This document shows positions 1-53,457 of a stretch of 53,457 nt of DNA, piece by piece; position 1 is the stretch's first letter; every line of letters begins with the position of its first letter. The translations under genes were made by a program, and so were the position numbers. The notes under the pieces were generated by a model. The model was not told the DNA's origin, did not search any database, and worked only from the letters and a program-made list of their open reading frames with translations. This DNA comes from Paracidovorax anthurii. Its GTDB lineage: Bacteria > Pseudomonadota > Gammaproteobacteria > Burkholderiales > Burkholderiaceae_C. The stretch lies in the NCBI RefSeq assembly GCF_003269065.1, contig NZ_QLTA01000037.1:1-53457 (forward strand), in the 5' to 3' direction.

Positions 1-340
1 TGACTGATCGCAAGGGAGCGCTTGCGGCCTTCAAGCGCTGCAAGCGCTCGCTGGGGCGGGTGCAAAGTGTGCTGACGGACAGCGGTTACACAGGCGAGCC
101 CTTCGCGCAAGGCGTCAAGGACATCCTGGGTGAGCATGTGACGGTGCAGATCGCCAAGAGAAGCGAGTTGCACACCTTCAAGGTCATGCCCAAGCGCTGG
201 GTGGTTGAGCGCAGCTTTGCTTGGCTGGACAAGAATCGGCGGCTATGGAAGAACTGTGAGCGATGGCTCAACACCAGCTTACAGTTCGTCCACTTGGCGT
301 TTCTGGCTCTGCTACTCAGAAGATCGTAAACACGTTCTAA
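1..340 (+). mobile_element. IS5-family insertion sequence, right end only
   Basis: The window opens inside an insertion sequence. It holds the C-terminal third of an IS5-family DDE transposase, followed within about 14 bases of the stop codon by CGTAAACACGTTCTAA (325-340), which I take as the terminal inverted repeat. The left end lies outside the window, so I cannot confirm the inverted repeat pair or a target duplication. The element points toward the end of the leftward yqiJ operon and stops about 78 bases from it. Confidence 0.7.
3..329 (+). CDS. IS5-family transposase, C-terminal part (cut by the window edge)
   Basis: DDE transposase that would cut and join the ends of the insertion sequence. 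The reading frame is open from base 3, so the gene starts upstream of the window; a GTG at 60 is an internal valine, not a start. Visible family signatures are LTDSGYTG, which carries the second catalytic Asp, and WVVERSFAWL, which carries the catalytic Glu, followed by the basic stretch KNRRLWKNCERW. This order is typical of the IS427/IS1031 branch of IS5. The C-terminus is intact and ends at TAA just before the IS end. Whether the whole protein is functional cannot be judged. Confidence 0.85.
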   Translation, partial: TDRKGALAAFKRCKRSLGRVQSVLTDSGYTGEPFAQGVKDILGEHVTVQIAKRSELHTFKVMPKRWVVERSFAWLDKNRRLWKNCERWLNTSLQFVHLAFLALLLRRS

Positions 341-379
341 GTCCCTCGGGATGTCGGTATTGGGTAGGGAGAGGAATGG

Positions 380-415
380 AAAAAATGCCGCGAGGGCGGG
401 CCGCGCGGGCCCGCC
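380..415 (-). terminator. Possible terminator after the yqiJ operon
   Basis: On the minus strand just after the yqiJ stop there is an 8-bp stem GGCGGGCC/GGCCCGCC (395-402 with 408-415). About nine bases later comes a run of six T (A run at 380-385 on the plus strand). The distance from stem to T run is longer than ideal, so this is only a reasonable candidate. Confidence 0.4.
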
Positions 416-417
416 GC

Positions 418-1044
418 TCACATGAGCGTCGGGTGCGGGTTGGCGATGCACCGGTAGAACGCGCCGGCCTTGCGCACCACCAGGATCTCGACGCCTTCCT
501 CGAAAACGTCGCTGTCGATGTCCGGCTCCACCATCAGGTAGTGAGTCCGGCCATGGGTGTCGCGCACGCGCGCCTGTGCGGCCCAGCCGCGCCGCGCGGT
601 GCCCGCGGAGATCACGCCGGTGCGGCCCACCAGCGAAAGCTCGCTGACCGCGCTGGTCTCGTCGCGCGGCAGGATGTGGGCCACGAGGGAGCCCAGGCCC
701 CGGACGGTGACCAGGCCCGAGGGCAGGGCGAGCAGCCCGGCGCCCCAGGCCGGCAGGAAGCCGCCCAGCATGGCGTGGGCCACCATCTGCAGCGCGTAGC
801 CGAAGATGGCATAGCCCGCCAGGAACAGCACCAGCAGCACCAGCGAGGGCACCTGGCCCAGGTGCAGCCAGCCCAGGACGCGGTCCAGCCCGGCGTCGGA
901 GGCGACCTCCGGCAGCAGTCCGTCGATTACGTTGCTGGGGCTGAACGCCACCAGCATGCCGAACCCTTCGATGAGCGCGATCGCGACGATCAGCGCGAAG
1001 GCCACGCCGAAAGGGGTGGTTTCCGCAGCGGTAAGGAGGCTCAC
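418..1044 (-). CDS. yqiJ: YqiJ-family inner membrane protein with OB-fold C-terminus
   Basis: 208-residue membrane protein of the YqiJ (DUF1449) type. Hydrophobic segments lie at about residues 12-34, 66-88 and 92-112. A soluble beta-rich C-terminal domain follows from about residue 130 (LVGRTGVISAGTARRG, then VEPDIDSDVFEEGVEILVV), the OB-like half of this family. In E. coli yqiJ sits beside the flotillin gene yqiK, and related clusters add a PspA protein, as here. It begins two bases after the pspA-like stop, so it is the last gene of a three-gene operon. No flotillin gene is seen before the IS end. Its molecular role is unknown; membrane-stress maintenance is inferred from context. Confidence 0.8.
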   Translation of the reverse strand: MSLLTAAETTPFGVAFALIVAIALIEGFGMLVAFSPSNVIDGLLPEVASDAGLDRVLGWLHLGQVPSLVLLVLFLAGYAIFGYALQMVAHAMLGGFLPAWGAGLLALPSGLVTVRGLGSLVAHILPRDETSAVSELSLVGRTGVISAGTARRGWAAQARVRDTHGRTHYLMVEPDIDSDVFEEGVEILVVRKAGAFYRCIANPHPTLM

Positions 1045-1046
1045 GA

Positions 1047-1712
1047 TCAGCGGGTGCGCAGTTGCGCCATGCGTTCTTCGATCTGGCTCTGCCGCACCAG
1101 CTCTTCGAGGTCCTTGAGGCGCGTGGCCTGCTCCAGCGTGGCACCCGCCGCGCTGGGCGAGAGGCCCGTGTGGCGCTGGTACAGGCGGTCGAAGGCGCCG
1201 GTGGCCGATTCCATGCGGTCCTGTGCGCGGGTGCCCGCGCCGGGGGCGGCATCCGGGTGCGTGGCCGGTGCGCGGCTGCGCACGAACTCCTCCAGCGCCT
1301 CCGCCATCTGGCGCTTCTTGGCCAGCAGGGCCGTCACGTAGCCCTTGAGCTCGTCTTCCTTGCGCACGTGTTCCGCGAGGGCGGTTTCCAGCACCGGGAT
1401 CTGGGCCTCGATGTCCAGCTGGCGTGCCACGGCGGCCCGCGCCAGGTCGTCCCGGCCGGCGTCGAGGGCCTGCCGCGTCTGCCCGGCGAGGGTTTCGTGC
1501 TGGGCGTTCAGGTGCGAATGCTGCTGCTGCGCCAGATGGCGGTTGGCGCTCACGAGGCCCAGTTCATGCCGGACGTCCGATATGACGGCATCGACCTCGC
1601 GGATGGATTGCTCCATCACGGCCTCGGGCGCCTGGTTTTCGAGCCGGTCCACCAGGGCATGCACGCTCCCGGCAATGACGCGGCCCACGCGGGTCTTCAG
1701 GGAATCTGCCAT
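1047..1712 (-). CDS. PspA/IM30-family membrane-stress protein
   Basis: 221-residue PspA/IM30-like protein. It starts MADSLKTRVGRVIAGSVHAL, the amphipathic N-terminal helix typical of the family, followed by ENQAPEAVMEQSIREVD and long heptad-rich alpha-helical coiled coil to about residue 150. A Pro/Ala-rich hinge (about 148-162) and a C-terminal helix rich in Glu and Arg follow. Family members assemble on the inner face of the cytoplasmic membrane and protect it under stress. Pairing with YqiJ resembles the E. coli yjf/yqi type clusters rather than the pspABC operon; no pspF or pspB/C is present. It is translationally close to both neighbours (2-3 base gaps). Family call is firm; the exact role is inferred. 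Confidence 0.85.
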   Translation of the reverse strand: MADSLKTRVGRVIAGSVHALVDRLENQAPEAVMEQSIREVDAVISDVRHELGLVSANRHLAQQQHSHLNAQHETLAGQTRQALDAGRDDLARAAVARQLDIEAQIPVLETALAEHVRKEDELKGYVTALLAKKRQMAEALEEFVRSRAPATHPDAAPGAGTRAQDRMESATGAFDRLYQRHTGLSPSAAGATLEQATRLKDLEELVRQSQIEERMAQLRTR

Positions 1713-1715
1713 CGC

Positions 1716-2219
1716 TCACTCTCCTTTTCTGTGATGAATGCTGTTCGCCAGCTCGACCGTGGCGGCCATGTGCCGGCGCACCACGCCGGGGTCGTAGGCC
1801 GATGCCTCCGACGTAGCGGCCTGCCGCAGCAGCCCCGCGCTCAGCGCGAAGGCCCGCCGCACGAGCATGTCCTCCAGTTGCGCCGCCTCGGCCGCGGTCT
1901 GGGGCACATGGCTCATGACCATCGCCAGGCTGCTGGTGACGTGCTCCAGCAGCAGTCCGAGCACCTCCGAATGGCGCGACGACTCGGCCTCGGCGCGCAC
2001 CAGGGCATCGCGCGCGGCGGCGGTGAGATCGCGCGTCCACGCGTGTGCGGCGGGGTAGTCCATGGCACCGTCGTACTGCCGCTTGAGCTGGCCCAGCAGC
2101 ACGCGCAGCTTGTCGCTGTTGGTGGTGGCGCCCTCCACCGGCAGGCGGGCGAGCCAGAGGTAGAGATCGCTCGGAATCCGTGCGGACAGGGGTTCCATGG
2201 ACTGGGTGGGCGGCGGCAT
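1716..2219 (-). CDS. Unknown protein with RHH-like N-terminus, first gene of pspA-yqiJ operon
   Basis: I do not recognise a named family. The likely start is the ATG at 2219 (MPPPTQSMEPLSARIP), giving 167 residues; the longer frame from a TTG at 2273 would begin inside the 22-bp palindrome and is unlikely. Residues about 10-40 (LSARIPSDLYLWLARLPVEG and then DKLRVLLGQLK) resemble a ribbon-helix-helix fold: a short strand followed by two helices. The rest is helical, Ala-rich and without membrane segments. Being first in the operon and next to a perfect palindrome, it could be an autorepressor, but the remaining two thirds of the protein are larger than a bare RHH repressor. Function unproven. 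Confidence 0.6.
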   Translation of the reverse strand: MPPPTQSMEPLSARIPSDLYLWLARLPVEGATTNSDKLRVLLGQLKRQYDGAMDYPAAHAWTRDLTAAARDALVRAEAESSRHSEVLGLLLEHVTSSLAMVMSHVPQTAAEAAQLEDMLVRRAFALSAGLLRQAATSEASAYDPGVVRRHMAATVELANSIHHRKGE

Positions 2220-2252
2220 CGGATGTCTCGCGTTCAAGTCGGGTTGAAAACG

Positions 2253-2274
2253 ATTGTATTCATATGAATACAAT
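2253..2274. promoter_or_regulatory. Perfect 22-bp palindrome, likely operator
   Basis: Every base of 2253-2274 fits a perfect inverted repeat with half-site ATTGTATTCAT. It is AT-rich in a strongly GC-rich genome. It lies 33 bases upstream of the chosen start of the RHH-like/pspA/yqiJ operon and about 95 bases upstream of pepP, so a bound dimer could block the leftward promoter. The binding protein is not known; the RHH-like protein encoded next to it is the obvious candidate. Confidence 0.65.
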
Positions 2275-2368
2275 AGTCAACACCGTCGCGCACAGCGCTT
2301 CGGCCAGGCCGCCTGGGGGTTTGCCACGCCGCGTCCACGCGGCGGCTGGATGGCGTGACAATGGGGGA

Positions 2369-3760
2369 ATGACCTCACAGCCTTCCCTCTACGCCCGGCG
2401 CCGCGCCCACCTCGCTTCCCTGCTGGGCGAGGGCGGCATCGCCATCGTGCCCACGGCGCCTGAGCGCGCCCGCAACCGCGACAGCGAGTTCCTCTACCGG
2501 CACGACAGCTATTTCCATTACCTCACCGGCTTCACCGAGCCGCAGGCCTGCCTGGTGCTGACGGCCGACGGGCGCTCCACGCTCTTTTGCCAGCCCAAGG
2601 ACCTGGAGCGCGAGATCTGGGACGGCTACCGCCTCGGCCCCGAGGCGGCCGTGGCCGCGCTGGGCGTGGAGGCGGCGCATTCCTCGGCGCAGCTCGAATC
2701 GCAGCTGCCGCGCCTGCTGGAGAACCGCGAGCGCGTCTGGTACCCGTTCGCCACGCACGAGGGGCTGGCCGCGCGCGTGGACGGCTGGCTGCAGAAGGTG
2801 CGCGCCCGCGTGCGCTACGGCGCGCTGTGCCCCGCGCAGCAGGGCGACCTGTGCACGTTGCTCGACGAGATGCGCCTCATCAAGGATGCGCACGAGCAGG
2901 ACGTGATGCGCCGCGCCGCGCGCATCAGCGCGCAGGCCCACGTCCGTGCCATGCAGTACAGCGCCCGCATGCTGCGCGCCGGCGAGGACGTGCGCGAGTA
3001 CCACCTCGACGCCGAGCTGCTGCACGAATTCCGCCGCCAGGGCTCGCAGGCCGTGGCGTACAACTCCATCGTCGCGGCCGGCGCCAATGCCTGCGTGCTG
3101 CACTACCGCGCCGACGCCGCGCCGGTGCGCGCGGGGGAGCTGGTGCTGATCGACGCCGGCTGCGAGCTCGACGGCTATGCCAGCGACATCACCCGCACCT
3201 TCCCGGCCGACGGCCGCTTCACCGGCCCGCAGCGCGACGTGTACGACCTGGTGCTGGCGAGCCAGCACGCGGCCGTGGCCGCCACGAAGGCCGGCGTGCG
3301 CTTCAACGACCCGCACGACGCCACCGTGGCGGTGCTGGCGCAGGGTCTGCTGGACCTGGGCCTGCTGCGCAAGGACAAGTTCGGCTCCGCGCAGGACGTG
3401 ATCGAGCAGCGTGCCTATTTCCAGTTCTACATGCACCGCACGGGCCACTGGCTCGGCATGGACGTGCACGACTGCGGCAGCTACGTGGAGCCCTCCGAGG
3501 TGGGCGAGACCAGCGAGCGGCGCGACCCGCTCTCGGGCGAGACCATCACCAACCGGCCCAGCCGCATCCTGCGCCCGGGCATGGTGCTGACCATCGAGCC
3601 GGGGCTCTACATCCGCCCCGCGCCCGGCGTGCCCGAGGCGTTCCACCACATCGGCATCCGCATCGAGGACGACGCCATCGTGACCGAGGCCGGCTGCGAG
3701 CTGATCACGCGCGACGTGCCGGTGGAGGCGGGCGAGATCGAGGCGCTGATGCGCGGCTGA
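2369..3760 (+). CDS. pepP: Xaa-Pro aminopeptidase (aminopeptidase P)
   Basis: Cytosolic metallopeptidase that removes the N-terminal residue before a proline. The 463-residue protein has the two expected halves: an N-terminal AMP_N domain (YARRRAHLASLL, then DSEFLYRHDSYFHYLTGF) and a C-terminal pita-bread domain. The five metal ligands are visible: Asp about 261 and Asp about 272 in LIDAGCELDGYASDITRTF, His about 359 in TGHWLGMDVHD, Glu about 409 in LTIEPGLYI and Glu about 433 in GIRIEDDAIV. I start at the ATG at 2369 (MTSQPSLYARRR), which follows a GGGGGA stretch; the frame is open further upstream but that part has no family similarity. Transcribed away from the pspA-type operon. Confidence 0.93.
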   Translation: MTSQPSLYARRRAHLASLLGEGGIAIVPTAPERARNRDSEFLYRHDSYFHYLTGFTEPQACLVLTADGRSTLFCQPKDLEREIWDGYRLGPEAAVAALGVEAAHSSAQLESQLPRLLENRERVWYPFATHEGLAARVDGWLQKVRARVRYGALCPAQQGDLCTLLDEMRLIKDAHEQDVMRRAARISAQAHVRAMQYSARMLRAGEDVREYHLDAELLHEFRRQGSQAVAYNSIVAAGANACVLHYRADAAPVRAGELVLIDAGCELDGYASDITRTFPADGRFTGPQRDVYDLVLASQHAAVAATKAGVRFNDPHDATVAVLAQGLLDLGLLRKDKFGSAQDVIEQRAYFQFYMHRTGHWLGMDVHDCGSYVEPSEVGETSERRDPLSGETITNRPSRILRPGMVLTIEPGLYIRPAPGVPEAFHHIGIRIEDDAIVTEAGCELITRDVPVEAGEIEALMRG

Positions 3761-3887
3761 GCCGTGCCATCCGGGCAGAGCCCGGCACCGGATCGAGCGC
3801 CGTCGCTTGGTGCCGCGCCGGTCCGGCGCACGACTGCATGGAACATCCGAAGCGGGCCCCGAACGGCCATGGGGCCTCGTCCCCACA

Positions 3888-4295
3888 TCAGCCAGGCGCG
3901 CCTACCTGCTGCACCAGTCCCATGGCAAAGCGACCGTATCCCACCGACCAGTCGGAATAGTCGTTCTCGTGCATGAAGATGAACACGTCGGCCGGGGCTA
4001 CGCGCGCCATCACCCCGAGATTCCGGGCAATGCCGGTGTACAGGTCGCGCTTCATCGCGTCGCTGCGGCCGCGGCGCAAGGTGATCTCCACGACCACCAC
4101 TTCGTCCGAGCGTGCCACTCCGTTGAAGCTGCGGCTGAAAGCGAATTGCCCGGGCGCGTAGGCGGTCACCATGTTGAACAACTCGTCTTCCGGCATGGCG
4201 ATGCCATCGACCAAAGCCTGGTGGATGGCCTGAACGATGCCCTCACGTTCGCCAGGCGGCGTTGCTTGTGGAAGGTAGGTGTGGATGAAAGGCAT
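3888..4295 (-). CDS. Tautomerase-family protein
   Basis: 135-residue protein that begins MPFIHTYLP, placing a proline at position 2, the catalytic base exposed after Met removal in the 4-oxalocrotonate tautomerase/MIF superfamily. The length and the pattern (EREGIVQAIHQALVDG, then FNMVTAYAPGQF and DVFIFMHENDYSDWSVGYG) fit the longer Tautomerase_2 type rather than the 62-residue 4-OT type. An AGGAAC ribosome site precedes the start. It faces away from a GcvA-type LysR regulator 137 bases off, the usual layout for regulator and target. Substrate unknown; a role in degrading an aromatic or halogenated acid would be a guess. Confidence 0.8.
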   Translation of the reverse strand: MPFIHTYLPQATPPGEREGIVQAIHQALVDGIAMPEDELFNMVTAYAPGQFAFSRSFNGVARSDEVVVVEITLRRGRSDAMKRDLYTGIARNLGVMARVAPADVFIFMHENDYSDWSVGYGRFAMGLVQQVGAPG

Positions 4296-4432
4296 TTCAG
4301 TATGTTCCTGTTTGGAAAATAGGCGGCAAGGACCGCTCTGATCGCGGCCTCCTGATTTTTCTCAGTTTCTTCCTCAGGAAAAAGCGATTTATCCTCGCGC
4401 TCTATGTGCAGCTGAATCACATAGAAATCGCC

Positions 4433-5356
4433 ATGCCACGTCGCCTCCCGCCCCTGGGCGCCCTGCGTGCCTTCGAAGCCGCTGCTCGTCTGGGCCGCAT
4501 GACGATGGCCGCCGAAGAGCTGTCGGTATCGCCAGGCGCCATCAGCCGTCAGGTGCGTCAACTCGAAGACCATCTGGGCCTGCCGCTGTTCGACGGCACC
4601 AAGGCGCGGCCGACGCTCACCGCCGCGGCACGCACGCTGCAGCCCGTGCTGGCCACCGCTTTCCAGCAGATCGAAGACACGGTGCGTGCCCTGGGCGATG
4701 CCCACCACGGCCCGCTGGACGTGGCCTGCTTCAGCACCTTCACGGTCAAATGGCTGATCCCGCGGTTGTTCGACTTCCATGCGCAGCATCCCGGCATCGA
4801 GGTGCGCCTGCGTACCACTGACACGGGCACCGATGCCGCCTCCGAAGGCTGCGACCTGCTCATCACCGCCGAAGAGGCCACAGTCGCACGGCGCGATGAC
4901 GCCACATCCCTGCACCTGTTCTCCGAGTGCCTGGGCCCGGTGCTGTCCCCCGCGCTGGCTGCGCGCACCGGCGTGCTGCACACACCCGCCGACCTGGAGG
5001 GCCAACCCCTCCTGCACACACGCGCGCGGCGCGGTGCCTGGGCCGCCTGGGCCGCATCCACCGGTGCGGACTGGCACCCGGAGGCAGCGGCCACCGGCCC
5101 GGTGTACGAGCACTACTACTTCACGCTGGAGGCTGCCGTGCGCGGCCTGGGCATTGCCCTGGCCCCCTGGCACCTGGTGGTGGACGACGTGCAGGCCGGG
5201 CGCCTGGTGGCGCCCTTCGGCTTTGCGGCCTCTGGCTACGACTACCTCGCGCTGGGGCGCACCACCGCAGCCCATCCCCGGCGCGATACGTTCTGCCAGT
5301 GGCTGGCCGCGCAAGTGCGGGCCATGCCGCCAGCCGCGGTCGACGGCGGCAATTGA
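4433..5356 (+). CDS. LysR-family regulator, GcvA-like
   Basis: Transcription factor of 307 residues. The start MPRRLPPLGALRAFEAAARLG is the classic GcvA-branch N-terminus, followed by a winged helix-turn-helix (MTMAAEELSVSPGAISRQVR) and LEDHLGLPLFDG. The effector-binding domain runs from about residue 90 (LDVACFSTFTVKWLIPRLFDF) to the end. I chose the ATG at 4433 because the family begins at this motif; an in-frame GTG at 4406 would add nine residues and cannot be excluded. Divergent from the tautomerase gene, which it probably controls; I could not find a convincing T-N11-A site in the 137-base gap. Inducer unknown. Confidence 0.88.
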   Translation: MPRRLPPLGALRAFEAAARLGRMTMAAEELSVSPGAISRQVRQLEDHLGLPLFDGTKARPTLTAAARTLQPVLATAFQQIEDTVRALGDAHHGPLDVACFSTFTVKWLIPRLFDFHAQHPGIEVRLRTTDTGTDAASEGCDLLITAEEATVARRDDATSLHLFSECLGPVLSPALAARTGVLHTPADLEGQPLLHTRARRGAWAAWAASTGADWHPEAAATGPVYEHYYFTLEAAVRGLGIALAPWHLVVDDVQAGRLVAPFGFAASGYDYLALGRTTAAHPRRDTFCQWLAAQVRAMPPAAVDGGN

Positions 5357-5389
5357 ATTCCCTGGGCCGGACGGGCCCGTGCCTGTACC

Positions 5390-5402
5390 CGGTATGTAAC
5401 CG
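5390..5402. promoter_or_regulatory. Inverted repeat CGGT-N5-ACCG upstream of pyk
   Basis: CGGTATGTAACCG lies 58 bases before the pyk start. Its reverse complement begins CGGTTAC, the same core found twice upstream of fba (10329-10347). Short, so chance is possible; noted because both downstream genes are glycolytic. Confidence 0.3.
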
Positions 5403-5460
5403 TTTCCGTGCCAGAATTGAAACCCGATTACATCCCGAACGCTTCCAAGGAGACACCCCC

Positions 5461-6897
5461 ATGCGCATCCGCCGAGCCACCAAGATCGTCGCCACCCTGG
5501 GCCCCGCGTCGAGCGATCCGGCCCTGCTGGAGCGGATGATCGCGATCGGCGTGAACGTGGTGCGGCTCAATTTCAGCCACGGCACGGCGCAGGACCACAT
5601 CGACCGGGCCGAGAAGGTGCGCGCCGCCGCCCAGCGCGCGGGCCGCGAGGTGGCCATCATGGCCGACCTGCAGGGCCCCAAGATCCGCGTGGGCAAGTTC
5701 GCCGAGGGCAAGGTCTGGCTGGAGCCCGGCGCGGCCTTCGTCCTCGATGCCTCGCGCACCGAGCCGGGCGACGTGAACGGCGTGGGCCTCGACTACAAGG
5801 AGCTGCCGCGCGACGTGAAGGCGGGCGACGTGCTGCTTCTCAACGACGGCCTCATCGTGCTCACGGTGAACGCCGTGCGCGGCGAGGAGGTGCTGACCAC
5901 CGTGCGCGTGGGCGGCGAGCTGTCCAACAACAAGGGCATCAACAAGCAGGGCGGGGGCCTCACGGCGCCCGCGCTCACGGCCAAGGACATGGAGGACATC
6001 AAGACCGCCATGAGCTTCCAGGCCGACTACGTGGCCGTGAGCTTTCCGAAGAACGCCACCGACATGGAAATGGCGCGCCAGCTGTGCAACGTGGCCGCGG
6101 CCGAATACCGCCACAAGCCGGCCCTGATCGCGAAGATCGAGCGCGCCGAGGCGGTGCCGCGCCTGGAGGAGATCCTGCGCGTGTCCGACGGCATCATGGT
6201 GGCGCGCGGCGACCTGGCCGTGGAGGTGGGCAACGCCGCCGTGCCGGCGCTGCAAAAGAAGATGATCCGCATGGCGCGCGACATGGACAAGGTCGTCATC
6301 ACCGCCACGCAGATGATGGAGAGCATGATCACCAACCCCGTGCCCACGCGCGCGGAGGTGAGCGACGTGGCCAACGCGGTGCTCGACGGCACCGATGCCG
6401 TGATGCTCAGCGCCGAGACGGCCGCCGGCCGCTATCCGCTGGAGACGGTGGAGGAGATGGCCAAAATCTGCGCCGCCGCCGAGGCCGCCGAAGACCCCGA
6501 GCGCGATTCCGATTTCACGGGCCAGACGCTGGGCCGCATCGACCAGTCCATCGCCATGGGCGCGCTCTTCACGGCCCACCACCTGGGCGCCAAGGCCATC
6601 GTGGCGCTCACCGACAGCGGCTCCACCGCGCTCTGGATGAGCCGCCACCGCATCCACATCCCGATCTACGCGCTCACGCCCAAGGTGGCCACGCAGCGCA
6701 AGATGGCGATGTACCGCAACGTGCGCCCCCTGCTCATGGACACCAGCGTGGACCGTGACACGGCATTGGAGCAGGCCGAGGGCCACCTCAAGAGCCGCAA
6801 CATCGTGCAGCAGGGCGATCTTTATGTGATCACCTGCGGGGAGCCGATGGGCGCCCCGGGCGGAACCAATATGCTGAAAATTTGCCGCGCCGGCTGA
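5461..6897 (+). CDS. pyk: Pyruvate kinase
   Basis: Catalyses phosphoenolpyruvate plus ADP to pyruvate plus ATP, the last step of glycolysis. The 478-residue length is normal. The order of motifs is complete: RRATKIVATLGPASS at the N-terminus, NFSHG near residue 37, MADLQGPKIRVGKF near 72, the active-site helix with LIAKIERAEAV near 221 and the signature MVARGDLAVEVG near 244, then TATQMMESM and DAVMLSAETAAG. The C-terminal allosteric domain (about 345-478) ends at ITCGEPMGAPGGTN. AAGGAG lies at good distance from the ATG. Its last 68 bases overlap the 3-prime end of the convergent PAP2 gene. Confidence 0.97.
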   Translation: MRIRRATKIVATLGPASSDPALLERMIAIGVNVVRLNFSHGTAQDHIDRAEKVRAAAQRAGREVAIMADLQGPKIRVGKFAEGKVWLEPGAAFVLDASRTEPGDVNGVGLDYKELPRDVKAGDVLLLNDGLIVLTVNAVRGEEVLTTVRVGGELSNNKGINKQGGGLTAPALTAKDMEDIKTAMSFQADYVAVSFPKNATDMEMARQLCNVAAAEYRHKPALIAKIERAEAVPRLEEILRVSDGIMVARGDLAVEVGNAAVPALQKKMIRMARDMDKVVITATQMMESMITNPVPTRAEVSDVANAVLDGTDAVMLSAETAAGRYPLETVEEMAKICAAAEAAEDPERDSDFTGQTLGRIDQSIAMGALFTAHHLGAKAIVALTDSGSTALWMSRHRIHIPIYALTPKVATQRKMAMYRNVRPLLMDTSVDRDTALEQAEGHLKSRNIVQQGDLYVITCGEPMGAPGGTNMLKICRAG

Positions 6898-7420
6898 TCC
6901 AGGCCTGCGCCGCGCGTCCGGCCACCCAGGCGCTGCAGGCGCCCACGAGCGCGCCGGCGATCACGTCCGAGGGCATGTGCACGCCCAGGCAGACCCGGCT
7001 CCAGCCCAGGGCCGCTGCCAGGGCGTAGGCCAGCCACCGCCAGCCGGGTGCCTGGCCGCGCGCGAGCCCGAGCGTGAGGCCCCGCGCGAGGGCGAAGGCG
7101 GCGGCCGTGTGCATGCTGGGAAAACTCGCGCGGGCGCCCATCTCGATCCACTGGATGCCCAGGCCCAGTTGCGCCGGGCGCGGGACCGGAAAGAGGGCCC
7201 GGAACCCGCGCACCGTGCACCACGCGACCAGCAGCGAGAACACCCCCCAGGCCACGGCGCGGCGCGTGGCGGGATTGCCCCGCGCGAGCTCCAGCACCAT
7301 CAGCAGTCCCGCGAAGACGGGAAGATCCTGCGACAGCCACCGCGCGGCGGCCAGCACGGCCGCCGGCGTGGCGGGGGTGGCGTTCAGCGCCAGGAAAAGG
7401 TCGGCATCAAGGGCAAGCAT
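6830..7420 (-). CDS. PAP2-family membrane phosphatase
   Basis: 196-residue PAP2 (type 2 phosphatidic acid phosphatase) protein with several hydrophobic helices. The three catalytic blocks are recognisable: RALFPVPRPAQ (motif 1), SFPSMHTAAAFALARG (motif 2, His of PSxH), and WSRVCLGVHMPSDVIAG (motif 3 with nucleophilic His and the Asp). Members dephosphorylate lipids such as undecaprenyl pyrophosphate, phosphatidylglycerol phosphate or lipid A at the periplasmic face. The start overlaps the preceding PAP2 gene by 14 bases, so the two are translated together. The tail runs 68 bases into the convergent pyk gene, which may make the last 20 or so residues an add-on. Substrate unknown. Confidence 0.85.
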   Translation of the reverse strand: MLALDADLFLALNATPATPAAVLAAARWLSQDLPVFAGLLMVLELARGNPATRRAVAWGVFSLLVAWCTVRGFRALFPVPRPAQLGLGIQWIEMGARASFPSMHTAAAFALARGLTLGLARGQAPGWRWLAYALAAALGWSRVCLGVHMPSDVIAGALVGACSAWVAGRAAQAWISRRGKFSAYWFRPGRPSAPRR

Positions 7421-8150
7421 GGGATGCGCTCTCGGGAGGAAGGACGCTGTCGGAGAGCGGATGGCGCAGGCGCAGCAACCGTGCGACCAGATCGCTGGCC
7501 CAGCCCGCCACCCAGCACAGCCAGCCGGTCCACAGCGTGTGGCTCATGAAATGCGCACCGCGCATCTGCTGGGCCAGGCCCAGCACGAGCCCGGCGGCGA
7601 GCGAGGCCGCCAGCCACCAGCGGGCCGCGCGCGGCTTGCGGTGGCGCAGCGCGAAGTAGCCGCCGATGAACGCGAAGCCGGCCGAGGCATGGCCCGCCGG
7701 GAAGCAGTGGCCGCTGCCGCCGTCGAAGATGCCGCGCGACCAGTGCGAGACATACCGGGCCACGCCGCCGAACTCGGCCAGATCCCACGGGCAGCTGGTG
7801 GCGCTGGTCTGCTTGAAGACGGTCACGACGCCCAGGGCGAGAAGCGCGCTGGCGGCCATCTGCATGCGGTCGGCGGTCGAGAGCTGGCGCAGCCAGCCCA
7901 CGGGCCACCAGACGGAAGCGGCCAGCAGCACCATGATCACCCAGCCCGTGCGCCGTGCGCCCTCGTGCATGACGGAGACCAGGAACCCGTCGTCGCGCAG
8001 CGGAAACCCCCCGGCATTGCCGAAAACCCGGGCCAGCACCATGTCGAAGGACGTGGCATCCCAGGCGATGAGCAGGCCCAGGGCCGCCACGGTCCAGAGC
8101 AGGAGGGCAAGGGGGCGGGGCGCGGGAGACGGCAGGGTCGCAGGGGTCAT
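7407..8150 (-). CDS. PAP2-family phosphatase, candidate lipid A phosphatase
   Basis: 247-residue membrane protein with hydrophobic segments near 13-30, 69-87 and 100-115 and more after the catalytic region. Motif 2 is FPAGHASAGFAF and motif 3 MRGAHFMSHTLWTGW. Motif 1 is the variant KQTSATSCPWDL rather than KxxxxxxRP, as seen in a PAP2 subgroup. It shares an 81-base intergenic region with an OmpR-family response regulator, and a PmrA-type box (8175-8191) lies 24 bases before its start. PmrA-type systems commonly control lipid A decoration, so an envelope-lipid phosphatase is the natural reading; this is inference from context, not from a substrate-specific motif. Confidence 0.82.
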   Translation of the reverse strand: MTPATLPSPAPRPLALLLWTVAALGLLIAWDATSFDMVLARVFGNAGGFPLRDDGFLVSVMHEGARRTGWVIMVLLAASVWWPVGWLRQLSTADRMQMAASALLALGVVTVFKQTSATSCPWDLAEFGGVARYVSHWSRGIFDGGSGHCFPAGHASAGFAFIGGYFALRHRKPRAARWWLAASLAAGLVLGLAQQMRGAHFMSHTLWTGWLCWVAGWASDLVARLLRLRHPLSDSVLPPESASHACP

Positions 8151-8174
8151 GGCGCGCGACGATAGGGAGCCCCT

Positions 8175-8191
8175 CTTAACGCTGTCTTAAC
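8175..8191. promoter_or_regulatory. PmrA-type direct repeat CTTAAC-N5-CTTAAC
   Basis: Two exact CTTAAC hexamers separated by GCTGT give an 11-base period, the form bound by OmpR-family dimers. The published PmrA/BasR consensus is YTTAAK-N5-YTTAAK; only the last base of each half differs. The site sits between the PAP2 pair (start 8150) and the response regulator (start 8232), so it could control both directions, including autoregulation. Confidence 0.6.
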
Positions 8192-8231
8192 GGTCGGCGG
8201 CCGTGGGGGGCGGAGCCGCGACAATGGCGGC

Positions 8232-8930
8232 ATGAGAATCCTCGTGGTCGAAGACGATGGCGGTATCGCCGCCGGCCTGCGGGCCAATCTGCAGCAAAGG
8301 GGCTATGCCGTGGACGTGTGCGGCGGCGTGGCGCAGGCGTGGAGCGCCTTGCGGGCCGAGCGGTTCGATGCCGTGCTGCTGGACCTGGGCCTGCCCGATG
8401 GCGATGGCGGCGAATTGCTCACGCGCCTGCGCCGGGCGCCCGCGTCCCCGCCGGGCGGCCAGCCGGCGCGGCTGCCGGACCCGGCGACGCCCGTGCTGAT
8501 CCTGACGGCGCGCGACCAGGTCAGCGAGCGCATCGCGGGGCTGGACCAGGGGGCGGACGATTACCTCGCCAAGCCCTTCGACGTGGACGAGCTGGAGGCG
8601 CGCCTGCGCGCCCTGCTGCGGCGGGCGGCGGGCCGGGCCTCGCCCGTGATCCGCGTGCACGATATCGAACTGGACCCGGCCGCCCGCACGGTGCGCCGCG
8701 CGGGCCAGCCGGTGGAGATGTCGCCGCGCGAGTTCTCCGTGCTGCTCGTCCTGCTCGATGCGCGCGGCCGCGTGCTCTCGCGCCAGCAGATCGAGGAGCG
8801 GCTCTACAGCTGGCAGAGCAGCGTGGAGAGCAATGCCATCGAGGTGCACGTGCACCACCTGCGCAAGAAGCTCGGCAGCGAGCGCATCCAGACCATGCGC
8901 GGCGTGGGCTATTTCATCCCGTGGGAGTGA
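8232..8930 (+). CDS. OmpR-family response regulator (PmrA/QseB type)
   Basis: 232-residue two-domain regulator. The receiver domain starts MRILVVEDDGG with the acidic pair at 8-9, phosphoacceptor Asp51 in AVLLDLGLPDGDG, Thr92 in LILTARD and Lys114 in YLAKPFD. The C-terminal winged helix has PREFSVLLVLL, VLSRQQIEERLY, the recognition helix SNAIEVHVHHLRKKLG and the wing IQTMRGVGYFI. The loop before LILTARD carries about 14 extra residues rich in Pro and Gly (about 70-86), longer than usual for the family. It overlaps no gene but its kinase partner begins seven bases after its stop. A PmrA-type box lies 41 bases upstream. Confidence 0.93.
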   Translation: MRILVVEDDGGIAAGLRANLQQRGYAVDVCGGVAQAWSALRAERFDAVLLDLGLPDGDGGELLTRLRRAPASPPGGQPARLPDPATPVLILTARDQVSERIAGLDQGADDYLAKPFDVDELEARLRALLRRAAGRASPVIRVHDIELDPAARTVRRAGQPVEMSPREFSVLLVLLDARGRVLSRQQIEERLYSWQSSVESNAIEVHVHHLRKKLGSERIQTMRGVGYFIPWE

Positions 8931-8937
8931 CGCGGCC

Positions 8938-10320
8938 GTGGCCCCGCCGTTTCCTTCTTCCGCGCGCACGCCTTCCCTCACGCGGCGCCTGCTGCTCTGG
9001 ACGCTCAGCGCCCTGCTGGTCGTGTGGGCCAGCTTCGTGGGCATGGCCTACCTCACCGGCATCGAGGAGGCCGACGAGCTGACCGACGGCCACCTGGCCA
9101 GCGTGGCGGCGCTGCTCCTGAACCTGCGGCCCGGCGAGATGGTGGGGCCGGCGCAGGCCACGCAGCGCGCGCCCATGCCCTGGCTCAAGGCGCACGATTA
9201 CCAGCAGTCGCTCAGCGTCGTGCAGTGGGACGCGCAGGGCCGGCTGCTGTCGCACATCGGCGATGCGCCGCTGCCGCCCTTCGAGACGCCCGATGGCTTC
9301 GCCACGCTGCACCTGGGCGCAAAGTCCACGCCCTGGCGCAGCTTCGCGCAGTGGGACGGCGCACGCTCGCGCAAGGTGGTGGTGTTGCTGACCCTGGAGG
9401 AGCGCGACGATCTGGCCGAGGACATCGCCGCGCAGATGGTGGAGCCCGGCCTGTGGCTGCTGCCCGTGATCATGCTGGTGCTGGGCTTCGCCGTGCGGCG
9501 CGGGCTGCGGCCGCTCTACACCCTCTCGCACGACGTGGCGGCGCTGGATATCGCGGGCGCCGGGCGCCTGCCGGCGGGCGGCACGCTGCGGGAGTTCGAA
9601 CCCGTGGTGGCCTCCATCAACACCCTGCTCGACCGGCAGCAGGCCGCGCTGGTGCGCGAGCGGCGCCTGGCCAACGAGGTGGCGCACGAGCTGCGCACGC
9701 CGCTGTCGTCCATCGTGCTGCAGGCCCGTGCGCTGGACGGCGGCCTGGACGGCCCCGCCCAGGCCGAGGCGCTGGCGCGCATCGGGCAGGACGCGCTGCG
9801 TGCCGGCCACGTGCTCACCCAGTTGCTGGCCCTGGCCCGCGCCAGCCGTACCCGGATGCACGAACTGGAAGCCGAGGTCGATCTGGCGGAGTTGGCGCGC
9901 GCGGTCGCCGCCGACCATGCCCAGGCGGCGTGGCAGCACGGCGCCACCCTGGAGGTGGCCGCGCCGGAGCCGGTGGTGGTGCGGGGCAATGCGGTCCTGC
10001 TCGAAATGGCCCTGCGCAACCTCCTGGAGAACGCGCTGCGCCACACGCCCCGGGGCACGCGCGTGGAGGTGCGGGCCGAGGCCGCCGCGGGCGGCGGCGC
10101 GTGGCTGCAGGTGTGCGACGACGGCCGCCGCGCCGCGCCCGACCGGGAGTCGGCCGCCGTGCCGGCGCCGGTGGACAGCCTCCACCTGGGCCACGAGATT
10201 GTCGCCCGCGTGGCCGAGGCGCATGGCGGGCGTTTCCGCCAGATCTCCGCGCCCGGGCCTTTTTCCACGTGTTACCGCGTGGAACTGCGCACCGGCGGGG
10301 GGGCTGGCGCCACCGGATAA
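8938..10320 (+). CDS. Sensor histidine kinase partner of the upstream regulator
   Basis: 460-residue membrane kinase starting at GTG 8938, seven bases after the regulator stop. A first membrane helix lies at about 19-40 ([20 protein letters not shown]), a periplasmic sensor region to about 165, a second helix around 173-190, then HAMP-like linker and the H-box [13 protein letters not shown] with phosphoacceptor His250. The N-box [15 protein letters not shown] is good. The G1 box is [10 protein letters not shown] with the second Gly lost, the F-box is missing and G2 reads LHLGHEIV instead of GxGLGLxIV. The ATP lid is thus short and degenerate; kinase activity may be altered. A PmrB/QseC-like role is inferred from the pair. 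Confidence 0.88.
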
Positions 10321-10328
10321 AATGGCCC

Positions 10329-10347
10329 GGTTACCAAGCGGTTACCA
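10329..10347 (+). promoter_or_regulatory. Direct repeat GGTTACCA-N3-GGTTACCA upstream of fba
   Basis: Two exact copies of GGTTACCA with an 11-base period lie about 80 bases before the fba start and right after the kinase gene. One helical turn spacing suggests a binding site for a dimeric regulator. The core CGGTTAC also occurs upstream of pyk. No regulator can be named. Confidence 0.35.
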
Positions 10348-10427
10348 CCGCCGGCCACTGCCGCGAATGTGCCGGCCCTGTGCACGGGCCGCGCCCTCCA
10401 TCCCCACCCTTGAATGGAACCACCCCC

Positions 10428-11492
10428 ATGCCACTCGTCTCGATGCGCGAATTGCTCGACCATGCCGCTGAAAACCGCTACGGCATCCCCGCATTCAACG
10501 TGAACAACCTGGAGCAGGTGCAGGCCGTGATGGCCGCGGCCGACGAAGTGGGCGCGCCGGTCATCCTCCAGGCGAGCGCCGGCGCCCGCAAGTACGCGGG
10601 CGAGAGCTTCATCAAGCACCTGGTGCAGGCCGCCGTCGAGGCCTACCCGCGCCTGCCCGTGGTGATGCACCAGGACCACGGGCAGAGCCCCGCGATCTGC
10701 CAGGGCGCCATCGACCTGGGCTTCTCCTCCGTGATGATGGACGGCTCGCTGAGGGAGGACGGCAAGACGCCCGCCTCGTTCGATTACAACGTGGACGTGA
10801 CCCGCAAGGTGGTCGAGCTGGCCCACAAGGTGGGCGTGACCGTCGAAGGCGAGCTGGGTTGCCTGGGCTCGCTCGAAACCGGCATGGCCGGCGAGGAGGA
10901 CGGCATCGGCGCCGAGGGCAAGCTGGACCACTCGGCCCTGCTGACCGACCCCGAGGAAGCCGCGCAGTTCGTCAAGGCCACGCAGCTCGACGCGCTGGCC
11001 ATCGCCATCGGCACCAGCCACGGCGCCTACAAGTTCACCCGCAAGCCCACGGGCGACATCCTCTCGATCGAGCGCGTGAAGGAAATCCACGCCCGCCTGC
11101 CCAACACCCACCTGGTCATGCACGGCTCCTCCAGCGTGCCGCAGGAGCTGCTGGAGATCATCCGCCAGTACGGCGGCAACATGAAGGAAACCTACGGCGT
11201 GCCCGTGGAGGAGATCCAGAAGGCCATCCAGTTCGGCGTGCGCAAGATCAACATCGACACCGACATCCGCCTCGCCATGACCGGCGCGGTGCGCAAGTTC
11301 CTGGCCGAGAACCCCGAGAAGTTCGACGCCCGCGAATGGCTCAAGCCCGCGCGCGAGGCGGCCAAGGCCATCTGCAAGCAGCGCTACATCGAGTTCGGCT
11401 GCGAGGGCCAGGCCTCCAAGATCAAGGGCCACAGCCTGCAGGTGATCGCCGGCCAGTACGCCTCGGGCGCGCTGGCCCAGGTGGTGCACTGA
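10428..11492 (+). CDS. fba: Class II fructose-bisphosphate aldolase
   Basis: Cytosolic zinc aldolase that splits fructose 1,6-bisphosphate into glyceraldehyde 3-phosphate and dihydroxyacetone phosphate, working in both glycolysis and gluconeogenesis. The 354-residue length and the sequence ([27 protein letters not shown]) place it in the FbaA/CbbA-like branch common in betaproteobacteria. Metal-binding HQDHGQSP lies near residue 83, the second His region in [14 protein letters not shown] near 140, the glycine loop near 198 ([10 protein letters not shown]), HGSSSVP near 233 and KINIDTDIR near 275. It is followed directly by a strong terminator, so it is probably a single-gene transcript. Confidence 0.96.
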
Positions 11493-11524
11493 CGATCTCG
11501 CCGCGGCCCCCTCCGCCCGGCCCG

Positions 11525-11562
11525 AAGGCGGCGCGCATGCCCGGCATGCGCGCCGCCTTTTT
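11525..11562 (+). terminator. Intrinsic terminator of fba
   Basis: A perfect 16-bp stem, AAGGCGGCGCGCATGC against its complement with a three-base loop CCG, runs straight into a run of five T. Textbook rho-independent terminator 33 bases after the fba stop. Confidence 0.92.
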
Positions 11563-11750
11563 GCTGGCGGGCGCGCCGGACAGGGGCCCGCGCCGGGTTC
11601 GGGTAAGCTCGGGCGATGCCATGCGGCCGGGTTGGCCGGTCCGCGCCGAGGCCGGCTCCGCGGCCCTTTTGCCCTTTGGCCCTTTGTCTTTTTCCCGGGC
11701 GCGGTCTCTCCGCCGGCCTGCCGAAGAACCACTCCCGAATCGCCCGTTCC

Positions 11751-12494
11751 GTGAAAACGCCCTCTCTCCCGCTCCTGCCGGCCCGCGCGGGCCGCCTCGC
11801 CTTGATCGCCGGGGCCGCCGTGCTGTCGCTCGCGGCCTGCGCGCCGGTGCAGCCCTCGCTTCCCCATGTCGGCCGCGCGCAGATCGAGCTGCCGCCCGGG
11901 GACTGGGAGGTGCTGCAGCGCAGCAGCCTCGTGCTGGACGTGCTGCCCGACGACACCGCCGCCGACCTGCCGATGGAAACCACCGTCATGGGCCTGCGCG
12001 GCCCCGGCAAGGACCGCCCGCTGCTGGCCCTGGTGTTCATGCAGACCAACGCCACGAACTACCCGCGCGACACCACGCTGTGGACCTCGCCCTGCCCGCA
12101 GCAGGACGGCGTGTTCGTGCAGGACCGCACCCGCGGCAGCCCCGCCCGCGTGGACTGCCTGCGCTACCGGCGGCGCGCCGACACGGGCGACTACCTGGCG
12201 CGCAGCCGCCCCGTGGTGTCCCAATGGATGGCCGAAAAGCACATGGCCCCGGGCACGCCGTACGCGCATGTCCTCTACCGCTATGCGACCGCCGGCGGCG
12301 CGCTCATCTCGCTGGACGTGGTCGTGAGCCAGGCCCTGCTGCGGCCCGCCACGCGCAGCAACGACGAGTTCATGGAAGCGGGGCGCCCCGCGTTCCTGTG
12401 GAGCGAGAAGCTGGCCCAGGCGGCACGGCAGAGCGTCTCGATGATGGATGGGCGGCTGGTCTTTCCACCCTTCCCGATCCCCATCGCGCCATGA
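11751..12494 (+). CDS. Predicted lipoprotein of unknown function
   Basis: 247 residues from a GTG at 11751. The N-terminus is a lipoprotein signal: basic start, hydrophobic LALIAGAAVLSLAAC with the lipobox Cys at residue 30. The mature part has DWEVLQRSSLVLDVLPDD, MQTNATNYPRDTTLWTSPCPQQ and a Cys pair that could form a disulphide. I do not recognise a family. The frame is open upstream to 11616, but that part is low-complexity and lacks a start that fits. It stands alone between two terminators, with its own presumed promoter in the 190-base gap after the fba terminator. That gap holds three tandem GCCCTTT octamers (11663-11686) of no obvious meaning. Confidence 0.72.
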   Translation: MKTPSLPLLPARAGRLALIAGAAVLSLAACAPVQPSLPHVGRAQIELPPGDWEVLQRSSLVLDVLPDDTAADLPMETTVMGLRGPGKDRPLLALVFMQTNATNYPRDTTLWTSPCPQQDGVFVQDRTRGSPARVDCLRYRRRADTGDYLARSRPVVSQWMAEKHMAPGTPYAHVLYRYATAGGALISLDVVVSQALLRPATRSNDEFMEAGRPAFLWSEKLAQAARQSVSMMDGRLVFPPFPIPIAP

Positions 12495-12579
12495 GACCGT
12501 GAACACGTTCTGAGGTGCGCGGCGGCGCTCCCGCGCGGTCCGCGCTAGGGAAAGCCCAGACGCGCGCCCCGGCCCGGCG

Positions 12580-12604
12580 CCCGCAGAATGCGGGTTCTTT
12601 TTTT
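12580..12604 (+). terminator. Intrinsic terminator between the lipoprotein gene and fadD
   Basis: Stem CCCGCA/TGCGGG with loop GAA is followed by TTCTTTTTTT. It ends only 29 bases before the fadD start, leaving little room for a separate fadD promoter. It may therefore lie inside the fadD leader. Confidence 0.8.
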
Positions 12605-12632
12605 GTAACAACAGGTTCTGGAGACACACAGC

Positions 12633-14315
12633 ATGAACGACCGCCCGTGGCTCGCCGCCTATCCCGAGGGAGTGCCGGCCGACATCGACCCGACGCAGTA
12701 CCCTTCGCTCGTCGCCTTGATGGAAGAGGCCTTCCGGAAGCATGCGGACCGCACGGCCTACAGCTTCATGGGCAAGGACGTGAGCTTCGCGGAGACCGAG
12801 GCGCAGAGCCGCCAGATGGCCGCCTACCTGCAGACCCTCGGGCTGTCGCGCGGGGACCGCGTGGCGATCATGATGCCCAACGTGCCCCAGTACCCCGTGG
12901 CCGTCGCGGCCGTGCTGCGCGCGGGCTTCGTGGTGGTCAACGTGAACCCGCTCTACACCCCGCGCGAGCTGGAGCACCAGCTCAAGGATTCGGGCGCCAG
13001 GGCCATCCTCATCATCGAGAACTTCGCGGCGACGCTGCAGGCCTGCATCGGCGCCACGCCGGTGCAGCACGTGGTGCTCGCGTCGATGGGCGATCGGCTG
13101 GGCCTGCTCAAGGGCCTGGTCGTGAACTACGTGGTGCGCAAGGTGAAGAAGCTGGTGCCGCCGTTCTCGCTGCCCGGCGCCGTGCGCTTCAACGATGCGC
13201 TGGCGCGCGGCGCGCGCGCCACGCTGGTCACGCCGGAGCTGCGGCCCGACGACGTGGCCCTGCTGCAGTACACCGGCGGCACGACCGGCATCTCCAAGGG
13301 CGCGGTGCTGCTGCACCGCAACCTCATCGCCAACGTGCTGCAGGCCGAGGCCTGGAACGCGCCCGCGATGCGCAAGGTGCCGGAAGGCGAGCAGCCCGCG
13401 AGCGTGTGCGCGCTGCCGCTCTATCACATCTTCGCGTTTACCGCGAACATGATGCTGGCCATGCGCACGGGCGCGAAGACCATCCTCATCCCGAACCCGC
13501 GCGACCTCGCCGCCGTGCTCAAGGAGCTGTCGCGCCACACCTTCCACAGCCTGCCGGCCGTGAACACGCTCTTCAACGGGCTGGCCAACCACCCCGACTT
13601 CAACACCGTGAACTGGAAGAACCTCAAGGTGTCGGTGGGCGGGGGCATGGCGGTGCAGAGCGCGGTGGCGCAGCTGTGGCTGCAGAAGACCGGCTGCCCG
13701 ATCTGCGAGGGCTACGGCCTCTCGGAGACCAGCCCCACGGTGAGCTGCAACCCGGTCACCAACACGGAGTTCACCGGCACCATCGGCGTGCCCATCTCCA
13801 GCACCCGCATGAAGCTCATCGACGACGAGGGCCGCGAGGTGACCGAGCTGGGCCGGGCCGGCGAGATCGCCATCCACGGCCCGCAGGTCATGGCCGGCTA
13901 CTGGCAGCGCCCCGACGAGACGGCCAAGGTCATGACCGAGGACGGCTACTTCAAGACTGGCGACATCGGCGTGATGGACGCGCGGGGCTTCTTCAAGATC
14001 GTGGACCGCAAGAAGGACATGGTGCTGGTGAGCGGCTTCAACGTCTATCCGAACGAGGTCGAGGAGGTCGTGGCCGCCTGCCCCGGCGTGCTCGAATGCG
14101 CGGTGGTGGGCGTGCCCGACGAGAAGACCGGCGAGGCCGTCAAGCTCGTGGTGGTGCGCAAGGACCCGGCGCTGTCGGAGTCGCACCTGCGCGAGTTCTG
14201 CCGCGCCAACCTCACGGGCTACAAGCAGCCGCGCGTGATCGAGTTCCGCGAATCCCTGCCCAAGACGCCCGTGGGCAAGATCCTGCGCCGGGAACTGCGC
14301 GACAAGAAGGCCTGA
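12633..14315 (+). CDS. fadD: Long-chain fatty acid CoA ligase
   Basis: Activates long-chain fatty acids to acyl-CoA using ATP, at the inner membrane. The 560-residue protein has the full ANL-superfamily order: P-loop-like YTGGTTGISKGA near 213, LPLYHIFAF near 263, the signature EGYGLSETSPT near 360, YFKTGDIG near 440, the hinge DRKKDMVLVSGFNVYP near 457 and the catalytic Lys in PVGKILRREL near 548. This is the E. coli FadD arrangement and length. A CTGGAG ribosome site precedes the start. Intrinsic terminators lie 29 bases before and 42 bases after the gene, so it forms its own transcription unit. Confidence 0.94.
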   Translation: MNDRPWLAAYPEGVPADIDPTQYPSLVALMEEAFRKHADRTAYSFMGKDVSFAETEAQSRQMAAYLQTLGLSRGDRVAIMMPNVPQYPVAVAAVLRAGFVVVNVNPLYTPRELEHQLKDSGARAILIIENFAATLQACIGATPVQHVVLASMGDRLGLLKGLVVNYVVRKVKKLVPPFSLPGAVRFNDALARGARATLVTPELRPDDVALLQYTGGTTGISKGAVLLHRNLIANVLQAEAWNAPAMRKVPEGEQPASVCALPLYHIFAFTANMMLAMRTGAKTILIPNPRDLAAVLKELSRHTFHSLPAVNTLFNGLANHPDFNTVNWKNLKVSVGGGMAVQSAVAQLWLQKTGCPICEGYGLSETSPTVSCNPVTNTEFTGTIGVPISSTRMKLIDDEGREVTELGRAGEIAIHGPQVMAGYWQRPDETAKVMTEDGYFKTGDIGVMDARGFFKIVDRKKDMVLVSGFNVYPNEVEEVVAACPGVLECAVVGVPDEKTGEAVKLVVVRKDPALSESHLREFCRANLTGYKQPRVIEFRESLPKTPVGKILRRELRDKKA

Positions 14316-14356
14316 GCCGCCACCGCGGGCAACCTTCCGTCCTTTCCTTGCTCCGC

Positions 14357-14386
14357 GCCGGTGGCCTTGCGCCGCCGGCTTTTTTT
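14357..14386 (+). terminator. Intrinsic terminator of fadD
   Basis: Stem GCCGGTGGC/GCCGCCGGC (14357-14365 with 14371-14379, one G-U pair) with loop CTTGC is followed by seven T. It lies 42 bases after fadD and 31 bases before mtnN. Confidence 0.85.
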
Positions 14387-14416
14387 CGTCCCACCCTTCC
14401 GACCGTGATTGCCGCC

Positions 14417-15151
14417 ATGCCGACCACCGCCATCCTCAGCGCCCTGCCCGATGAACAGGCCGGGCTTTCCGCCGCCCTGCAGCAGGCGGACCGCATCGCG
14501 CATGCGGGCCGCACGTTCCATCGGGGCACGCTGCATGGACACGGCGTGGTGCTGGCCCTCTCGGGCATCGGCAAGGTGGCGGCCGCCACGACGGCTGCCG
14601 CGCTCATCGAGCGCTTCGGCGCGCAGCGCATCGTCTTCACGGGCGTGGCGGGCGGGCTGGGCGAGGGCGTGCGGATCGGCGACGTGGTCGTCGCGCGGGA
14701 GCTGCTGCAGCACGACATGGACGCCTCTCCGCTCTTCCCGCGCTGGGAGATGCCGGGCTACGGGCGGGTGCGCATGGCCTGCGATCCGGCGCTGACGGGG
14801 CTGCTGCTGCAGGCCGCCCAGGCCTGCCTGGCGGAGGGCGCGGGCGCCCATGGCGCCGCGGCCGTGCATGCCGGCCTCATCGCGAGCGGCGACCGCTTCG
14901 TGTCGGGGGCGGCCGAGGCCGACGCGCTGGCCCGGTCGCTGCGCGCGGCGGGCCATGACGTGCTGGCCGTGGAGATGGAATGCGCGGCAGTGGCGCAGGT
15001 CTGCGCGGACCATGGCGTGCCGTTCGCTGCCGTGCGCACCATCTCCGACCGCGCCGACGACGATGCGCCGCGCGACTTCTCGCATTTCGTGCAGACGGTG
15101 GCGAGCCGCTACGCCGACGGCATCATCGGGCAACTGCTGCGGACCCTTTGA
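14417..15151 (+). CDS. mtnN: 5-methylthioadenosine/S-adenosylhomocysteine nucleosidase
   Basis: Cytosolic nucleosidase that removes adenine from methylthioadenosine and S-adenosylhomocysteine, clearing by-products of methylation and polyamine synthesis. The 244-residue protein fits the PNP_UDP_1 fold: ILSALPDEQAGL at the start with the catalytic acidic loop, GIGKVAAATTAAALIERF near 50, FTGVAGGLGEGVRIGDVVVA near 75, IASGDRFVS near 155 and the substrate Glu in VEMECAAVAQVC near 188, then RTISDRADDDA with the catalytic Asp. ATG 14417 is chosen; an in-frame GTG at 14405 would add four residues. It is convergent with corA; repeat copy A fills the gap. Confidence 0.88.
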   Translation: MPTTAILSALPDEQAGLSAALQQADRIAHAGRTFHRGTLHGHGVVLALSGIGKVAAATTAAALIERFGAQRIVFTGVAGGLGEGVRIGDVVVARELLQHDMDASPLFPRWEMPGYGRVRMACDPALTGLLLQAAQACLAEGAGAHGAAAVHAGLIASGDRFVSGAAEADALARSLRAAGHDVLAVEMECAAVAQVCADHGVPFAAVRTISDRADDDAPRDFSHFVQTVASRYADGIIGQLLRTL

Positions 15152-15152
15152 G

Positions 15153-15200
15153 CTTGCTATATTTTAAATAGCAAGAAAGCCAGATTACACGGCGACATGG
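15153..15200 (+). repeat. Dispersed repeat, copy A (mtnN/corA gap)
   Basis: One of five related elements of about 45 bp in this window. It starts with a perfect 8-bp hairpin CTTGCTAT/ATAGCAAG with loop ATTTTAA (15153-15175) and ends with the shared 3-prime block TTACACGGCGACATGG. It sits between two convergent genes. It has no T tract and so is not a standard terminator. Confidence 0.75.
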
Positions 15201-15245
15201 GCGGGAAAAGGCCCATGCCGGGCCCCGTGGGCGGCCTGCGGGCCC

Positions 15246-16232
15246 CTACTTGAGCCAGCCGCGCTTGCGGAAGTACCACATGGGGCCCAGCGCGCTCGCG
15301 ACCATCAGCACGATGCCGTACGCGTAGCCGTAGGTCCACTTCAGCTCCGGCATGAACTCGAAGTTCATGCCGTAGACGCTCGCGATGAGCGTGGGCGGCA
15401 GCAGCGCCACGCTGGCCACCGAGAAGATCTTGATGATCTTGTTCTGGTTGATGTTGATGAAGCCGACCGTGGCGTCCATCAGGAAGTTGATCTTGTCGAA
15501 GAGGAACGCCGTGTGGTTGTCCAGCGATTCGATGTCGCGCAGGATCTGCCGCGCGTCCTCGAACTGCTCGGCGTTGAGCATCTTGCTGCGCATCATGAAG
15601 CTCACGGCGCGGCGGGTGTCCATCACGTTGCGGCGGATGCGGCCGTTCAGGTCTTCCTGGCGCGCGATGGCCGCCAGCACCTCGCCGGCGCGCGCGTCGG
15701 TCACGTCGCCGGCGAGCACCTGGGTGCTCACTTCCTTGAGTTCGTCGTAGATGCCTTCGAGCGTGTCGGCGGAGTATTCCGCGTCCAGGTCGAAGAGCTT
15801 GAGCAGCACTTCCTTGGCGTCCTCGATGAGGCCGGGCGCGCGGCGTGCGCGCATGCGCAGCAGGCGGAAGACGGGCAGGTCCTCGTCGTGGATCGAGAAC
15901 AGCACGCCCTTGCTCTTGAGCGTGTCGTTGACGAGGTTGAGGATGAAGGCCACGCGCACCGAGCGGGGGTTGTCCTCGTCGTCGATCAGGAAGTCGCTGC
16001 GGATGTGGACCTCGCCGTTGTCTTCCTCGTAGAAGCGGGCGGATTCCTCGATGTCCTCGTCCATCGCGTCGGCCGGGATCTGCAGTCCGTAGTGCTGCTT
16101 GATCCAGCGCTTTTCTTCCAGCGTGGGCGATTCGAGGTCCACCCAGATGGGCTGGAAGCGGGCGAGGTCTTCCAGGGATTCGATTTCTTCCTGGACCAGC
16201 CGGCCGTTGGCGAGCGTGAAGATGTTGAGCAT
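15246..16232 (-). CDS. corA: CorA-family magnesium/divalent cation transporter
   Basis: 328-residue inner membrane channel. The large acidic cytosolic N-terminal domain (MLNIFTLANGRLVQEEIESL onward) leads to two C-terminal membrane helices. The invariant GMN motif is at 288-290 in VYGMNFEF, just after helix 1 (FSVASVALLPPTLIAS), and helix 2 is YGIVLMVASALGPMWYF. The C-terminus is basic (RKRGWLK), as usual. Start at ATG 16232 (MLNIF) gives the expected family length; the frame continues upstream but without similarity. The roughly 150-base leader contains two mutually exclusive stems (16290-16371) that could regulate it. Confidence 0.93.
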   Translation of the reverse strand: MLNIFTLANGRLVQEEIESLEDLARFQPIWVDLESPTLEEKRWIKQHYGLQIPADAMDEDIEESARFYEEDNGEVHIRSDFLIDDEDNPRSVRVAFILNLVNDTLKSKGVLFSIHDEDLPVFRLLRMRARRAPGLIEDAKEVLLKLFDLDAEYSADTLEGIYDELKEVSTQVLAGDVTDARAGEVLAAIARQEDLNGRIRRNVMDTRRAVSFMMRSKMLNAEQFEDARQILRDIESLDNHTAFLFDKINFLMDATVGFININQNKIIKIFSVASVALLPPTLIASVYGMNFEFMPELKWTYGYAYGIVLMVASALGPMWYFRKRGWLK

Positions 16233-16289
16233 GGGCTCACTCCCGGTGGGGTTGGCGGGGTGGGTTCCGCCGTTGGCGATGGGGGGGCT

Positions 16290-16371
16290 GGGGGTGCTTT
16301 CAATCCCCCAAGGCCCTGGGCACGCCGGGAGTTGAAAGCTACCGACTGGGGTAGGTTTCCACGGAGCTTTC
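16290..16371 (-). promoter_or_regulatory. Structured corA leader with competing stems
   Basis: On the corA RNA three elements occur in order. Element 1 is GAAAGCT (plus-strand 16365-16371), element 2 is AGCTTTCAA (16332-16340) and element 3 is TTGAAAGC (16296-16303). Element 2 can pair with element 1 (7 bp) or with element 3 (8 bp) but not both. Element 3 is also the loop of a GGGGG/CCCCC hairpin (16290-16294 with 16305-16309), so the second pairing could be a loop-loop contact. A CATAAT minus-10-like box lies at 16392-16397 on the minus strand. This looks like an attenuator or riboswitch-like leader; it is not a family I can name. Confidence 0.45.
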
Positions 16372-16500
16372 TCCAAAAAAGCAAGCCTCGGATTATGGCA
16401 TCGCGGCACGGTTGCCGCGTGACGGTGGTGTGTCAGTCCGGCTGCGTTCCGCGGGCGTTGGCGGCGTGGATTCGCCGGAGCGGCGGCGCGCCGCGCGGCC

Positions 16501-17298
16501 TCAGCCTTCGCCAGGAGGGGGCGTGCCGGTGGCGCCGCGCACGCGGGCCAGCGCCCGGCAGAGATCGGCCCAGGCGGCGGCCTTGGCCTCGGGAGCGCGC
16601 AGCAGGTAGGCCGGGTCGTAGGTGACGACGGCCGGCGTGCCATCCGGCAGCTCGTGGGTGGTGGCGCGCAGCCGGCCCAGGGGGTCGCGGCTGCCGAGCA
16701 CGGCGCGCGCGGCCGAGAGGCCCAGCACCAGCACCAGCGCGGGCCGCAGCGCGGCGATCGCGTCCCGCACGGCGGCGGCCACGTCGGCATCGGCGCTCCC
16801 CGGCGCGGCCCGCTCCACGGCGGCGAAGAAGGCGCGGGGGTGGCGGTGCAGCTGCATGGCGCGCAGCATGTTGTCCAGCAGCTTGCCCGCATCGCCGCCC
16901 GCGAGGGGCGAGTCCGGGGCCGTGCTCTCGGCCACCACGAGCCAGCCCGAGCCCAGAGTGGCGGGCGTGGCGGCGGGATCGGCCTGCGGATAGAGCGGCA
17001 GCGGCGCGTGCAGCCGCAGCGCCGGGCCGGAGGCCTCCACGGCGCGGGGTGCCGCCTGCGGCGTGGCTGGGGCATCGGGCGCGCGCCGCGCGGCGGGGGG
17101 CGGGGCGGTGGCATCGGCCGGCAGGGCCCGGGCGGGGGGGGCCGAGGGGGGCTGCCGTGGCGGCTGCGGGGGGGCGGCCGTCTCAGGCGCGGCCTGCGCC
17201 GCCGTGGGCGCCGGGGTCGGCGCGGCCGAGGGCTGCCACACGGTGATGCCCATCTCGGCCAGCATGGCGCGCTGGCGGGCGTCCAGGTCGAGGCTCAT
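16501..17298 (-). CDS. UDG-superfamily protein, candidate DNA polymerase III psi subunit
   Basis: 265 residues: a short helix (MSLDLDARQRAMLAEMGITVW), a Pro/Ala-rich linker (about 22-95) and a UDG-fold domain (about 110-265). Automatic annotation would say uracil-DNA glycosylase. Yet the GEAPG active-site block reads VVAESTAPD, the HPSxLLR block reads TYDPAYLLR, and the domain has a single Cys, so the four iron-sulphur ligands of family 4 are absent. In E. coli the gene next to rimI is holD, and the psi protein N-terminus has the similar LGITQW that binds the clamp loader. I therefore suspect a psi equivalent. ATG overlaps the rimI stop (ATGA), so the two are translationally coupled. Confidence 0.6.
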   Translation of the reverse strand: MSLDLDARQRAMLAEMGITVWQPSAAPTPAPTAAQAAPETAAPPQPPRQPPSAPPARALPADATAPPPAARRAPDAPATPQAAPRAVEASGPALRLHAPLPLYPQADPAATPATLGSGWLVVAESTAPDSPLAGGDAGKLLDNMLRAMQLHRHPRAFFAAVERAAPGSADADVAAAVRDAIAALRPALVLVLGLSAARAVLGSRDPLGRLRATTHELPDGTPAVVTYDPAYLLRAPEAKAAAWADLCRALARVRGATGTPPPGEG

Positions 17299-17768
17299 AG
17301 GGCGAGGCTCATCACGATGGCGTCCTCGCGGCTGCCGTTCGCCGCGGGGTAGTAGCGCTTGCGCTCGCCCACGGTGCGGAATCCCCGGGCCAGGTACACG
17401 TCCCGCGCCCGCTGGTTGCTCACGCGCACTTCCAGCCACAGCCACTGGGCCTGCCGGCTGCGTGCCCAGAGCGCCAGGGCGTCGAGCAGCAGATGGGCCC
17501 AGCCCTGGCGCTGGTGGGACGGGGCCACCGTCAGGTTGAGCAGGTGCACCTCGTCCACGCCCTGCATGGCCACGAAATAGCCGATCAGATCGTCGTTGGC
17601 CGCGATCAGCAGCTGCGTTTCGTAGCCGGCGGCCAGCGCGTCCGTGAAGTTGCCGCGCGTCCAGGGGTACGCGTAGGCCTGCCGCTCCACGTCCAGCAGC
17701 AGGTCGAGCCGCGCGAGCGTGAGCGGCTCGAAGCGGACCGTGTCGGGGGAATGGGCAACGGCGCTCAT
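17295..17768 (-). CDS. rimI: Ribosomal protein S18 alanine N-acetyltransferase
   Basis: GNAT-fold acetyltransferase of 157 residues that acetylates the N-terminal Ala of ribosomal protein S18. The pattern is typical: LDLLLDVERQAYAYPWTRGNF at the start, LIGYFVAMQGVDEVHLLNLTV, the acetyl-CoA loop PSHQRQGWAHLLLDAL near 88, and the C-terminal LEVRVSNQRARDVYLARGF with GERKRYY. The loop reads RQGWA where RxxGxG/A is usual, within normal variation. It overlaps tsaB upstream and the UDG-like gene downstream by ATGA junctions, forming a tight three-gene operon. Confidence 0.9.
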   Translation of the reverse strand: MSAVAHSPDTVRFEPLTLARLDLLLDVERQAYAYPWTRGNFTDALAAGYETQLLIAANDDLIGYFVAMQGVDEVHLLNLTVAPSHQRQGWAHLLLDALALWARSRQAQWLWLEVRVSNQRARDVYLARGFRTVGERKRYYPAANGSREDAIVMSLAL

Positions 17769-18538
17769 GCCCGGGAGGATACGGAAGCCGGCCCGCCGGG
17801 GGAAGCCGCAGCGGCGACGGCCTCGCGCGCGGCCATGCGCTCGGCCGTGGTCTGCGCCACCTTGTCGCGCACGTAGCGCGGGAGCGCGGCGGCGGCGGGC
17901 ACCGCGCCGCCCGCCGCGAGCAGCGCGGGCGCGAGGCGCAGCAGGGCGCCGGCCGTGGGCAGGGCCGCCACGTGCGCGGAGGCGGGCGCGCCGGGCGCGA
18001 GCCGCTCGCCATAGGCGACCCGGGCGTTGCCGGCCACCGTCCAGCCGGCGGGCACCGCAACCGCCTCGGGCGCGCAGAGCCCGAAATCGCCATCGCCGGC
18101 ACTGCTCCACCCAGGGCCCGGATGCCAGTCGAAGCGGGCCGCGTACACCTCGTCCATGCGCGCGTCGAGCACCGCCACCACGCGCGTGCAGCCGTGCGTG
18201 GCGCGGGCCTCTTCCGCCAGGGCCAGCAGCGTGTCCACCGGCAGCACGGGCACGCCCTTGCCGCCGCGCGCGCCGAAGGCCAGCCCCTGGGCCACCGAGC
18301 AGGCGGTGCGCAGGCCCGTGAAGGAGCCGGGGCCGCGCCCGAAGACGATCGCGTCCAGCGTGTCGAACGACAGCCCGGCCTCGTCCAGCAGGCCCCGGAT
18401 CGCCGGCAGCAGCCCGGCCGAGGCCTGCGCGCCGCCGGGCGCGCTGCGCTCCCAGACCCGCGCGGCTTCGCCCTCCGCCTGCCGCTGGACGGCGATGGAG
18501 AGGGTGTCGGTGCTGGTGTCGAAGGCGAGCAGGTGCAT
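17765..18538 (-). CDS. tsaB: tRNA threonylcarbamoyladenosine protein TsaB
   Basis: Partner of TsaD in making the t6A base modification of ANN-decoding tRNAs. The 257-residue protein has the ASKHA fold start MHLLAFDTSTDTLSIAV and the signature FGRGPGSFTGLRTACSVAQGLAFG near 80, then VPVLPVDTLLALAEEA and VVAVLDARMDEVYAARF. I start at ATG 18538 (MHLLAFDTS); the frame allows 13 more residues that lack similarity. TsaC/Sua5, the enzyme making the threonylcarbamoyl donor for the same pathway, is also in this window (23272-24282), though not in the same operon. Coupled to rimI by a 4-base overlap. Confidence 0.93.
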   Translation of the reverse strand: MHLLAFDTSTDTLSIAVQRQAEGEAARVWERSAPGGAQASAGLLPAIRGLLDEAGLSFDTLDAIVFGRGPGSFTGLRTACSVAQGLAFGARGGKGVPVLPVDTLLALAEEARATHGCTRVVAVLDARMDEVYAARFDWHPGPGWSSAGDGDFGLCAPEAVAVPAGWTVAGNARVAYGERLAPGAPASAHVAALPTAGALLRLAPALLAAGGAVPAAAALPRYVRDKVAQTTAERMAAREAVAAAASPGGPASVSSRA

Positions 18539-18651
18539 GGCGAGGAGGGGCGCCGCGCCGGAGGCATGGGGCGGCAAGACGGCGATTATCGGCCACCGCC
18601 CCGGCCGGGATGGCCCGCAGGGCTGCTGTGCGCGTCCTAGACTCCCGGACC

Positions 18652-20154
18652 ATGCCCTTCCTGCGACCTTTCCTCTTTTCCCTGTCCCGTTCCCTGCGCG
18701 CCGCCGCGCGCCCGTCCCGCTGGCATGCGGCCTGGATCGGCGCGGCGCTGTCGCTCGCGGGCGGCACGGCGCTCGCGCAGGGCGCCGCCGCGCCGCGGGC
18801 GGCAGCGGTGCTGCCCGCCCCGGTGGAGGCCGCGCTGCAGCGCGCCAAGGTGCCGACCGACGCCGTCGCGTTCGTGGTGGCCGATGCCGAGGGCCGCCAG
18901 CCGCCGCGCCTGGCCTGGCGCGCGCAGGAGCCGATGAACCCGGCCTCGGTGATGAAGCTCGTCACCACCTACGCGGCGCTGGAGCTGCTGGGGCCCGCCT
19001 TCACCTGGGATACGCCCGTGTACTTCGACGCGCGGCCGCAGGGCGGCAGCCTGCGCGGCAATGTGTACATCCGCGGCGTGGGCGATCCGCAACTGGTGGT
19101 GGAGCGCCTCTGGCTGCTGCTGCGGCGCCTGCAGGCCCAGGGCGTGCAGGTGATCGTGGGCGACATCGTGCTCGACCGCAGCGCGTTCGACCTGCCCGCG
19201 CACGATGCCGCGCTGTTCGACGGCGAGCCGCTGCGGCCCTACAACGCCGCGCCCGACGCGCTGCTGGTCAACTTCAAGTCGGTCGCGCTCACCTTCGTGC
19301 CCGACGTGGCGGCGGGCGTGGCGCGCGTGCAGGCCGAGCCGCCGCTCGCGGGCGTGCCCTGGCCGGCCACCGTGCCCCTGGCGGCGCCGGGCGCCGAATG
19401 CAGCGACTGGCGCGCAGCGCTCAAGGCCGATTGGGCCGATCCCGCACGCGTGGCGTTCCAGGGCGTGTTCCCGGCGGCCTGCGGCGAGCGTGTCTGGTCC
19501 GTGGCGCCGCCCGATCCGCAGGGCTTCGCCGCGCGCGCCATCGAGGGCCTGTGGCGCGAGCTGGGCGGCAAGCTCACGGGCAGCGTGCGCGAGGGGCGCG
19601 TGCCGCCGGGGCTCGCGCCGGCTTTCAGCGTGGCGTCCCCGCCGCTGGCCGAGACGGTACGGGCCATCAACAAGTACAGCAACAACGTGATGACGCAGCA
19701 GCTCTTCCTCACGATCGCGCTGCAGAAGAACGGCACGGCCACGTTCGACGGCGCGCGCAATGCCGTGGCCCAATGGTGGAGCCAGCGCGTGCCGGGCGCG
19801 GAGCCGCCGGTGCTGGACAACGGCGCGGGACTGAGCCGCGAGGCCCGCGTGAGCGCCGCGTCGCTCGCGCGCATGCTGCAGGTGGCGTGGGCCTCGCCCG
19901 TCATGCCGGAGCTGCTCTCGTCGCTGCCCATCGCGGGCGTCGATGGCACGCTGCGGCGCAGCCAGGCCGGCCGGGCATCGCGCGCGGCGCACCTCAAGAC
20001 CGGCACGCTGCGCGATGCCTCGGCCCTCGCGGGCATCGTGCACGGGACCGGCGGCCGCCGCTACGTGGTGGTGGCCATCGCCAACCATCCGAACGCGGCC
20101 GCGGCGCGCCCGGCGATGGAGGCGCTGGTGGACTGGGTGGCGGCGCAGCGGTAG
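18652..20154 (+). CDS. dacB: D-alanyl-D-alanine carboxypeptidase/endopeptidase (PBP4)
   Basis: Periplasmic penicillin-binding protein of class C that trims or cleaves peptidoglycan cross-links. 500 residues from ATG 18652 with a signal peptide (hydrophobic part about 28-43, cleavage likely after TALAQ). The three active-site motifs are present: SVMK with Ser99 and Lys102, SNN near 343 in INKYSNNVMTQQ, and KTG near 449 in AHLKTGTLRDAS. The large insertion between SxxK and SxN (about 150-320) is the hallmark of PBP4/DacB. It is divergent from tsaB with a gap of 113 bases. A 14-residue longer frame upstream has no signal-like features. Confidence 0.93.
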   Translation: MPFLRPFLFSLSRSLRAAARPSRWHAAWIGAALSLAGGTALAQGAAAPRAAAVLPAPVEAALQRAKVPTDAVAFVVADAEGRQPPRLAWRAQEPMNPASVMKLVTTYAALELLGPAFTWDTPVYFDARPQGGSLRGNVYIRGVGDPQLVVERLWLLLRRLQAQGVQVIVGDIVLDRSAFDLPAHDAALFDGEPLRPYNAAPDALLVNFKSVALTFVPDVAAGVARVQAEPPLAGVPWPATVPLAAPGAECSDWRAALKADWADPARVAFQGVFPAACGERVWSVAPPDPQGFAARAIEGLWRELGGKLTGSVREGRVPPGLAPAFSVASPPLAETVRAINKYSNNVMTQQLFLTIALQKNGTATFDGARNAVAQWWSQRVPGAEPPVLDNGAGLSREARVSAASLARMLQVAWASPVMPELLSSLPIAGVDGTLRRSQAGRASRAAHLKTGTLRDASALAGIVHGTGGRRYVVVAIANHPNAAAARPAMEALVDWVAAQR

Positions 20155-20293
20155 CCTGGCCGCGGCCAGGGGCCGCCACGTCCGGCGCGGCAGGGGTATC
20201 GGTAATTCCCCTGTCGTGGCTGGAGCGGGTCCGGGATTACGATGGCTCTTTATAAAACGCACGGTCGTGCTTTTTTAACCTGACGGAGCAAAC

Positions 20294-21445
20294 GTGATCT
20301 CTAAAACCATCCATAACAGAGCGTCCTGGTCCGTGCTGGCCGCCGCTTGCCTGCTCGCGGCCTGCGGTGGCGGCGGGTCCGACACCACCCCCGCCGCCCA
20401 GGTGACGTCGGTGAAGGTCATGGGCGACAGCCTGGCCGACAGCGGCACCTTCGGCTTCAAGTTCACCGTGCAGGGCAGCGCGGCCACCGGCACCGGCTCC
20501 ACGCCCATCTGGCCCGAGCGCGTGGCCACGAACTACGGGCAGACGCTGTGCTCGCACTACCTCTCCAACGGCACCACCTTCACCACGCGTTCCACCTGCA
20601 CCAATTACGCGGTGGGCGGCGGGCGCATCAACAACACGTCGGCGCCGACCTCGCCCGCGTCGATCACCCAGCAGATCCAGGATGCCGGCGCGGCCGGGTT
20701 CGCGGACGGCGACCTCGTGCTGATCGATGGCGGCGGCAATGACGCGGCCGACCTCGTCGGCGCCTACCTGCGCGTCTCCACCGACGGCGGCGCGTCGTAC
20801 CGCGCGCTGCTGCTCACGCTGCTGGACGCCGCCACGGTCACCAATGCATTCGCCGGCGGCGCCACGGGGCTGGCCCAGGTGGGCGGGCTCTACATGCAGG
20901 CGCTGGCCACGCAGTTCGCCGGCACCATCCGCACCAATGTGCTGGGCAAGGGCGCCAAGCGCGTGGCCGTGCTCAATGCACCTGGCATCACGCTCACGCC
21001 GCGCTTCCGCGCCGTGCTCGCGCGCATCTCCGCCGCCAATGGCGCGGCGGCGGCCACCCAGGCCGAAGCCGTGTTCGACGGCTGGGTGCAGGCCTTCAAC
21101 GCCCGGCTGGCCACGAGCCTGGGCACGGACAGCCGGCTGACGGTGGTGGATTTCTACGCCTCGTTCAAGGACCAGTCCACGAACCCCTCGCAGTACCAGC
21201 TCACCAACACGACCACGCCGGTCTGCCCCGCCACGGGCACCGGCAGCGATGGCCTGCCCACCTACACCTTCCCCACCTGCACGGCGACGGCCCTGTCCGC
21301 CACCACGCCGCCCGCCGGCGCGACGGGCGGTGCCGACTGGTGGAGGAGCTACGGGTTCTCCGACAGCTTCCATCCCACGCCCTACGCCCATCAACTGATG
21401 GCCCAGCTGGTGGCGCGTTCGCTCGCAACGGCGGGCTGGCTCTGA
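20294..21445 (+). CDS. SGNH/GDSL-family lipoprotein esterase
   Basis: 383-residue lipoprotein from a GTG with GACGGAG upstream. The signal ends in LLAACGGGG with lipobox Cys24. All four SGNH blocks are visible: Ser46 in VMGDSLADSG, the Gly of block II in YAVGGGRIN, Asn149 in DGGGNDAAD, and Asp357/His360 in DSFHPTPYAHQ. It should hydrolyse an ester on the cell surface or in the periplasm; the substrate is unknown. It is followed 21 bases later by ompW, so the two probably share a transcript. A related protein that has lost these residues lies just beyond ompW on the other strand. Confidence 0.85.
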   Translation: MISKTIHNRASWSVLAAACLLAACGGGGSDTTPAAQVTSVKVMGDSLADSGTFGFKFTVQGSAATGTGSTPIWPERVATNYGQTLCSHYLSNGTTFTTRSTCTNYAVGGGRINNTSAPTSPASITQQIQDAGAAGFADGDLVLIDGGGNDAADLVGAYLRVSTDGGASYRALLLTLLDAATVTNAFAGGATGLAQVGGLYMQALATQFAGTIRTNVLGKGAKRVAVLNAPGITLTPRFRAVLARISAANGAAAATQAEAVFDGWVQAFNARLATSLGTDSRLTVVDFYASFKDQSTNPSQYQLTNTTTPVCPATGTGSDGLPTYTFPTCTATALSATTPPAGATGGADWWRSYGFSDSFHPTPYAHQLMAQLVARSLATAGWL

Positions 21446-21466
21446 TTGCGGACTGGAGAGATCCCC

Positions 21467-22138
21467 ATGGCTAAATCCCTTTCCCTCGCCGCCGGCGCCC
21501 TGGCGCTGATCGCATGCGGCGCCGCATCCGCCCAGGTGGCCGGCACCTGGAGCTTCCGCGCCGGCGCCACCCACATCTCCCCGCAGGTCAAGAGCGGCAA
21601 CCTCTCGGCTCCCAGCTTCCCCGGCACGAAGGTGGACGTGGGCTCGGACACGGCGCTCACGGGCGGCATCAACTACATGGTCACCGACAACTGGGCCATC
21701 GACGTGCCCGTCGGCCTGCCGTTCAAGCACACGTTCTACGGCGCGGGCGCCATCGGGGGCACGGGCAAGGTCGGCGAGACCAAGGTGCTGCCGGCCACGG
21801 TGTTCGCGCAGTACCGCTTCGGCGAGGCGAACGCGGCCTTCCGCCCCTACGTGGGCCTGGGCGTGACCTATGCCAAGTTCTTCAAGGAGCGCACCACGGC
21901 CACGCTGAACGGGCTGACGGGCGGCACGCCCGCCAACCCCACCACGGCGACCATCGACAACAAATGGGGCCTGACGCCCCAGGTCGGCTTCGTGTGGAAT
22001 TTCAACGAGCGCTGGTTCGTCGATGCGGCCTACTACAAGAGCTTCCTGAAGACGACGACGCACCTCTCCAGCGGCCAGAACATCGCCATCCGCCTGAACC
22101 CCAACGTGTTCGCGGTGGGCATCGGCTACCGGTTCTGA
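21467..22138 (+). CDS. ompW: OmpW-family outer membrane protein
   Basis: Small eight-stranded outer membrane beta-barrel of 223 residues. Signal peptide MAKSLSLAAGALALIACGAASAQ, then GTWSFRAGATHISPQ, the typical OmpW N-terminus. Family landmarks follow: GGINYMVTDNWAIDVPVGLPFKH, LPATVFAQYRFG with FRPYVGLGVTYAKFF, and a C-terminus ending in VGIGYRF with the terminal Phe required for barrel assembly. GGAGAG precedes the ATG. It is followed by a strong terminator. OmpW proteins form narrow hydrophobic channels; a link to the upstream esterase (for example uptake of released lipids) is a speculation from gene order only. Confidence 0.92.
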   Translation: MAKSLSLAAGALALIACGAASAQVAGTWSFRAGATHISPQVKSGNLSAPSFPGTKVDVGSDTALTGGINYMVTDNWAIDVPVGLPFKHTFYGAGAIGGTGKVGETKVLPATVFAQYRFGEANAAFRPYVGLGVTYAKFFKERTTATLNGLTGGTPANPTTATIDNKWGLTPQVGFVWNFNERWFVDAAYYKSFLKTTTHLSSGQNIAIRLNPNVFAVGIGYRF

Positions 22139-22160
22139 GCCCGGCGCCCCGGCAATGAAA

Positions 22161-22190
22161 AAGCCGACCCTCGGGTCGGCTTCTTTTTTC
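22161..22190 (+). terminator. Intrinsic terminator of ompW
   Basis: Perfect 10-bp stem AAGCCGACCC/GGGTCGGCTT (22161-22170 with 22173-22182), loop TC, followed by CTTTTTTC. The A run before the stem lets it work for the convergent gene at 22227 as well. Confidence 0.92.
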
Positions 22191-22226
22191 CCCCGGGGGC
22201 CGCCGGCGCGGGCCGGCGGGAGGGCA

Positions 22227-23177
22227 TCACCAGCGTGCGCGCAGCCGGTCGTAGGCGTAGGTGCCGAACTGGCGGTGGGCCGAGGGCGTGATGTACACGC
22301 GGTCGGCGAACACGTAGCGGTCCTGCGATGCGCCGCTCAGCAGCGTGGAGGTGTTGCACTGCAGCGAGCTGATCTGGCCGGTGCCGATGCCGATGGCGTT
22401 GCCGGAGGCGACCGAGGTGCAGACGGGGTTGTCCTTGTCGTTGAAGCCGTAGCCGCCGGGCGAGTTGATGAACAGATTGCCGTAGTATTCCAGATCGACG
22501 TAGAGCACGGTCTTGCCCAGGTCCTCGATGCTCACGAGCAGCGCCTGGTTGAAGCGCGTGCTGGCGGTGCTCAGCAGGCTCTGCTGGCTGATCGACACGG
22601 CCCAGGGGCTCTTGCCGAGGTCGTAGGTGCCGATCACCACCACGTGCTTGGCGCCCGCGTCGGACAGGCGGCGCACCTGGGCCGCGAGCTCGCGCCCGGC
22701 GGTGGCCGAGGCCGTGAGGAACTGGTCGGTGGTCATCGTGCCGGCGTTCACTGCCGCCATGCCGGCGATGATGTCGCTGATGCCGCCGTTCATGAGGATC
22801 AGGTTGTTGTCGCCCAGCGTGTTGGAGGCCAGGAAGCTGGTGATCTGCTGCGTGGTGGAGGGCGCCGAGCCGCCGGCCGCGTCCGTGGTGGACGTCACGC
22901 GCGCATTGCCCTGGGCGTAGGCCGTGCCGCCCGCCGACGAGGGCGTGAGCGTGCGGCCGTAGTTGTTGGCGATCTGCAGGGTCCAGTTGTTGATCGAGCC
23001 GTCGTTGACCGTGTAGCGTGCGCCGTTCTGCCCGACATCGGTGAAGGCATCGCCGAAGGTGACGATGCGGTCCGGCGTCAGGGCCGACTCCGTCGTGCTG
23101 GAACCGCAGGCCGCCACGAAGGCGGCCGATGCACAGGCGGCGACCAGGAACGTGCGGCGCATCCAATTTGCTGCCAT
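22227..23177 (-). CDS. SGNH-fold lipoprotein lacking catalytic residues
   Basis: 316-residue lipoprotein (signal to VAACGSS, lipobox Cys24) with GGAGAAA seven bases before the ATG. The fold is that of SGNH esterases, and block I has the right setting (PDRIVTFGDAFTDVGQNG), but the nucleophile Ser is Ala44. Block III reads NGGISD, with Ser134 where Asn is expected. Block V reads ADRVYITPSAH: Asp292 is kept but the catalytic His is Tyr295. The rest, including a second Cys pair and a typical C-terminal helix, is intact and open, so it is a maintained protein, probably a non-enzymatic binder. Convergent with ompW. Confidence 0.8.
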   Translation of the reverse strand: MAANWMRRTFLVAACASAAFVAACGSSTTESALTPDRIVTFGDAFTDVGQNGARYTVNDGSINNWTLQIANNYGRTLTPSSAGGTAYAQGNARVTSTTDAAGGSAPSTTQQITSFLASNTLGDNNLILMNGGISDIIAGMAAVNAGTMTTDQFLTASATAGRELAAQVRRLSDAGAKHVVVIGTYDLGKSPWAVSISQQSLLSTASTRFNQALLVSIEDLGKTVLYVDLEYYGNLFINSPGGYGFNDKDNPVCTSVASGNAIGIGTGQISSLQCNTSTLLSGASQDRYVFADRVYITPSAHRQFGTYAYDRLRARW

Positions 23178-23271
23178 GTACTGTTTCTCCAGAAAAATTG
23201 AGCAAGAGTGTAACGAGTGGCGCTGAAAGCCTTTGCAACCGGACGTGTCAGGCGCTGGCGCCGGCCCCGGG

Positions 23272-24282
23272 CTACGCGGCGGCGGCGCGCTGCAGACGGT
23301 CGCGCACGCCCTCCCAGTCGGGGGTGCCGGGCGGTGTTTCTATCCAGATGAGCTTCACACCCCTGTCATCGAAATCCCGCAGGGCGGCGAAGAGTTCGTG
23401 CGCGGCGGCGGCGGCGTCCTGGGGCATGCGGCGCAGGACGACCCGGGAGGAGGGGGTGCGCAGCGCGGCGCGGGAATAGACGGCCAGGTGCGCCGCGCCG
23501 GCGCCGAGCAGTTCCAAGCCGGTCTGCAGGGCCTTGGCATCCATCAGCCGCACCTTGGCGCTGGGGGCGTAGTGCGCCTCCAGCGTGCCCGAGGCCCGGG
23601 GGGTGTGCGAGGGGAGGTCTTCCTTCGAGAGCGGCGCGAGGCCGCAGGCGGCCTCGACCTGGGCGCGCGTGATGGCGCCGGGGCGCAGCAGCACGGGCAC
23701 GCCGCGCGTGCAGTCGATGATGGTCGATTCGATGCCCACGTCGCACGCGCCGCCGTCCAGCACCAGCAGGTCGTCGCCGAATTCGCCGTGCACGTGCTGC
23801 GCGGTGGTGGGGCTCACGCGGCCGAAGCGGTTGGCGCTGGGCGCGGCCACGCCATGCACCGGTGCGCCGCCCAGGGCCGGGTCGTCCGCCGCGCAGGCGC
23901 GCAGCACGGCCTGGGCCACGGGGTGGGCCGGGCAGCGCAGGCCCACGCTGTCCTGACCGCCCGCCGCCGCCGTGGCGATGCCTGGGCGGCGCGGCAGGAT
24001 CAGGGTGAGCGGGCCGGGCCAGAACGCGCGCACCAGCGCCTCGGCGAAGGGGGGCACGGACTGCGCGAAATGCGCGATGCCCTCGGGCCCGGCCACGTGC
24101 ACGATCAGCGGGTGGTCGCTCGGCCGGCCCTTGGCCTCGAAGATCCGCGCCACGGCGCCGTCGCTGGCGGCGTCCGCCGCGAGGCCGTAGACCGTCTCGG
24201 TGGGCAGGCCCAGCAACTGGCCCGCGCGCAGCGCACGGGCCGCCGCGGCGATGGAGGAGGGGGACTGGCCGTCGAGGATCAT
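23272..24282 (-). CDS. tsaC: L-threonylcarbamoyladenylate synthase (Sua5 type)
   Basis: Makes threonylcarbamoyl-AMP from threonine, bicarbonate and ATP for the t6A tRNA modification. 336 residues, the long Sua5 form. The YrdC domain (about 1-205) contains LGLPTETVYGLAADA with the KxR-type region KGRPSDHPLIVHV, SVGLRCPAHPVA, and APSANRFGRVSPTTAQHV; a linker and the Sua5 C-terminal domain (about 225-336) follow with SGTLEAHYAPSAKVRL. It starts 11 bases after purK ends, in the same direction as purE-purK, so the three genes likely form an operon. TsaB for the same pathway is at 17765-18538. Confidence 0.92.
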   Translation of the reverse strand: MILDGQSPSSIAAAARALRAGQLLGLPTETVYGLAADAASDGAVARIFEAKGRPSDHPLIVHVAGPEGIAHFAQSVPPFAEALVRAFWPGPLTLILPRRPGIATAAAGGQDSVGLRCPAHPVAQAVLRACAADDPALGGAPVHGVAAPSANRFGRVSPTTAQHVHGEFGDDLLVLDGGACDVGIESTIIDCTRGVPVLLRPGAITRAQVEAACGLAPLSKEDLPSHTPRASGTLEAHYAPSAKVRLMDAKALQTGLELLGAGAAHLAVYSRAALRTPSSRVVLRRMPQDAAAAAHELFAALRDFDDRGVKLIWIETPPGTPDWEGVRDRLQRAAAA

Positions 24283-24293
24283 GGCGGCGATGC

Positions 24294-25472
24294 TCAGAAC
24301 GGCGCGATGCCCAGCAGCGCCGCGGCCTGCAGCGCCGTGGAACGTGCCTGCGCGGGGGTGGGCGCGGTGATGTTCAGGTGCCCCATCTTGCGGCCGGGCT
24401 TGGCGTCGGCCTTGCCGTAGAGGTGCAGATGGGCTCCGGGCAGGGCCAGCACCGCATTCCAGTCGGGCGTGCGGGCCGCGCTACCCTGGACGAACCAGAG
24501 GTCGCCCAGCAGGTTCAGCATCACGGCGGCGCTGTGCTGGCGGGGCTGCGCGAGCGGCAGGCCCGCCATGGCGCGCACCTGCAGCTCGAACTGCGACACG
24601 TCGCAGGCGTCCTGGCTGTAGTGGCCGCTGTTGTGGGGGCGCGGCGCGATCTCGTTGACCACCAGCGAGCCGTCCTCCAGCACGAAGAACTCCACGCACA
24701 GCACGCCGACGTAGGCCAGCCCTTCTGCTATGGATTTCGCAGCAGAAATCGCTTGTTTTACAACGACATCGGGCACATTTCCTTCATGCACCTCGGTCAC
24801 GGCGAGGATGCCGTCGCGGTGCAGGTTGCGCTGCAGCGGCAGGTGCACGCAGGCGCCGTCGCGGCCGCGCGCCACGATCACCGAGCATTCGAAGGCCAGG
24901 GGAAGGCGCTTTTCGAGCACGCAGGCCACGCCGCCCATGCCGCTCCAGGCGGCGGCGAGTTCGGCCGCCGTGGACACGCGGGCCTGGCCCTTGCCGTCGT
25001 AGCCGAGCCGCGCGGTCTTGAGGATGCCCGGCAGCAGGCTGGCGGGGACGGCTTCGAGCTGCCCCGCCGTCTCGATCACGGCATAGGGTGCGCAGGGCAC
25101 GCCGCAGCGCACGAAGTGGGCCTTTTCCTGGGCGCGGTCCTGGGCGATGGCCACCGCATCGGCGGCCGGCGCCACGGGGCGCTCGGCCCCCAGCATGCGC
25201 AGCGACTGCGCGGGCACGTTCTCGAATTCGGTGGTGACGGCGTCCGACAGCGCGGCCAGCCGGGCCAGGCCGTCCGGGTCCTCGTAGGCCGTCTGCACGT
25301 GGTGGTGGCTGATGCGGCCGGCGGGGCTGTCGGCATCCGGGTCGAGCACGGCCGTGAAATAGCCCATGGCCTGCGCGGCATGCGCGAACATGCGGCCGAG
25401 CTGGCCGCCGCCGAGAACGCCCAGGGTGGCGCCCGGCATCAGCGGGCGCTGCGAGGGATCGGCCGCGCTCAT
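24294..25472 (-). CDS. purK: N5-carboxyaminoimidazole ribonucleotide synthase
   Basis: ATP-grasp enzyme of purine synthesis that carboxylates AIR to N5-CAIR. 392 residues. N-terminal [23 protein letters not shown]-grasp core with [16 protein letters not shown] near 148 and [23 protein letters not shown] near 270, and the C-terminal domain ending [13 protein letters not shown]. It overlaps purE by four bases (ATGA). Codons for residues about 234-250 ([19 protein letters not shown]) consist of a copy of the dispersed repeat described at 24724-24772, read on the opposite strand, so this loop is repeat-derived or has been overwritten. The reading frame is intact. Confidence 0.93.
24724..24772 (+). 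repeat. Dispersed repeat, copy B (inside purK)
   Basis: Same family as copies A, C, D and E. It has CTGCT/AGCAG (24725-24729 with 24741-24745) around ATGGATTTCGC, and ends in TTACAACGACATCGG. It lies wholly inside purK in antisense orientation without breaking the frame. AT-rich compared with flanking purK codons. Confidence 0.65.
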
Positions 25473-25966
25473 GGGGCCGCCGGAGGGAGCGCCATCGCGC
25501 GGGCCGCCTCGGTCTGCTCGGCGCGGAAGGCTTCCAGCCGCGCGCGCAGGGCGGGGTCCTCGTTGGCCAGCAGGGCCACGGCGAAGAGCGCCGCATTGGC
25601 CGCGCCGGCCGTGCCGATCGCGAAGGTGGCCACGGGGATGCCCTTGGGCATCTGCACGATGCTGTGCAGCGAATCGACCCCCTGCAGGTGCCGGCTGGCC
25701 ACGGGCACGCCGAGCACGGGCACGGGGGTCTTGGCGGCCAGCATGCCGGGCAGGTGGGCCGCGCCCCCGGCGCCCGCGATGATCGCCTTCAGGCCACGGC
25801 CGGCGGCGGCCTCGGCGTAGGCGAACATGTCGTCGGGCATCCGGTGGGCCGAGACCACGCGTGCTTCGTGGGTGACACCGAATTGCTGGAGAATCTGCAC
25901 TGCGTGCTGCATGGTCTCCCAGTCGCTGCTGGAGCCCATGACCACGCCGATCTGGATGGGTTTCAT
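25469..25966 (-). CDS. purE: N5-carboxyaminoimidazole ribonucleotide mutase
   Basis: Class I PurE that moves the carboxyl group of N5-CAIR to give CAIR in purine synthesis; works right after PurK. 165 residues. [22 protein letters not shown] with the SSSD nucleotide loop, [18 protein letters not shown] with the catalytic SAHR, and [19 protein letters not shown] are all conserved. Start at ATG 25966 matches the family start; the long upstream frame is a shadow. First gene of the purE-purK-tsaC run, divergent from cnoX with a gap of 106 bases. Confidence 0.95.
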
Positions 25967-26072
25967 GTGGAGTGGGGCGCGCGCGCCGTGCACGCCCGCC
26001 GAAGTGGAACCCGCGATTTTACTTTTGGCGTGCCGTGCACCGCGGGGCGCGCCGCCCGTCCCCTGGAAACCA

Positions 26073-26981
26073 ATGATCGACGTCACCGTAGAGAATTTTG
26101 AAGCCGAGGTCATCGCCGCCTCCATGGAAGTGCCCGTGCTGGTGGATTTCTGGGCGCCCTGGTGCGGCCCGTGCAAGTCGCTCGGGCCCATCCTGGAAAA
26201 GCTGGAAACCGAGTACGCGGGCCGCTTCAAGCTGGTGAAGATCGACTCCGACCAGGAGCAGCAGATCGCCGCGATGTTCGGCATCCGCAGCATTCCCACC
26301 TGCGTGCTGCTGATGAACGGCCAGCCCGTCGATGGCTTCATGGGCGCGCTGCCCGAGGGCCAGGTCCGCGCCTTCCTCGACAAGCACGTGCCCAGCGCCG
26401 AGGAGATGCTCGCCGAGGCCGAGGAAGAAGCGGCCCAGGAAGCGCTGGAGGACGGCGACACCGAGACGGCCCTCGAAAAGCTCCAGCATGCGGTCGCCAC
26501 CGACCCGTCCAACGACGATGCCCGCTTCGACTACGTGAAGCTCCTGCTGCAGCTCGGCCGCGTGGACGACGCCAAGGTGGCTTTCGCTCCGGTCATCGCC
26601 AAGGCCGCCACCTCGCGCAAGCTGGGCGCGCTCAAGGTCTGGATGGATGCTATTGATTTCGTAGCTAACGGCGTAGCAGATACGGCGACATCGACCGGCT
26701 TCGATGCCCGCATCGCCGCCAACAAGCGCGATTTCGATGCCCGCTTCGGCCGCGCCCGCCGGCTCATCGCCGAGCAGCGCTGGACCGACGCCATGGACGA
26801 GCTGCTCGAAATCCTCATGCGCGACAAGGCCTGGAACGACGAGGCCGCGCGCAAGACCTTCGTGGCCGTGCTCGAAATCATCGAGCCGCCCAGGATCAAG
26901 GTGGCCGAGGGCCAGATCCCGCCCGAGGACCCGGTGGTGGCCACCTACCGGCGGCGCCTCTCCAGCGTGGTGCTGAGCTGA
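26073..26981 (+). CDS. cnoX: Thioredoxin-TPR chaperedoxin (CnoX type)
   Basis: 302-residue cytosolic protein: a thioredoxin domain (about 1-108) with an intact [10 protein letters not shown] redox site (Cys31, Cys34) and cis-Pro in RSIPTCVLL, then helical TPR-like repeats (about 115-302). This is the layout of E. coli CnoX (YbbN), which holds unfolding proteins and forms mixed disulphides; E. coli CnoX lacks the first Cys, while this one has a complete CxxC and could also be a reductase. Residues about 193-207 ([18 protein letters not shown]) are encoded by a copy of the dispersed repeat (26646-26694). The stop is followed one base later by the GTG of the next gene. Confidence 0.9.
26646..26694 (+). 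repeat. Dispersed repeat, copy C (inside cnoX)
   Basis: Same family as copies A, B, D and E: TGCTATTGATTTCGTAGC at the 5-prime side and AGATACGGCGACATCG at the 3-prime side. It lies in sense orientation within the inter-helix linker of cnoX and keeps the frame. Its codons (GCT ATT GAT TTC GTA GCT) differ sharply from the GC-ending codons around them. Confidence 0.7.
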
Positions 26982-26982
26982 T

Positions 26983-27834
26983 GTGACCCGGGCAATGCGC
27001 TGCGCGCCCGCCGCGGGCACGGGGTGGGCGCGGCGCCGGGCCGGGGGCGCGCTGCTGCTGGCGGCGGCGCTCCTCGCCGCGGGGTGCTCGGTGCTGCCTC
27101 CCCCGCTGGACGCGGTGGTCACCGGCACGGCCTTCTCGCGGCAGCGCTTCTACCTGCCGTCGGGCGGCGCGTTCGAGGCGGTGCTGCTCGACGTGTCCGA
27201 CGCCGATGCGCCGCCCACCGTGGTCGGGCGGCAGGCCATCGACGGCTTCGAGCGCCTGCCCGTGGAGCTGCGCATTCCCTATCGGGCGTCCCGGGTGGTC
27301 GCCGGCGGGCGGTATGTGGTGCGCGCCACCGTCTCGGTGAATGGCATCGCCTGGCTGTCCAGCGAGGGCGTGCATCCGCTGCAGCGCGATCCCGCCTTCC
27401 GCCATGTCGATGTGCTGCTGCAGCCCGTGCCGCGCAACGCCGCCACCGCCCGGGGCATGGTGCCGCTCGCGCAGACCTACTGGAAGCTCGTCGAGGTGGA
27501 CGGCCTCGCCCTGCCGCCCGCGCCCGCCGGCCGGCCGGATGCGCACCTCGTCCTGCAGCCCGAGGAGGGCCGCGCCGCGGGCTCCGGCGGCTGCAACCGC
27601 TTCGTGGGCGACTATCGGGTGGACGGCGTGCGGCTGCAGTTCGGCGCCATCGAATCCGGCCTGCAGCTATGCCTCGACACGGGGCTGGCCGAGGGGCTCT
27701 ATCTGGAGGCGCTGCGCGCCACGCAGCGCTTTCGCATCGAAGGGCGCCAGCTCATCCTCTTGGCGGGGGCCGGGGAGGATGAGCGCACCACGCTGCGCTT
27801 CGAGGCGCCCGAGCTGACCACCTCCGGCCGCTGA
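26983..27834 (+). CDS. Lipoprotein with YscW-like and META (HslJ-like) domains
   Basis: 283 residues from a GTG one base after the cnoX stop; an ATG at 26995 is the alternative. Lipoprotein signal with LLLAAALLAAGC, lipobox Cys35. The first domain (about 43-145: AVVTGTAFSRQRFYLPSGGAFEA, then RVVAGGRYVVRATVSVNG) looks like the YscW/YbaY type of outer-membrane lipoprotein. The second (about 158-275: TYWKLVEVDGLALPP, then GSGGCNRFVGDYRVDG and CLDTGL) is a META domain as in the heat-shock protein HslJ. The fusion and the coupling to a chaperedoxin suggest an envelope-stress role; that is inference. Function unproven. Confidence 0.78.
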   Translation: MTRAMRCAPAAGTGWARRRAGGALLLAAALLAAGCSVLPPPLDAVVTGTAFSRQRFYLPSGGAFEAVLLDVSDADAPPTVVGRQAIDGFERLPVELRIPYRASRVVAGGRYVVRATVSVNGIAWLSSEGVHPLQRDPAFRHVDVLLQPVPRNAATARGMVPLAQTYWKLVEVDGLALPPAPAGRPDAHLVLQPEEGRAAGSGGCNRFVGDYRVDGVRLQFGAIESGLQLCLDTGLAEGLYLEALRATQRFRIEGRQLILLAGAGEDERTTLRFEAPELTTSGR

Positions 27835-27840
27835 GAACGT

Positions 27841-27878
27841 GAACGCGCCCTGGCGGGCCGGGCCCTTGGCGCGTGTTC
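27841..27878. terminator. GC-rich hairpin between convergent genes
   Basis: GAACGCGCC (27841-27849) can pair with GGCGCG-t-GTTC (27868-27878) with one bulge, in the 48-base gap between the META lipoprotein gene and purC. There is no T run on either strand, so it is a weak terminator candidate. Confidence 0.3.
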
Positions 27879-27882
27879 GCGC

Positions 27883-28809
27883 TCAGGCCGAGGTCAGCCG
27901 CTCCAGCGCCTCGCGGTACTTGGCGGCGGTCTTCTCGACGACGTCGCGCGGCAGGCGCGGGGCCGGCGCGGTCTTGTTCCAGGGGGCGCCGTTCACCTGC
28001 ACCTGCTCCAGCCAGTCGCGCACGAACTGCTTGTCGTAGCTGGGCGGGTTCTCGCCCGCCGCCAGCGCGGCCTCGTAGCCTTCCACGGGCCAATAGCGCG
28101 AGCTGTCGGGCGTGAGCACCTCGTCCATGAGCACCAGCGTGCCGTCGGGCGCGAGGCCGAACTCGAACTTGGTGTCGGCGATGATCATGCCCTTCTCCAG
28201 CGCGATGGCCGCGGCGGCTTCGTAGAGCGCGATGCTGGTGTCGCGGATCCGGGTGGCAATGTCGATGCCGACCATCTCCACCGTGCGCTCGAAGGTGATG
28301 TTCTCGTCGTGCTCGCCCACGGCGGCCTTGGCGGCCGGGGTGTAGATGGGGCGGGGCAGGCGCGCCGCGTTCGTGAGGCCCTCGGGCAGCGGCACGCCGC
28401 AGACCGAGCGCGAGGCCTGGTATTCCTTCCAGCCGCTGCCCGCCAGATAGCCGCGCACCACGGCCTCCACGGGAATGGGGCGCAGGCGCTGCACGAGCAT
28501 GGAGCGGCCGCGCACCTGGGGGATTTCCTCCGGGGCCACCGCGCTCTCCGGGGCGTCGCCCGTCAGGTGGTTGGGGCACAGGTGGCCGAGCTTGTCGAAC
28601 CAGAACAGCGCCATCTGCGTGAGCAACTCGCCCTTGCCGGGAATGGGCTCGCCCATGATGACGTCGAACGCCGAGATCCGGTCGCTGGCCACCATGAGGA
28701 TGCGGTCGTCGCCCACGGCGTAGTTGTCGCGGACCTTGCCCCGCGCGAGCAGCGGCAGCGAGGCCAGGGACGAGGTGTGCAGGGCGGCGGGGGAGCTGGG
28801 CTGGGTCAT
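27883..28809 (-). CDS. purC: Phosphoribosylaminoimidazole-succinocarboxamide synthase (SAICAR synthase)
   Basis: Joins aspartate to CAIR in purine synthesis using ATP, the step after PurE. 308 residues, the longer form found in betaproteobacteria and fungi rather than the 237-residue E. coli form. Core motifs: [25 protein letters not shown] at the ATP site, [50 protein letters not shown] and [13 protein letters not shown]. It is transcribed alone, 1.9 kb from purE and on the same strand, separated by cnoX and the META lipoprotein gene on the other strand. Confidence 0.96.
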
Positions 28810-28983
28810 GGTGTGAAGGATTGCAAACGGGGGATCATCCGGCGCCCGCGCTCGGCGGGCGACTGCCGGATTCTAGGGCGCGCATCCGGCGCGGCCCCTG
28901 GCAGCACAGCCCGCCCATTTTGCGTCCATCCGGGGCCGTGGTCACCTGTAACGGCAGTACCCCCGGACCGTCCGCGGTCGGGA

Positions 28984-29012
28984 TTGCATTTCCCCGCGGC
29001 GGGGCGCATAGT
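28984..29012 (+). promoter_or_regulatory. Likely promoter of hpf
   Basis: TTGCAT (28984-28989), a 17-base spacer and CATAGT (29007-29012) fit a sigma-70 promoter about 100 bases before hpf. The spacer holds the inverted repeat CCCCGC-G-GCGGGG. The rest of the 302-base gap from 28810 to 29111 shows no reading frame or RNA gene that I can support. Confidence 0.45.
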
Positions 29013-29111
29013 GGATTCGACAGCACATGCATGCGCTCCCCATCCGCCGGGCCGGCCGTCGATTTCCCCAGACGGGCGGCACTTACTTCAACGTGCCAAG
29101 GAGACTTGTTT

Positions 29112-29447
29112 ATGAACCTGACGATCAGCGGCCACCACCTCGAAGTGACCCCTGCGCTGCGCGACTATGTGACGGGCAAGCTGGGCCGGATCAACCGGCA
29201 TTTCGACCAGGTGGTTGACGTGAAGGTGCTTCTCACCGTCGAAAAGCAGAAGGAGAAGGAGAAGCGCCAGCGCGCTGAATGCAATGTGCATGTCAAGGGC
29301 AGCGACCTGTTCGCCGAGAGTTCGCACTCCGACCTCTACGCGGCCGTGGACGATCTGGTGGACAAGCTCGACCGGCAGGTCGTGCGCCACAAGGATCGCC
29401 TGCAGGACCACCACTGCGCCCTCAAGCGCGCCGCCCTCCCCGCATGA
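29112..29447 (+). CDS. hpf: Ribosome hibernation-promoting factor
   Basis: 111-residue short-form HPF/YfiA-type protein that binds the 30S decoding region in stationary phase. [32 protein letters not shown] is the family start; [29 protein letters not shown] and [27 protein letters not shown] complete the beta-alpha-beta-beta-beta-alpha fold. CAAGGAG precedes the ATG. In this group the gene usually follows rpoN; here purC lies upstream on the other strand and no rpoN is seen. It is followed by an intrinsic terminator before ptsN. Confidence 0.94.
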
Positions 29448-29505
29448 GGTCGTCTTTTTCTGCATGACCGGGCATTTCCAGGGTCTTCCTGCTGGCATTG
29501 CCCGC

Positions 29506-29532
29506 AAAGCCGCCTCGAAAGGCGGCTTTTTC
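29506..29532 (+). terminator. Intrinsic terminator of hpf
   Basis: Perfect 10-bp stem AAAGCCGCCT/AGGCGGCTTT with the loop CGAA and a T run at 29527-29531. Lies 58 bases after hpf. A TATGCT box in TTTATGCTAGG (29557-29567) right after it could serve as the minus-10 of a ptsN promoter. Confidence 0.92.
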
Positions 29533-29592
29533 GTGCCCTTGTTCAGGGGCTCAGGGTTTATGCTAGGGGATGCATAATCGCAACCCTTCACC

Positions 29593-30063
29593 ATGAACCG
29601 TCTAGCTTCCATATTGCCGGCCGCTCAAGTGCTCGTGAGCGTCGATGCCACTAGCAAAAAGCGTGCTTTCGAGGAGGCAGGGCTGTTGTTCGAGAGCCAG
29701 CATGGCCTCTCTCGCGCGCTCATCACCGACAGCCTGTTCGCCCGGGAGCGCCTGGGTTCCACGGGCCTGGGCCATGGCGTTGCGATTCCCCACGGACGCA
29801 TCAAGGGCCTGAAGGCGCCCATGGCGGCCGTCTTCCAGCTGGCGCACCCCATCGGCTTCGACGCGCCGGACGAGCAGCCCGTGGGCCTGCTCATCTTTCT
29901 GCTCGTGCCCGAGGCCGCCACGCAGAAGCACCTGGAGATCCTCTCCGAGATCGCCGAGCTGCTCAGTGATGGCCCGCTGCGCGAGCGCATCAAGGGCTCC
30001 ACCGATGCCGCCGAACTCCACGGCCTCATCGCGGGCTGGCAATCGGCCCAGGCCGCCGCCTGA
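29593..30063 (+). CDS. ptsN: PTS IIA-like nitrogen regulatory protein
   Basis: 156-residue cytosolic phosphocarrier of the nitrogen PTS. Catalytic His67 lies in [16 protein letters not shown], and the EIIA-Ntr fold is completed by [30 protein letters not shown] and [15 protein letters not shown]. It tunes metabolism and, in other bacteria, potassium transport (TrkA and KdpD), which is of note given the trk/kup genes in this window. It is followed 34 bases later by hprK, the usual betaproteobacterial neighbour. Confidence 0.95.
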
Positions 30064-30097
30064 CTCCCCGGCTCCCGTGCGCAACGACCCTTACCGC

Positions 30098-31054
30098 GTG
30101 AAACCCAACGTCGTCAGCGCCGATGTCCTCTTCGAGGAATTCCGATCCGCCCTCAAGTGGGAATGGGTGGCCGGGCTCGGTGCCTCCGAGCGCCGCTTCG
30201 ACGAGGTGGCGGTGCGCTCGGCGCGTTCCGGCGCCGACCTCGTCGGCTACCTGAATTACATCCACCCCTACCGGGTGCAGATCCTCGGCGAGCGGGAGAT
30301 CGCCTATCTCACCAACGCCACGCCCGAGGACTGCAAGCGCCGCATCGCGCGCATCGTGACCCTGGAGCCCCCGGTGCTCGTGCTGGCCGACAGCCAGATG
30401 GCGCCGGACGCGTTGCTGTCGATGTGCGAGCGCGCGCAGATCCCGATGTTCTCCACGCACGAGTCGTCGGCCTTCGTGATCGACGTGCTGCGCGCCTACC
30501 TGTCCAAGCATTTCGCTGACCGCACCACCATGCACGGCGTCTTCATGGACATCCTGGGGCTGGGCGTGCTGATCACCGGCGAGTCGGGACTGGGCAAGAG
30601 CGAGCTGGGGCTGGAGCTTATCTCGCGCGGCAACGGCCTCGTGGCCGACGATGCGGTGGACTTCTTCCGCATCAACCAGACCACCATCGAGGGCAAGTGC
30701 CCTGACCTGCTGCAGAACCTGCTGGAGGTGCGCGGCATCGGCCTGCTCGATATCCGCGCCATCTTCGGCGAGACGGCCGTGCGGCGCAGGATGCGGCTGC
30801 GCCTCATCGTGCACCTGGTGCGCAAGGAAACCCTGGAGCGCGACTACGAGCGCCTGCCCTACGAACCCCTGACGCAGGATGTGCTGGGCGTGCCCGTGCT
30901 CAAGGTGGTGATCCAGGTGGTGGCGGGGCGCAACATCGCCGTGCTGGTGGAGGCGGCGGTGCGCAACACCATCCTCAACCTGCGCGGCATCGACACCTAC
31001 CAGGAGTTCGTCGAGCGCCACCGCCGGGCGATGGAGCAGCGCGACGGCTCCTGA
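30098..31054 (+). CDS. hprK: HPr kinase/phosphorylase
   Basis: Phosphorylates and dephosphorylates HPr on a serine. 318 residues from GTG 30098 ([16 protein letters not shown]), the start I prefer because it matches the usual family N-terminus; an in-frame GTG at 30077 adds seven residues. Motifs: [18 protein letters not shown] leading into the P-loop [12 protein letters not shown] (about 161-172), then LVADDAVDF, the signature [17 protein letters not shown] and the C-terminal RNTILNLRG. Downstream of ptsN; convergent with fur across a 22-base gap containing the 8-bp hairpin at 31066-31085. Confidence 0.94.
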
Positions 31055-31065
31055 GCGCTGTCCGC

Positions 31066-31085
31066 GCGCGCTGGCGTCAGCGCGC
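31066..31085. terminator. Perfect 8-bp hairpin between hprK and fur
   Basis: GCGCGCTG (31066-31073) and CAGCGCGC (31078-31085) with loop GCGT sit on the convergent 3-prime ends of hprK and fur; the right arm runs into the last fur codons. No T run, so factor-independent termination is unlikely, but it could stabilise both mRNA ends. Confidence 0.35.
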
Positions 31086-31505
31086 CGCAGCCGCCTTCGC
31101 GCAGGCGGCGCACTGGCCGTACAGGGCCATGGAGTGGTCCTGCACCACCCAGCCCTTGGCCTTGGCCACGAGTTGTTGGCGCTTCTCGATCTCGGGGTCG
31201 AAGAATTCCTCGACCTTGCCGCAGACCATGCAGATGAAGTGGTCGTGGTGCTGGCCTTCGTTCAGCTCGTACACCGCCTTGCCGCTCTCGAAATTGCTGC
31301 GGATCAGGATGCCGGCCTGTTCGAACTGGGTGAGCACGCGGTAGACGGTGGCCAGGCCGATGTCCGAGCGTTCTTCGAGCAGCACGCGGAACACGTCTTC
31401 GGCCGTCATGTGGCGCTGCGCGCCTTTCTGGAAGATTTCCAGGATCTTCAGGCGGGGGAGGGTGGCCTTGAGCCCGGTGCTCTTGAGTTCGTCGATGTTC
31501 GTCAT
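31077..31505 (-). CDS. fur: Ferric uptake regulator
   Basis: Iron-responsive repressor of 142 residues. N-terminal winged helix ([17 protein letters not shown], then [35 protein letters not shown]), followed by the metal-binding dimer domain with [16 protein letters not shown] and the C-terminal CAAC Cys pair. The start is the ATG at 31505. It is divergent from bamE, an arrangement also known from Pseudomonas (fur-omlA). TACAAT at 31560-31565 is a likely minus-10 for the bamE side; I could not make out a clear Fur box in the 78-base gap. Confidence 0.96.
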
Positions 31506-31583
31506 GACAGGGTCTTTCGTGTGCCAGGGGCGCGCGCCAAGGCCTGGGAGACCAGCCGCTACAATGGTTCGATCATATCGTCT

Positions 31584-32153
31584 ATGCCTATTTCCATGTC
31601 CGTCCACGCCCGTCGCAGCGCCCGCATGGGCCTGATCCTGTTGCTCGGCGCGGGCCTCTCGGCCTGCGGCAGTTTCAACAGCGCCAGCAACCGCGTTGCG
31701 AGCATGGTCACACCGTACAAGGTCGAGGTGGTTCAGGGCAACTTCGTCTCGCGCGAACAGGTCGAGGCCCTGCAGCCGGGCATGTCGCGCCAGCAGGTCA
31801 AGGAGCTTCTGGGCACGCCGCTCATGACCAGCCTCTTCCATGCCGACCGCTGGGAGTACGTCTTCACGCTGAAGCGGCCCGGCGTCGAGGCGCAGTCGCG
31901 CAAGCTCACCGTGTTCTTCAAGGGCGATGCCTTCGAGCGCGCCGTGGGCGACGAGATGCCCTCCGAGGCCGAGTTCGTCGCCACGCTCGGCACGTCGCGC
32001 AAGTCGCCGCCCAAGGTGCCCGCGCTGGAAGCCACGCCCGAGCAGCTCGCGAAATACCCCAAGGCTGCCAGCGTGTCCCAGCCCGAGCCGACCGATGCGG
32101 CCGTGCCTGCGGTGCCCTCCAGCTACCCGCCGCTGGAATCCTCCTCCCGCTGA
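31584..32153 (+). CDS. bamE: Outer membrane assembly lipoprotein BamE (OmlA/SmpA)
   Basis: Accessory subunit of the BAM complex that folds outer membrane proteins. 189 residues with a lipoprotein signal ([12 protein letters not shown], lipobox Cys28) and the SmpA/OmlA domain: [36 protein letters not shown], then [16 protein letters not shown] and [20 protein letters not shown]. It has an unusually long Pro-rich tail (about 130-189) beyond the folded domain. ATG 31584 is used; an internal ATG at 31596 is equally possible. Followed by a strong hairpin and then dapB. Confidence 0.92.
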
Positions 32154-32162
32154 TCGCCGGGG

Positions 32163-32184
32163 CGGGCCCGGGATGCCGGGCCCG
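32163..32184 (+). terminator. Strong hairpin between bamE and dapB
   Basis: CGGGCCCGG (32163-32171) and CCGGGCCCG (32176-32184) form a perfect 9-bp stem with the four-base loop GATG, ten bases after the bamE stop. No T run follows, so it may be an mRNA-stabilising stem rather than a terminator. Confidence 0.4.
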
Positions 32185-32241
32185 AGGGATTCCGATGCCC
32201 TGGATTCCGCCGTCTTCTCCTGATTTCTTGCAATAACCGCC

Positions 32242-33105
32242 ATGACCGTGTCCGCCGCCCCGTTGCCCCAGCCTTCCTCCTCCTCCGGGGCCGCTGCGCC
32301 CTGCCGTGTGGCCGTGGCCGGCGCTTCGGGCCGGATGGGGCGCATGCTCATCGAAGCCATCCGCGCCAGCGACGGCGACGTGGTGCTCGCGGGGGCGCTG
32401 GACGTGGCGGCGAGCCCGGCCATCGGCTCGGACGCGACCGCGTTCCTGGGCCATGCCAGCGGCGTCGCGATCACTGCCGACCTGCGCGAGGCGCTGGCAC
32501 GGGCCGATGTGCTGATCGATTTCACCCGCCCCGAGGGCACGCTGGCCCATCTGGCCGTGTGCGCGGAGCTGGGGGTGAAGGCCGTCGTCGGCACCACGGG
32601 CTTCACCGATGCGCAGAAGGCCGAGATCGCCGCGTTCGCGCAGCGCACGGCGGTCGTCATGGCGCCCAACATGAGTGTGGGCGTGAACGTCACGCTCAAG
32701 CTGCTGGAGATGGCCGCCAAGGCGCTCGCCACCGGCTACGACATCGAGATCGTCGAGGCGCACCATCGCCACAAGGTGGATGCCCCCTCGGGCACGGCCC
32801 TCAAGATGGGCGAGGTGATCGCCCAGGCGCTGGGCCGCGACCTGAAGGAATGCGCCGTCTATGGCCGCGAGGGCGTGACGGGCGAGCGCGATCCGTCCAC
32901 CATCGGTTTCGCCACGGTGCGCGGTGGCGACATCGTGGGCGACCACACGGTGCTGTTCGCCGGCACGGGCGAGCGCATCGAGATCGCGCACAAGTCGTCG
33001 AGCCGGGCCACCTATGCGCAGGGCAGTCTGCGCGCCGTGCGGTTCCTGGCGGCGCACCGCACCGGGCTGTTCGACATGTTCGACGTGCTCGGCCTGCAGG
33101 GCTGA
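32242..33105 (+). CDS. dapB: 4-hydroxy-tetrahydrodipicolinate reductase
   Basis: NAD(P)H enzyme of lysine and diaminopimelate synthesis. 287 residues. The Rossmann start [48 protein letters not shown], the catalytic/substrate region [23 protein letters not shown] and the C-terminal [27 protein letters not shown] are all conserved. An extra 20 or so Ser/Pro-rich residues precede the Rossmann strand. It lies between bamE and exbB on the same strand, a typical order for this bacterial family. Confidence 0.96.
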
Positions 33106-33171
33106 TCCGCCGCCACGGCTGGCTGTTTCCGCAGGCTTTTTGCTTCATCCTGTTTCTATAACGGCGCATCC

Positions 33172-33834
33172 ATGAACGCTTGGCACTGGTGGCACCAGGG
33201 GGACATGGTCACCCGCGTCTCGGCGGTGCTGCTGCTCGCCATGTCCGTGGCGAGCTGGGTGGTCATCCTCTGGAAGGCGCGCCTGCTGCGCCGCGCCGTG
33301 GGGGATGTGGGCCGCAGCACAGCGGCTTTCTGGCTGGCGCCATCGGTGGCGGTGGCGGCGCAGCGTCTGGCATCGTTCGACCGGGATGTCCTGGTGCTTC
33401 CCCTGGTCGATGCCGTGCATGCGGTCGCGCAGGGCGCGCAGGCGGGCACGCTGGCCGCCAGCGGCCATCGTGCCCAGCAGCTCACGCGGGTGCTGCGGGA
33501 TGCCCTGCATCGCGTGCTGGGCCGGCTTCAGTTCGGTCAGGTGCTGCTGGCCACGGTGGGCTCCACGGCGCCGTTCGTGGGGCTGCTCGGCACGGTCTGG
33601 GGCATCTACCACGCGCTCACGGCCATGGCCGGGGGCGGGCAGATCACGATCGACCGGGTGGCCGGCCCGGTGGGCGAGGCGCTGGTGATGACCGCCGCGG
33701 GGCTGGCGGTGGCGATTCCCGCCGTGCTGGCCTACAACCTGTTCGGGCGCTGGATCGGGCGCATCGAGGCCGATCTCGAAGGCTTCGCACGCGACCTGCG
33801 CGAACTCATGCTGGACGCGCCCTCCGGCGAATGA
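33172..33834 (+). CDS. exbB: MotA/TolQ/ExbB proton channel family protein
   Basis: 220-residue inner membrane protein, part of the proton-driven ExbB-ExbD motor that energises TonB or Tol-like partners. Three membrane segments at about 15-36, 118-145 and 163-184. The conserved proton-channel block is QVLLATVGSTAPFVGLLGTVWGIYHALTAMA and GEALVMTAAGLAVAIPAVLAYNLF. Together with the exbD-like gene 52 bases downstream it forms a pair. No tonB gene follows. ExbB rather than TolQ is chosen because tolA/tolB/pal are absent; the two families are close. Confidence 0.85.
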   Translation: MNAWHWWHQGDMVTRVSAVLLLAMSVASWVVILWKARLLRRAVGDVGRSTAAFWLAPSVAVAAQRLASFDRDVLVLPLVDAVHAVAQGAQAGTLAASGHRAQQLTRVLRDALHRVLGRLQFGQVLLATVGSTAPFVGLLGTVWGIYHALTAMAGGGQITIDRVAGPVGEALVMTAAGLAVAIPAVLAYNLFGRWIGRIEADLEGFARDLRELMLDAPSGE

Positions 33835-33886
33835 GCCGGGGACTGCCCGTCCTTTCCGTACACACCGTTTCTTTTCTCTTTCTTCC

Positions 33887-34336
33887 ATGGCTTTCGGCCG
33901 TCTCGAACGCACCAACGCTCCCAAGCCGATGAGCGACATCAACATGACGCCGCTGGTGGACGTGATGCTGGTGCTGGTGGTGATCTTCATCCTGACCGCG
34001 CCGCTGCTCGCGAGCGCCATCCGGCTGGATCTGCCGCGCGCCGAGGGCACCTCGCAGGGCTCGTCCGGCGAGGCGATCACCGTGGTGATCGATGCCTCGG
34101 GGCAGGTGTTCCTGGCCGATCAGCCCGTGGACGGCGGCACGCTGGCCGGGCGCCTGCGCCGCGTGGCCTCCGAGCGGCCCGATACCGAAGTGCAGCTGCG
34201 CGCCGACACGGCGGTGCCTTACGGCCGCGTGGTGGAGGTCATGGGCGCGGCGCATGCCGCCGGCCTGCACCGCATCGGCTTCGTGGCCGAGCCCGGCGCG
34301 GCCGCGCCGCGGGATGCCGACCTGCAGCGGCGATAG
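33887..34336 (+). CDS. exbD: Biopolymer transporter ExbD/TolR family protein
   Basis: 149-residue partner of the upstream ExbB-like protein. MSDINMTPLVDVMLVLVVIFILTAPLLAS is the signature: the N-terminal box followed by the single membrane helix with the essential Asp (DVMLVL). The periplasmic part (about 50-149) has AITVVIDASGQVFLADQPVDG and ERPDTEVQLRADTAVPYGRVVEVMGAAHAAGLHRIGFVAEP, the usual ExbD/TolR fold. Convergent with the diguanylate cyclase gene across 39 bases. Confidence 0.9.
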   Translation: MAFGRLERTNAPKPMSDINMTPLVDVMLVLVVIFILTAPLLASAIRLDLPRAEGTSQGSSGEAITVVIDASGQVFLADQPVDGGTLAGRLRRVASERPDTEVQLRADTAVPYGRVVEVMGAAHAAGLHRIGFVAEPGAAAPRDADLQRR

Positions 34337-34375
34337 CGTTTGCCGGTGCAGGGGGCGCAGGATGGCCGGCTGGCC

Positions 34376-35935
34376 TCAGCGTGCGCGCGGCTCGGTCACG
34401 TCCGGGGCTGCGCCGGGGGGGTCGCGCGGCAGCCCGGGGCTGGGGTGGAAGACGCTGAGGCGCTGTCCGCCCGCCTGCTTGGCGGCATACATGGCGAGGT
34501 CCGCGTGGTGCAGCAGGGCGGCGGCCGTACGGCCGTCCCGCGGGTAGAGCGCGATTCCGATGCTGGCGCCCGTCCGCCACCGAGCGCCCTGCAGGCGCAT
34601 GGGGCGCTCGGCCGCGGCCAGCAGCCGCCGGGCGGTCGCGGTGGCCTCGTGGTGGCCGCTGCGGGGCAGCACGGCGGCGAACTCGTCGCCGCCGATGCGC
34701 GCGACGAGGTCGGTCGTGCGCGATGCCGCCCGGAAGCGGTTGGCCAGCTCGCGCAGCAGTGCGTCGCCCGCGCGGTGGCCCAGGCTGTCGTTGACCTGTT
34801 TGAAGCGGTCCAGGTCGATGAAGGCGACGGCAAGCGGTGTGCCGTCGCGGTCCGCTTCCTGGATCATGCGCTCCGTGTGTTCCAGGAGGCAGGCGCGGTT
34901 GGGCAGGCCGGTGACGGCGTCGTGGTAGGCGAGCTGGTGGATGCGCCGCTGCGCGCGCTCGCGCTCCAGCAGCAGGCTGCACAGGTGCAGGCTCACGTCC
35001 ACGAGGTGGCGGTGAAGATCGTCGGGCGTGCGGTGTTCGCGGAAGTAGAGCGCGAAGGCGCCGAGAACGCAGCCGTCGCGGCCCCGGATGGGGTAGGACC
35101 AGCAGGCCACGAGCCCCCGGGCCAGCAAGGGCTCCCGCCAGCCGTCCCAGCGCGGGTCGGTGGCGATGTCGGAGCAGGCCACGGCCTCCGAGAACCAGGC
35201 CGCCGGGCCGCAGCCGGCGGCGTGCGGGCCGGCCGGCTGGCCGTCGGGGCGCGTGGTGATCTCGTCCAGGCCGGGCGCGGCCAGGCAGCTCAGGCGCTGC
35301 CGGTCGTCCACTTCGAGCACGACGGCGGTGGCGTCCGGCGCGATCCGCTCGATCTCGCGGCACAGCAGCGCCGCCACGCCCGGCAAGGGCACGTCATGCA
35401 CCATGGCGTCGAGCACCTTGCGCTGCAGCACTTCCTGGACCTTGGTGGCGGTGATGTCGGTCAGCACGCCGATGAGGTGCCCGGGCGGCGGCGAAGGCGC
35501 CGCGAGCGTGGCGTCGGTGGCGGAGTTGAGCACGGCGCAGGCCCAGAGCGGCTGGCGCCCGCGCGGCTGCAGCAGCGTGTCGCACCGGTAGCCGGCCTGC
35601 AGCGGCGGGCCCCCGCCGCGCAGCAGCTCCTGCAGGCGCTCGTCGCTCGGCGGCTGGGCGAGCAGGTCCAGGAGGCGCCGGCCCGGCAGGGTGCCCGGGG
35701 GGGCACCCAGCATCCGTTCGGTGCCCGCGTTGGCGTAGGACACGCGGCCCGCCGCATCGATCATGAAGATCGCGCTGTCGCTCGCCCGTACCACGCGCTG
35801 GAGCTGGCGCAGCGGCGCGCAGTCTTCCTGCGCCAGGCCGGAGGGGTGGTGCATGCACGGCGCCGGCATGGCTCCGCCCGGAGCTGGTGCCATGACGCCA
35901 TGGACCGCCGCATTCGTTGCTGGGACCTCTTCCAT
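34376..35935 (-). CDS. Diguanylate cyclase with PAS and GAF sensor domains
   Basis: 519-residue soluble signalling protein that should make cyclic di-GMP. Order: PAS domain (about 40-160: LQRVVRASDSAIFMIDAAGRVSYAN), a GAF-like domain (about 170-325, with ACSDIATDPRWDGWREPLLARGLVACWSYPI) and a GGDEF domain (about 345-510: YHDAVTGLPNRACLLEHTERM). The active site RIGGDEF is intact and an inhibitory site RTTD sits exactly five residues before it. No EAL domain or membrane helix. I start at ATG 35935, which has GGGGAGG upstream; the frame extends 52 more residues across the promoter region. Divergent from an S24-type repressor gene, which may control it. Confidence 0.88.
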   Translation of the reverse strand: MEEVPATNAAVHGVMAPAPGGAMPAPCMHHPSGLAQEDCAPLRQLQRVVRASDSAIFMIDAAGRVSYANAGTERMLGAPPGTLPGRRLLDLLAQPPSDERLQELLRGGGPPLQAGYRCDTLLQPRGRQPLWACAVLNSATDATLAAPSPPPGHLIGVLTDITATKVQEVLQRKVLDAMVHDVPLPGVAALLCREIERIAPDATAVVLEVDDRQRLSCLAAPGLDEITTRPDGQPAGPHAAGCGPAAWFSEAVACSDIATDPRWDGWREPLLARGLVACWSYPIRGRDGCVLGAFALYFREHRTPDDLHRHLVDVSLHLCSLLLERERAQRRIHQLAYHDAVTGLPNRACLLEHTERMIQEADRDGTPLAVAFIDLDRFKQVNDSLGHRAGDALLRELANRFRAASRTTDLVARIGGDEFAAVLPRSGHHEATATARRLLAAAERPMRLQGARWRTGASIGIALYPRDGRTAAALLHHADLAMYAAKQAGGQRLSVFHPSPGLPRDPPGAAPDVTEPRAR

Positions 35936-35990
35936 GCTGCGGTCGCCTCCCCACGAGTTGTGTGCCGCCGTGAGTCCGGATCGGCTACTA

Positions 35991-36018
35991 TTGACAGCAA
36001 TTGGTATGAAATCATCAT
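35991..36018 (+). promoter_or_regulatory. Likely promoter of the S24 repressor gene
   Basis: Consensus TTGACA at 35991-35996, a 16-base spacer and CATCAT at 36013-36018 lie 37 bases before the repressor start in an unusually AT-rich stretch. An 8-bp palindrome AGCATGCT (36036-36043) between promoter and start could be part of an operator. Confidence 0.5.
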
Positions 36019-36054
36019 AGCAAATGGTTCCATCCAGCATGCTAACTTGGGCTA

Positions 36055-36750
36055 ATGGACGAGCGTCGGATTCAGGAGCAGCGGCGGGCACGACTGGCCG
36101 ATGCGGTATGCCGCCTGTCCGAAGGCAACGTGACCGCGTTCGGGCGTTTGCTGGGTTATCGCGGCGGGGCCTTCGTGCGGCAGATGCTCGGGGGCAACCG
36201 CGCCGTATCGGACAAGACGGTGCGGCACATCGAATCCCTGCGCGGCATGCATGCCTGGTTTTCCCAGCCGCCCGCTCGCCAGGGGGGCCGGAGCGCCACC
36301 GCGGCCCACGACTTCGACGCAGGGCCTGACGTGTACGAGCTCTTCCCGGTCTCCCTCCACTTGCGCCCAGGCGTCGCGGATTACGCGATCTGGTCCGATG
36401 AGACCGACGAGGATGCCCCCATCAGTTTCCACCGCCACTGGCTGGAGCGCCGCGGCTATGTGCCCAAGCGGCTGCTGGCGCTACGCGCGCGCGGCTCCGG
36501 CATGGAGCCCGCGATCCACCCCGGCGACGTGGTGGTGGTGGACACGTCCGACACCACGCTGCGCGACGGCCACGTGTTCGCGATCAACGGCTTCGGCGAG
36601 ATGCTGCTGCGGCGCGTGCACCGGGATGACGGGCGCTGGTGGCTGTCGTGCGACAACCCCGACCAGGCCCGCTATCCGCGCAAGGCCTGGGCCGAGCCGG
36701 ACTGCATCTCCATCGGCCGGCTGGTGTTCAAGCAGAGCGAATCGATCTGA
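36055..36750 (+). CDS. S24/LexA-like repressor lacking the catalytic lysine
   Basis: 231-residue regulator with a phage-repressor layout. The N-terminal part (about 8-70: RRARLADAVCRLSEGNVTAFGRLLGYRGGAFVRQML) looks like a DNA-binding helix-turn-helix and the C-terminal part (about 135-231) is an S24 domain: RARGSGMEPAIHPGDVVVVDTSD. Nucleophile Ser148 is present, but the position of the general base, 38 residues on in GEMLLRRV, is Arg186 where LexA and CI have Lys. Self-cleavage is thus doubtful. There are no phage genes nearby. It faces away from the diguanylate cyclase, so it may regulate that gene and itself. Confidence 0.8.
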   Translation: MDERRIQEQRRARLADAVCRLSEGNVTAFGRLLGYRGGAFVRQMLGGNRAVSDKTVRHIESLRGMHAWFSQPPARQGGRSATAAHDFDAGPDVYELFPVSLHLRPGVADYAIWSDETDEDAPISFHRHWLERRGYVPKRLLALRARGSGMEPAIHPGDVVVVDTSDTTLRDGHVFAINGFGEMLLRRVHRDDGRWWLSCDNPDQARYPRKAWAEPDCISIGRLVFKQSESI

Positions 36751-36877
36751 GCGTGGCGCGCGGCGCCGGCAACTACTTGGCGCCAGGGGCTGCGCGCATC
36801 GCGCCTAAAATCCCCGCCGAACCCTCCCTCCCCCGGAATGTCGTCGGCCGCGCGCGCGGCCCGGTCCCATTTTTCCC

Positions 36878-39571
36878 ATGCAAGACAAATACACCCCTGC
36901 CGAGGTCGAGCGCGCCGCGCACAGCCACTGGATCGCCCGCGATGCCTACCGCGTGACCGAAGACGCGGGCAAGAAGAAGTTCTATGCCTGCTCGATGCTG
37001 CCGTACCCCAGCGGCAAGCTGCACATGGGCCACGTGCGCAACTACACGATCAACGACATGCTCACGCGCTACCTGCGCATGAACGGCCACAACGTGCTGA
37101 TGCCCATGGGCTGGGACGCCTTCGGCTTGCCGGCCGAGAACGCGGCGCTCAAGAACGGCGTGCCGCCCGCGCAGTGGACCTACGACAACATCGCCTACAT
37201 GAAGAAGCAGATGCAGGCGATGGGGCTGGCCATCGACTGGTCGCGCGAGGTCGCCACCTGCGACCCTGATTACTACCGCTGGAACCAGTGGCTGTTCCTC
37301 AAGATGCTCGAAAAGGGCATCGCCTACCGCAAGACCCAGGTGGTGAACTGGGACCCGGTGGACCAGACCGTGCTGGCCAACGAGCAGGTGATCGACGGCC
37401 GCGGCTGGCGCACCGGCGCGCTGGTCGAGAAGCGCGAGATCCCGGGCTACTACCTCAAGATCACCGACTACGCGCAGGAGTTGCTCGACCACGTGCAGGT
37501 GGGCAACGACAAGGCCACGCTCACCGGCTGGCCCGACAAGGTGCGGCTGATGCAGGAGAACTGGATCGGCAAGAGCGAGGGTGTGCGCTTCGCCTTCACG
37601 CACGACATCCGGGGCGACGACGGCCTGCTCATCGGCGACGGCCGCATGTACGTGTTCACCACGCGCGCCGACACCATCCTGGGCGTCACGTTCTGCGCCG
37701 TGGCGCCCGAGCACCCGCTGGCCGCGCATGCTGCGCGCTCCAACCCCGAGGTGGCCGCCTTCATCGAGGAGTGCAAGACCGGCGGCACCACCGAGGCCGA
37801 GCTGGCCACGCAGGAGAAGAAGGGCGTGCGCACGGGCCTCGCCGTCACGCACCCGCTCACGGGCGAGCCGGTGGACGTGTGGGTGGGCAACTACGTGCTC
37901 ATGGGCTACGGCGACGGCGCCGTGATGGGCGTGCCCGCGCACGACGAGCGCGACTTCGCCTTCGCGCTCAAGTACGGCATCGAGATCAAGCAGGTGGTGC
38001 TGGTCGATGGCGAGACCTTCGACTACCACCGCTGGCAGGACTGGTACGGCGACAAGCAGAGCGGCGTCACCATCAATTCCGACAATTTCAGCGGCCTCTC
38101 GTACCAGGACGCCGTGGCGGCCGTGGCCCACGCGCTGCAGGAAAAGGTCCTGGGCGAGAAGAAGACCACCTGGCGCCTGCGCGACTGGGGCGTCTCGCGC
38201 CAGCGCTACTGGGGCACGCCCATCCCCATCATCCACTGCGACGAGCACGGCGCGGTGCCGGTGCCCGAGAAGGACCTGCCCGTGGTGCTGCCGCAGGACT
38301 GCATCCCGGACGGCTCGGGCAACCCGCTGCACAGGCACGAGGGCTTCCACGCCGGCGTGACCTGCCCCGTGTGCGGCAAGGCCGCGCGCCGCGAGACCGA
38401 CACCATGGACACGTTCGTGGACTCGTCGTGGTACTTCATGCGCTACTGCGACCCGAAGAACAGCGAGGCGATGGTGGCCGGCGGCGCCGACTACTGGATG
38501 CCGATGGACCAGTACATCGGTGGCATCGAGCACGCGATCCTGCACCTGCTCTACGCGCGCTTCTGGACCAAGGTCATGCGCGACCTGGGCCTCGTGAAGG
38601 TGGACGAGCCCTTCACCAAGCTGCTCACGCAGGGCATGGTGCTCAACCACATCTATTTCTGGCGTGATGAGAAGGGTGGCAAGAACTACTTCCCCCCAGA
38701 AGCCGTTACCCAAGTTCTGGACCCGCAGGGGCGCATCCTGGGGGGCAAGCTCACTGAAGCCGAAGGTCCGTATCCGAAGGGGCTGGAGCTGGAGTACGGC
38801 GGTGTGGGCAAGATGGGCAAGAGCGAGCGCAACGGCGTTGACCCTCAGGATCTGATCGCCAAGTACGGTGCCGACACGGCCCGCCTCTACACCATGTTCA
38901 CCGCGCCGCCCGAGGCCACGCTGGAGTGGAACGACGCGGCCGTCGAAGGCAGCTACCGCTTCCTGCGCCGCGTGTGGAATTTCGGCGCGAAGCTCACGGG
39001 CATCGACGCGGGCGCCACCGAGGCCGCCATCCAGGGCGCGCGCAGCCTGCAGGACGTGCCCTTCGGCAAGGAGGCCAAGGCCCTGCGGCTGGAGATCCAC
39101 ACCGTGCTCCGGCAGGTGGACTACGACTACCAGCGCATGCAGTACAACACCGTGGTCTCGGGCGCGATGAAGATGCTCAACGCGCTGGAGGACTTCAAGG
39201 CGGCGGATGCGCCCGGCGGCCTCGTCGCGCTGATCGAGGGCTTCGGCATCCTGCTGCGCGTGCTCTACCCGGCCACGCCGCACATCGCCCACGGCCTCTG
39301 GAGCGCGCTGGGCTACGCCGGCACGCTCGGCGACCTGCTCGACGCGCCCTGGCCGCAGGTCGATGCCGGCGCGCTGGTGCAGGACGAGATCGAGCTGGTG
39401 CTGCAGGTCAACGGCAAGCTGCGCGGCGCGATCCGCGTGCCGGCCACGGCCGACAAGGCCGAGATCGAGCGTATCGCCCTCGCGAGCGAGGACTTCCACA
39501 AGCATGCCGCCGGCGCCACGCCCAAGAAGGTGGTGGTCGTGCCGGGCCGGCTGGTGAACGTGGTCGTCTGA
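36878..39571 (+). CDS. leuS: Leucyl-tRNA synthetase
   Basis: 897-residue class I synthetase charging tRNA-Leu. The HIGH-type motif is HMGH at 49-52 in [15 protein letters not shown], the CP1 editing domain spans about 220-420 (including [20 protein letters not shown]), the [24 protein letters not shown] region follows near 546, and the KMSKS-type loop is KMGKS at 645-649. A stretch of about 215 bases around that loop (38656-38873) uses AT-ending codons unlike the rest of the gene. The C-terminal anticodon and LeuS-specific domains are complete. It is followed 62 bases later by lptE. Confidence 0.96.
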
Positions 39572-39633
39572 GCGGGCTGACTGACGCACGCCCTTCCCGA
39601 ACCGAACCCTTCGCGAGAGAGAGAACCCGCCCC

Positions 39634-40137
39634 ATGCTGCTGCGCAAACGCACGCTCCTCACCCTGCTGGCCACGGCGCCCCTGGCGGCCTGCGGCTTCC
39701 GCCTGCGCGGCGCGCCGGAGTTCCAGTTCCGCACCATGTACCTCCAGGCCGGCAGCTCGCCGCTCGCGCGCGAGCTGGAGCGCACGCTGCGCGGCGCGGG
39801 CGGCAACCTCACGGTGCTGCGCGAGCCCGCCGACCTGCCCAAGGCCGAGACGGTGTTCGAGCTGCTGTCGGAGCAGCGCGAGCGCGTCGTGGTGGGCTAC
39901 AACGCGTCGGGCCAGGTGCGCGAGCTGCAGCTGCGCCTGCGCATCCGTTTCAAGCTGCGCAACCAGCAGGGCGTGGAACTCATCCCGCCCACCGAGCTGC
40001 TGCAGCAGCGCGACGTGAGCTACAACGAAAGCATCGCCCTCGCCAAGGAGGCCGAAGAGGCGCTGCTCTACCGCAACATGCAGACCGACCTCGTGCAGCA
40101 GCTGCTGCGGCGCCTGTCGGCGGCGCGTGTGCAGTGA
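39634..40137 (+). CDS. lptE: LPS-assembly lipoprotein LptE
   Basis: 167-residue outer membrane lipoprotein that forms the plug of the LptD channel placing lipopolysaccharide on the cell surface. Signal LLTLLATAPLAACGFRLRG with lipobox Cys20; CGFRLRG is the usual start of mature LptE. The body (FRTMYLQAGSSPLARELERTLRG, then ELLSEQRERVVVGYNASGQVRELQL and DVSYNESIALAKEAEEALLYRNM) fits the family. Located between leuS and holA as in many betaproteobacteria and E. coli. Repeat copy D starts directly after its stop codon. Confidence 0.94.
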   Translation: MLLRKRTLLTLLATAPLAACGFRLRGAPEFQFRTMYLQAGSSPLARELERTLRGAGGNLTVLREPADLPKAETVFELLSEQRERVVVGYNASGQVRELQLRLRIRFKLRNQQGVELIPPTELLQQRDVSYNESIALAKEAEEALLYRNMQTDLVQQLLRRLSAARVQ

Positions 40138-40178
40138 TTGCTATTTATTTAATAATGTGCAGTAAATACGGCGACGTG
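40138..40178 (+). repeat. Dispersed repeat, copy D (lptE/holA gap)
   Basis: Same family as copies A, B, C and E: TTGCTATTTATTTAATAATG on the 5-prime side and AAATACGGCGACGTG on the 3-prime side. It begins with the first base after the lptE stop codon and leaves 32 bases to the holA start. Confidence 0.7.
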
Positions 40179-40210
40179 AAGCCCTTTTCGCCCATGATCC
40201 GCCCGCTGCC

Positions 40211-41263
40211 ATGCCCATTGCGCTGAACCAGCTGGCCACGCACCTGCAAAAGGGCGTGCGCCCGCTCTATGTGCTGCACGGCGACGAGCCGCTGCTGCAG
40301 CAGGAGGCGGCCGACGCCATCCGCGCGGCCGCGCGCGCGCAGGGCTACACCGAGCGCAGCAGCCACACGGTGGCCGGCGCGCACTTCGACTGGAGCGCCG
40401 TGCTCGCCGCGGGCGGCTCGCTCTCGCTCTTCGCCGACAAGCAGATCGTGGAGATCCGCATTCCCTCGGGCAAGCCCGGCAAGGACGGCGGCGCGGCGCT
40501 GCAGCAGATCGCCGCCGGCGCCGCGGGCAACGAGGGCACGCTCACCCTGGTGCTGCTGCCGCGCCTGGACAAGGCCACGAAGACGGGCGCGTGGTTCATG
40601 GCGCTCGACCGCGAGGGCGTGAGCGTGCAGATCGACCCCGTGGAGCGCGGCGCGCTGCCCCAGTGGATCGCCCAGCGCCTCGCGGCCCAGGGCCAGCGCG
40701 TGGCGGCGGGCGAGGAGGGCCAGCGCACGCTGCAGTTCTTCGCCGACCGCGTGGAGGGCAACCTGCTCGCCGCGCACCAGGAGATCCAGAAGCTCGCGCT
40801 GCTGCACCCGCCGGGCGAGCTGTCGTGGGACCAGGTCGAGGCGGCCGTGCTCAACGTGGCGCGCTACGACGTGTTCAAGCTCTCCGAGGCCGTGCTCTCC
40901 GGCCAGGTGGCGCGCATGCAGCGCATGCTCGACGGCCTGCAGGCCGAGGGCGAGGCCGAGGTGCTGGTGCACTGGACGCTGGCCGAGGACATCCGCGCCC
41001 TGAAGCGCGTGAAGGACGCCGTGAACGCCGGCAAGCCCCTGCCCATGGCGCTGCGCGAGAACCGCATCTGGGGCCCGAAGGAGCGCCTCTTCGAGCGCAT
41101 CGTGCCCCGCTTCTCCGACGCCGCCGCGGCGCGGCTGCTGCAGTCGGCCCACACGGTGGACGGCATCGTCAAGGGCCTGAAGGCGCCCGACTGGCCCGTG
41201 GACGGCTGGCAGGCGCTGCACCGCCTCGCGCTCCAGCTCTGCAAGGCCTGCGCGGCGCGATGA
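40211..41263 (+). CDS. holA: DNA polymerase III delta subunit
   Basis: Clamp-loader subunit that opens the beta sliding clamp. 350 residues. MPIALNQLATHLQKGVRPLYVLHGDEPLLQQEAADAIR is the family start, followed by SLSLFADKQIVEIRIP (the beta-clamp wrench), WIAQRLAAQGQRV, FADRVEGNLLAAHQEIQKLALL and the collar domain with AARLLQSAHTVDGIVKG. It follows lptE, as in E. coli. The stop overlaps the start of the FAD oxidoreductase gene (ATGA). A possible psi subunit of the same complex is at 16501-17298. Confidence 0.94.
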   Translation: MPIALNQLATHLQKGVRPLYVLHGDEPLLQQEAADAIRAAARAQGYTERSSHTVAGAHFDWSAVLAAGGSLSLFADKQIVEIRIPSGKPGKDGGAALQQIAAGAAGNEGTLTLVLLPRLDKATKTGAWFMALDREGVSVQIDPVERGALPQWIAQRLAAQGQRVAAGEEGQRTLQFFADRVEGNLLAAHQEIQKLALLHPPGELSWDQVEAAVLNVARYDVFKLSEAVLSGQVARMQRMLDGLQAEGEAEVLVHWTLAEDIRALKRVKDAVNAGKPLPMALRENRIWGPKERLFERIVPRFSDAAAARLLQSAHTVDGIVKGLKAPDWPVDGWQALHRLALQLCKACAAR

Positions 41264-42585
41264 GCGCGCAGCGCGTGCCGGGGCCGCCCGCCGGGGCCAT
41301 GCCGAACGGCTGGTCCGCGATCCTGCCGCCGCGCACGCCCGCACCGATGCTGCGCGGCGACCACCGGGCCGACTGGCTGGTGCTGGGCGCGGGCGTCGCG
41401 GGGCTGGCGGCCGCGCGGCGCATCGCCGAGCTGCGGCCGGCGTCGCGCGTCGTGCTGCTCGATGCCGGCACCGTGGGCGACAACGCCTCCGGCCGCAACT
41501 CGGGCTTCGCCATCGACCTGCCGCACAGCGTCGGCACCTCGCAGGAAGAGCTGCGGCAGGCCGCGCGCTACCAGCGCATCCTGGGCGCGGGCATGGACGC
41601 GCTGCAGGCCCTGGTGGCGCGCCATGCCATCGACTGCCAGTGGCGCCGGGCCGGAAAATTCCACTGCGCCGCGGGCGATGCAGCCGGGCGGGTGCTCGCG
41701 CGGCAGCGCGAGGAGCTGGAGCGCATCGGCGCCCCCTGCGAATGGCTGGACGCGCCGGCGCTGGCGCGGCGCCTGGGCTCGGCGGCTTTCCAGGCCGGCC
41801 TCTACACGCCGGGCACCGTGCTGCTCAATCCCGCCGCGCTCTGCCGGGGGCTGGCGGACGCGCTGCCCCCGCAGGTCGCGCTGTTCGAGAACACCCGCGT
41901 GCTCTCCGTGTCCCTCGGGGAAGCGCGCGTCGTGGCGCACACGCCGCAGGGGCGGGTGGAGGCGCCGCAGCTCTTCGTGGCCGCCAATGGCTTCGCGCGG
42001 CAACTGGGCCTGCTCGCCCGCGAGACGTTTCCGCTGGCCACCTTCGCTTCCTTGTCCGACCCGCTCACGCCCGACCAGCGCGCGCGGCTGGGCGCGCCGG
42101 AGGGCTGGGGCGCCACCCCCGTCAACGCCATCACCGGCGCGACGCTGCGCTACACCGACGACCACCGGCTGCTGGTGCGCCAGGGCATCGCCTACGCGCC
42201 GGGTATGCAGGCCCCGGCCGGCGCGTGCGAGCGGGCCCGGCGCGCGCACCGCGCCGTCTTCGACGCCCGCTTTCCGGCGCTGGCGGGCCTGCCCCTGCCG
42301 CATTTCTGGCAGGGCGCCATCGCCATGACGCGCAATGGCGCGCCGCGCTGGGGCGGGTTCGCGCCCCGCGTGCATGGCGTGGTCGGCTGCAACGGCGCGG
42401 GGCTGGTCAAGCACACGGCCCTGGCGATGCTGGCCGTGGACCAGGCGCTGGGCCAGGACCAGCCGCTCATCGCCGATGCCCTGGCGCTGGGCCGCCCCGC
42501 GCCGCTGCCGCCCGAGCCCTTCATGGGCTGGGGCGCGCGGGCCTACCTGGCGCGCGAGCGGTGGGCGGGCCGGGCCGAGGCCTGA
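41260..42585 (+). CDS. FAD-dependent oxidoreductase (DAO family)
   Basis: 441-residue protein of the DadA/glycine oxidase-like DAO family. The dinucleotide-binding motif [18 protein letters not shown] lies near 42, [20 protein letters not shown] near 64, and the C-terminal FAD contact [21 protein letters not shown] near 368. The pattern [13 protein letters not shown] resembles putrescine/gamma-glutamylputrescine or amino acid oxidases. It likely oxidises an amine or amino acid substrate with reduction of FAD, but which one cannot be told. The start overlaps holA by four bases, suggesting coupling that is probably historical rather than functional. Confidence 0.85.
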
Positions 42586-42601
42586 CGATCCGGTGCCGGG
42601 C

Positions 42602-42922
42602 TCAGCTCCCGGGTGGGCGGGCGAGCTGCTCGCGCGCCCGCGCCGCCCAGGTTTCCAGGCCCTCGATCAGGCCGCGCTGGCTGAAGGAGCAGCTTTCCTC
42701 CGAGAACAGCGCGCTGGATTCGAGCCGGTCCAGCAGGTCCGAGAGCACCTGCGCATAGCGCGGCGGCAGTGCCGGCAGCCGGGCGGCCTGGGCCCGCGCC
42801 TGTTCGCTGAAGGCGTGCGGGGTGATGCGCGTGTCCCGCAGGGCCGCGAGGGCCTCGGCGAAGGCGGACAACGGGTCGGCGGGGGCAGGGCCGTGCAACG
42901 CGGCGGCGGGCGGATGGGTCAT
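42602..42922 (-). CDS. Small unknown protein beside proA
   Basis: 106 residues from ATG 42922. I do not recognise a family. The C-terminal half is the more structured part: [20 protein letters not shown], then [24 protein letters not shown], two amphipathic helices with a single Cys; the first 30 residues are Ala/Pro-rich. No signal or membrane segment. It is divergent from proA (78-base gap) and convergent with the oxidoreductase (16-base gap). Codon use matches its neighbours, so it is probably a real gene. Confidence 0.6.
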
Positions 42923-43000
42923 GGCGCGAGGGTAGCAGCCGGCGCCCCCGGGAAACCCGACGCCGCGCGGGCGATGGACCGATGCGTCAAAATCGCGCCC

Positions 43001-44281
43001 ATGAACGCGTCCCACATCGCCGAAACCCTCCATGCCCTCGGTTCCCAGGCCAAGGCTGCCTCCGCCCTGATGGCCCGGGCGCCATCGGCCGTCAAGAACC
43101 GGGCGCTGCTGGCGCTGGCCCGCCGCCTGCGCGAGAGCACCGCCGCGCTGCAGGCGGACAACGCCCGCGACCTCGACCGGGCCCGCGCCGCCGGCCTCGC
43201 CGAGCCGATGGTGGACCGGCTCAAGCTCACCCCCAAGGTGCTGGAGACCTGCGCGCTCGGCTGCGAACAGCTCGCCGCCATGGGCGACGTGATCGGCGAG
43301 ATCTCCGGCATGCGCCAGCAGCCCAGCGGCATCCGCGTGGGACAGATGCGCGTGCCGATCGGCGTGTTCGGCATGATCTACGAGAGCCGCCCCAACGTGA
43401 CCATCGAGGCCGCCAGCCTGAGCATCAAGAGCGGCAACGCCTGCATCCTGCGCGGCGGCTCCGAGGCCATCGACTCCAACCGCGCGCTCGCGCGGCTCGT
43501 GCAGGAGGCGCTGGCCGAGGCCGGCCTGCCCGGCGACGCCGTGCAGCTCGTGCAGACCACCGACCGCGAGGCCGTGGGCCACCTCATCGCCATGCCGCAG
43601 TACGTGGACGTCATCATCCCGCGCGGCGGCAAGGGCCTCATCGAGCGCATCAGCCGCGAGGCCAAGGTGCCCGTCATCAAGCACCTGGACGGCAACTGCC
43701 ACACCTATGTCGACGACCCCTGCGACGTCGCCATGGCCGTGAGGGTGGCCGACAACGCCAAGACCCAGAAATACAGCCCCTGCAACGCGAGCGAGGGCCT
43801 GCTCGTGGCGCGCGGCGTGGCGGCGGAGTTTTTGCCGCAGATCGGCGCCGTCTATGCCGCCAAGGGCGTGGAGATGCGCGGCTGCCCCGAGTCGCTGGCA
43901 CTGCTGGCCAGCGTGCCCGGCGCCGTGCTCGCGCCGGCCACCGAGCAGGACTGGTGCGAGGAATACCTCGCGCCCATCATCAGCATCAAGGTGGTGGAGG
44001 GCCTGGACGAAGCCATTGCCCACATCAACCGCTACGGCAGCCACCACACCGACGCGATCCTCACGCGCGACCACATGCACGCCCAGCGCTTCCTGCGCGA
44101 GGTCGATTCGGCCAGCGTGATGGTGAACGCGAGCACGCGCTTCGCCGACGGCTTCGAATACGGCCTGGGCGCCGAGATCGGCATCAGCACCGACAAGTTC
44201 CACGCGCGCGGCCCCGTGGGCATCGAGGGGCTCACCTCGCTCAAGTGGGTGGTGCTCGGCGAGGGCGACATCCGCAGCTGA
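43001..44281 (+). CDS. proA: Gamma-glutamyl phosphate reductase
   Basis: NADPH enzyme of proline synthesis, reducing glutamyl 5-phosphate to glutamate semialdehyde. 426 residues of the aldehyde dehydrogenase superfamily. Conserved blocks: [23 protein letters not shown] near 128, [11 protein letters not shown] near 150, [15 protein letters not shown] near 205, the catalytic Cys near 260 in [13 protein letters not shown], and the C-terminal [25 protein letters not shown]. proB is not in the window. A GC-rich imperfect hairpin (44290-44319) follows the stop. Confidence 0.96.
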
Positions 44282-44344
44282 GGCCCCAGGGCCGGGCGCG
44301 CCGCGAGGGCGCCCGGGCCGCTCCATTCCCGTTTCGTTCTCCGC

Positions 44345-45823
44345 ATGAAGATCATCATCCTGGGCGCGGGCCGCGTGGGCCAGAGCGTGGCCGACAGCCT
44401 GGTGTCCGAGCAGAACGACATCACCGTCATCGACACCGATGCGCAGCGCCTGCGCGACCTGGAGTCGCGCTTCGACCTGCGCGGCGTGGTGGGCGACGGC
44501 ATCGACCCCGAGGTGCTCGCGGAAGCGGGCGCGGCCGACACCGACCTGCTCATCGCCTGCGCCGCGCTGGACGAGACCAACCTCGTGTGCTGCAAGGTCG
44601 CGCAGCTCCTCTTCAACGTGCCGACCCGCATCGCGCGCGTGCGCTCCTCCGGCTTCGACACCGGCGACGGGCGCAGCGCCCTGCTGATGGGCAAGGACGG
44701 CTTCGCGGTGGACCGCATCATCTGCCCCGAGGAATCGCTCACGCGCTACATCGGCAAGCTCGTGCAGTACCCCGAGGCGCTGCAGGTGCGCGAGTTCGCG
44801 GGCGGGCGCGCCTGCCTCGTGTCGGTGCGGGCCCGGGCCGGCGCGCCCGTGGTGGGCATGCGCATCGCCGACATGCGCGCGAGCGCCCCCGACGTGGCCA
44901 TGCGCGTGGTGGCGATCTACCGCCGCTTTCCCGAGGAGCCCGACCGCTTCGTGGCCTGCGACGGCGCCACGCGCATCGAGGCGGGCGACGAGGTCTTCGT
45001 GCTGGCGGCGCGCGAGACGATCCCGCGGGTGCTCGCCGCGCTGCACCGGCGCGACGGCCTGCCGCTGCGGCCCGTGCGCCGCATCATGGTCGCGGGCGGC
45101 GGGCGCGTGGGCCTGCGGCTGGCGCGCCAGCTCGCGCAGCAGGGCGGCTTCCACGTGAAGATCCTGGAGGCGAGCCCCGAGCGCTGCATCGAACTGGCCT
45201 CGGCGCTGCCCCCCGAGGTGCTGGTGCTGCAGGGCGATGCCACCGACGAGGACCTGCTGGGCGACGAGTGCATCGAAGAGGTGGACCTCTTCCTCGCGCT
45301 CACCGATGACGACGAGGACAACATCATGGCCTGCCTGCTCGCCAAGCGCATGGGCGCGAGCCGGGTGCTGTCGCTCATCAACCGCCGCTCCTACGCCGAC
45401 CTGATGCACGGCACGCAGATCGACATCGCCCTCTCGCCCGCGCAGGCCATGCTGGGCGAGCTGCTGGCCTACGTGCGCCGCGGCGACGTGCAGGCCGTGC
45501 ACAGCCTGCGCCGTGGCGTGGCCGAGGCGCTGGAGATCGTGGCGCGCGGCGACCGCAAGAGCTCGCGCGTGGTCGGCCGCAAGGTGGCCGACATCCACCT
45601 GCCGCACGACGTGCACATGGGCCTCATCGTGCGCGGCCTCTCCGAGGGCGCCTCGGCCGACGGGGGCGACGGCGCCTCCGTGCCGCCGGGCGAGCCCGAG
45701 GTGATCATTCCGCACAGCCACACGGTGATCGAGAGCGGCGACCACGTGGTCTTCTTCCTGCCCCACAAGCGGCTCGTGCGGGAGGTCGAGAAGGCCTTCC
45801 GCGTGAGCGCCACCTTCTTCTGA
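44345..45823 (+). CDS. trkA: Trk potassium uptake NAD-binding protein TrkA
   Basis: Peripheral membrane regulator of Trk potassium uptake. 492 residues: two tandem RCK (TrkA-N plus TrkA-C) units. The first starts MKIIILGAGRVGQSVADSLVSE with GxGxxG and the NAD acidic end in ITVIDTD; the second starts VRRIMVAGGGRVGLRLARQLAQQ near 240. The TrkA-C part of the second unit carries a slightly longer linker near 440 (SEGASADGGDGASVPPGE). The gene is followed eight bases later by trkH, the channel subunit it controls, so they form an operon. Confidence 0.96.
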   Translation: MKIIILGAGRVGQSVADSLVSEQNDITVIDTDAQRLRDLESRFDLRGVVGDGIDPEVLAEAGAADTDLLIACAALDETNLVCCKVAQLLFNVPTRIARVRSSGFDTGDGRSALLMGKDGFAVDRIICPEESLTRYIGKLVQYPEALQVREFAGGRACLVSVRARAGAPVVGMRIADMRASAPDVAMRVVAIYRRFPEEPDRFVACDGATRIEAGDEVFVLAARETIPRVLAALHRRDGLPLRPVRRIMVAGGGRVGLRLARQLAQQGGFHVKILEASPERCIELASALPPEVLVLQGDATDEDLLGDECIEEVDLFLALTDDDEDNIMACLLAKRMGASRVLSLINRRSYADLMHGTQIDIALSPAQAMLGELLAYVRRGDVQAVHSLRRGVAEALEIVARGDRKSSRVVGRKVADIHLPHDVHMGLIVRGLSEGASADGGDGASVPPGEPEVIIPHSHTVIESGDHVVFFLPHKRLVREVEKAFRVSATFF

Positions 45824-45831
45824 CCGCGCCG

Positions 45832-47325
45832 ATGGTGTCGCCCGCCGTCTCCGACGCCCTCGTGGACCTGCTGCCCGTGCTGCGCGTGTTCGGCGCGCTG
45901 CTGGCGATGTTCTCGCTGGCGCTGGGCGTGCCCCTCGCCGCCGCGTGGTGGGCTGGCGAGAGCCTCTGGCCGGTCTATGCCGCCGGCCTGGCGCTCACGC
46001 TCGCGAGCGGCGGCGCGCTGTGGTTCGGGCTGCGGCGCCACGCGCGCGAGCTGCAGCCGCGCCACGGCGTGATGCTGGTCTCCATGGTCTGGCTCGTGCT
46101 GCCGCTGTTCGCGGCGCTGCCCCTGATCGTGGCGCTGCACGCCATCGGCCGGCCCATCTCGTTCACGCATGCGTATTTCGAGGCGGTCTCTGGCCTCACC
46201 ACCACGGGCTCGACGGTACTGGCCGGGCTGGACACGCTGCCGCTGTCGGTCAACATGTGGCGCACCTTCATGCAGTGGATCGGCGGCATGGGCATCCTGA
46301 TCCTGGCCGTGGCGGTGCTGCCGCTGCTCGGCGTGGGCGGCAGCCAGCTCTTCAAGGCCGAGGCGGCGGGCCCCGTGAAAGACACCAAGCTCACGCCGCG
46401 CATGACCCAGACCGCCAAGGGGCTCTGGGGCGTGTACGCCGTCTTCTCGCTCGCCTGCGCGCTGGCCTTCTGGGCGGGGGGCATGTCCGTGCCCGATGCG
46501 CTCATGCACATGTTCGCCACCGTGAGCCTGGGCGGGCTCTCGTCCTACGACGCGAGCTTCGGCCACTTCCAGTCGCCGCTGCTGGAGGCCGTGGCGGTGG
46601 TGTTCATGGTGCTGGCGAGCTGCAATTTCGCGCTCTACTTCGTGGCGCTGCGCAAGGGCCACTGGCGCACCTGCTGGCGCGACCCGGAGCTGCGCGCCAC
46701 CGTCTGCACGCTGCTGGGCAGCAGCCTCTTCGTGGCGCTGCTGCTCTGGGCCAAGGGCGTCTACGGCCTGCCGGACGCGCTGCGCCACGGGTTCTTCCAC
46801 ACCGTGTCGGTGGCCACCACGACGGGCTTCGCCACCACCGACTACCTGGGCTGGCCGGTGTTCGCGCCCGTGTTCCTGCTGATGCTCTCGGGCGTGGCCA
46901 CCAGCGCGGGCTCCACGGGCGGCGGCATCAAGATGGTGCGCGTGCTCATCCTGCTGCAGCAGGCGCGCCGCGAGATGACGCGCCTCGTGCACCCGCGTGC
47001 CGTGCAGCCCGTGCGGCTGGGCCACGCGGTGGTCGAGAACCGCATGATCTTCTCGGTGCTCGCCTACATGCTGGTCTATGGCGCCACCATCACCGTGCTC
47101 AGCATGGTGCTGCTGCTCACCGACCTGGACGTGGTCACCGCCTTCAGCGCCGTCATCGCCAGCGTGCACTGCACCGGGCCGGGGCTGGGCCTGGTCGGGC
47201 CGGCGGCCAACTACGCGGTGCTGACCGATTTCCAGCTCTGGGTCTGCACGCTCGCCATGCTGCTCGGGCGCCTGGAGATCCTGAGCTTCATGGCCCTGCT
47301 CACCCCCGCGTTCTGGCGGCGGTGA
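45832..47325 (+). CDS. trkH: Trk potassium transporter channel subunit TrkH
   Basis: Inner membrane potassium translocating subunit of 497 residues with about ten hydrophobic segments arranged as four M1-P-M2 repeats. The selectivity filter-type loops are visible: FEAVSGLTTTGSTVL, FATVSLGGLSSYDASFG, FHTVSVATTTGFATTDY and SVHCTGPGLGLVGP. GGGIKMVRVLILLQQARREMTRLVHPRAVQPV and the C-terminal LGRLEILSFMALLTPAFWRR are typical of TrkH/TrkG. Works with TrkA immediately upstream. Confidence 0.96.
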   Translation: MVSPAVSDALVDLLPVLRVFGALLAMFSLALGVPLAAAWWAGESLWPVYAAGLALTLASGGALWFGLRRHARELQPRHGVMLVSMVWLVLPLFAALPLIVALHAIGRPISFTHAYFEAVSGLTTTGSTVLAGLDTLPLSVNMWRTFMQWIGGMGILILAVAVLPLLGVGGSQLFKAEAAGPVKDTKLTPRMTQTAKGLWGVYAVFSLACALAFWAGGMSVPDALMHMFATVSLGGLSSYDASFGHFQSPLLEAVAVVFMVLASCNFALYFVALRKGHWRTCWRDPELRATVCTLLGSSLFVALLLWAKGVYGLPDALRHGFFHTVSVATTTGFATTDYLGWPVFAPVFLLMLSGVATSAGSTGGGIKMVRVLILLQQARREMTRLVHPRAVQPVRLGHAVVENRMIFSVLAYMLVYGATITVLSMVLLLTDLDVVTAFSAVIASVHCTGPGLGLVGPAANYAVLTDFQLWVCTLAMLLGRLEILSFMALLTPAFWRR

Positions 47326-47452
47326 GCGCGGCGCCGGGGCCGGCGCGCGGCGGCCCCCAAGGGGGCTTGCGAACCCGGTCCGTGCCCCCAAATCCCTACA
47401 ATCGACTCCACTTTCGGCGCTTCGCCGCATTCCCCGTTTTTCGAGGGTTCCC

Positions 47453-48748
47453 ATGGTTCCGCATCTCATCACCGCCCTCACGGGGCCGATCAACGAGCTC
47501 GAGCAGCGCATCCTGGACGCCATGCCCGCGATCGAGCGCTGGTTCCGGCTGGAGTGGATGGAGCACACGCCGCCGTTCTACACCTCGGTGGACATCCGCA
47601 ACGCCGGCTTCAAGCTCGCGCCGGTGGACACCAACCTCTTTCCCGGCGGCTGGAACAACCTCACCACCGAGATGCTGCCGCTGGCCGTGCAGGCCGCCAT
47701 GGCCGCGATCGAGAAGATCTGCCCCGAGGCGCGCAACCTGCTCATCGTGCCCGAGAACCACAGCCGCAACACGTTCTACCTCGCGAACGTGATCCAGCTG
47801 CAGCGCATCTTCAACATGGCCGGGCTCAACGTGCGCGTGGGCTCCATCAGCCCCGAGATCAAGAAGCCCACCACCGTCACGCTGCCCACCGGTGAATCCG
47901 TCACGCTGGAGCCCGTGGTGCGCAACAAGGGGCGACTGGGCCTCAAGAACTTCGACCCCTGCACCATCCTGCTCAACAACGACCTCTCCGCCGGCCCGCC
48001 GGGCATCCTGGAGGAGCTGCACGAGCAATACCTGCTGCCGCCGCTGCACGCGGGCTGGAGCGTGCGCCGCAAGAGCCGCCACTTCCAGAGCTACGAAGAG
48101 GTGTCCAAGCGCTTCGGCAAGCTGCTGGGCATCGACCCGTGGCTCATCCACCCGCTCTTCGGGCATTGCGAGGGCCTCGATTTCACGGAAGGCTCCGGCC
48201 TGGACGCCCTGCGCACGGCGGTGGACGCCCAACTGGCCAGGGTGCGGCGCAAGTACAAGGAATACGGCATCAACGAGAAGCCCTTCGTCATCGTCAAGGC
48301 CGACAACGGCACCTACGGCATGGGCGTCATGACCGTGCGCGACGCGAAGGAGCTCGACGCGATCAATCGCAAGACCAAGAACAAGATGGCCATCATCAAG
48401 GACGGCCAGACGGTCTCCGACGTCATCATCCAGGAAGGCGTGCTCACCCAGGAGCGCGTGCACGAGGCCGTGGCCGAGCCCGTCGTCTACATGATGGACC
48501 GCTACGTGGTCGGCGGCTTCTACCGCATGCACGCCGAGCGCGGCGTGGACGAGAACCTCAACGCCCCCGGCGCGAGCTTCGTGCCGCTCGCCTTCGAGCA
48601 CAGCACCCACCTGCCCCAGCCCGGCGCCCGCCCCGGCGCGAGCGCGCCCAACCGCTTCTATATGTATGGCGTGATCGCGCGCCTGGCCATGCTGGCGGCC
48701 AGCTACGAACTCGAAGCCACCAACCCCGAGGCCGAAATCTACGAGTGA
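47453..48748 (+). CDS. gshA: Glutamate-cysteine ligase (betaproteobacterial/ferrooxidans type)
   Basis: First enzyme of glutathione synthesis. 431 residues that do not look like E. coli GshA but match the separate type found in betaproteobacteria and acidithiobacilli: MVPHLITALTGPINELEQRILDAM, WMEHTPPFYTSVDIRNAGFKLAPVDTNLFPGGWNN, ENHSRNTFYLANVIQLQRI, KPFVIVKADNGTYGMGVMTV (ATP-binding Lys region) and YVVGGFYRMHAERG. GshB lies 3.3 kb downstream on the same strand, with kup and benE between. TACAAT at 47397-47402 is a possible minus-10. Confidence 0.93.
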   Translation: MVPHLITALTGPINELEQRILDAMPAIERWFRLEWMEHTPPFYTSVDIRNAGFKLAPVDTNLFPGGWNNLTTEMLPLAVQAAMAAIEKICPEARNLLIVPENHSRNTFYLANVIQLQRIFNMAGLNVRVGSISPEIKKPTTVTLPTGESVTLEPVVRNKGRLGLKNFDPCTILLNNDLSAGPPGILEELHEQYLLPPLHAGWSVRRKSRHFQSYEEVSKRFGKLLGIDPWLIHPLFGHCEGLDFTEGSGLDALRTAVDAQLARVRRKYKEYGINEKPFVIVKADNGTYGMGVMTVRDAKELDAINRKTKNKMAIIKDGQTVSDVIIQEGVLTQERVHEAVAEPVVYMMDRYVVGGFYRMHAERGVDENLNAPGASFVPLAFEHSTHLPQPGARPGASAPNRFYMYGVIARLAMLAASYELEATNPEAEIYE

Positions 48749-48849
48749 CCCCGCTCGCGCTCCCGCCCGGCGCCTGCCACGGGCGGGCACGCGGCGCCAG
48801 GGGCAGTTGCTGCGCTGCAACAAGGAATGGCCACTCCGGAGCCGGCTGC

Positions 48850-48860
48850 GACAACTTGTC
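48850..48860. promoter_or_regulatory. Small inverted repeat upstream of kup
   Basis: GACAA-C-TTGTC, a perfect 11-base inverted repeat, sits 58 bases before the kup start in the 170-base gap after gshA. TTGTCACAATAG just there could also hold promoter elements. Too short to be sure. Confidence 0.3.
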
Positions 48861-48918
48861 ACAATAGCGGTCCCCCATTACCGGAACCCCGCCCGGCGCC
48901 GCGCCGGCGGGCCCTGCA

Positions 48919-50787
48919 GTGCAAAGCTCCAAATCCTCGCTTGCGGCGCTCACGCTCGGTGCCATCGGCGTCGTGTACGGCGACATCGGCACCAGCGTGC
49001 TGTATGCGGTCAAGGAAGTGTTCGGCTCGGGCCACGTGGCCTTCACGCCCCAGAACGTCTACGGCGTTCTCTCCATCCTCTTCTGGACACTGACCACCAT
49101 CGTCTCGCTGAAATACGTCGTGCTCGTGCTGCGGGCCGACAACAACGGCGAAGGCGGCCTGATCGCCATGCTCGCGCTGGCCTCGCAGGCCGTGAAGGAC
49201 AAGCCCCGGCTGCGCGGCGTGCTCCTGGGCATCGGGATCTTCGGCACCTCGCTCTTCTATGGCGACGGCGTCATCACCCCGGCGATCTCCGTGCTGTCTG
49301 CCGTGGAAGGCCTGGAGGTGGTGTCGCCCCACTTCGGCAAGGCCGTCATTCCCCTCACGCTGGTCGTGCTGTTCTGCCTTTTCGCCGTGCAAAAGCGCGG
49401 CACCGGCGGCATCGGGAGGTACTTCGGGCCCGTCACGCTCGTGTGGTTCGCCTCCATCGGCGTGCTCGGGGTGCCGCACATCATCGGGCACCCGGAGATC
49501 CTCGGCGCCCTGAGCCCGCACCACGCGCTCGGCTTCATCTGGAACAACCCCGGCACCAGCTTCATCATCCTGGGGGCCGTGGTCCTCTGCGTGACGGGCG
49601 CCGAGGCCCTCTACGCCGACCTCGGCCACTTCGGCAAGAAGCCGATCCGGCTCGCCTGGTTCAGCGTCGCCATGCCGGCGCTCACCGTCAACTATTTCGG
49701 GCAGGGCGCGCTCCTGCTCGCCGAGCCCGAGGCCGTCAAGAACCCGTTCTTCATGATGGCACCCGACTGGGCGCTCATCCCCCTGGTGATCCTGGCCACC
49801 ATGGCCACCGTCATCGCGTCGCAGGCCCTCATCACCGGCGCCTTCAGCGTGACCAAGCAGGTCATCCAGCTGGGCTACCTGCCGCGCCTGAACATCCTGC
49901 ACACCAGCGTGCGCGACACCGGGCAGATCTACATCCCGTTCGTCAACTGGGTGCTGTTCCTCGCCATCGTGATGGCCGTGGTCATGTTCCGCTCCAGCAG
50001 CAACCTCGCGGCCGCCTACGGCATCGCCGTGACGCTGGACATGCTCATCACCACCGTGCTCACCTTCTTCGTCATCCGTTACGGCTGGCGCTACCCGCTG
50101 GCGCTGTGCATCGGCGCGACGGGGTTCTTCTTCCTCGTGGACCTGGCCTTCTTCGCCTCCAACCTGCTCAAGCTGCTGCAGGGCGGCTGGTTCCCGCTGA
50201 TGATCGGCTCCATCGTCTTCACGCTCATGATGACCTGGAAGCGCGGCCGCGCGCTGCTCAACGAGAAGCTGCGCGCAGACGCCATCGACCTCAGGGACTT
50301 CCTCACCGCCGTCTTCGTCAGCCCGCCCACGCGCGTGGATGGCACCGCCGTGTTCCTGACCGCCGAGCCCGGCGCCGTGCCCAATGCGCTATTGCACAAC
50401 CTCAAGCACAACAAGGTGCTGCACCAGCAGAACCTGTTCGTCACGGTGCGCAGCCACGAGGTGCCCTGGATCGGCCTGGACCGCCGCCTGCAGGTCGAGC
50501 CCCTGGGCGGCGACTGCTGGCAGGTGGTGGTGCATTACGGCTTCAAGAACGACCCCGACCTGCCCGGCGCCCTCGAACTCATGCGCGGCCGGGGGTGCGA
50601 GCTGGAACCGATGACCACCAGCTATTTCCTGTCCCGCGACGTCGTGATCCCCACCATCGGCAGCGGCATGGCTCCCTGGCGCGAGAAGCTCTTCGCCCAG
50701 ATGCACCACAACGCGAGCGGTGCCGCGGGCTTCCTCAACCTGCCCGGCAATTCCGTGGTGGAACTGGGGTCCAAGATCGAGATTTGA
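48919..50787 (+). CDS. kup: KUP-type potassium uptake protein
   Basis: Proton-coupled potassium importer of the inner membrane. 622 residues from a [36 protein letters not shown] is the family start, followed by about twelve hydrophobic segments (the GDIGTS loop, [63 protein letters not shown]) and a cytosolic C-terminal domain (about 455-622) with [27 protein letters not shown]. No ATG fits the start; GTG gives the normal family N-terminus. Repeat copy E follows the stop. Confidence 0.96.
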
Positions 50788-50798
50788 GGGTTTTGGGG

Positions 50799-50840
50799 CC
50801 TATGTCGCCGTGTTTGCTGCATAGTTTGCTATCGAAATAG
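50799..50840 (-). repeat. Dispersed repeat, copy E (kup/benE gap)
   Basis: Same family as copies A to D but on the minus strand. Read in that direction it has CTAT-TTCG-ATAG (a small hairpin with a TTCG loop, 50829-50840), AAACTATGCAGCAAAC and then ACGGCGACATAGG. The middle and end match copy C (GTAGCAGATACGGCGACATCG) particularly well. Confidence 0.72.
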
Positions 50841-50873
50841 GAGTGAATGCAGGGGTGACAGAATGCGCCCCCT

Positions 50874-52064
50874 ATGCGCTCCTTCTTCAGAGATCTCAGC
50901 CTGTCGGCGGCCACGGCCGGCTTCGTGGCGGTGCTGGTCAGCTTCACCAGCTCCGCTGCCCTCGTCTTCCAGGCCGCCCAGGCCTTCGGGGCCACCACCG
51001 CCCAGATCAGCTCGTGGATGTGGGCCCTTGGGCTGGGCATGGGGCTGTGCTCCCTGGTTCCCTCGCTCATCCTGCGCCAGCCCGTGATGGTGGCGTGGTC
51101 CACGCCCGGCGCCGCCGTGCTGGCCGCTGCGGGGCTGGCGGGAGGGTATTCCATGGGCGAGGCCGTGGGGGCATTCATGCTTTGCGCCGCCATGATCACG
51201 GTCGCTGGGGCGACCGGCTGGTTCGAGCGCGTCATGGACCGGATTCCGGTGGAGATCGCCTCCGCCCTGCTGGCCGAGGTCCTGGCGCGCTTCGGCATGC
51301 AGGCCTTCGCCGCTGCCGAGACGGCGCTGCCCCTCGTGTTGCTCATGCTGGTGAGCTACCTGCTCGCCCGCCGCCTGCTGCCGCGCTATGCCATCGTGCT
51401 CACGCTGGCCGTGGCCGTGGCTTTCACCGCCGCCCGTGGCCAGATGGCCTGGCCGGCGGTGGCGTCCGGATGGGCCGTGCCGGTTTTCACCCGCCCCGAA
51501 TTCAGCATCGCGGCCTTCGTGGGGCTGGCGCTGCCGCTCTTCATCGTCACGATGGCCTCGCAGAACCTCCCGGGCGTGGCCGTCATCCGGGCGGCCGGCT
51601 ATCGCCTGCCGGTATCCCGCCTGGTCGCGATGACCGGCCTCGCCACGCTGGTGCTCGCGCCATTCGGTGCCTTCGCCCTCAACTTCAGCGCCATCACCGC
51701 CGCCATGTGCATGGGGCCCGAGGCGCACGAGGACCGCTCCCGCCGCTACACCGCGGCCGTGGCCTGCGGCGCGCTGTACATCCTGGTCGGTGTCTTCGGC
51801 GCGGTCGTCACGGCGCTGCTCACCGCATTCCCCCGGGAGCTGGTGGCGGCCATCGCCGGACTGGCGCTGCTCGGGACCATCGGTTCGGGCCTGGCCTCCG
51901 CGCTGCGCGACGACTTCCACCGGGAGGCGGCGCTGATCACCTTCCTCGTCACGCTCAGTGGCGTCGTGATCGGCGGGGTGGGGTCGGCATTCTGGGGCGT
52001 GGTGGCCGGCGTGTTCACGCTATTTGTGCAACAGTACGGGCGCCGCCGCGCCCGCGGTGCCTGA
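50874..52064 (+). CDS. benE: BenE-family transporter
   Basis: Inner membrane transporter of 396 residues with about eleven hydrophobic segments. Family landmarks: FVAVLVSFTSSAALVFQAAQAFGAT, LRQPVMVAWSTPGAAVLAAAG, FIVTMASQNLPGVAVIRAAGYR and PFGAFALNFSAITAAMCMGPEAHED. BenE of Acinetobacter is a benzoate/H+ symporter; no benzoate catabolism genes are nearby, so the substrate here may differ. It interrupts the otherwise plausible gshA-kup-gshB run and is followed 24 bases later by gshB. Confidence 0.88.
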   Translation: MRSFFRDLSLSAATAGFVAVLVSFTSSAALVFQAAQAFGATTAQISSWMWALGLGMGLCSLVPSLILRQPVMVAWSTPGAAVLAAAGLAGGYSMGEAVGAFMLCAAMITVAGATGWFERVMDRIPVEIASALLAEVLARFGMQAFAAAETALPLVLLMLVSYLLARRLLPRYAIVLTLAVAVAFTAARGQMAWPAVASGWAVPVFTRPEFSIAAFVGLALPLFIVTMASQNLPGVAVIRAAGYRLPVSRLVAMTGLATLVLAPFGAFALNFSAITAAMCMGPEAHEDRSRRYTAAVACGALYILVGVFGAVVTALLTAFPRELVAAIAGLALLGTIGSGLASALRDDFHREAALITFLVTLSGVVIGGVGSAFWGVVAGVFTLFVQQYGRRRARGA

Positions 52065-52088
52065 CGCGATCCTTCCTGCTGCCTGACC

Positions 52089-53036
52089 ATGAACCTTCTC
52101 TTCATCGCCGACCCCCTAGAGCACTTCAAGATCTACAAGGACACCACCTTCGCCATGATGCGGGAGGCCCAGCGCAGGGGCCACGCACTGAGCGCTTGCG
52201 AGCCGCGGCACGTCCGCTGGCAGAAAGGCTCCAAGGTCCTGGCCCGGGTGCGCGACATCCGGCTGACGGGCGAGGCGGACGCGTGGTTCGCGGTGTCGGG
52301 AGCACGTGACGTGGAATTGGCGGGGTTCGATGGCGTGCTCATGCGCAAGGACCCCCCCTTCGACAGCGAATACTTCTATGCCACCCATCTCCTCGAACAG
52401 GCGGAGAGGGAGGGCGCGCGCGTCTTCAACAAGCCCAGGGCCTTGCGCGATCACCCTGAAAAGCTGGCCATCATGGAGTTTCCCCAGTTCATCGGCCCCA
52501 CGCTGGTGACACGCGATGCCCAGGACATCCGACGTTTTCATGCCGAGCACCAGGACATCATCCTCAAGCCCCTCGACGGCATGGGCGGAATGGGCATCTT
52601 CCGGGTGGGCGCGGACGGGCTCAATCTGGGCAGCATCATCGAAACCCTCAACCGCGAGGGCTCGCAGACCGTCATGGTGCAGAAATTCCTTCCCGAGATA
52701 GCGGAAGGCGACAAGCGCGTCCTCATCATCGGCGGTCAGCCCGTGCCTTATTGCCTGGCGCGCATTCCCCAAGGAACCGAAGTGCGGGGCAACCTGGCGG
52801 CGGGGGGCAAGGGGGTGGCGCGCCCGCTGACGGCCCGGGATCGCGAAATCGGAGAGGCCCTCGGTGCTGTCCTGCTCAAGCGGGGCATGCTGCTCGCGGG
52901 CGTGGACGTCATCGGCGACTGTGTCACGGAGATCAACGTGACAAGCCCGACCTGCTTCCAGGAAATCCATGACCAAACGGGCTGCGATGTCGCCTCGCTG
53001 TTCGTCGATGCGCTTGAAGAACAGCTCGAATCTTGA
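52089..53036 (+). CDS. gshB: Glutathione synthetase
   Basis: Adds glycine to gamma-glutamylcysteine, completing glutathione. 315 residues with the prokaryotic GshB order: MNLLFIADPLEHFKIYKDTTFAMM, VLMRKDPPFDSEYFYATHLLEQAE, the ATP-grasp region KPRALRDHPEKLAIMEFP and IILKPLDGMGGMGIFRV, EGDKRVLIIGGQPVPYCLARIP, and the C-terminal metal-binding VTEINVTSPTCFQEI. Its stop codon TGA at 53034-53036 overlaps the minus-35 hexamer of the first rRNA promoter. Confidence 0.96.
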   Translation: MNLLFIADPLEHFKIYKDTTFAMMREAQRRGHALSACEPRHVRWQKGSKVLARVRDIRLTGEADAWFAVSGARDVELAGFDGVLMRKDPPFDSEYFYATHLLEQAEREGARVFNKPRALRDHPEKLAIMEFPQFIGPTLVTRDAQDIRRFHAEHQDIILKPLDGMGGMGIFRVGADGLNLGSIIETLNREGSQTVMVQKFLPEIAEGDKRVLIIGGQPVPYCLARIPQGTEVRGNLAAGGKGVARPLTARDREIGEALGAVLLKRGMLLAGVDVIGDCVTEINVTSPTCFQEIHDQTGCDVASLFVDALEEQLES

Positions 53037-53062
53037 ATAGGGTGAGTTTTTCTTGCTATACT
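53033..53062 (+). promoter_or_regulatory. Ribosomal RNA operon promoter P1
   Basis: TTGAAT (53033-53038), an 18-base spacer and TATACT (53057-53062). Four bases after the minus-10 comes GGCTTCGCT, a block that recurs at the same distance in P2 and, slightly changed, in P3. The minus-35 covers the gshB stop codon. Confidence 0.55.
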
Positions 53063-53159
53063 AGCGGGCTTCGCTACTCAGAAACTCTGATTCTTCCGAG
53101 ATGAGGTGGTGGTGGCGAGGATGGTGGTTTTGGAGAGAAGAGATTCTTTCTGCTGCGAG

Positions 53160-53189
53160 TTGTGCTGGTGTTAAAAACTGGTGTATGAT
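53160..53189 (+). promoter_or_regulatory. Ribosomal RNA operon promoter P2
   Basis: TTGTGC (53160-53165), an 18-base spacer and TATGAT (53184-53189), followed four bases later by GGCTTCGCTGATTG. The minus-35 is the weakest of the three. Confidence 0.5.
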
Positions 53190-53260
53190 TCAAGGCTTCG
53201 CTGATTGGGGCGGCTGCAACGAAGGTTGCGGCGGTTGAGAAAAGCGAATAACCACAAAGT

Positions 53261-53290
53261 TTGACAGGACTTTAAAAAAGCTGTTAGAAT
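53261..53290 (+). promoter_or_regulatory. Ribosomal RNA operon promoter P3
   Basis: Consensus TTGACA (53261-53266), an 18-base spacer and TAGAAT (53285-53290), followed four bases later by GGCTCTGCTGATTG. The closest to the rRNA leader and the best match to sigma-70 consensus of the three. Confidence 0.72.
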
Positions 53291-53457
53291 TCGAGGCTCT
53301 GCTGATTGCAGCAAAGCGAGAAGAAAAAAAGAGATTCTGACTTCTGGTTCATTAAAAATATACAGCCGATAAGCGTGGGCGTTTGATGGCGAGTGCCAAG
53401 TTCTTCGGAACTAGTGCTTAGCACTACAAACGCTCATGAGAATAGAAGTGAAGTTCA
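53291..53457 (+). ncRNA. 5-prime leader of a ribosomal RNA operon (16S just outside)
   Basis: AT-richer, non-coding DNA after gshB that matches the leader normally found before 16S rRNA in Burkholderiales. A boxA-like antitermination signal TTCATTAAAAATATACAGCC lies at 53348-53367. Then GGGCGTTTG (about 53377-53385) can pair with CAAACGCTC (about 53427-53435) around two hairpins: AGTTC-TTCG-GAACT (53399-53412) and TAGTGC-TTA-GCACTA (53412-53426). The final bases GAGAATAGAAGTGAAGTTCA are the usual run-up to the mature 16S 5-prime end, which should start within the next few tens of bases. Confidence 0.75.

Follow-up and report, generated by a model that had tools for sequence, protein, structure and literature searches.

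The question raised by this locus is whether a gene that resembles a uracil-DNA glycosylase (UDG) and lies next to rimI encodes psi (HolD), a subunit of the DNA polymerase III clamp loader. In E. coli, the N-terminus of psi enters the collar of DnaX domain III, and psi also forms the link to chi, the partner that binds SSB (PMC3290774, PMC3197488, available parts). The available text of a 2012 review places chi in alpha-, beta- and gamma-proteobacteria and psi only in the gammas, and asks whether psi elsewhere has diverged beyond detection or whether chi acts alone (PMC3290774). Several genomes are described, in the available part of another study, as encoding a chi with an apparently conserved psi-binding site and no recognisable psi (PMC3197488). 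We analysed a DNA stretch of 53,457 nucleotides (the window), for which a preliminary description had proposed that the product of the rimI-adjacent gene acts in the clamp loader. The comparisons reported here make it very likely that this gene is a holD orthologue and encodes psi.

A UDG-like gene overlapping rimI

The features of the locus are listed in Table 1. The stop codon of rimI overlaps the ATG of the psi candidate (shared ATGA) and, by coordinates, the stop codon of tsaB is overlapped by the rimI ATG in the same manner; because of these overlaps at both junctions, tsaB, rimI and the psi candidate are read as one operon. Two other open reading frames of the window resemble, by eye, a DacB-type D-Ala-D-Ala carboxypeptidase (18610-20154, plus strand) and a long-chain acyl-CoA ligase (12633-14315, plus strand).

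Table 1. Features of the psi-candidate locus, in window coordinates.
Feature	Position	Strand	Basis or remark
Candidate for psi (HolD), 265 aa, catalytically degenerate protein of the UDG4 fold	16501..17298	-	Open reading frame, Pfam and structure model
Stop codon of the psi candidate	16501-16503	-	
rimI, ribosomal protein S18-alanine N-acetyltransferase	17295..17768	-	TIGR01575, E=8e-32
tsaB	17765..18577	-	T6A_YeaZ, TIGR03725, E=4e-51
Predicted docking peptide for the DnaX collar at the N-terminus (residues 5-22; 7-15 modelled as a helix)	17233..17286	-	Docking by analogy with E. coli psi
Pro/Ala-rich linker, residues 23-108	16975..17232	-	Least conserved part
UDG-fold core, residues 109-257, model confident from about 116	16528..16974	-	Pfam and predicted structure
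Former motif A site, AESTA for GEAPG, residues 123-127	16918..16932	-	Alignment to intact relatives
Former motif B site, YDPAYLLR, residues 227-234, His replaced by Asp	16597..16620	-	Alignment to intact relatives
C-terminal block (residues 232-247) LLRAPEAKAAAWADLC, corresponding via bridging profiles to LRANPTARAALWQQIC of E. coli psi	16558..16605	-	

The three parts that the preliminary description had recognised, a helix with MGITVW (residues 16-21), a Pro-rich linker and a UDG-fold domain, were all recovered from the translation, Pfam and the structure model. The linker contains 26 Pro and 27 Ala among its 86 residues. Pfam UDG (PF03167) matches residues 134-246 (E=2.6e-9, 37.7 bits for a cut-off of 24.3), and the UDG fold is present by the structure model and by fold searches: when the predicted model was used as a query, UDGs (UDG4) ranked first and psi was absent among the best 50 matches listed. 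With Pfam psi (PF03603), the score stays under the threshold (13.3 bits, E=0.099); model positions 3-17 align with residues 8-22, so that the peptide is the sole region matched. The protein is not filed in PF03603 here, as it lies below the curated cut-off (22.2 bits), which is diagnostic of a close E. coli-type psi and is no biological definition.

Motif A of family-4 UDGs is GE(A/G)PG (PMC10359453, available part). In motif B, LLR follows HPS or HPA. When aligned to intact relatives, the window protein is seen to have lost motif A (GEAPG..ED..GEPFVG), the motif B His and the four Cys columns, with AESTA for GEAPG and YDPAYLL in place of the motif B that carries the His; the Glu of the GE pair of motif A is retained. 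The Fe-S cluster columns read S, A, A and V, and C247 is the only Cys of the whole protein. The loss of the catalytic blocks and of the cluster ligands had been read correctly from the first inspection. The window protein thus differs from family-4 UDGs (Thermus 1ui0, Sulfolobus 4zbx, Thermotoga 1vk2) and from UdgX, in that it has no complete motif A, motif B His or Fe-S Cys.

Two statements of the preliminary description on E. coli proved accurate: holD is adjacent to rimI, which it overlaps, and the N-terminus of psi contains LGITQW. E. coli psi (137 aa; PDB 1em8, 3sxu, 8giy) and the window protein have in common the rimI neighbour, an N-terminal (L/M)GIT.W peptide and a C-terminal block with LR, A..W and a final C, and their cores are joined via the bridging proteins described below. 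However, the window protein is about twice as long, has a recognisable UDG fold and a Pro/Ala linker, and stays below the PF03603 cut-off; furthermore its gene follows rimI, whereas holD precedes it. The psi protein of Pseudomonas aeruginosa (PA4679, 278 aa, essential), as depicted in the available parts of PMC3197488 and PMC8879598, is like the window protein in having a conserved N-terminus, a long disordered N-terminal part and a C-terminal core; the likeness is one of described layout, and those parts mention no relation to UDG.

A rimI-linked family of UDG4 proteins with an N-terminal peptide

A single-sequence search detected a relative of the window protein in 176 of the 200 genomes of its order. 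The majority of them look like intact family-4 UDGs (GE(A/G)PG..ED..GEPFVG, four Cys, HPAYLLR) and yet bear a short N-terminal peptide, e.g. REEILKELGLWPQWRLK. The family profile drew on 62 of 68 loci of the order; profile A1, with 48 rows including the window protein, matched 220 of 274 genomes sampled across the class. W21 is invariant in all 48 rows of A1, rows that were partly chosen for bearing the peptide.

Gene order was compared at 178 loci (L146 is the same gene as L004), and at 167 of them the fetched stretch contained rimI, without exception on the strand of the gene. The position of rimI is of two types: it precedes the gene in 128 of the 167 loci (beta type) and follows it in 39 (gamma type, the holD-rimI order of E. 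coli). In the order, rimI was upstream and on the same strand in 64 of the 68 loci, the stretch containing no rimI in the other four. The 110 class loci (the best 30 genomes of the A1 search and the best 80 of 458 relatives of a named collection) had rimI, always on the same strand, in 103 cases, 39 of the gene-rimI type (e.g. Methylococcus, Thiothrix) and 64 of the rimI-gene type. The peptide scored above 5 bits in 102 of these 110 loci and was visible by eye in seven of the remaining eight (with F for W in L196), the exception being L220, an Acidithiobacillus. The seven class loci where rimI was not seen, one of which (L183) is at a contig edge, had the peptide above 5 bits in all cases but L220. 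Some members call for separate mention. L029 (1489-2814, minus strand) has a long extra in-frame stretch between the peptide and the UDG core, giving a protein of about 440 aa; by eye, we take this insert to resemble a REP-associated tyrosine transposase. The contigs of L183 and L186 are titled as metagenome-assembled genomes of other phyla (Singulisphaera, Akkermansia), yet carry Comamonadaceae-like family members, and are probably mis-binned.

UDG4s from the same phylum outside the class served as a control. None of 27 such loci had a W-type peptide above 5 bits, and none had rimI nearby; the BLAST queries for rimI were the window and E. coli proteins, so that diverged rimI genes may be missed, above all outside the class. 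In UDG4s of the PDB, the match to the family model starts no earlier than position 67 and does not include the N-terminal peptide. From these comparisons, peptide and rimI link accompany the rimI-linked lineage and not UDG4s generally. Many outside-class UDG4s (L312, L314, L315, L317-L340) start with other short recurring helices (FLETYLREIGVQTPVSL; LEWYLAAGVDEAIGD), and chi was found in 44 of 45 genomes of the phylum outside the class; these helices are possibly a diverged docking peptide, and UDG4 might serve as psi there.

In conclusion, sequence and gene order show that the window gene belongs to a rimI-linked family, widespread in beta- and gamma-proteobacteria, most examined members of which are UDG4s with an N-terminal W-containing peptide. 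The intact members, which are usually named uracil-DNA glycosylase, resemble the window gene in their rimI neighbour, N-terminal peptide and C-terminal block, and differ from it by their catalytic and Fe-S motifs, intact in 155 of the 177 members scored, in a sample that leans towards intact members.

Bridging sequences connect E. coli psi to the family

The similarity of the N-terminal peptides, which the preliminary description had noted, is beyond chance: comparison of the N-terminal columns of the family with those of HolD (hhalign) gave a score of 29.6 (E 1.7e-9), for a best score of 14.0 among 200 column-shuffled nulls. A gapless weight matrix of the peptide was dropped in favour of this gapped profile comparison, as E. 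coli psi scored poorly with it (30 of 2000 shuffles reached its score), because the commoner beta peptide has one extra residue between G and W.

Direct comparison of the HolD core with the UDG4 core was weak (P 0.031; 2 of 200 shuffles reached the score). Because this result was only suggestive, bridging sequences were sought in the 24 genomes of the order (out of 200) where the single-sequence search had detected no relative. A rimI gene was over the cut-off in 22 of them, the two others being 86% and 87% complete genomes. The gene after rimI bears the peptide in 21 of the 22 by score (threshold 1.5 bits, lowest score 2.0 bits) and in the last one (L293) by eye. These 21 proteins include 15 of less than 176 aa with a worn core, and one intact UDG (L288). 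Fifteen of the 21 were compared, L288 being left out as an intact UDG, and L284, L287, L292, L294 and L296 as truncated or most diverged; L299 was also left out of the bridging profile (A4, 14 proteins). The HolD core profile contained 31 sequences, from E. coli and 30 genomes of one order.

With the peptide removed, the bridging core matched the HolD core with a score of 57.4 (E 4.2e-10; best of 150 shuffles 15.3), and the intact UDG4 core with a score of 112.7 (E 8.6e-19; best of 150 shuffles 20.0). Five bridging sequences of one family alone gave E values of 1.7e-10 and 4.4e-12. Among small bridging subsets compared with HolD, two were weak (E 0.0067 and 0.0076) and a third reached 7.3e-5; control profiles of HolC, RimI and TsaB gave E 0.095-0.79. 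The core homology of the window family to HolD was thus found via the bridging proteins without any contribution of the peptide. The bridging profiles also match the end of E. coli psi to the C-terminal block of the window protein, a likeness that had first been noticed by inspection.

The 14-protein bridging profile was then run against 177,635 PDB sequences. Below E=1, it found only E. coli psi (6.8e-4, 7.2e-4 and, for 1em8_B, which is without the peptide, 3.8e-3) and one UDG4, that of Thermus (2.5e-3); the next match had E 1.3. The best single stretches were weaker (E 0.017 for psi, 0.0038 for UDG). In the same kind of search, the N-terminal peptide profile alone did not retrieve psi, its top matches being unrelated proteins with E 0.09. 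Pfam, applied to the 14 bridging proteins at E<=1, reported psi for six and UDG for two. Five bridging proteins were rescanned; three were over the psi cut-off, one was over the UDG cut-off and one was over neither. L076, scanned with its neighbours in frame, has an N-terminus that exceeds the cut-off of Pfam psi, followed in the same frame by a UDG core (E 3e-51).

These comparisons show, as far as sequence can, that E. coli psi is connected to the rimI-linked UDG4 family by bridging sequences. Psi is very probably a descendant of a rimI-linked UDG4, and the window gene its orthologue with catalysis lost.

Loss of catalysis and the probable role in the clamp loader

Five residues of the catalytic motifs were scored in 177 members, and 22 of them were degenerate, i.e. 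differed at two or more of the five (L084, L111, L112, L178 and L185, with one change, were counted as intact); this count leans towards intact members because the best 80 of 458 relatives and the best 30 genomes were taken. All four cluster Cys columns are kept in 13 of the 22 degenerate members, which suggests that catalysis was lost first and the cluster later; the columns are lost in the window clade (L001, L002, L003, L005) and in L176, L177, L179 and L182. On a tree of the 177 members (FastTree, motif columns removed), at least five changes between intact and degenerate states are needed, three of them forced by starred branches, in a tree where 62 of 171 inner branches are weak. The preliminary description had taken loss of catalysis as a pointer to psi. 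The loss itself stands for the window gene, but as most relatives examined keep the glycosylase motifs, it appears to be late and repeated and is not a hallmark of psi.

Conservation among degenerate members was measured on 20 of the 22 (L078 and L200 left out). Mean pairwise identity is highest, of seven stretches, in the N-terminal peptide (76.9%), followed by 66.8% in the LLDNML helix and 64.1% in the C-terminal block, while the linker (28.6%), residues 151-192 (32.8%) and the former motif A (34.9%) drift. Such a pattern is expected where selection maintains a docking peptide and a core that binds proteins, and no longer catalysis. In the window lineage, alignments show motif A, the motif B His and the Fe-S Cys lost and the peptide, the LLDNML helix and the C-terminal block conserved.

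Chi (PF04364) is encoded in the window genome (E 1.4e-34) and no PF03603 psi was found there, so that the preliminary description's concern about a second clear holD elsewhere found no support; the presence of chi, together with the match of the bridging proteins to both HolD and UDG4 without the peptide, favours the clamp-loader role that it had put forward. Chi was found in 194 of the 200 genomes of the order. Across the class (274 genomes), PF03603 was over the cut-off in 13 and chi was found in 234: 208 genomes had both chi and either the family or PF03603, 23 had the family or PF03603 only, 26 chi only and 17 neither. The odds ratio of 5.9 (p 7e-6) ignores relatedness, and this co-occurrence carries little weight because relatedness is uncorrected and A1 matches may include other UDG4s. 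A family member without detected chi occurs in five genomes of one family (f42) and in one other genome (G035). In the f42 loci (L077-L081), the altered N-terminal peptide of the member ends in NLW, and in one copy, L078, catalytic residues are lost as well. Of 112 genomes compared, 33 have holC and the best family match on one contig, and in 24 the two are no more than 40 kb apart.

These genomes without detected chi would suit a different reading, in which the window protein is a dead UDG that binds uracil or lesions, or regulates base excision repair, and is brought to the replisome by its peptide without replacing psi or binding chi. Its fold is that of a family-4 UDG, and the peptide alone would explain tethering without chi. 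Nevertheless, the former motif A is among the least conserved parts, the C-terminal block common to psi is kept, E. coli psi itself connects to the rimI-linked UDG4 family and the window genome has no PF03603 psi, which together make such a repair role improbable.

Less probable still is that the peptide arose by convergence and serves another partner, that rimI adjacency reflects old operon history, and that the psi of this group is still unknown or absent. Short peptides evolve easily, outside-class UDG4s bear other short N-terminal helices, and psi is missed in the PDB when only the N-terminal profile is used; however, core homology persists with the peptide removed, six of the seven class loci without a visible rimI still bear the peptide, and gamma loci show the holD-rimI order.

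That the window protein is still a glycosylase with altered motifs is highly improbable. The fold and the Glu of the former GE pair remain, and UDG families vary in their motif residues, but in the window clade the rest of motif A, the motif B His and the Cys columns are altered together, and the block from motif A to LLDNML is shortened or rewritten. In addition, the window genome has two other UDG-superfamily genes (L309:1291-2034 and L311:1468-2052, minus strand), the first of which shows, by eye, GQDPYH and HPSPLS, which we take to be Ung motifs, making it Ung-like. As these two genes are kept, uracil repair need not suffer from the catalytic loss in the window gene. Finally, a decaying pseudogene, for which the loss of catalytic motifs in several lineages of the tree could speak, is hardly credible: the frame is open and shares an ATGA with its operon neighbour, and its peptide, helix and C-terminal block are conserved across 20 degenerate relatives.

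As a psi protein, the window gene product would, like psi of E. coli, dock its N-terminal peptide in the collar of DnaX domain III. The Pro/Ala linker would act as a flexible tether, and the UDG-fold core, turned into a protein-protein module, would hold chi (HolC), which grips the SSB tail. The protein would in this way tie the clamp loader to the SSB-coated lagging strand and excise no uracil, ordinary uracil repair being left to the separate Ung-like gene.

Extended to the whole family, the psi anatomy of the intact relatives predicts, by analogy, a glycosylase held at the clamp loader. We consider it reasonably probable that psi is a repurposed UDG4, intact in most beta- and many gamma-proteobacteria, where the clamp loader would bring a glycosylase of its own to the fork, anchored by the DnaX collar peptide and, together with chi, to the SSB-coated template; E. 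coli, the Comamonadaceae line of the window gene and several other lines would have lost the activity, apparently separately, and kept the structural bridge only.

In the open-access literature, as far as its available text goes, we found no paper that links psi with UDG or names a beta-proteobacterial psi; the available parts of PMC13213242, PMC11253446, PMC13220808 and PMC5872134 gave no psi-UDG link, and PMC12926913 matched none of the terms sought. We regard the window gene as a psi that has diverged strongly, and the UDG origin of psi as the more surprising part. The psi fold may already have been likened to that of a uracil glycosylase, in which case the fold part would be less new.

The window gene is a candidate for the missing psi of beta-proteobacteria, and its family offers an origin for psi; resemblance to a repair enzyme may be the cause of its having been missed by sequence searches. 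The available part of PMC8879598 reports that psi is not deletable in P. aeruginosa, so the family may be essential elsewhere too. These results raise the idea of a uracil glycosylase built into the clamp loader, which many proteobacteria may carry. The rimI-adjacent genes named uracil-DNA glycosylase would need re-examination, and their loss should give replication, and not only mutator, phenotypes.
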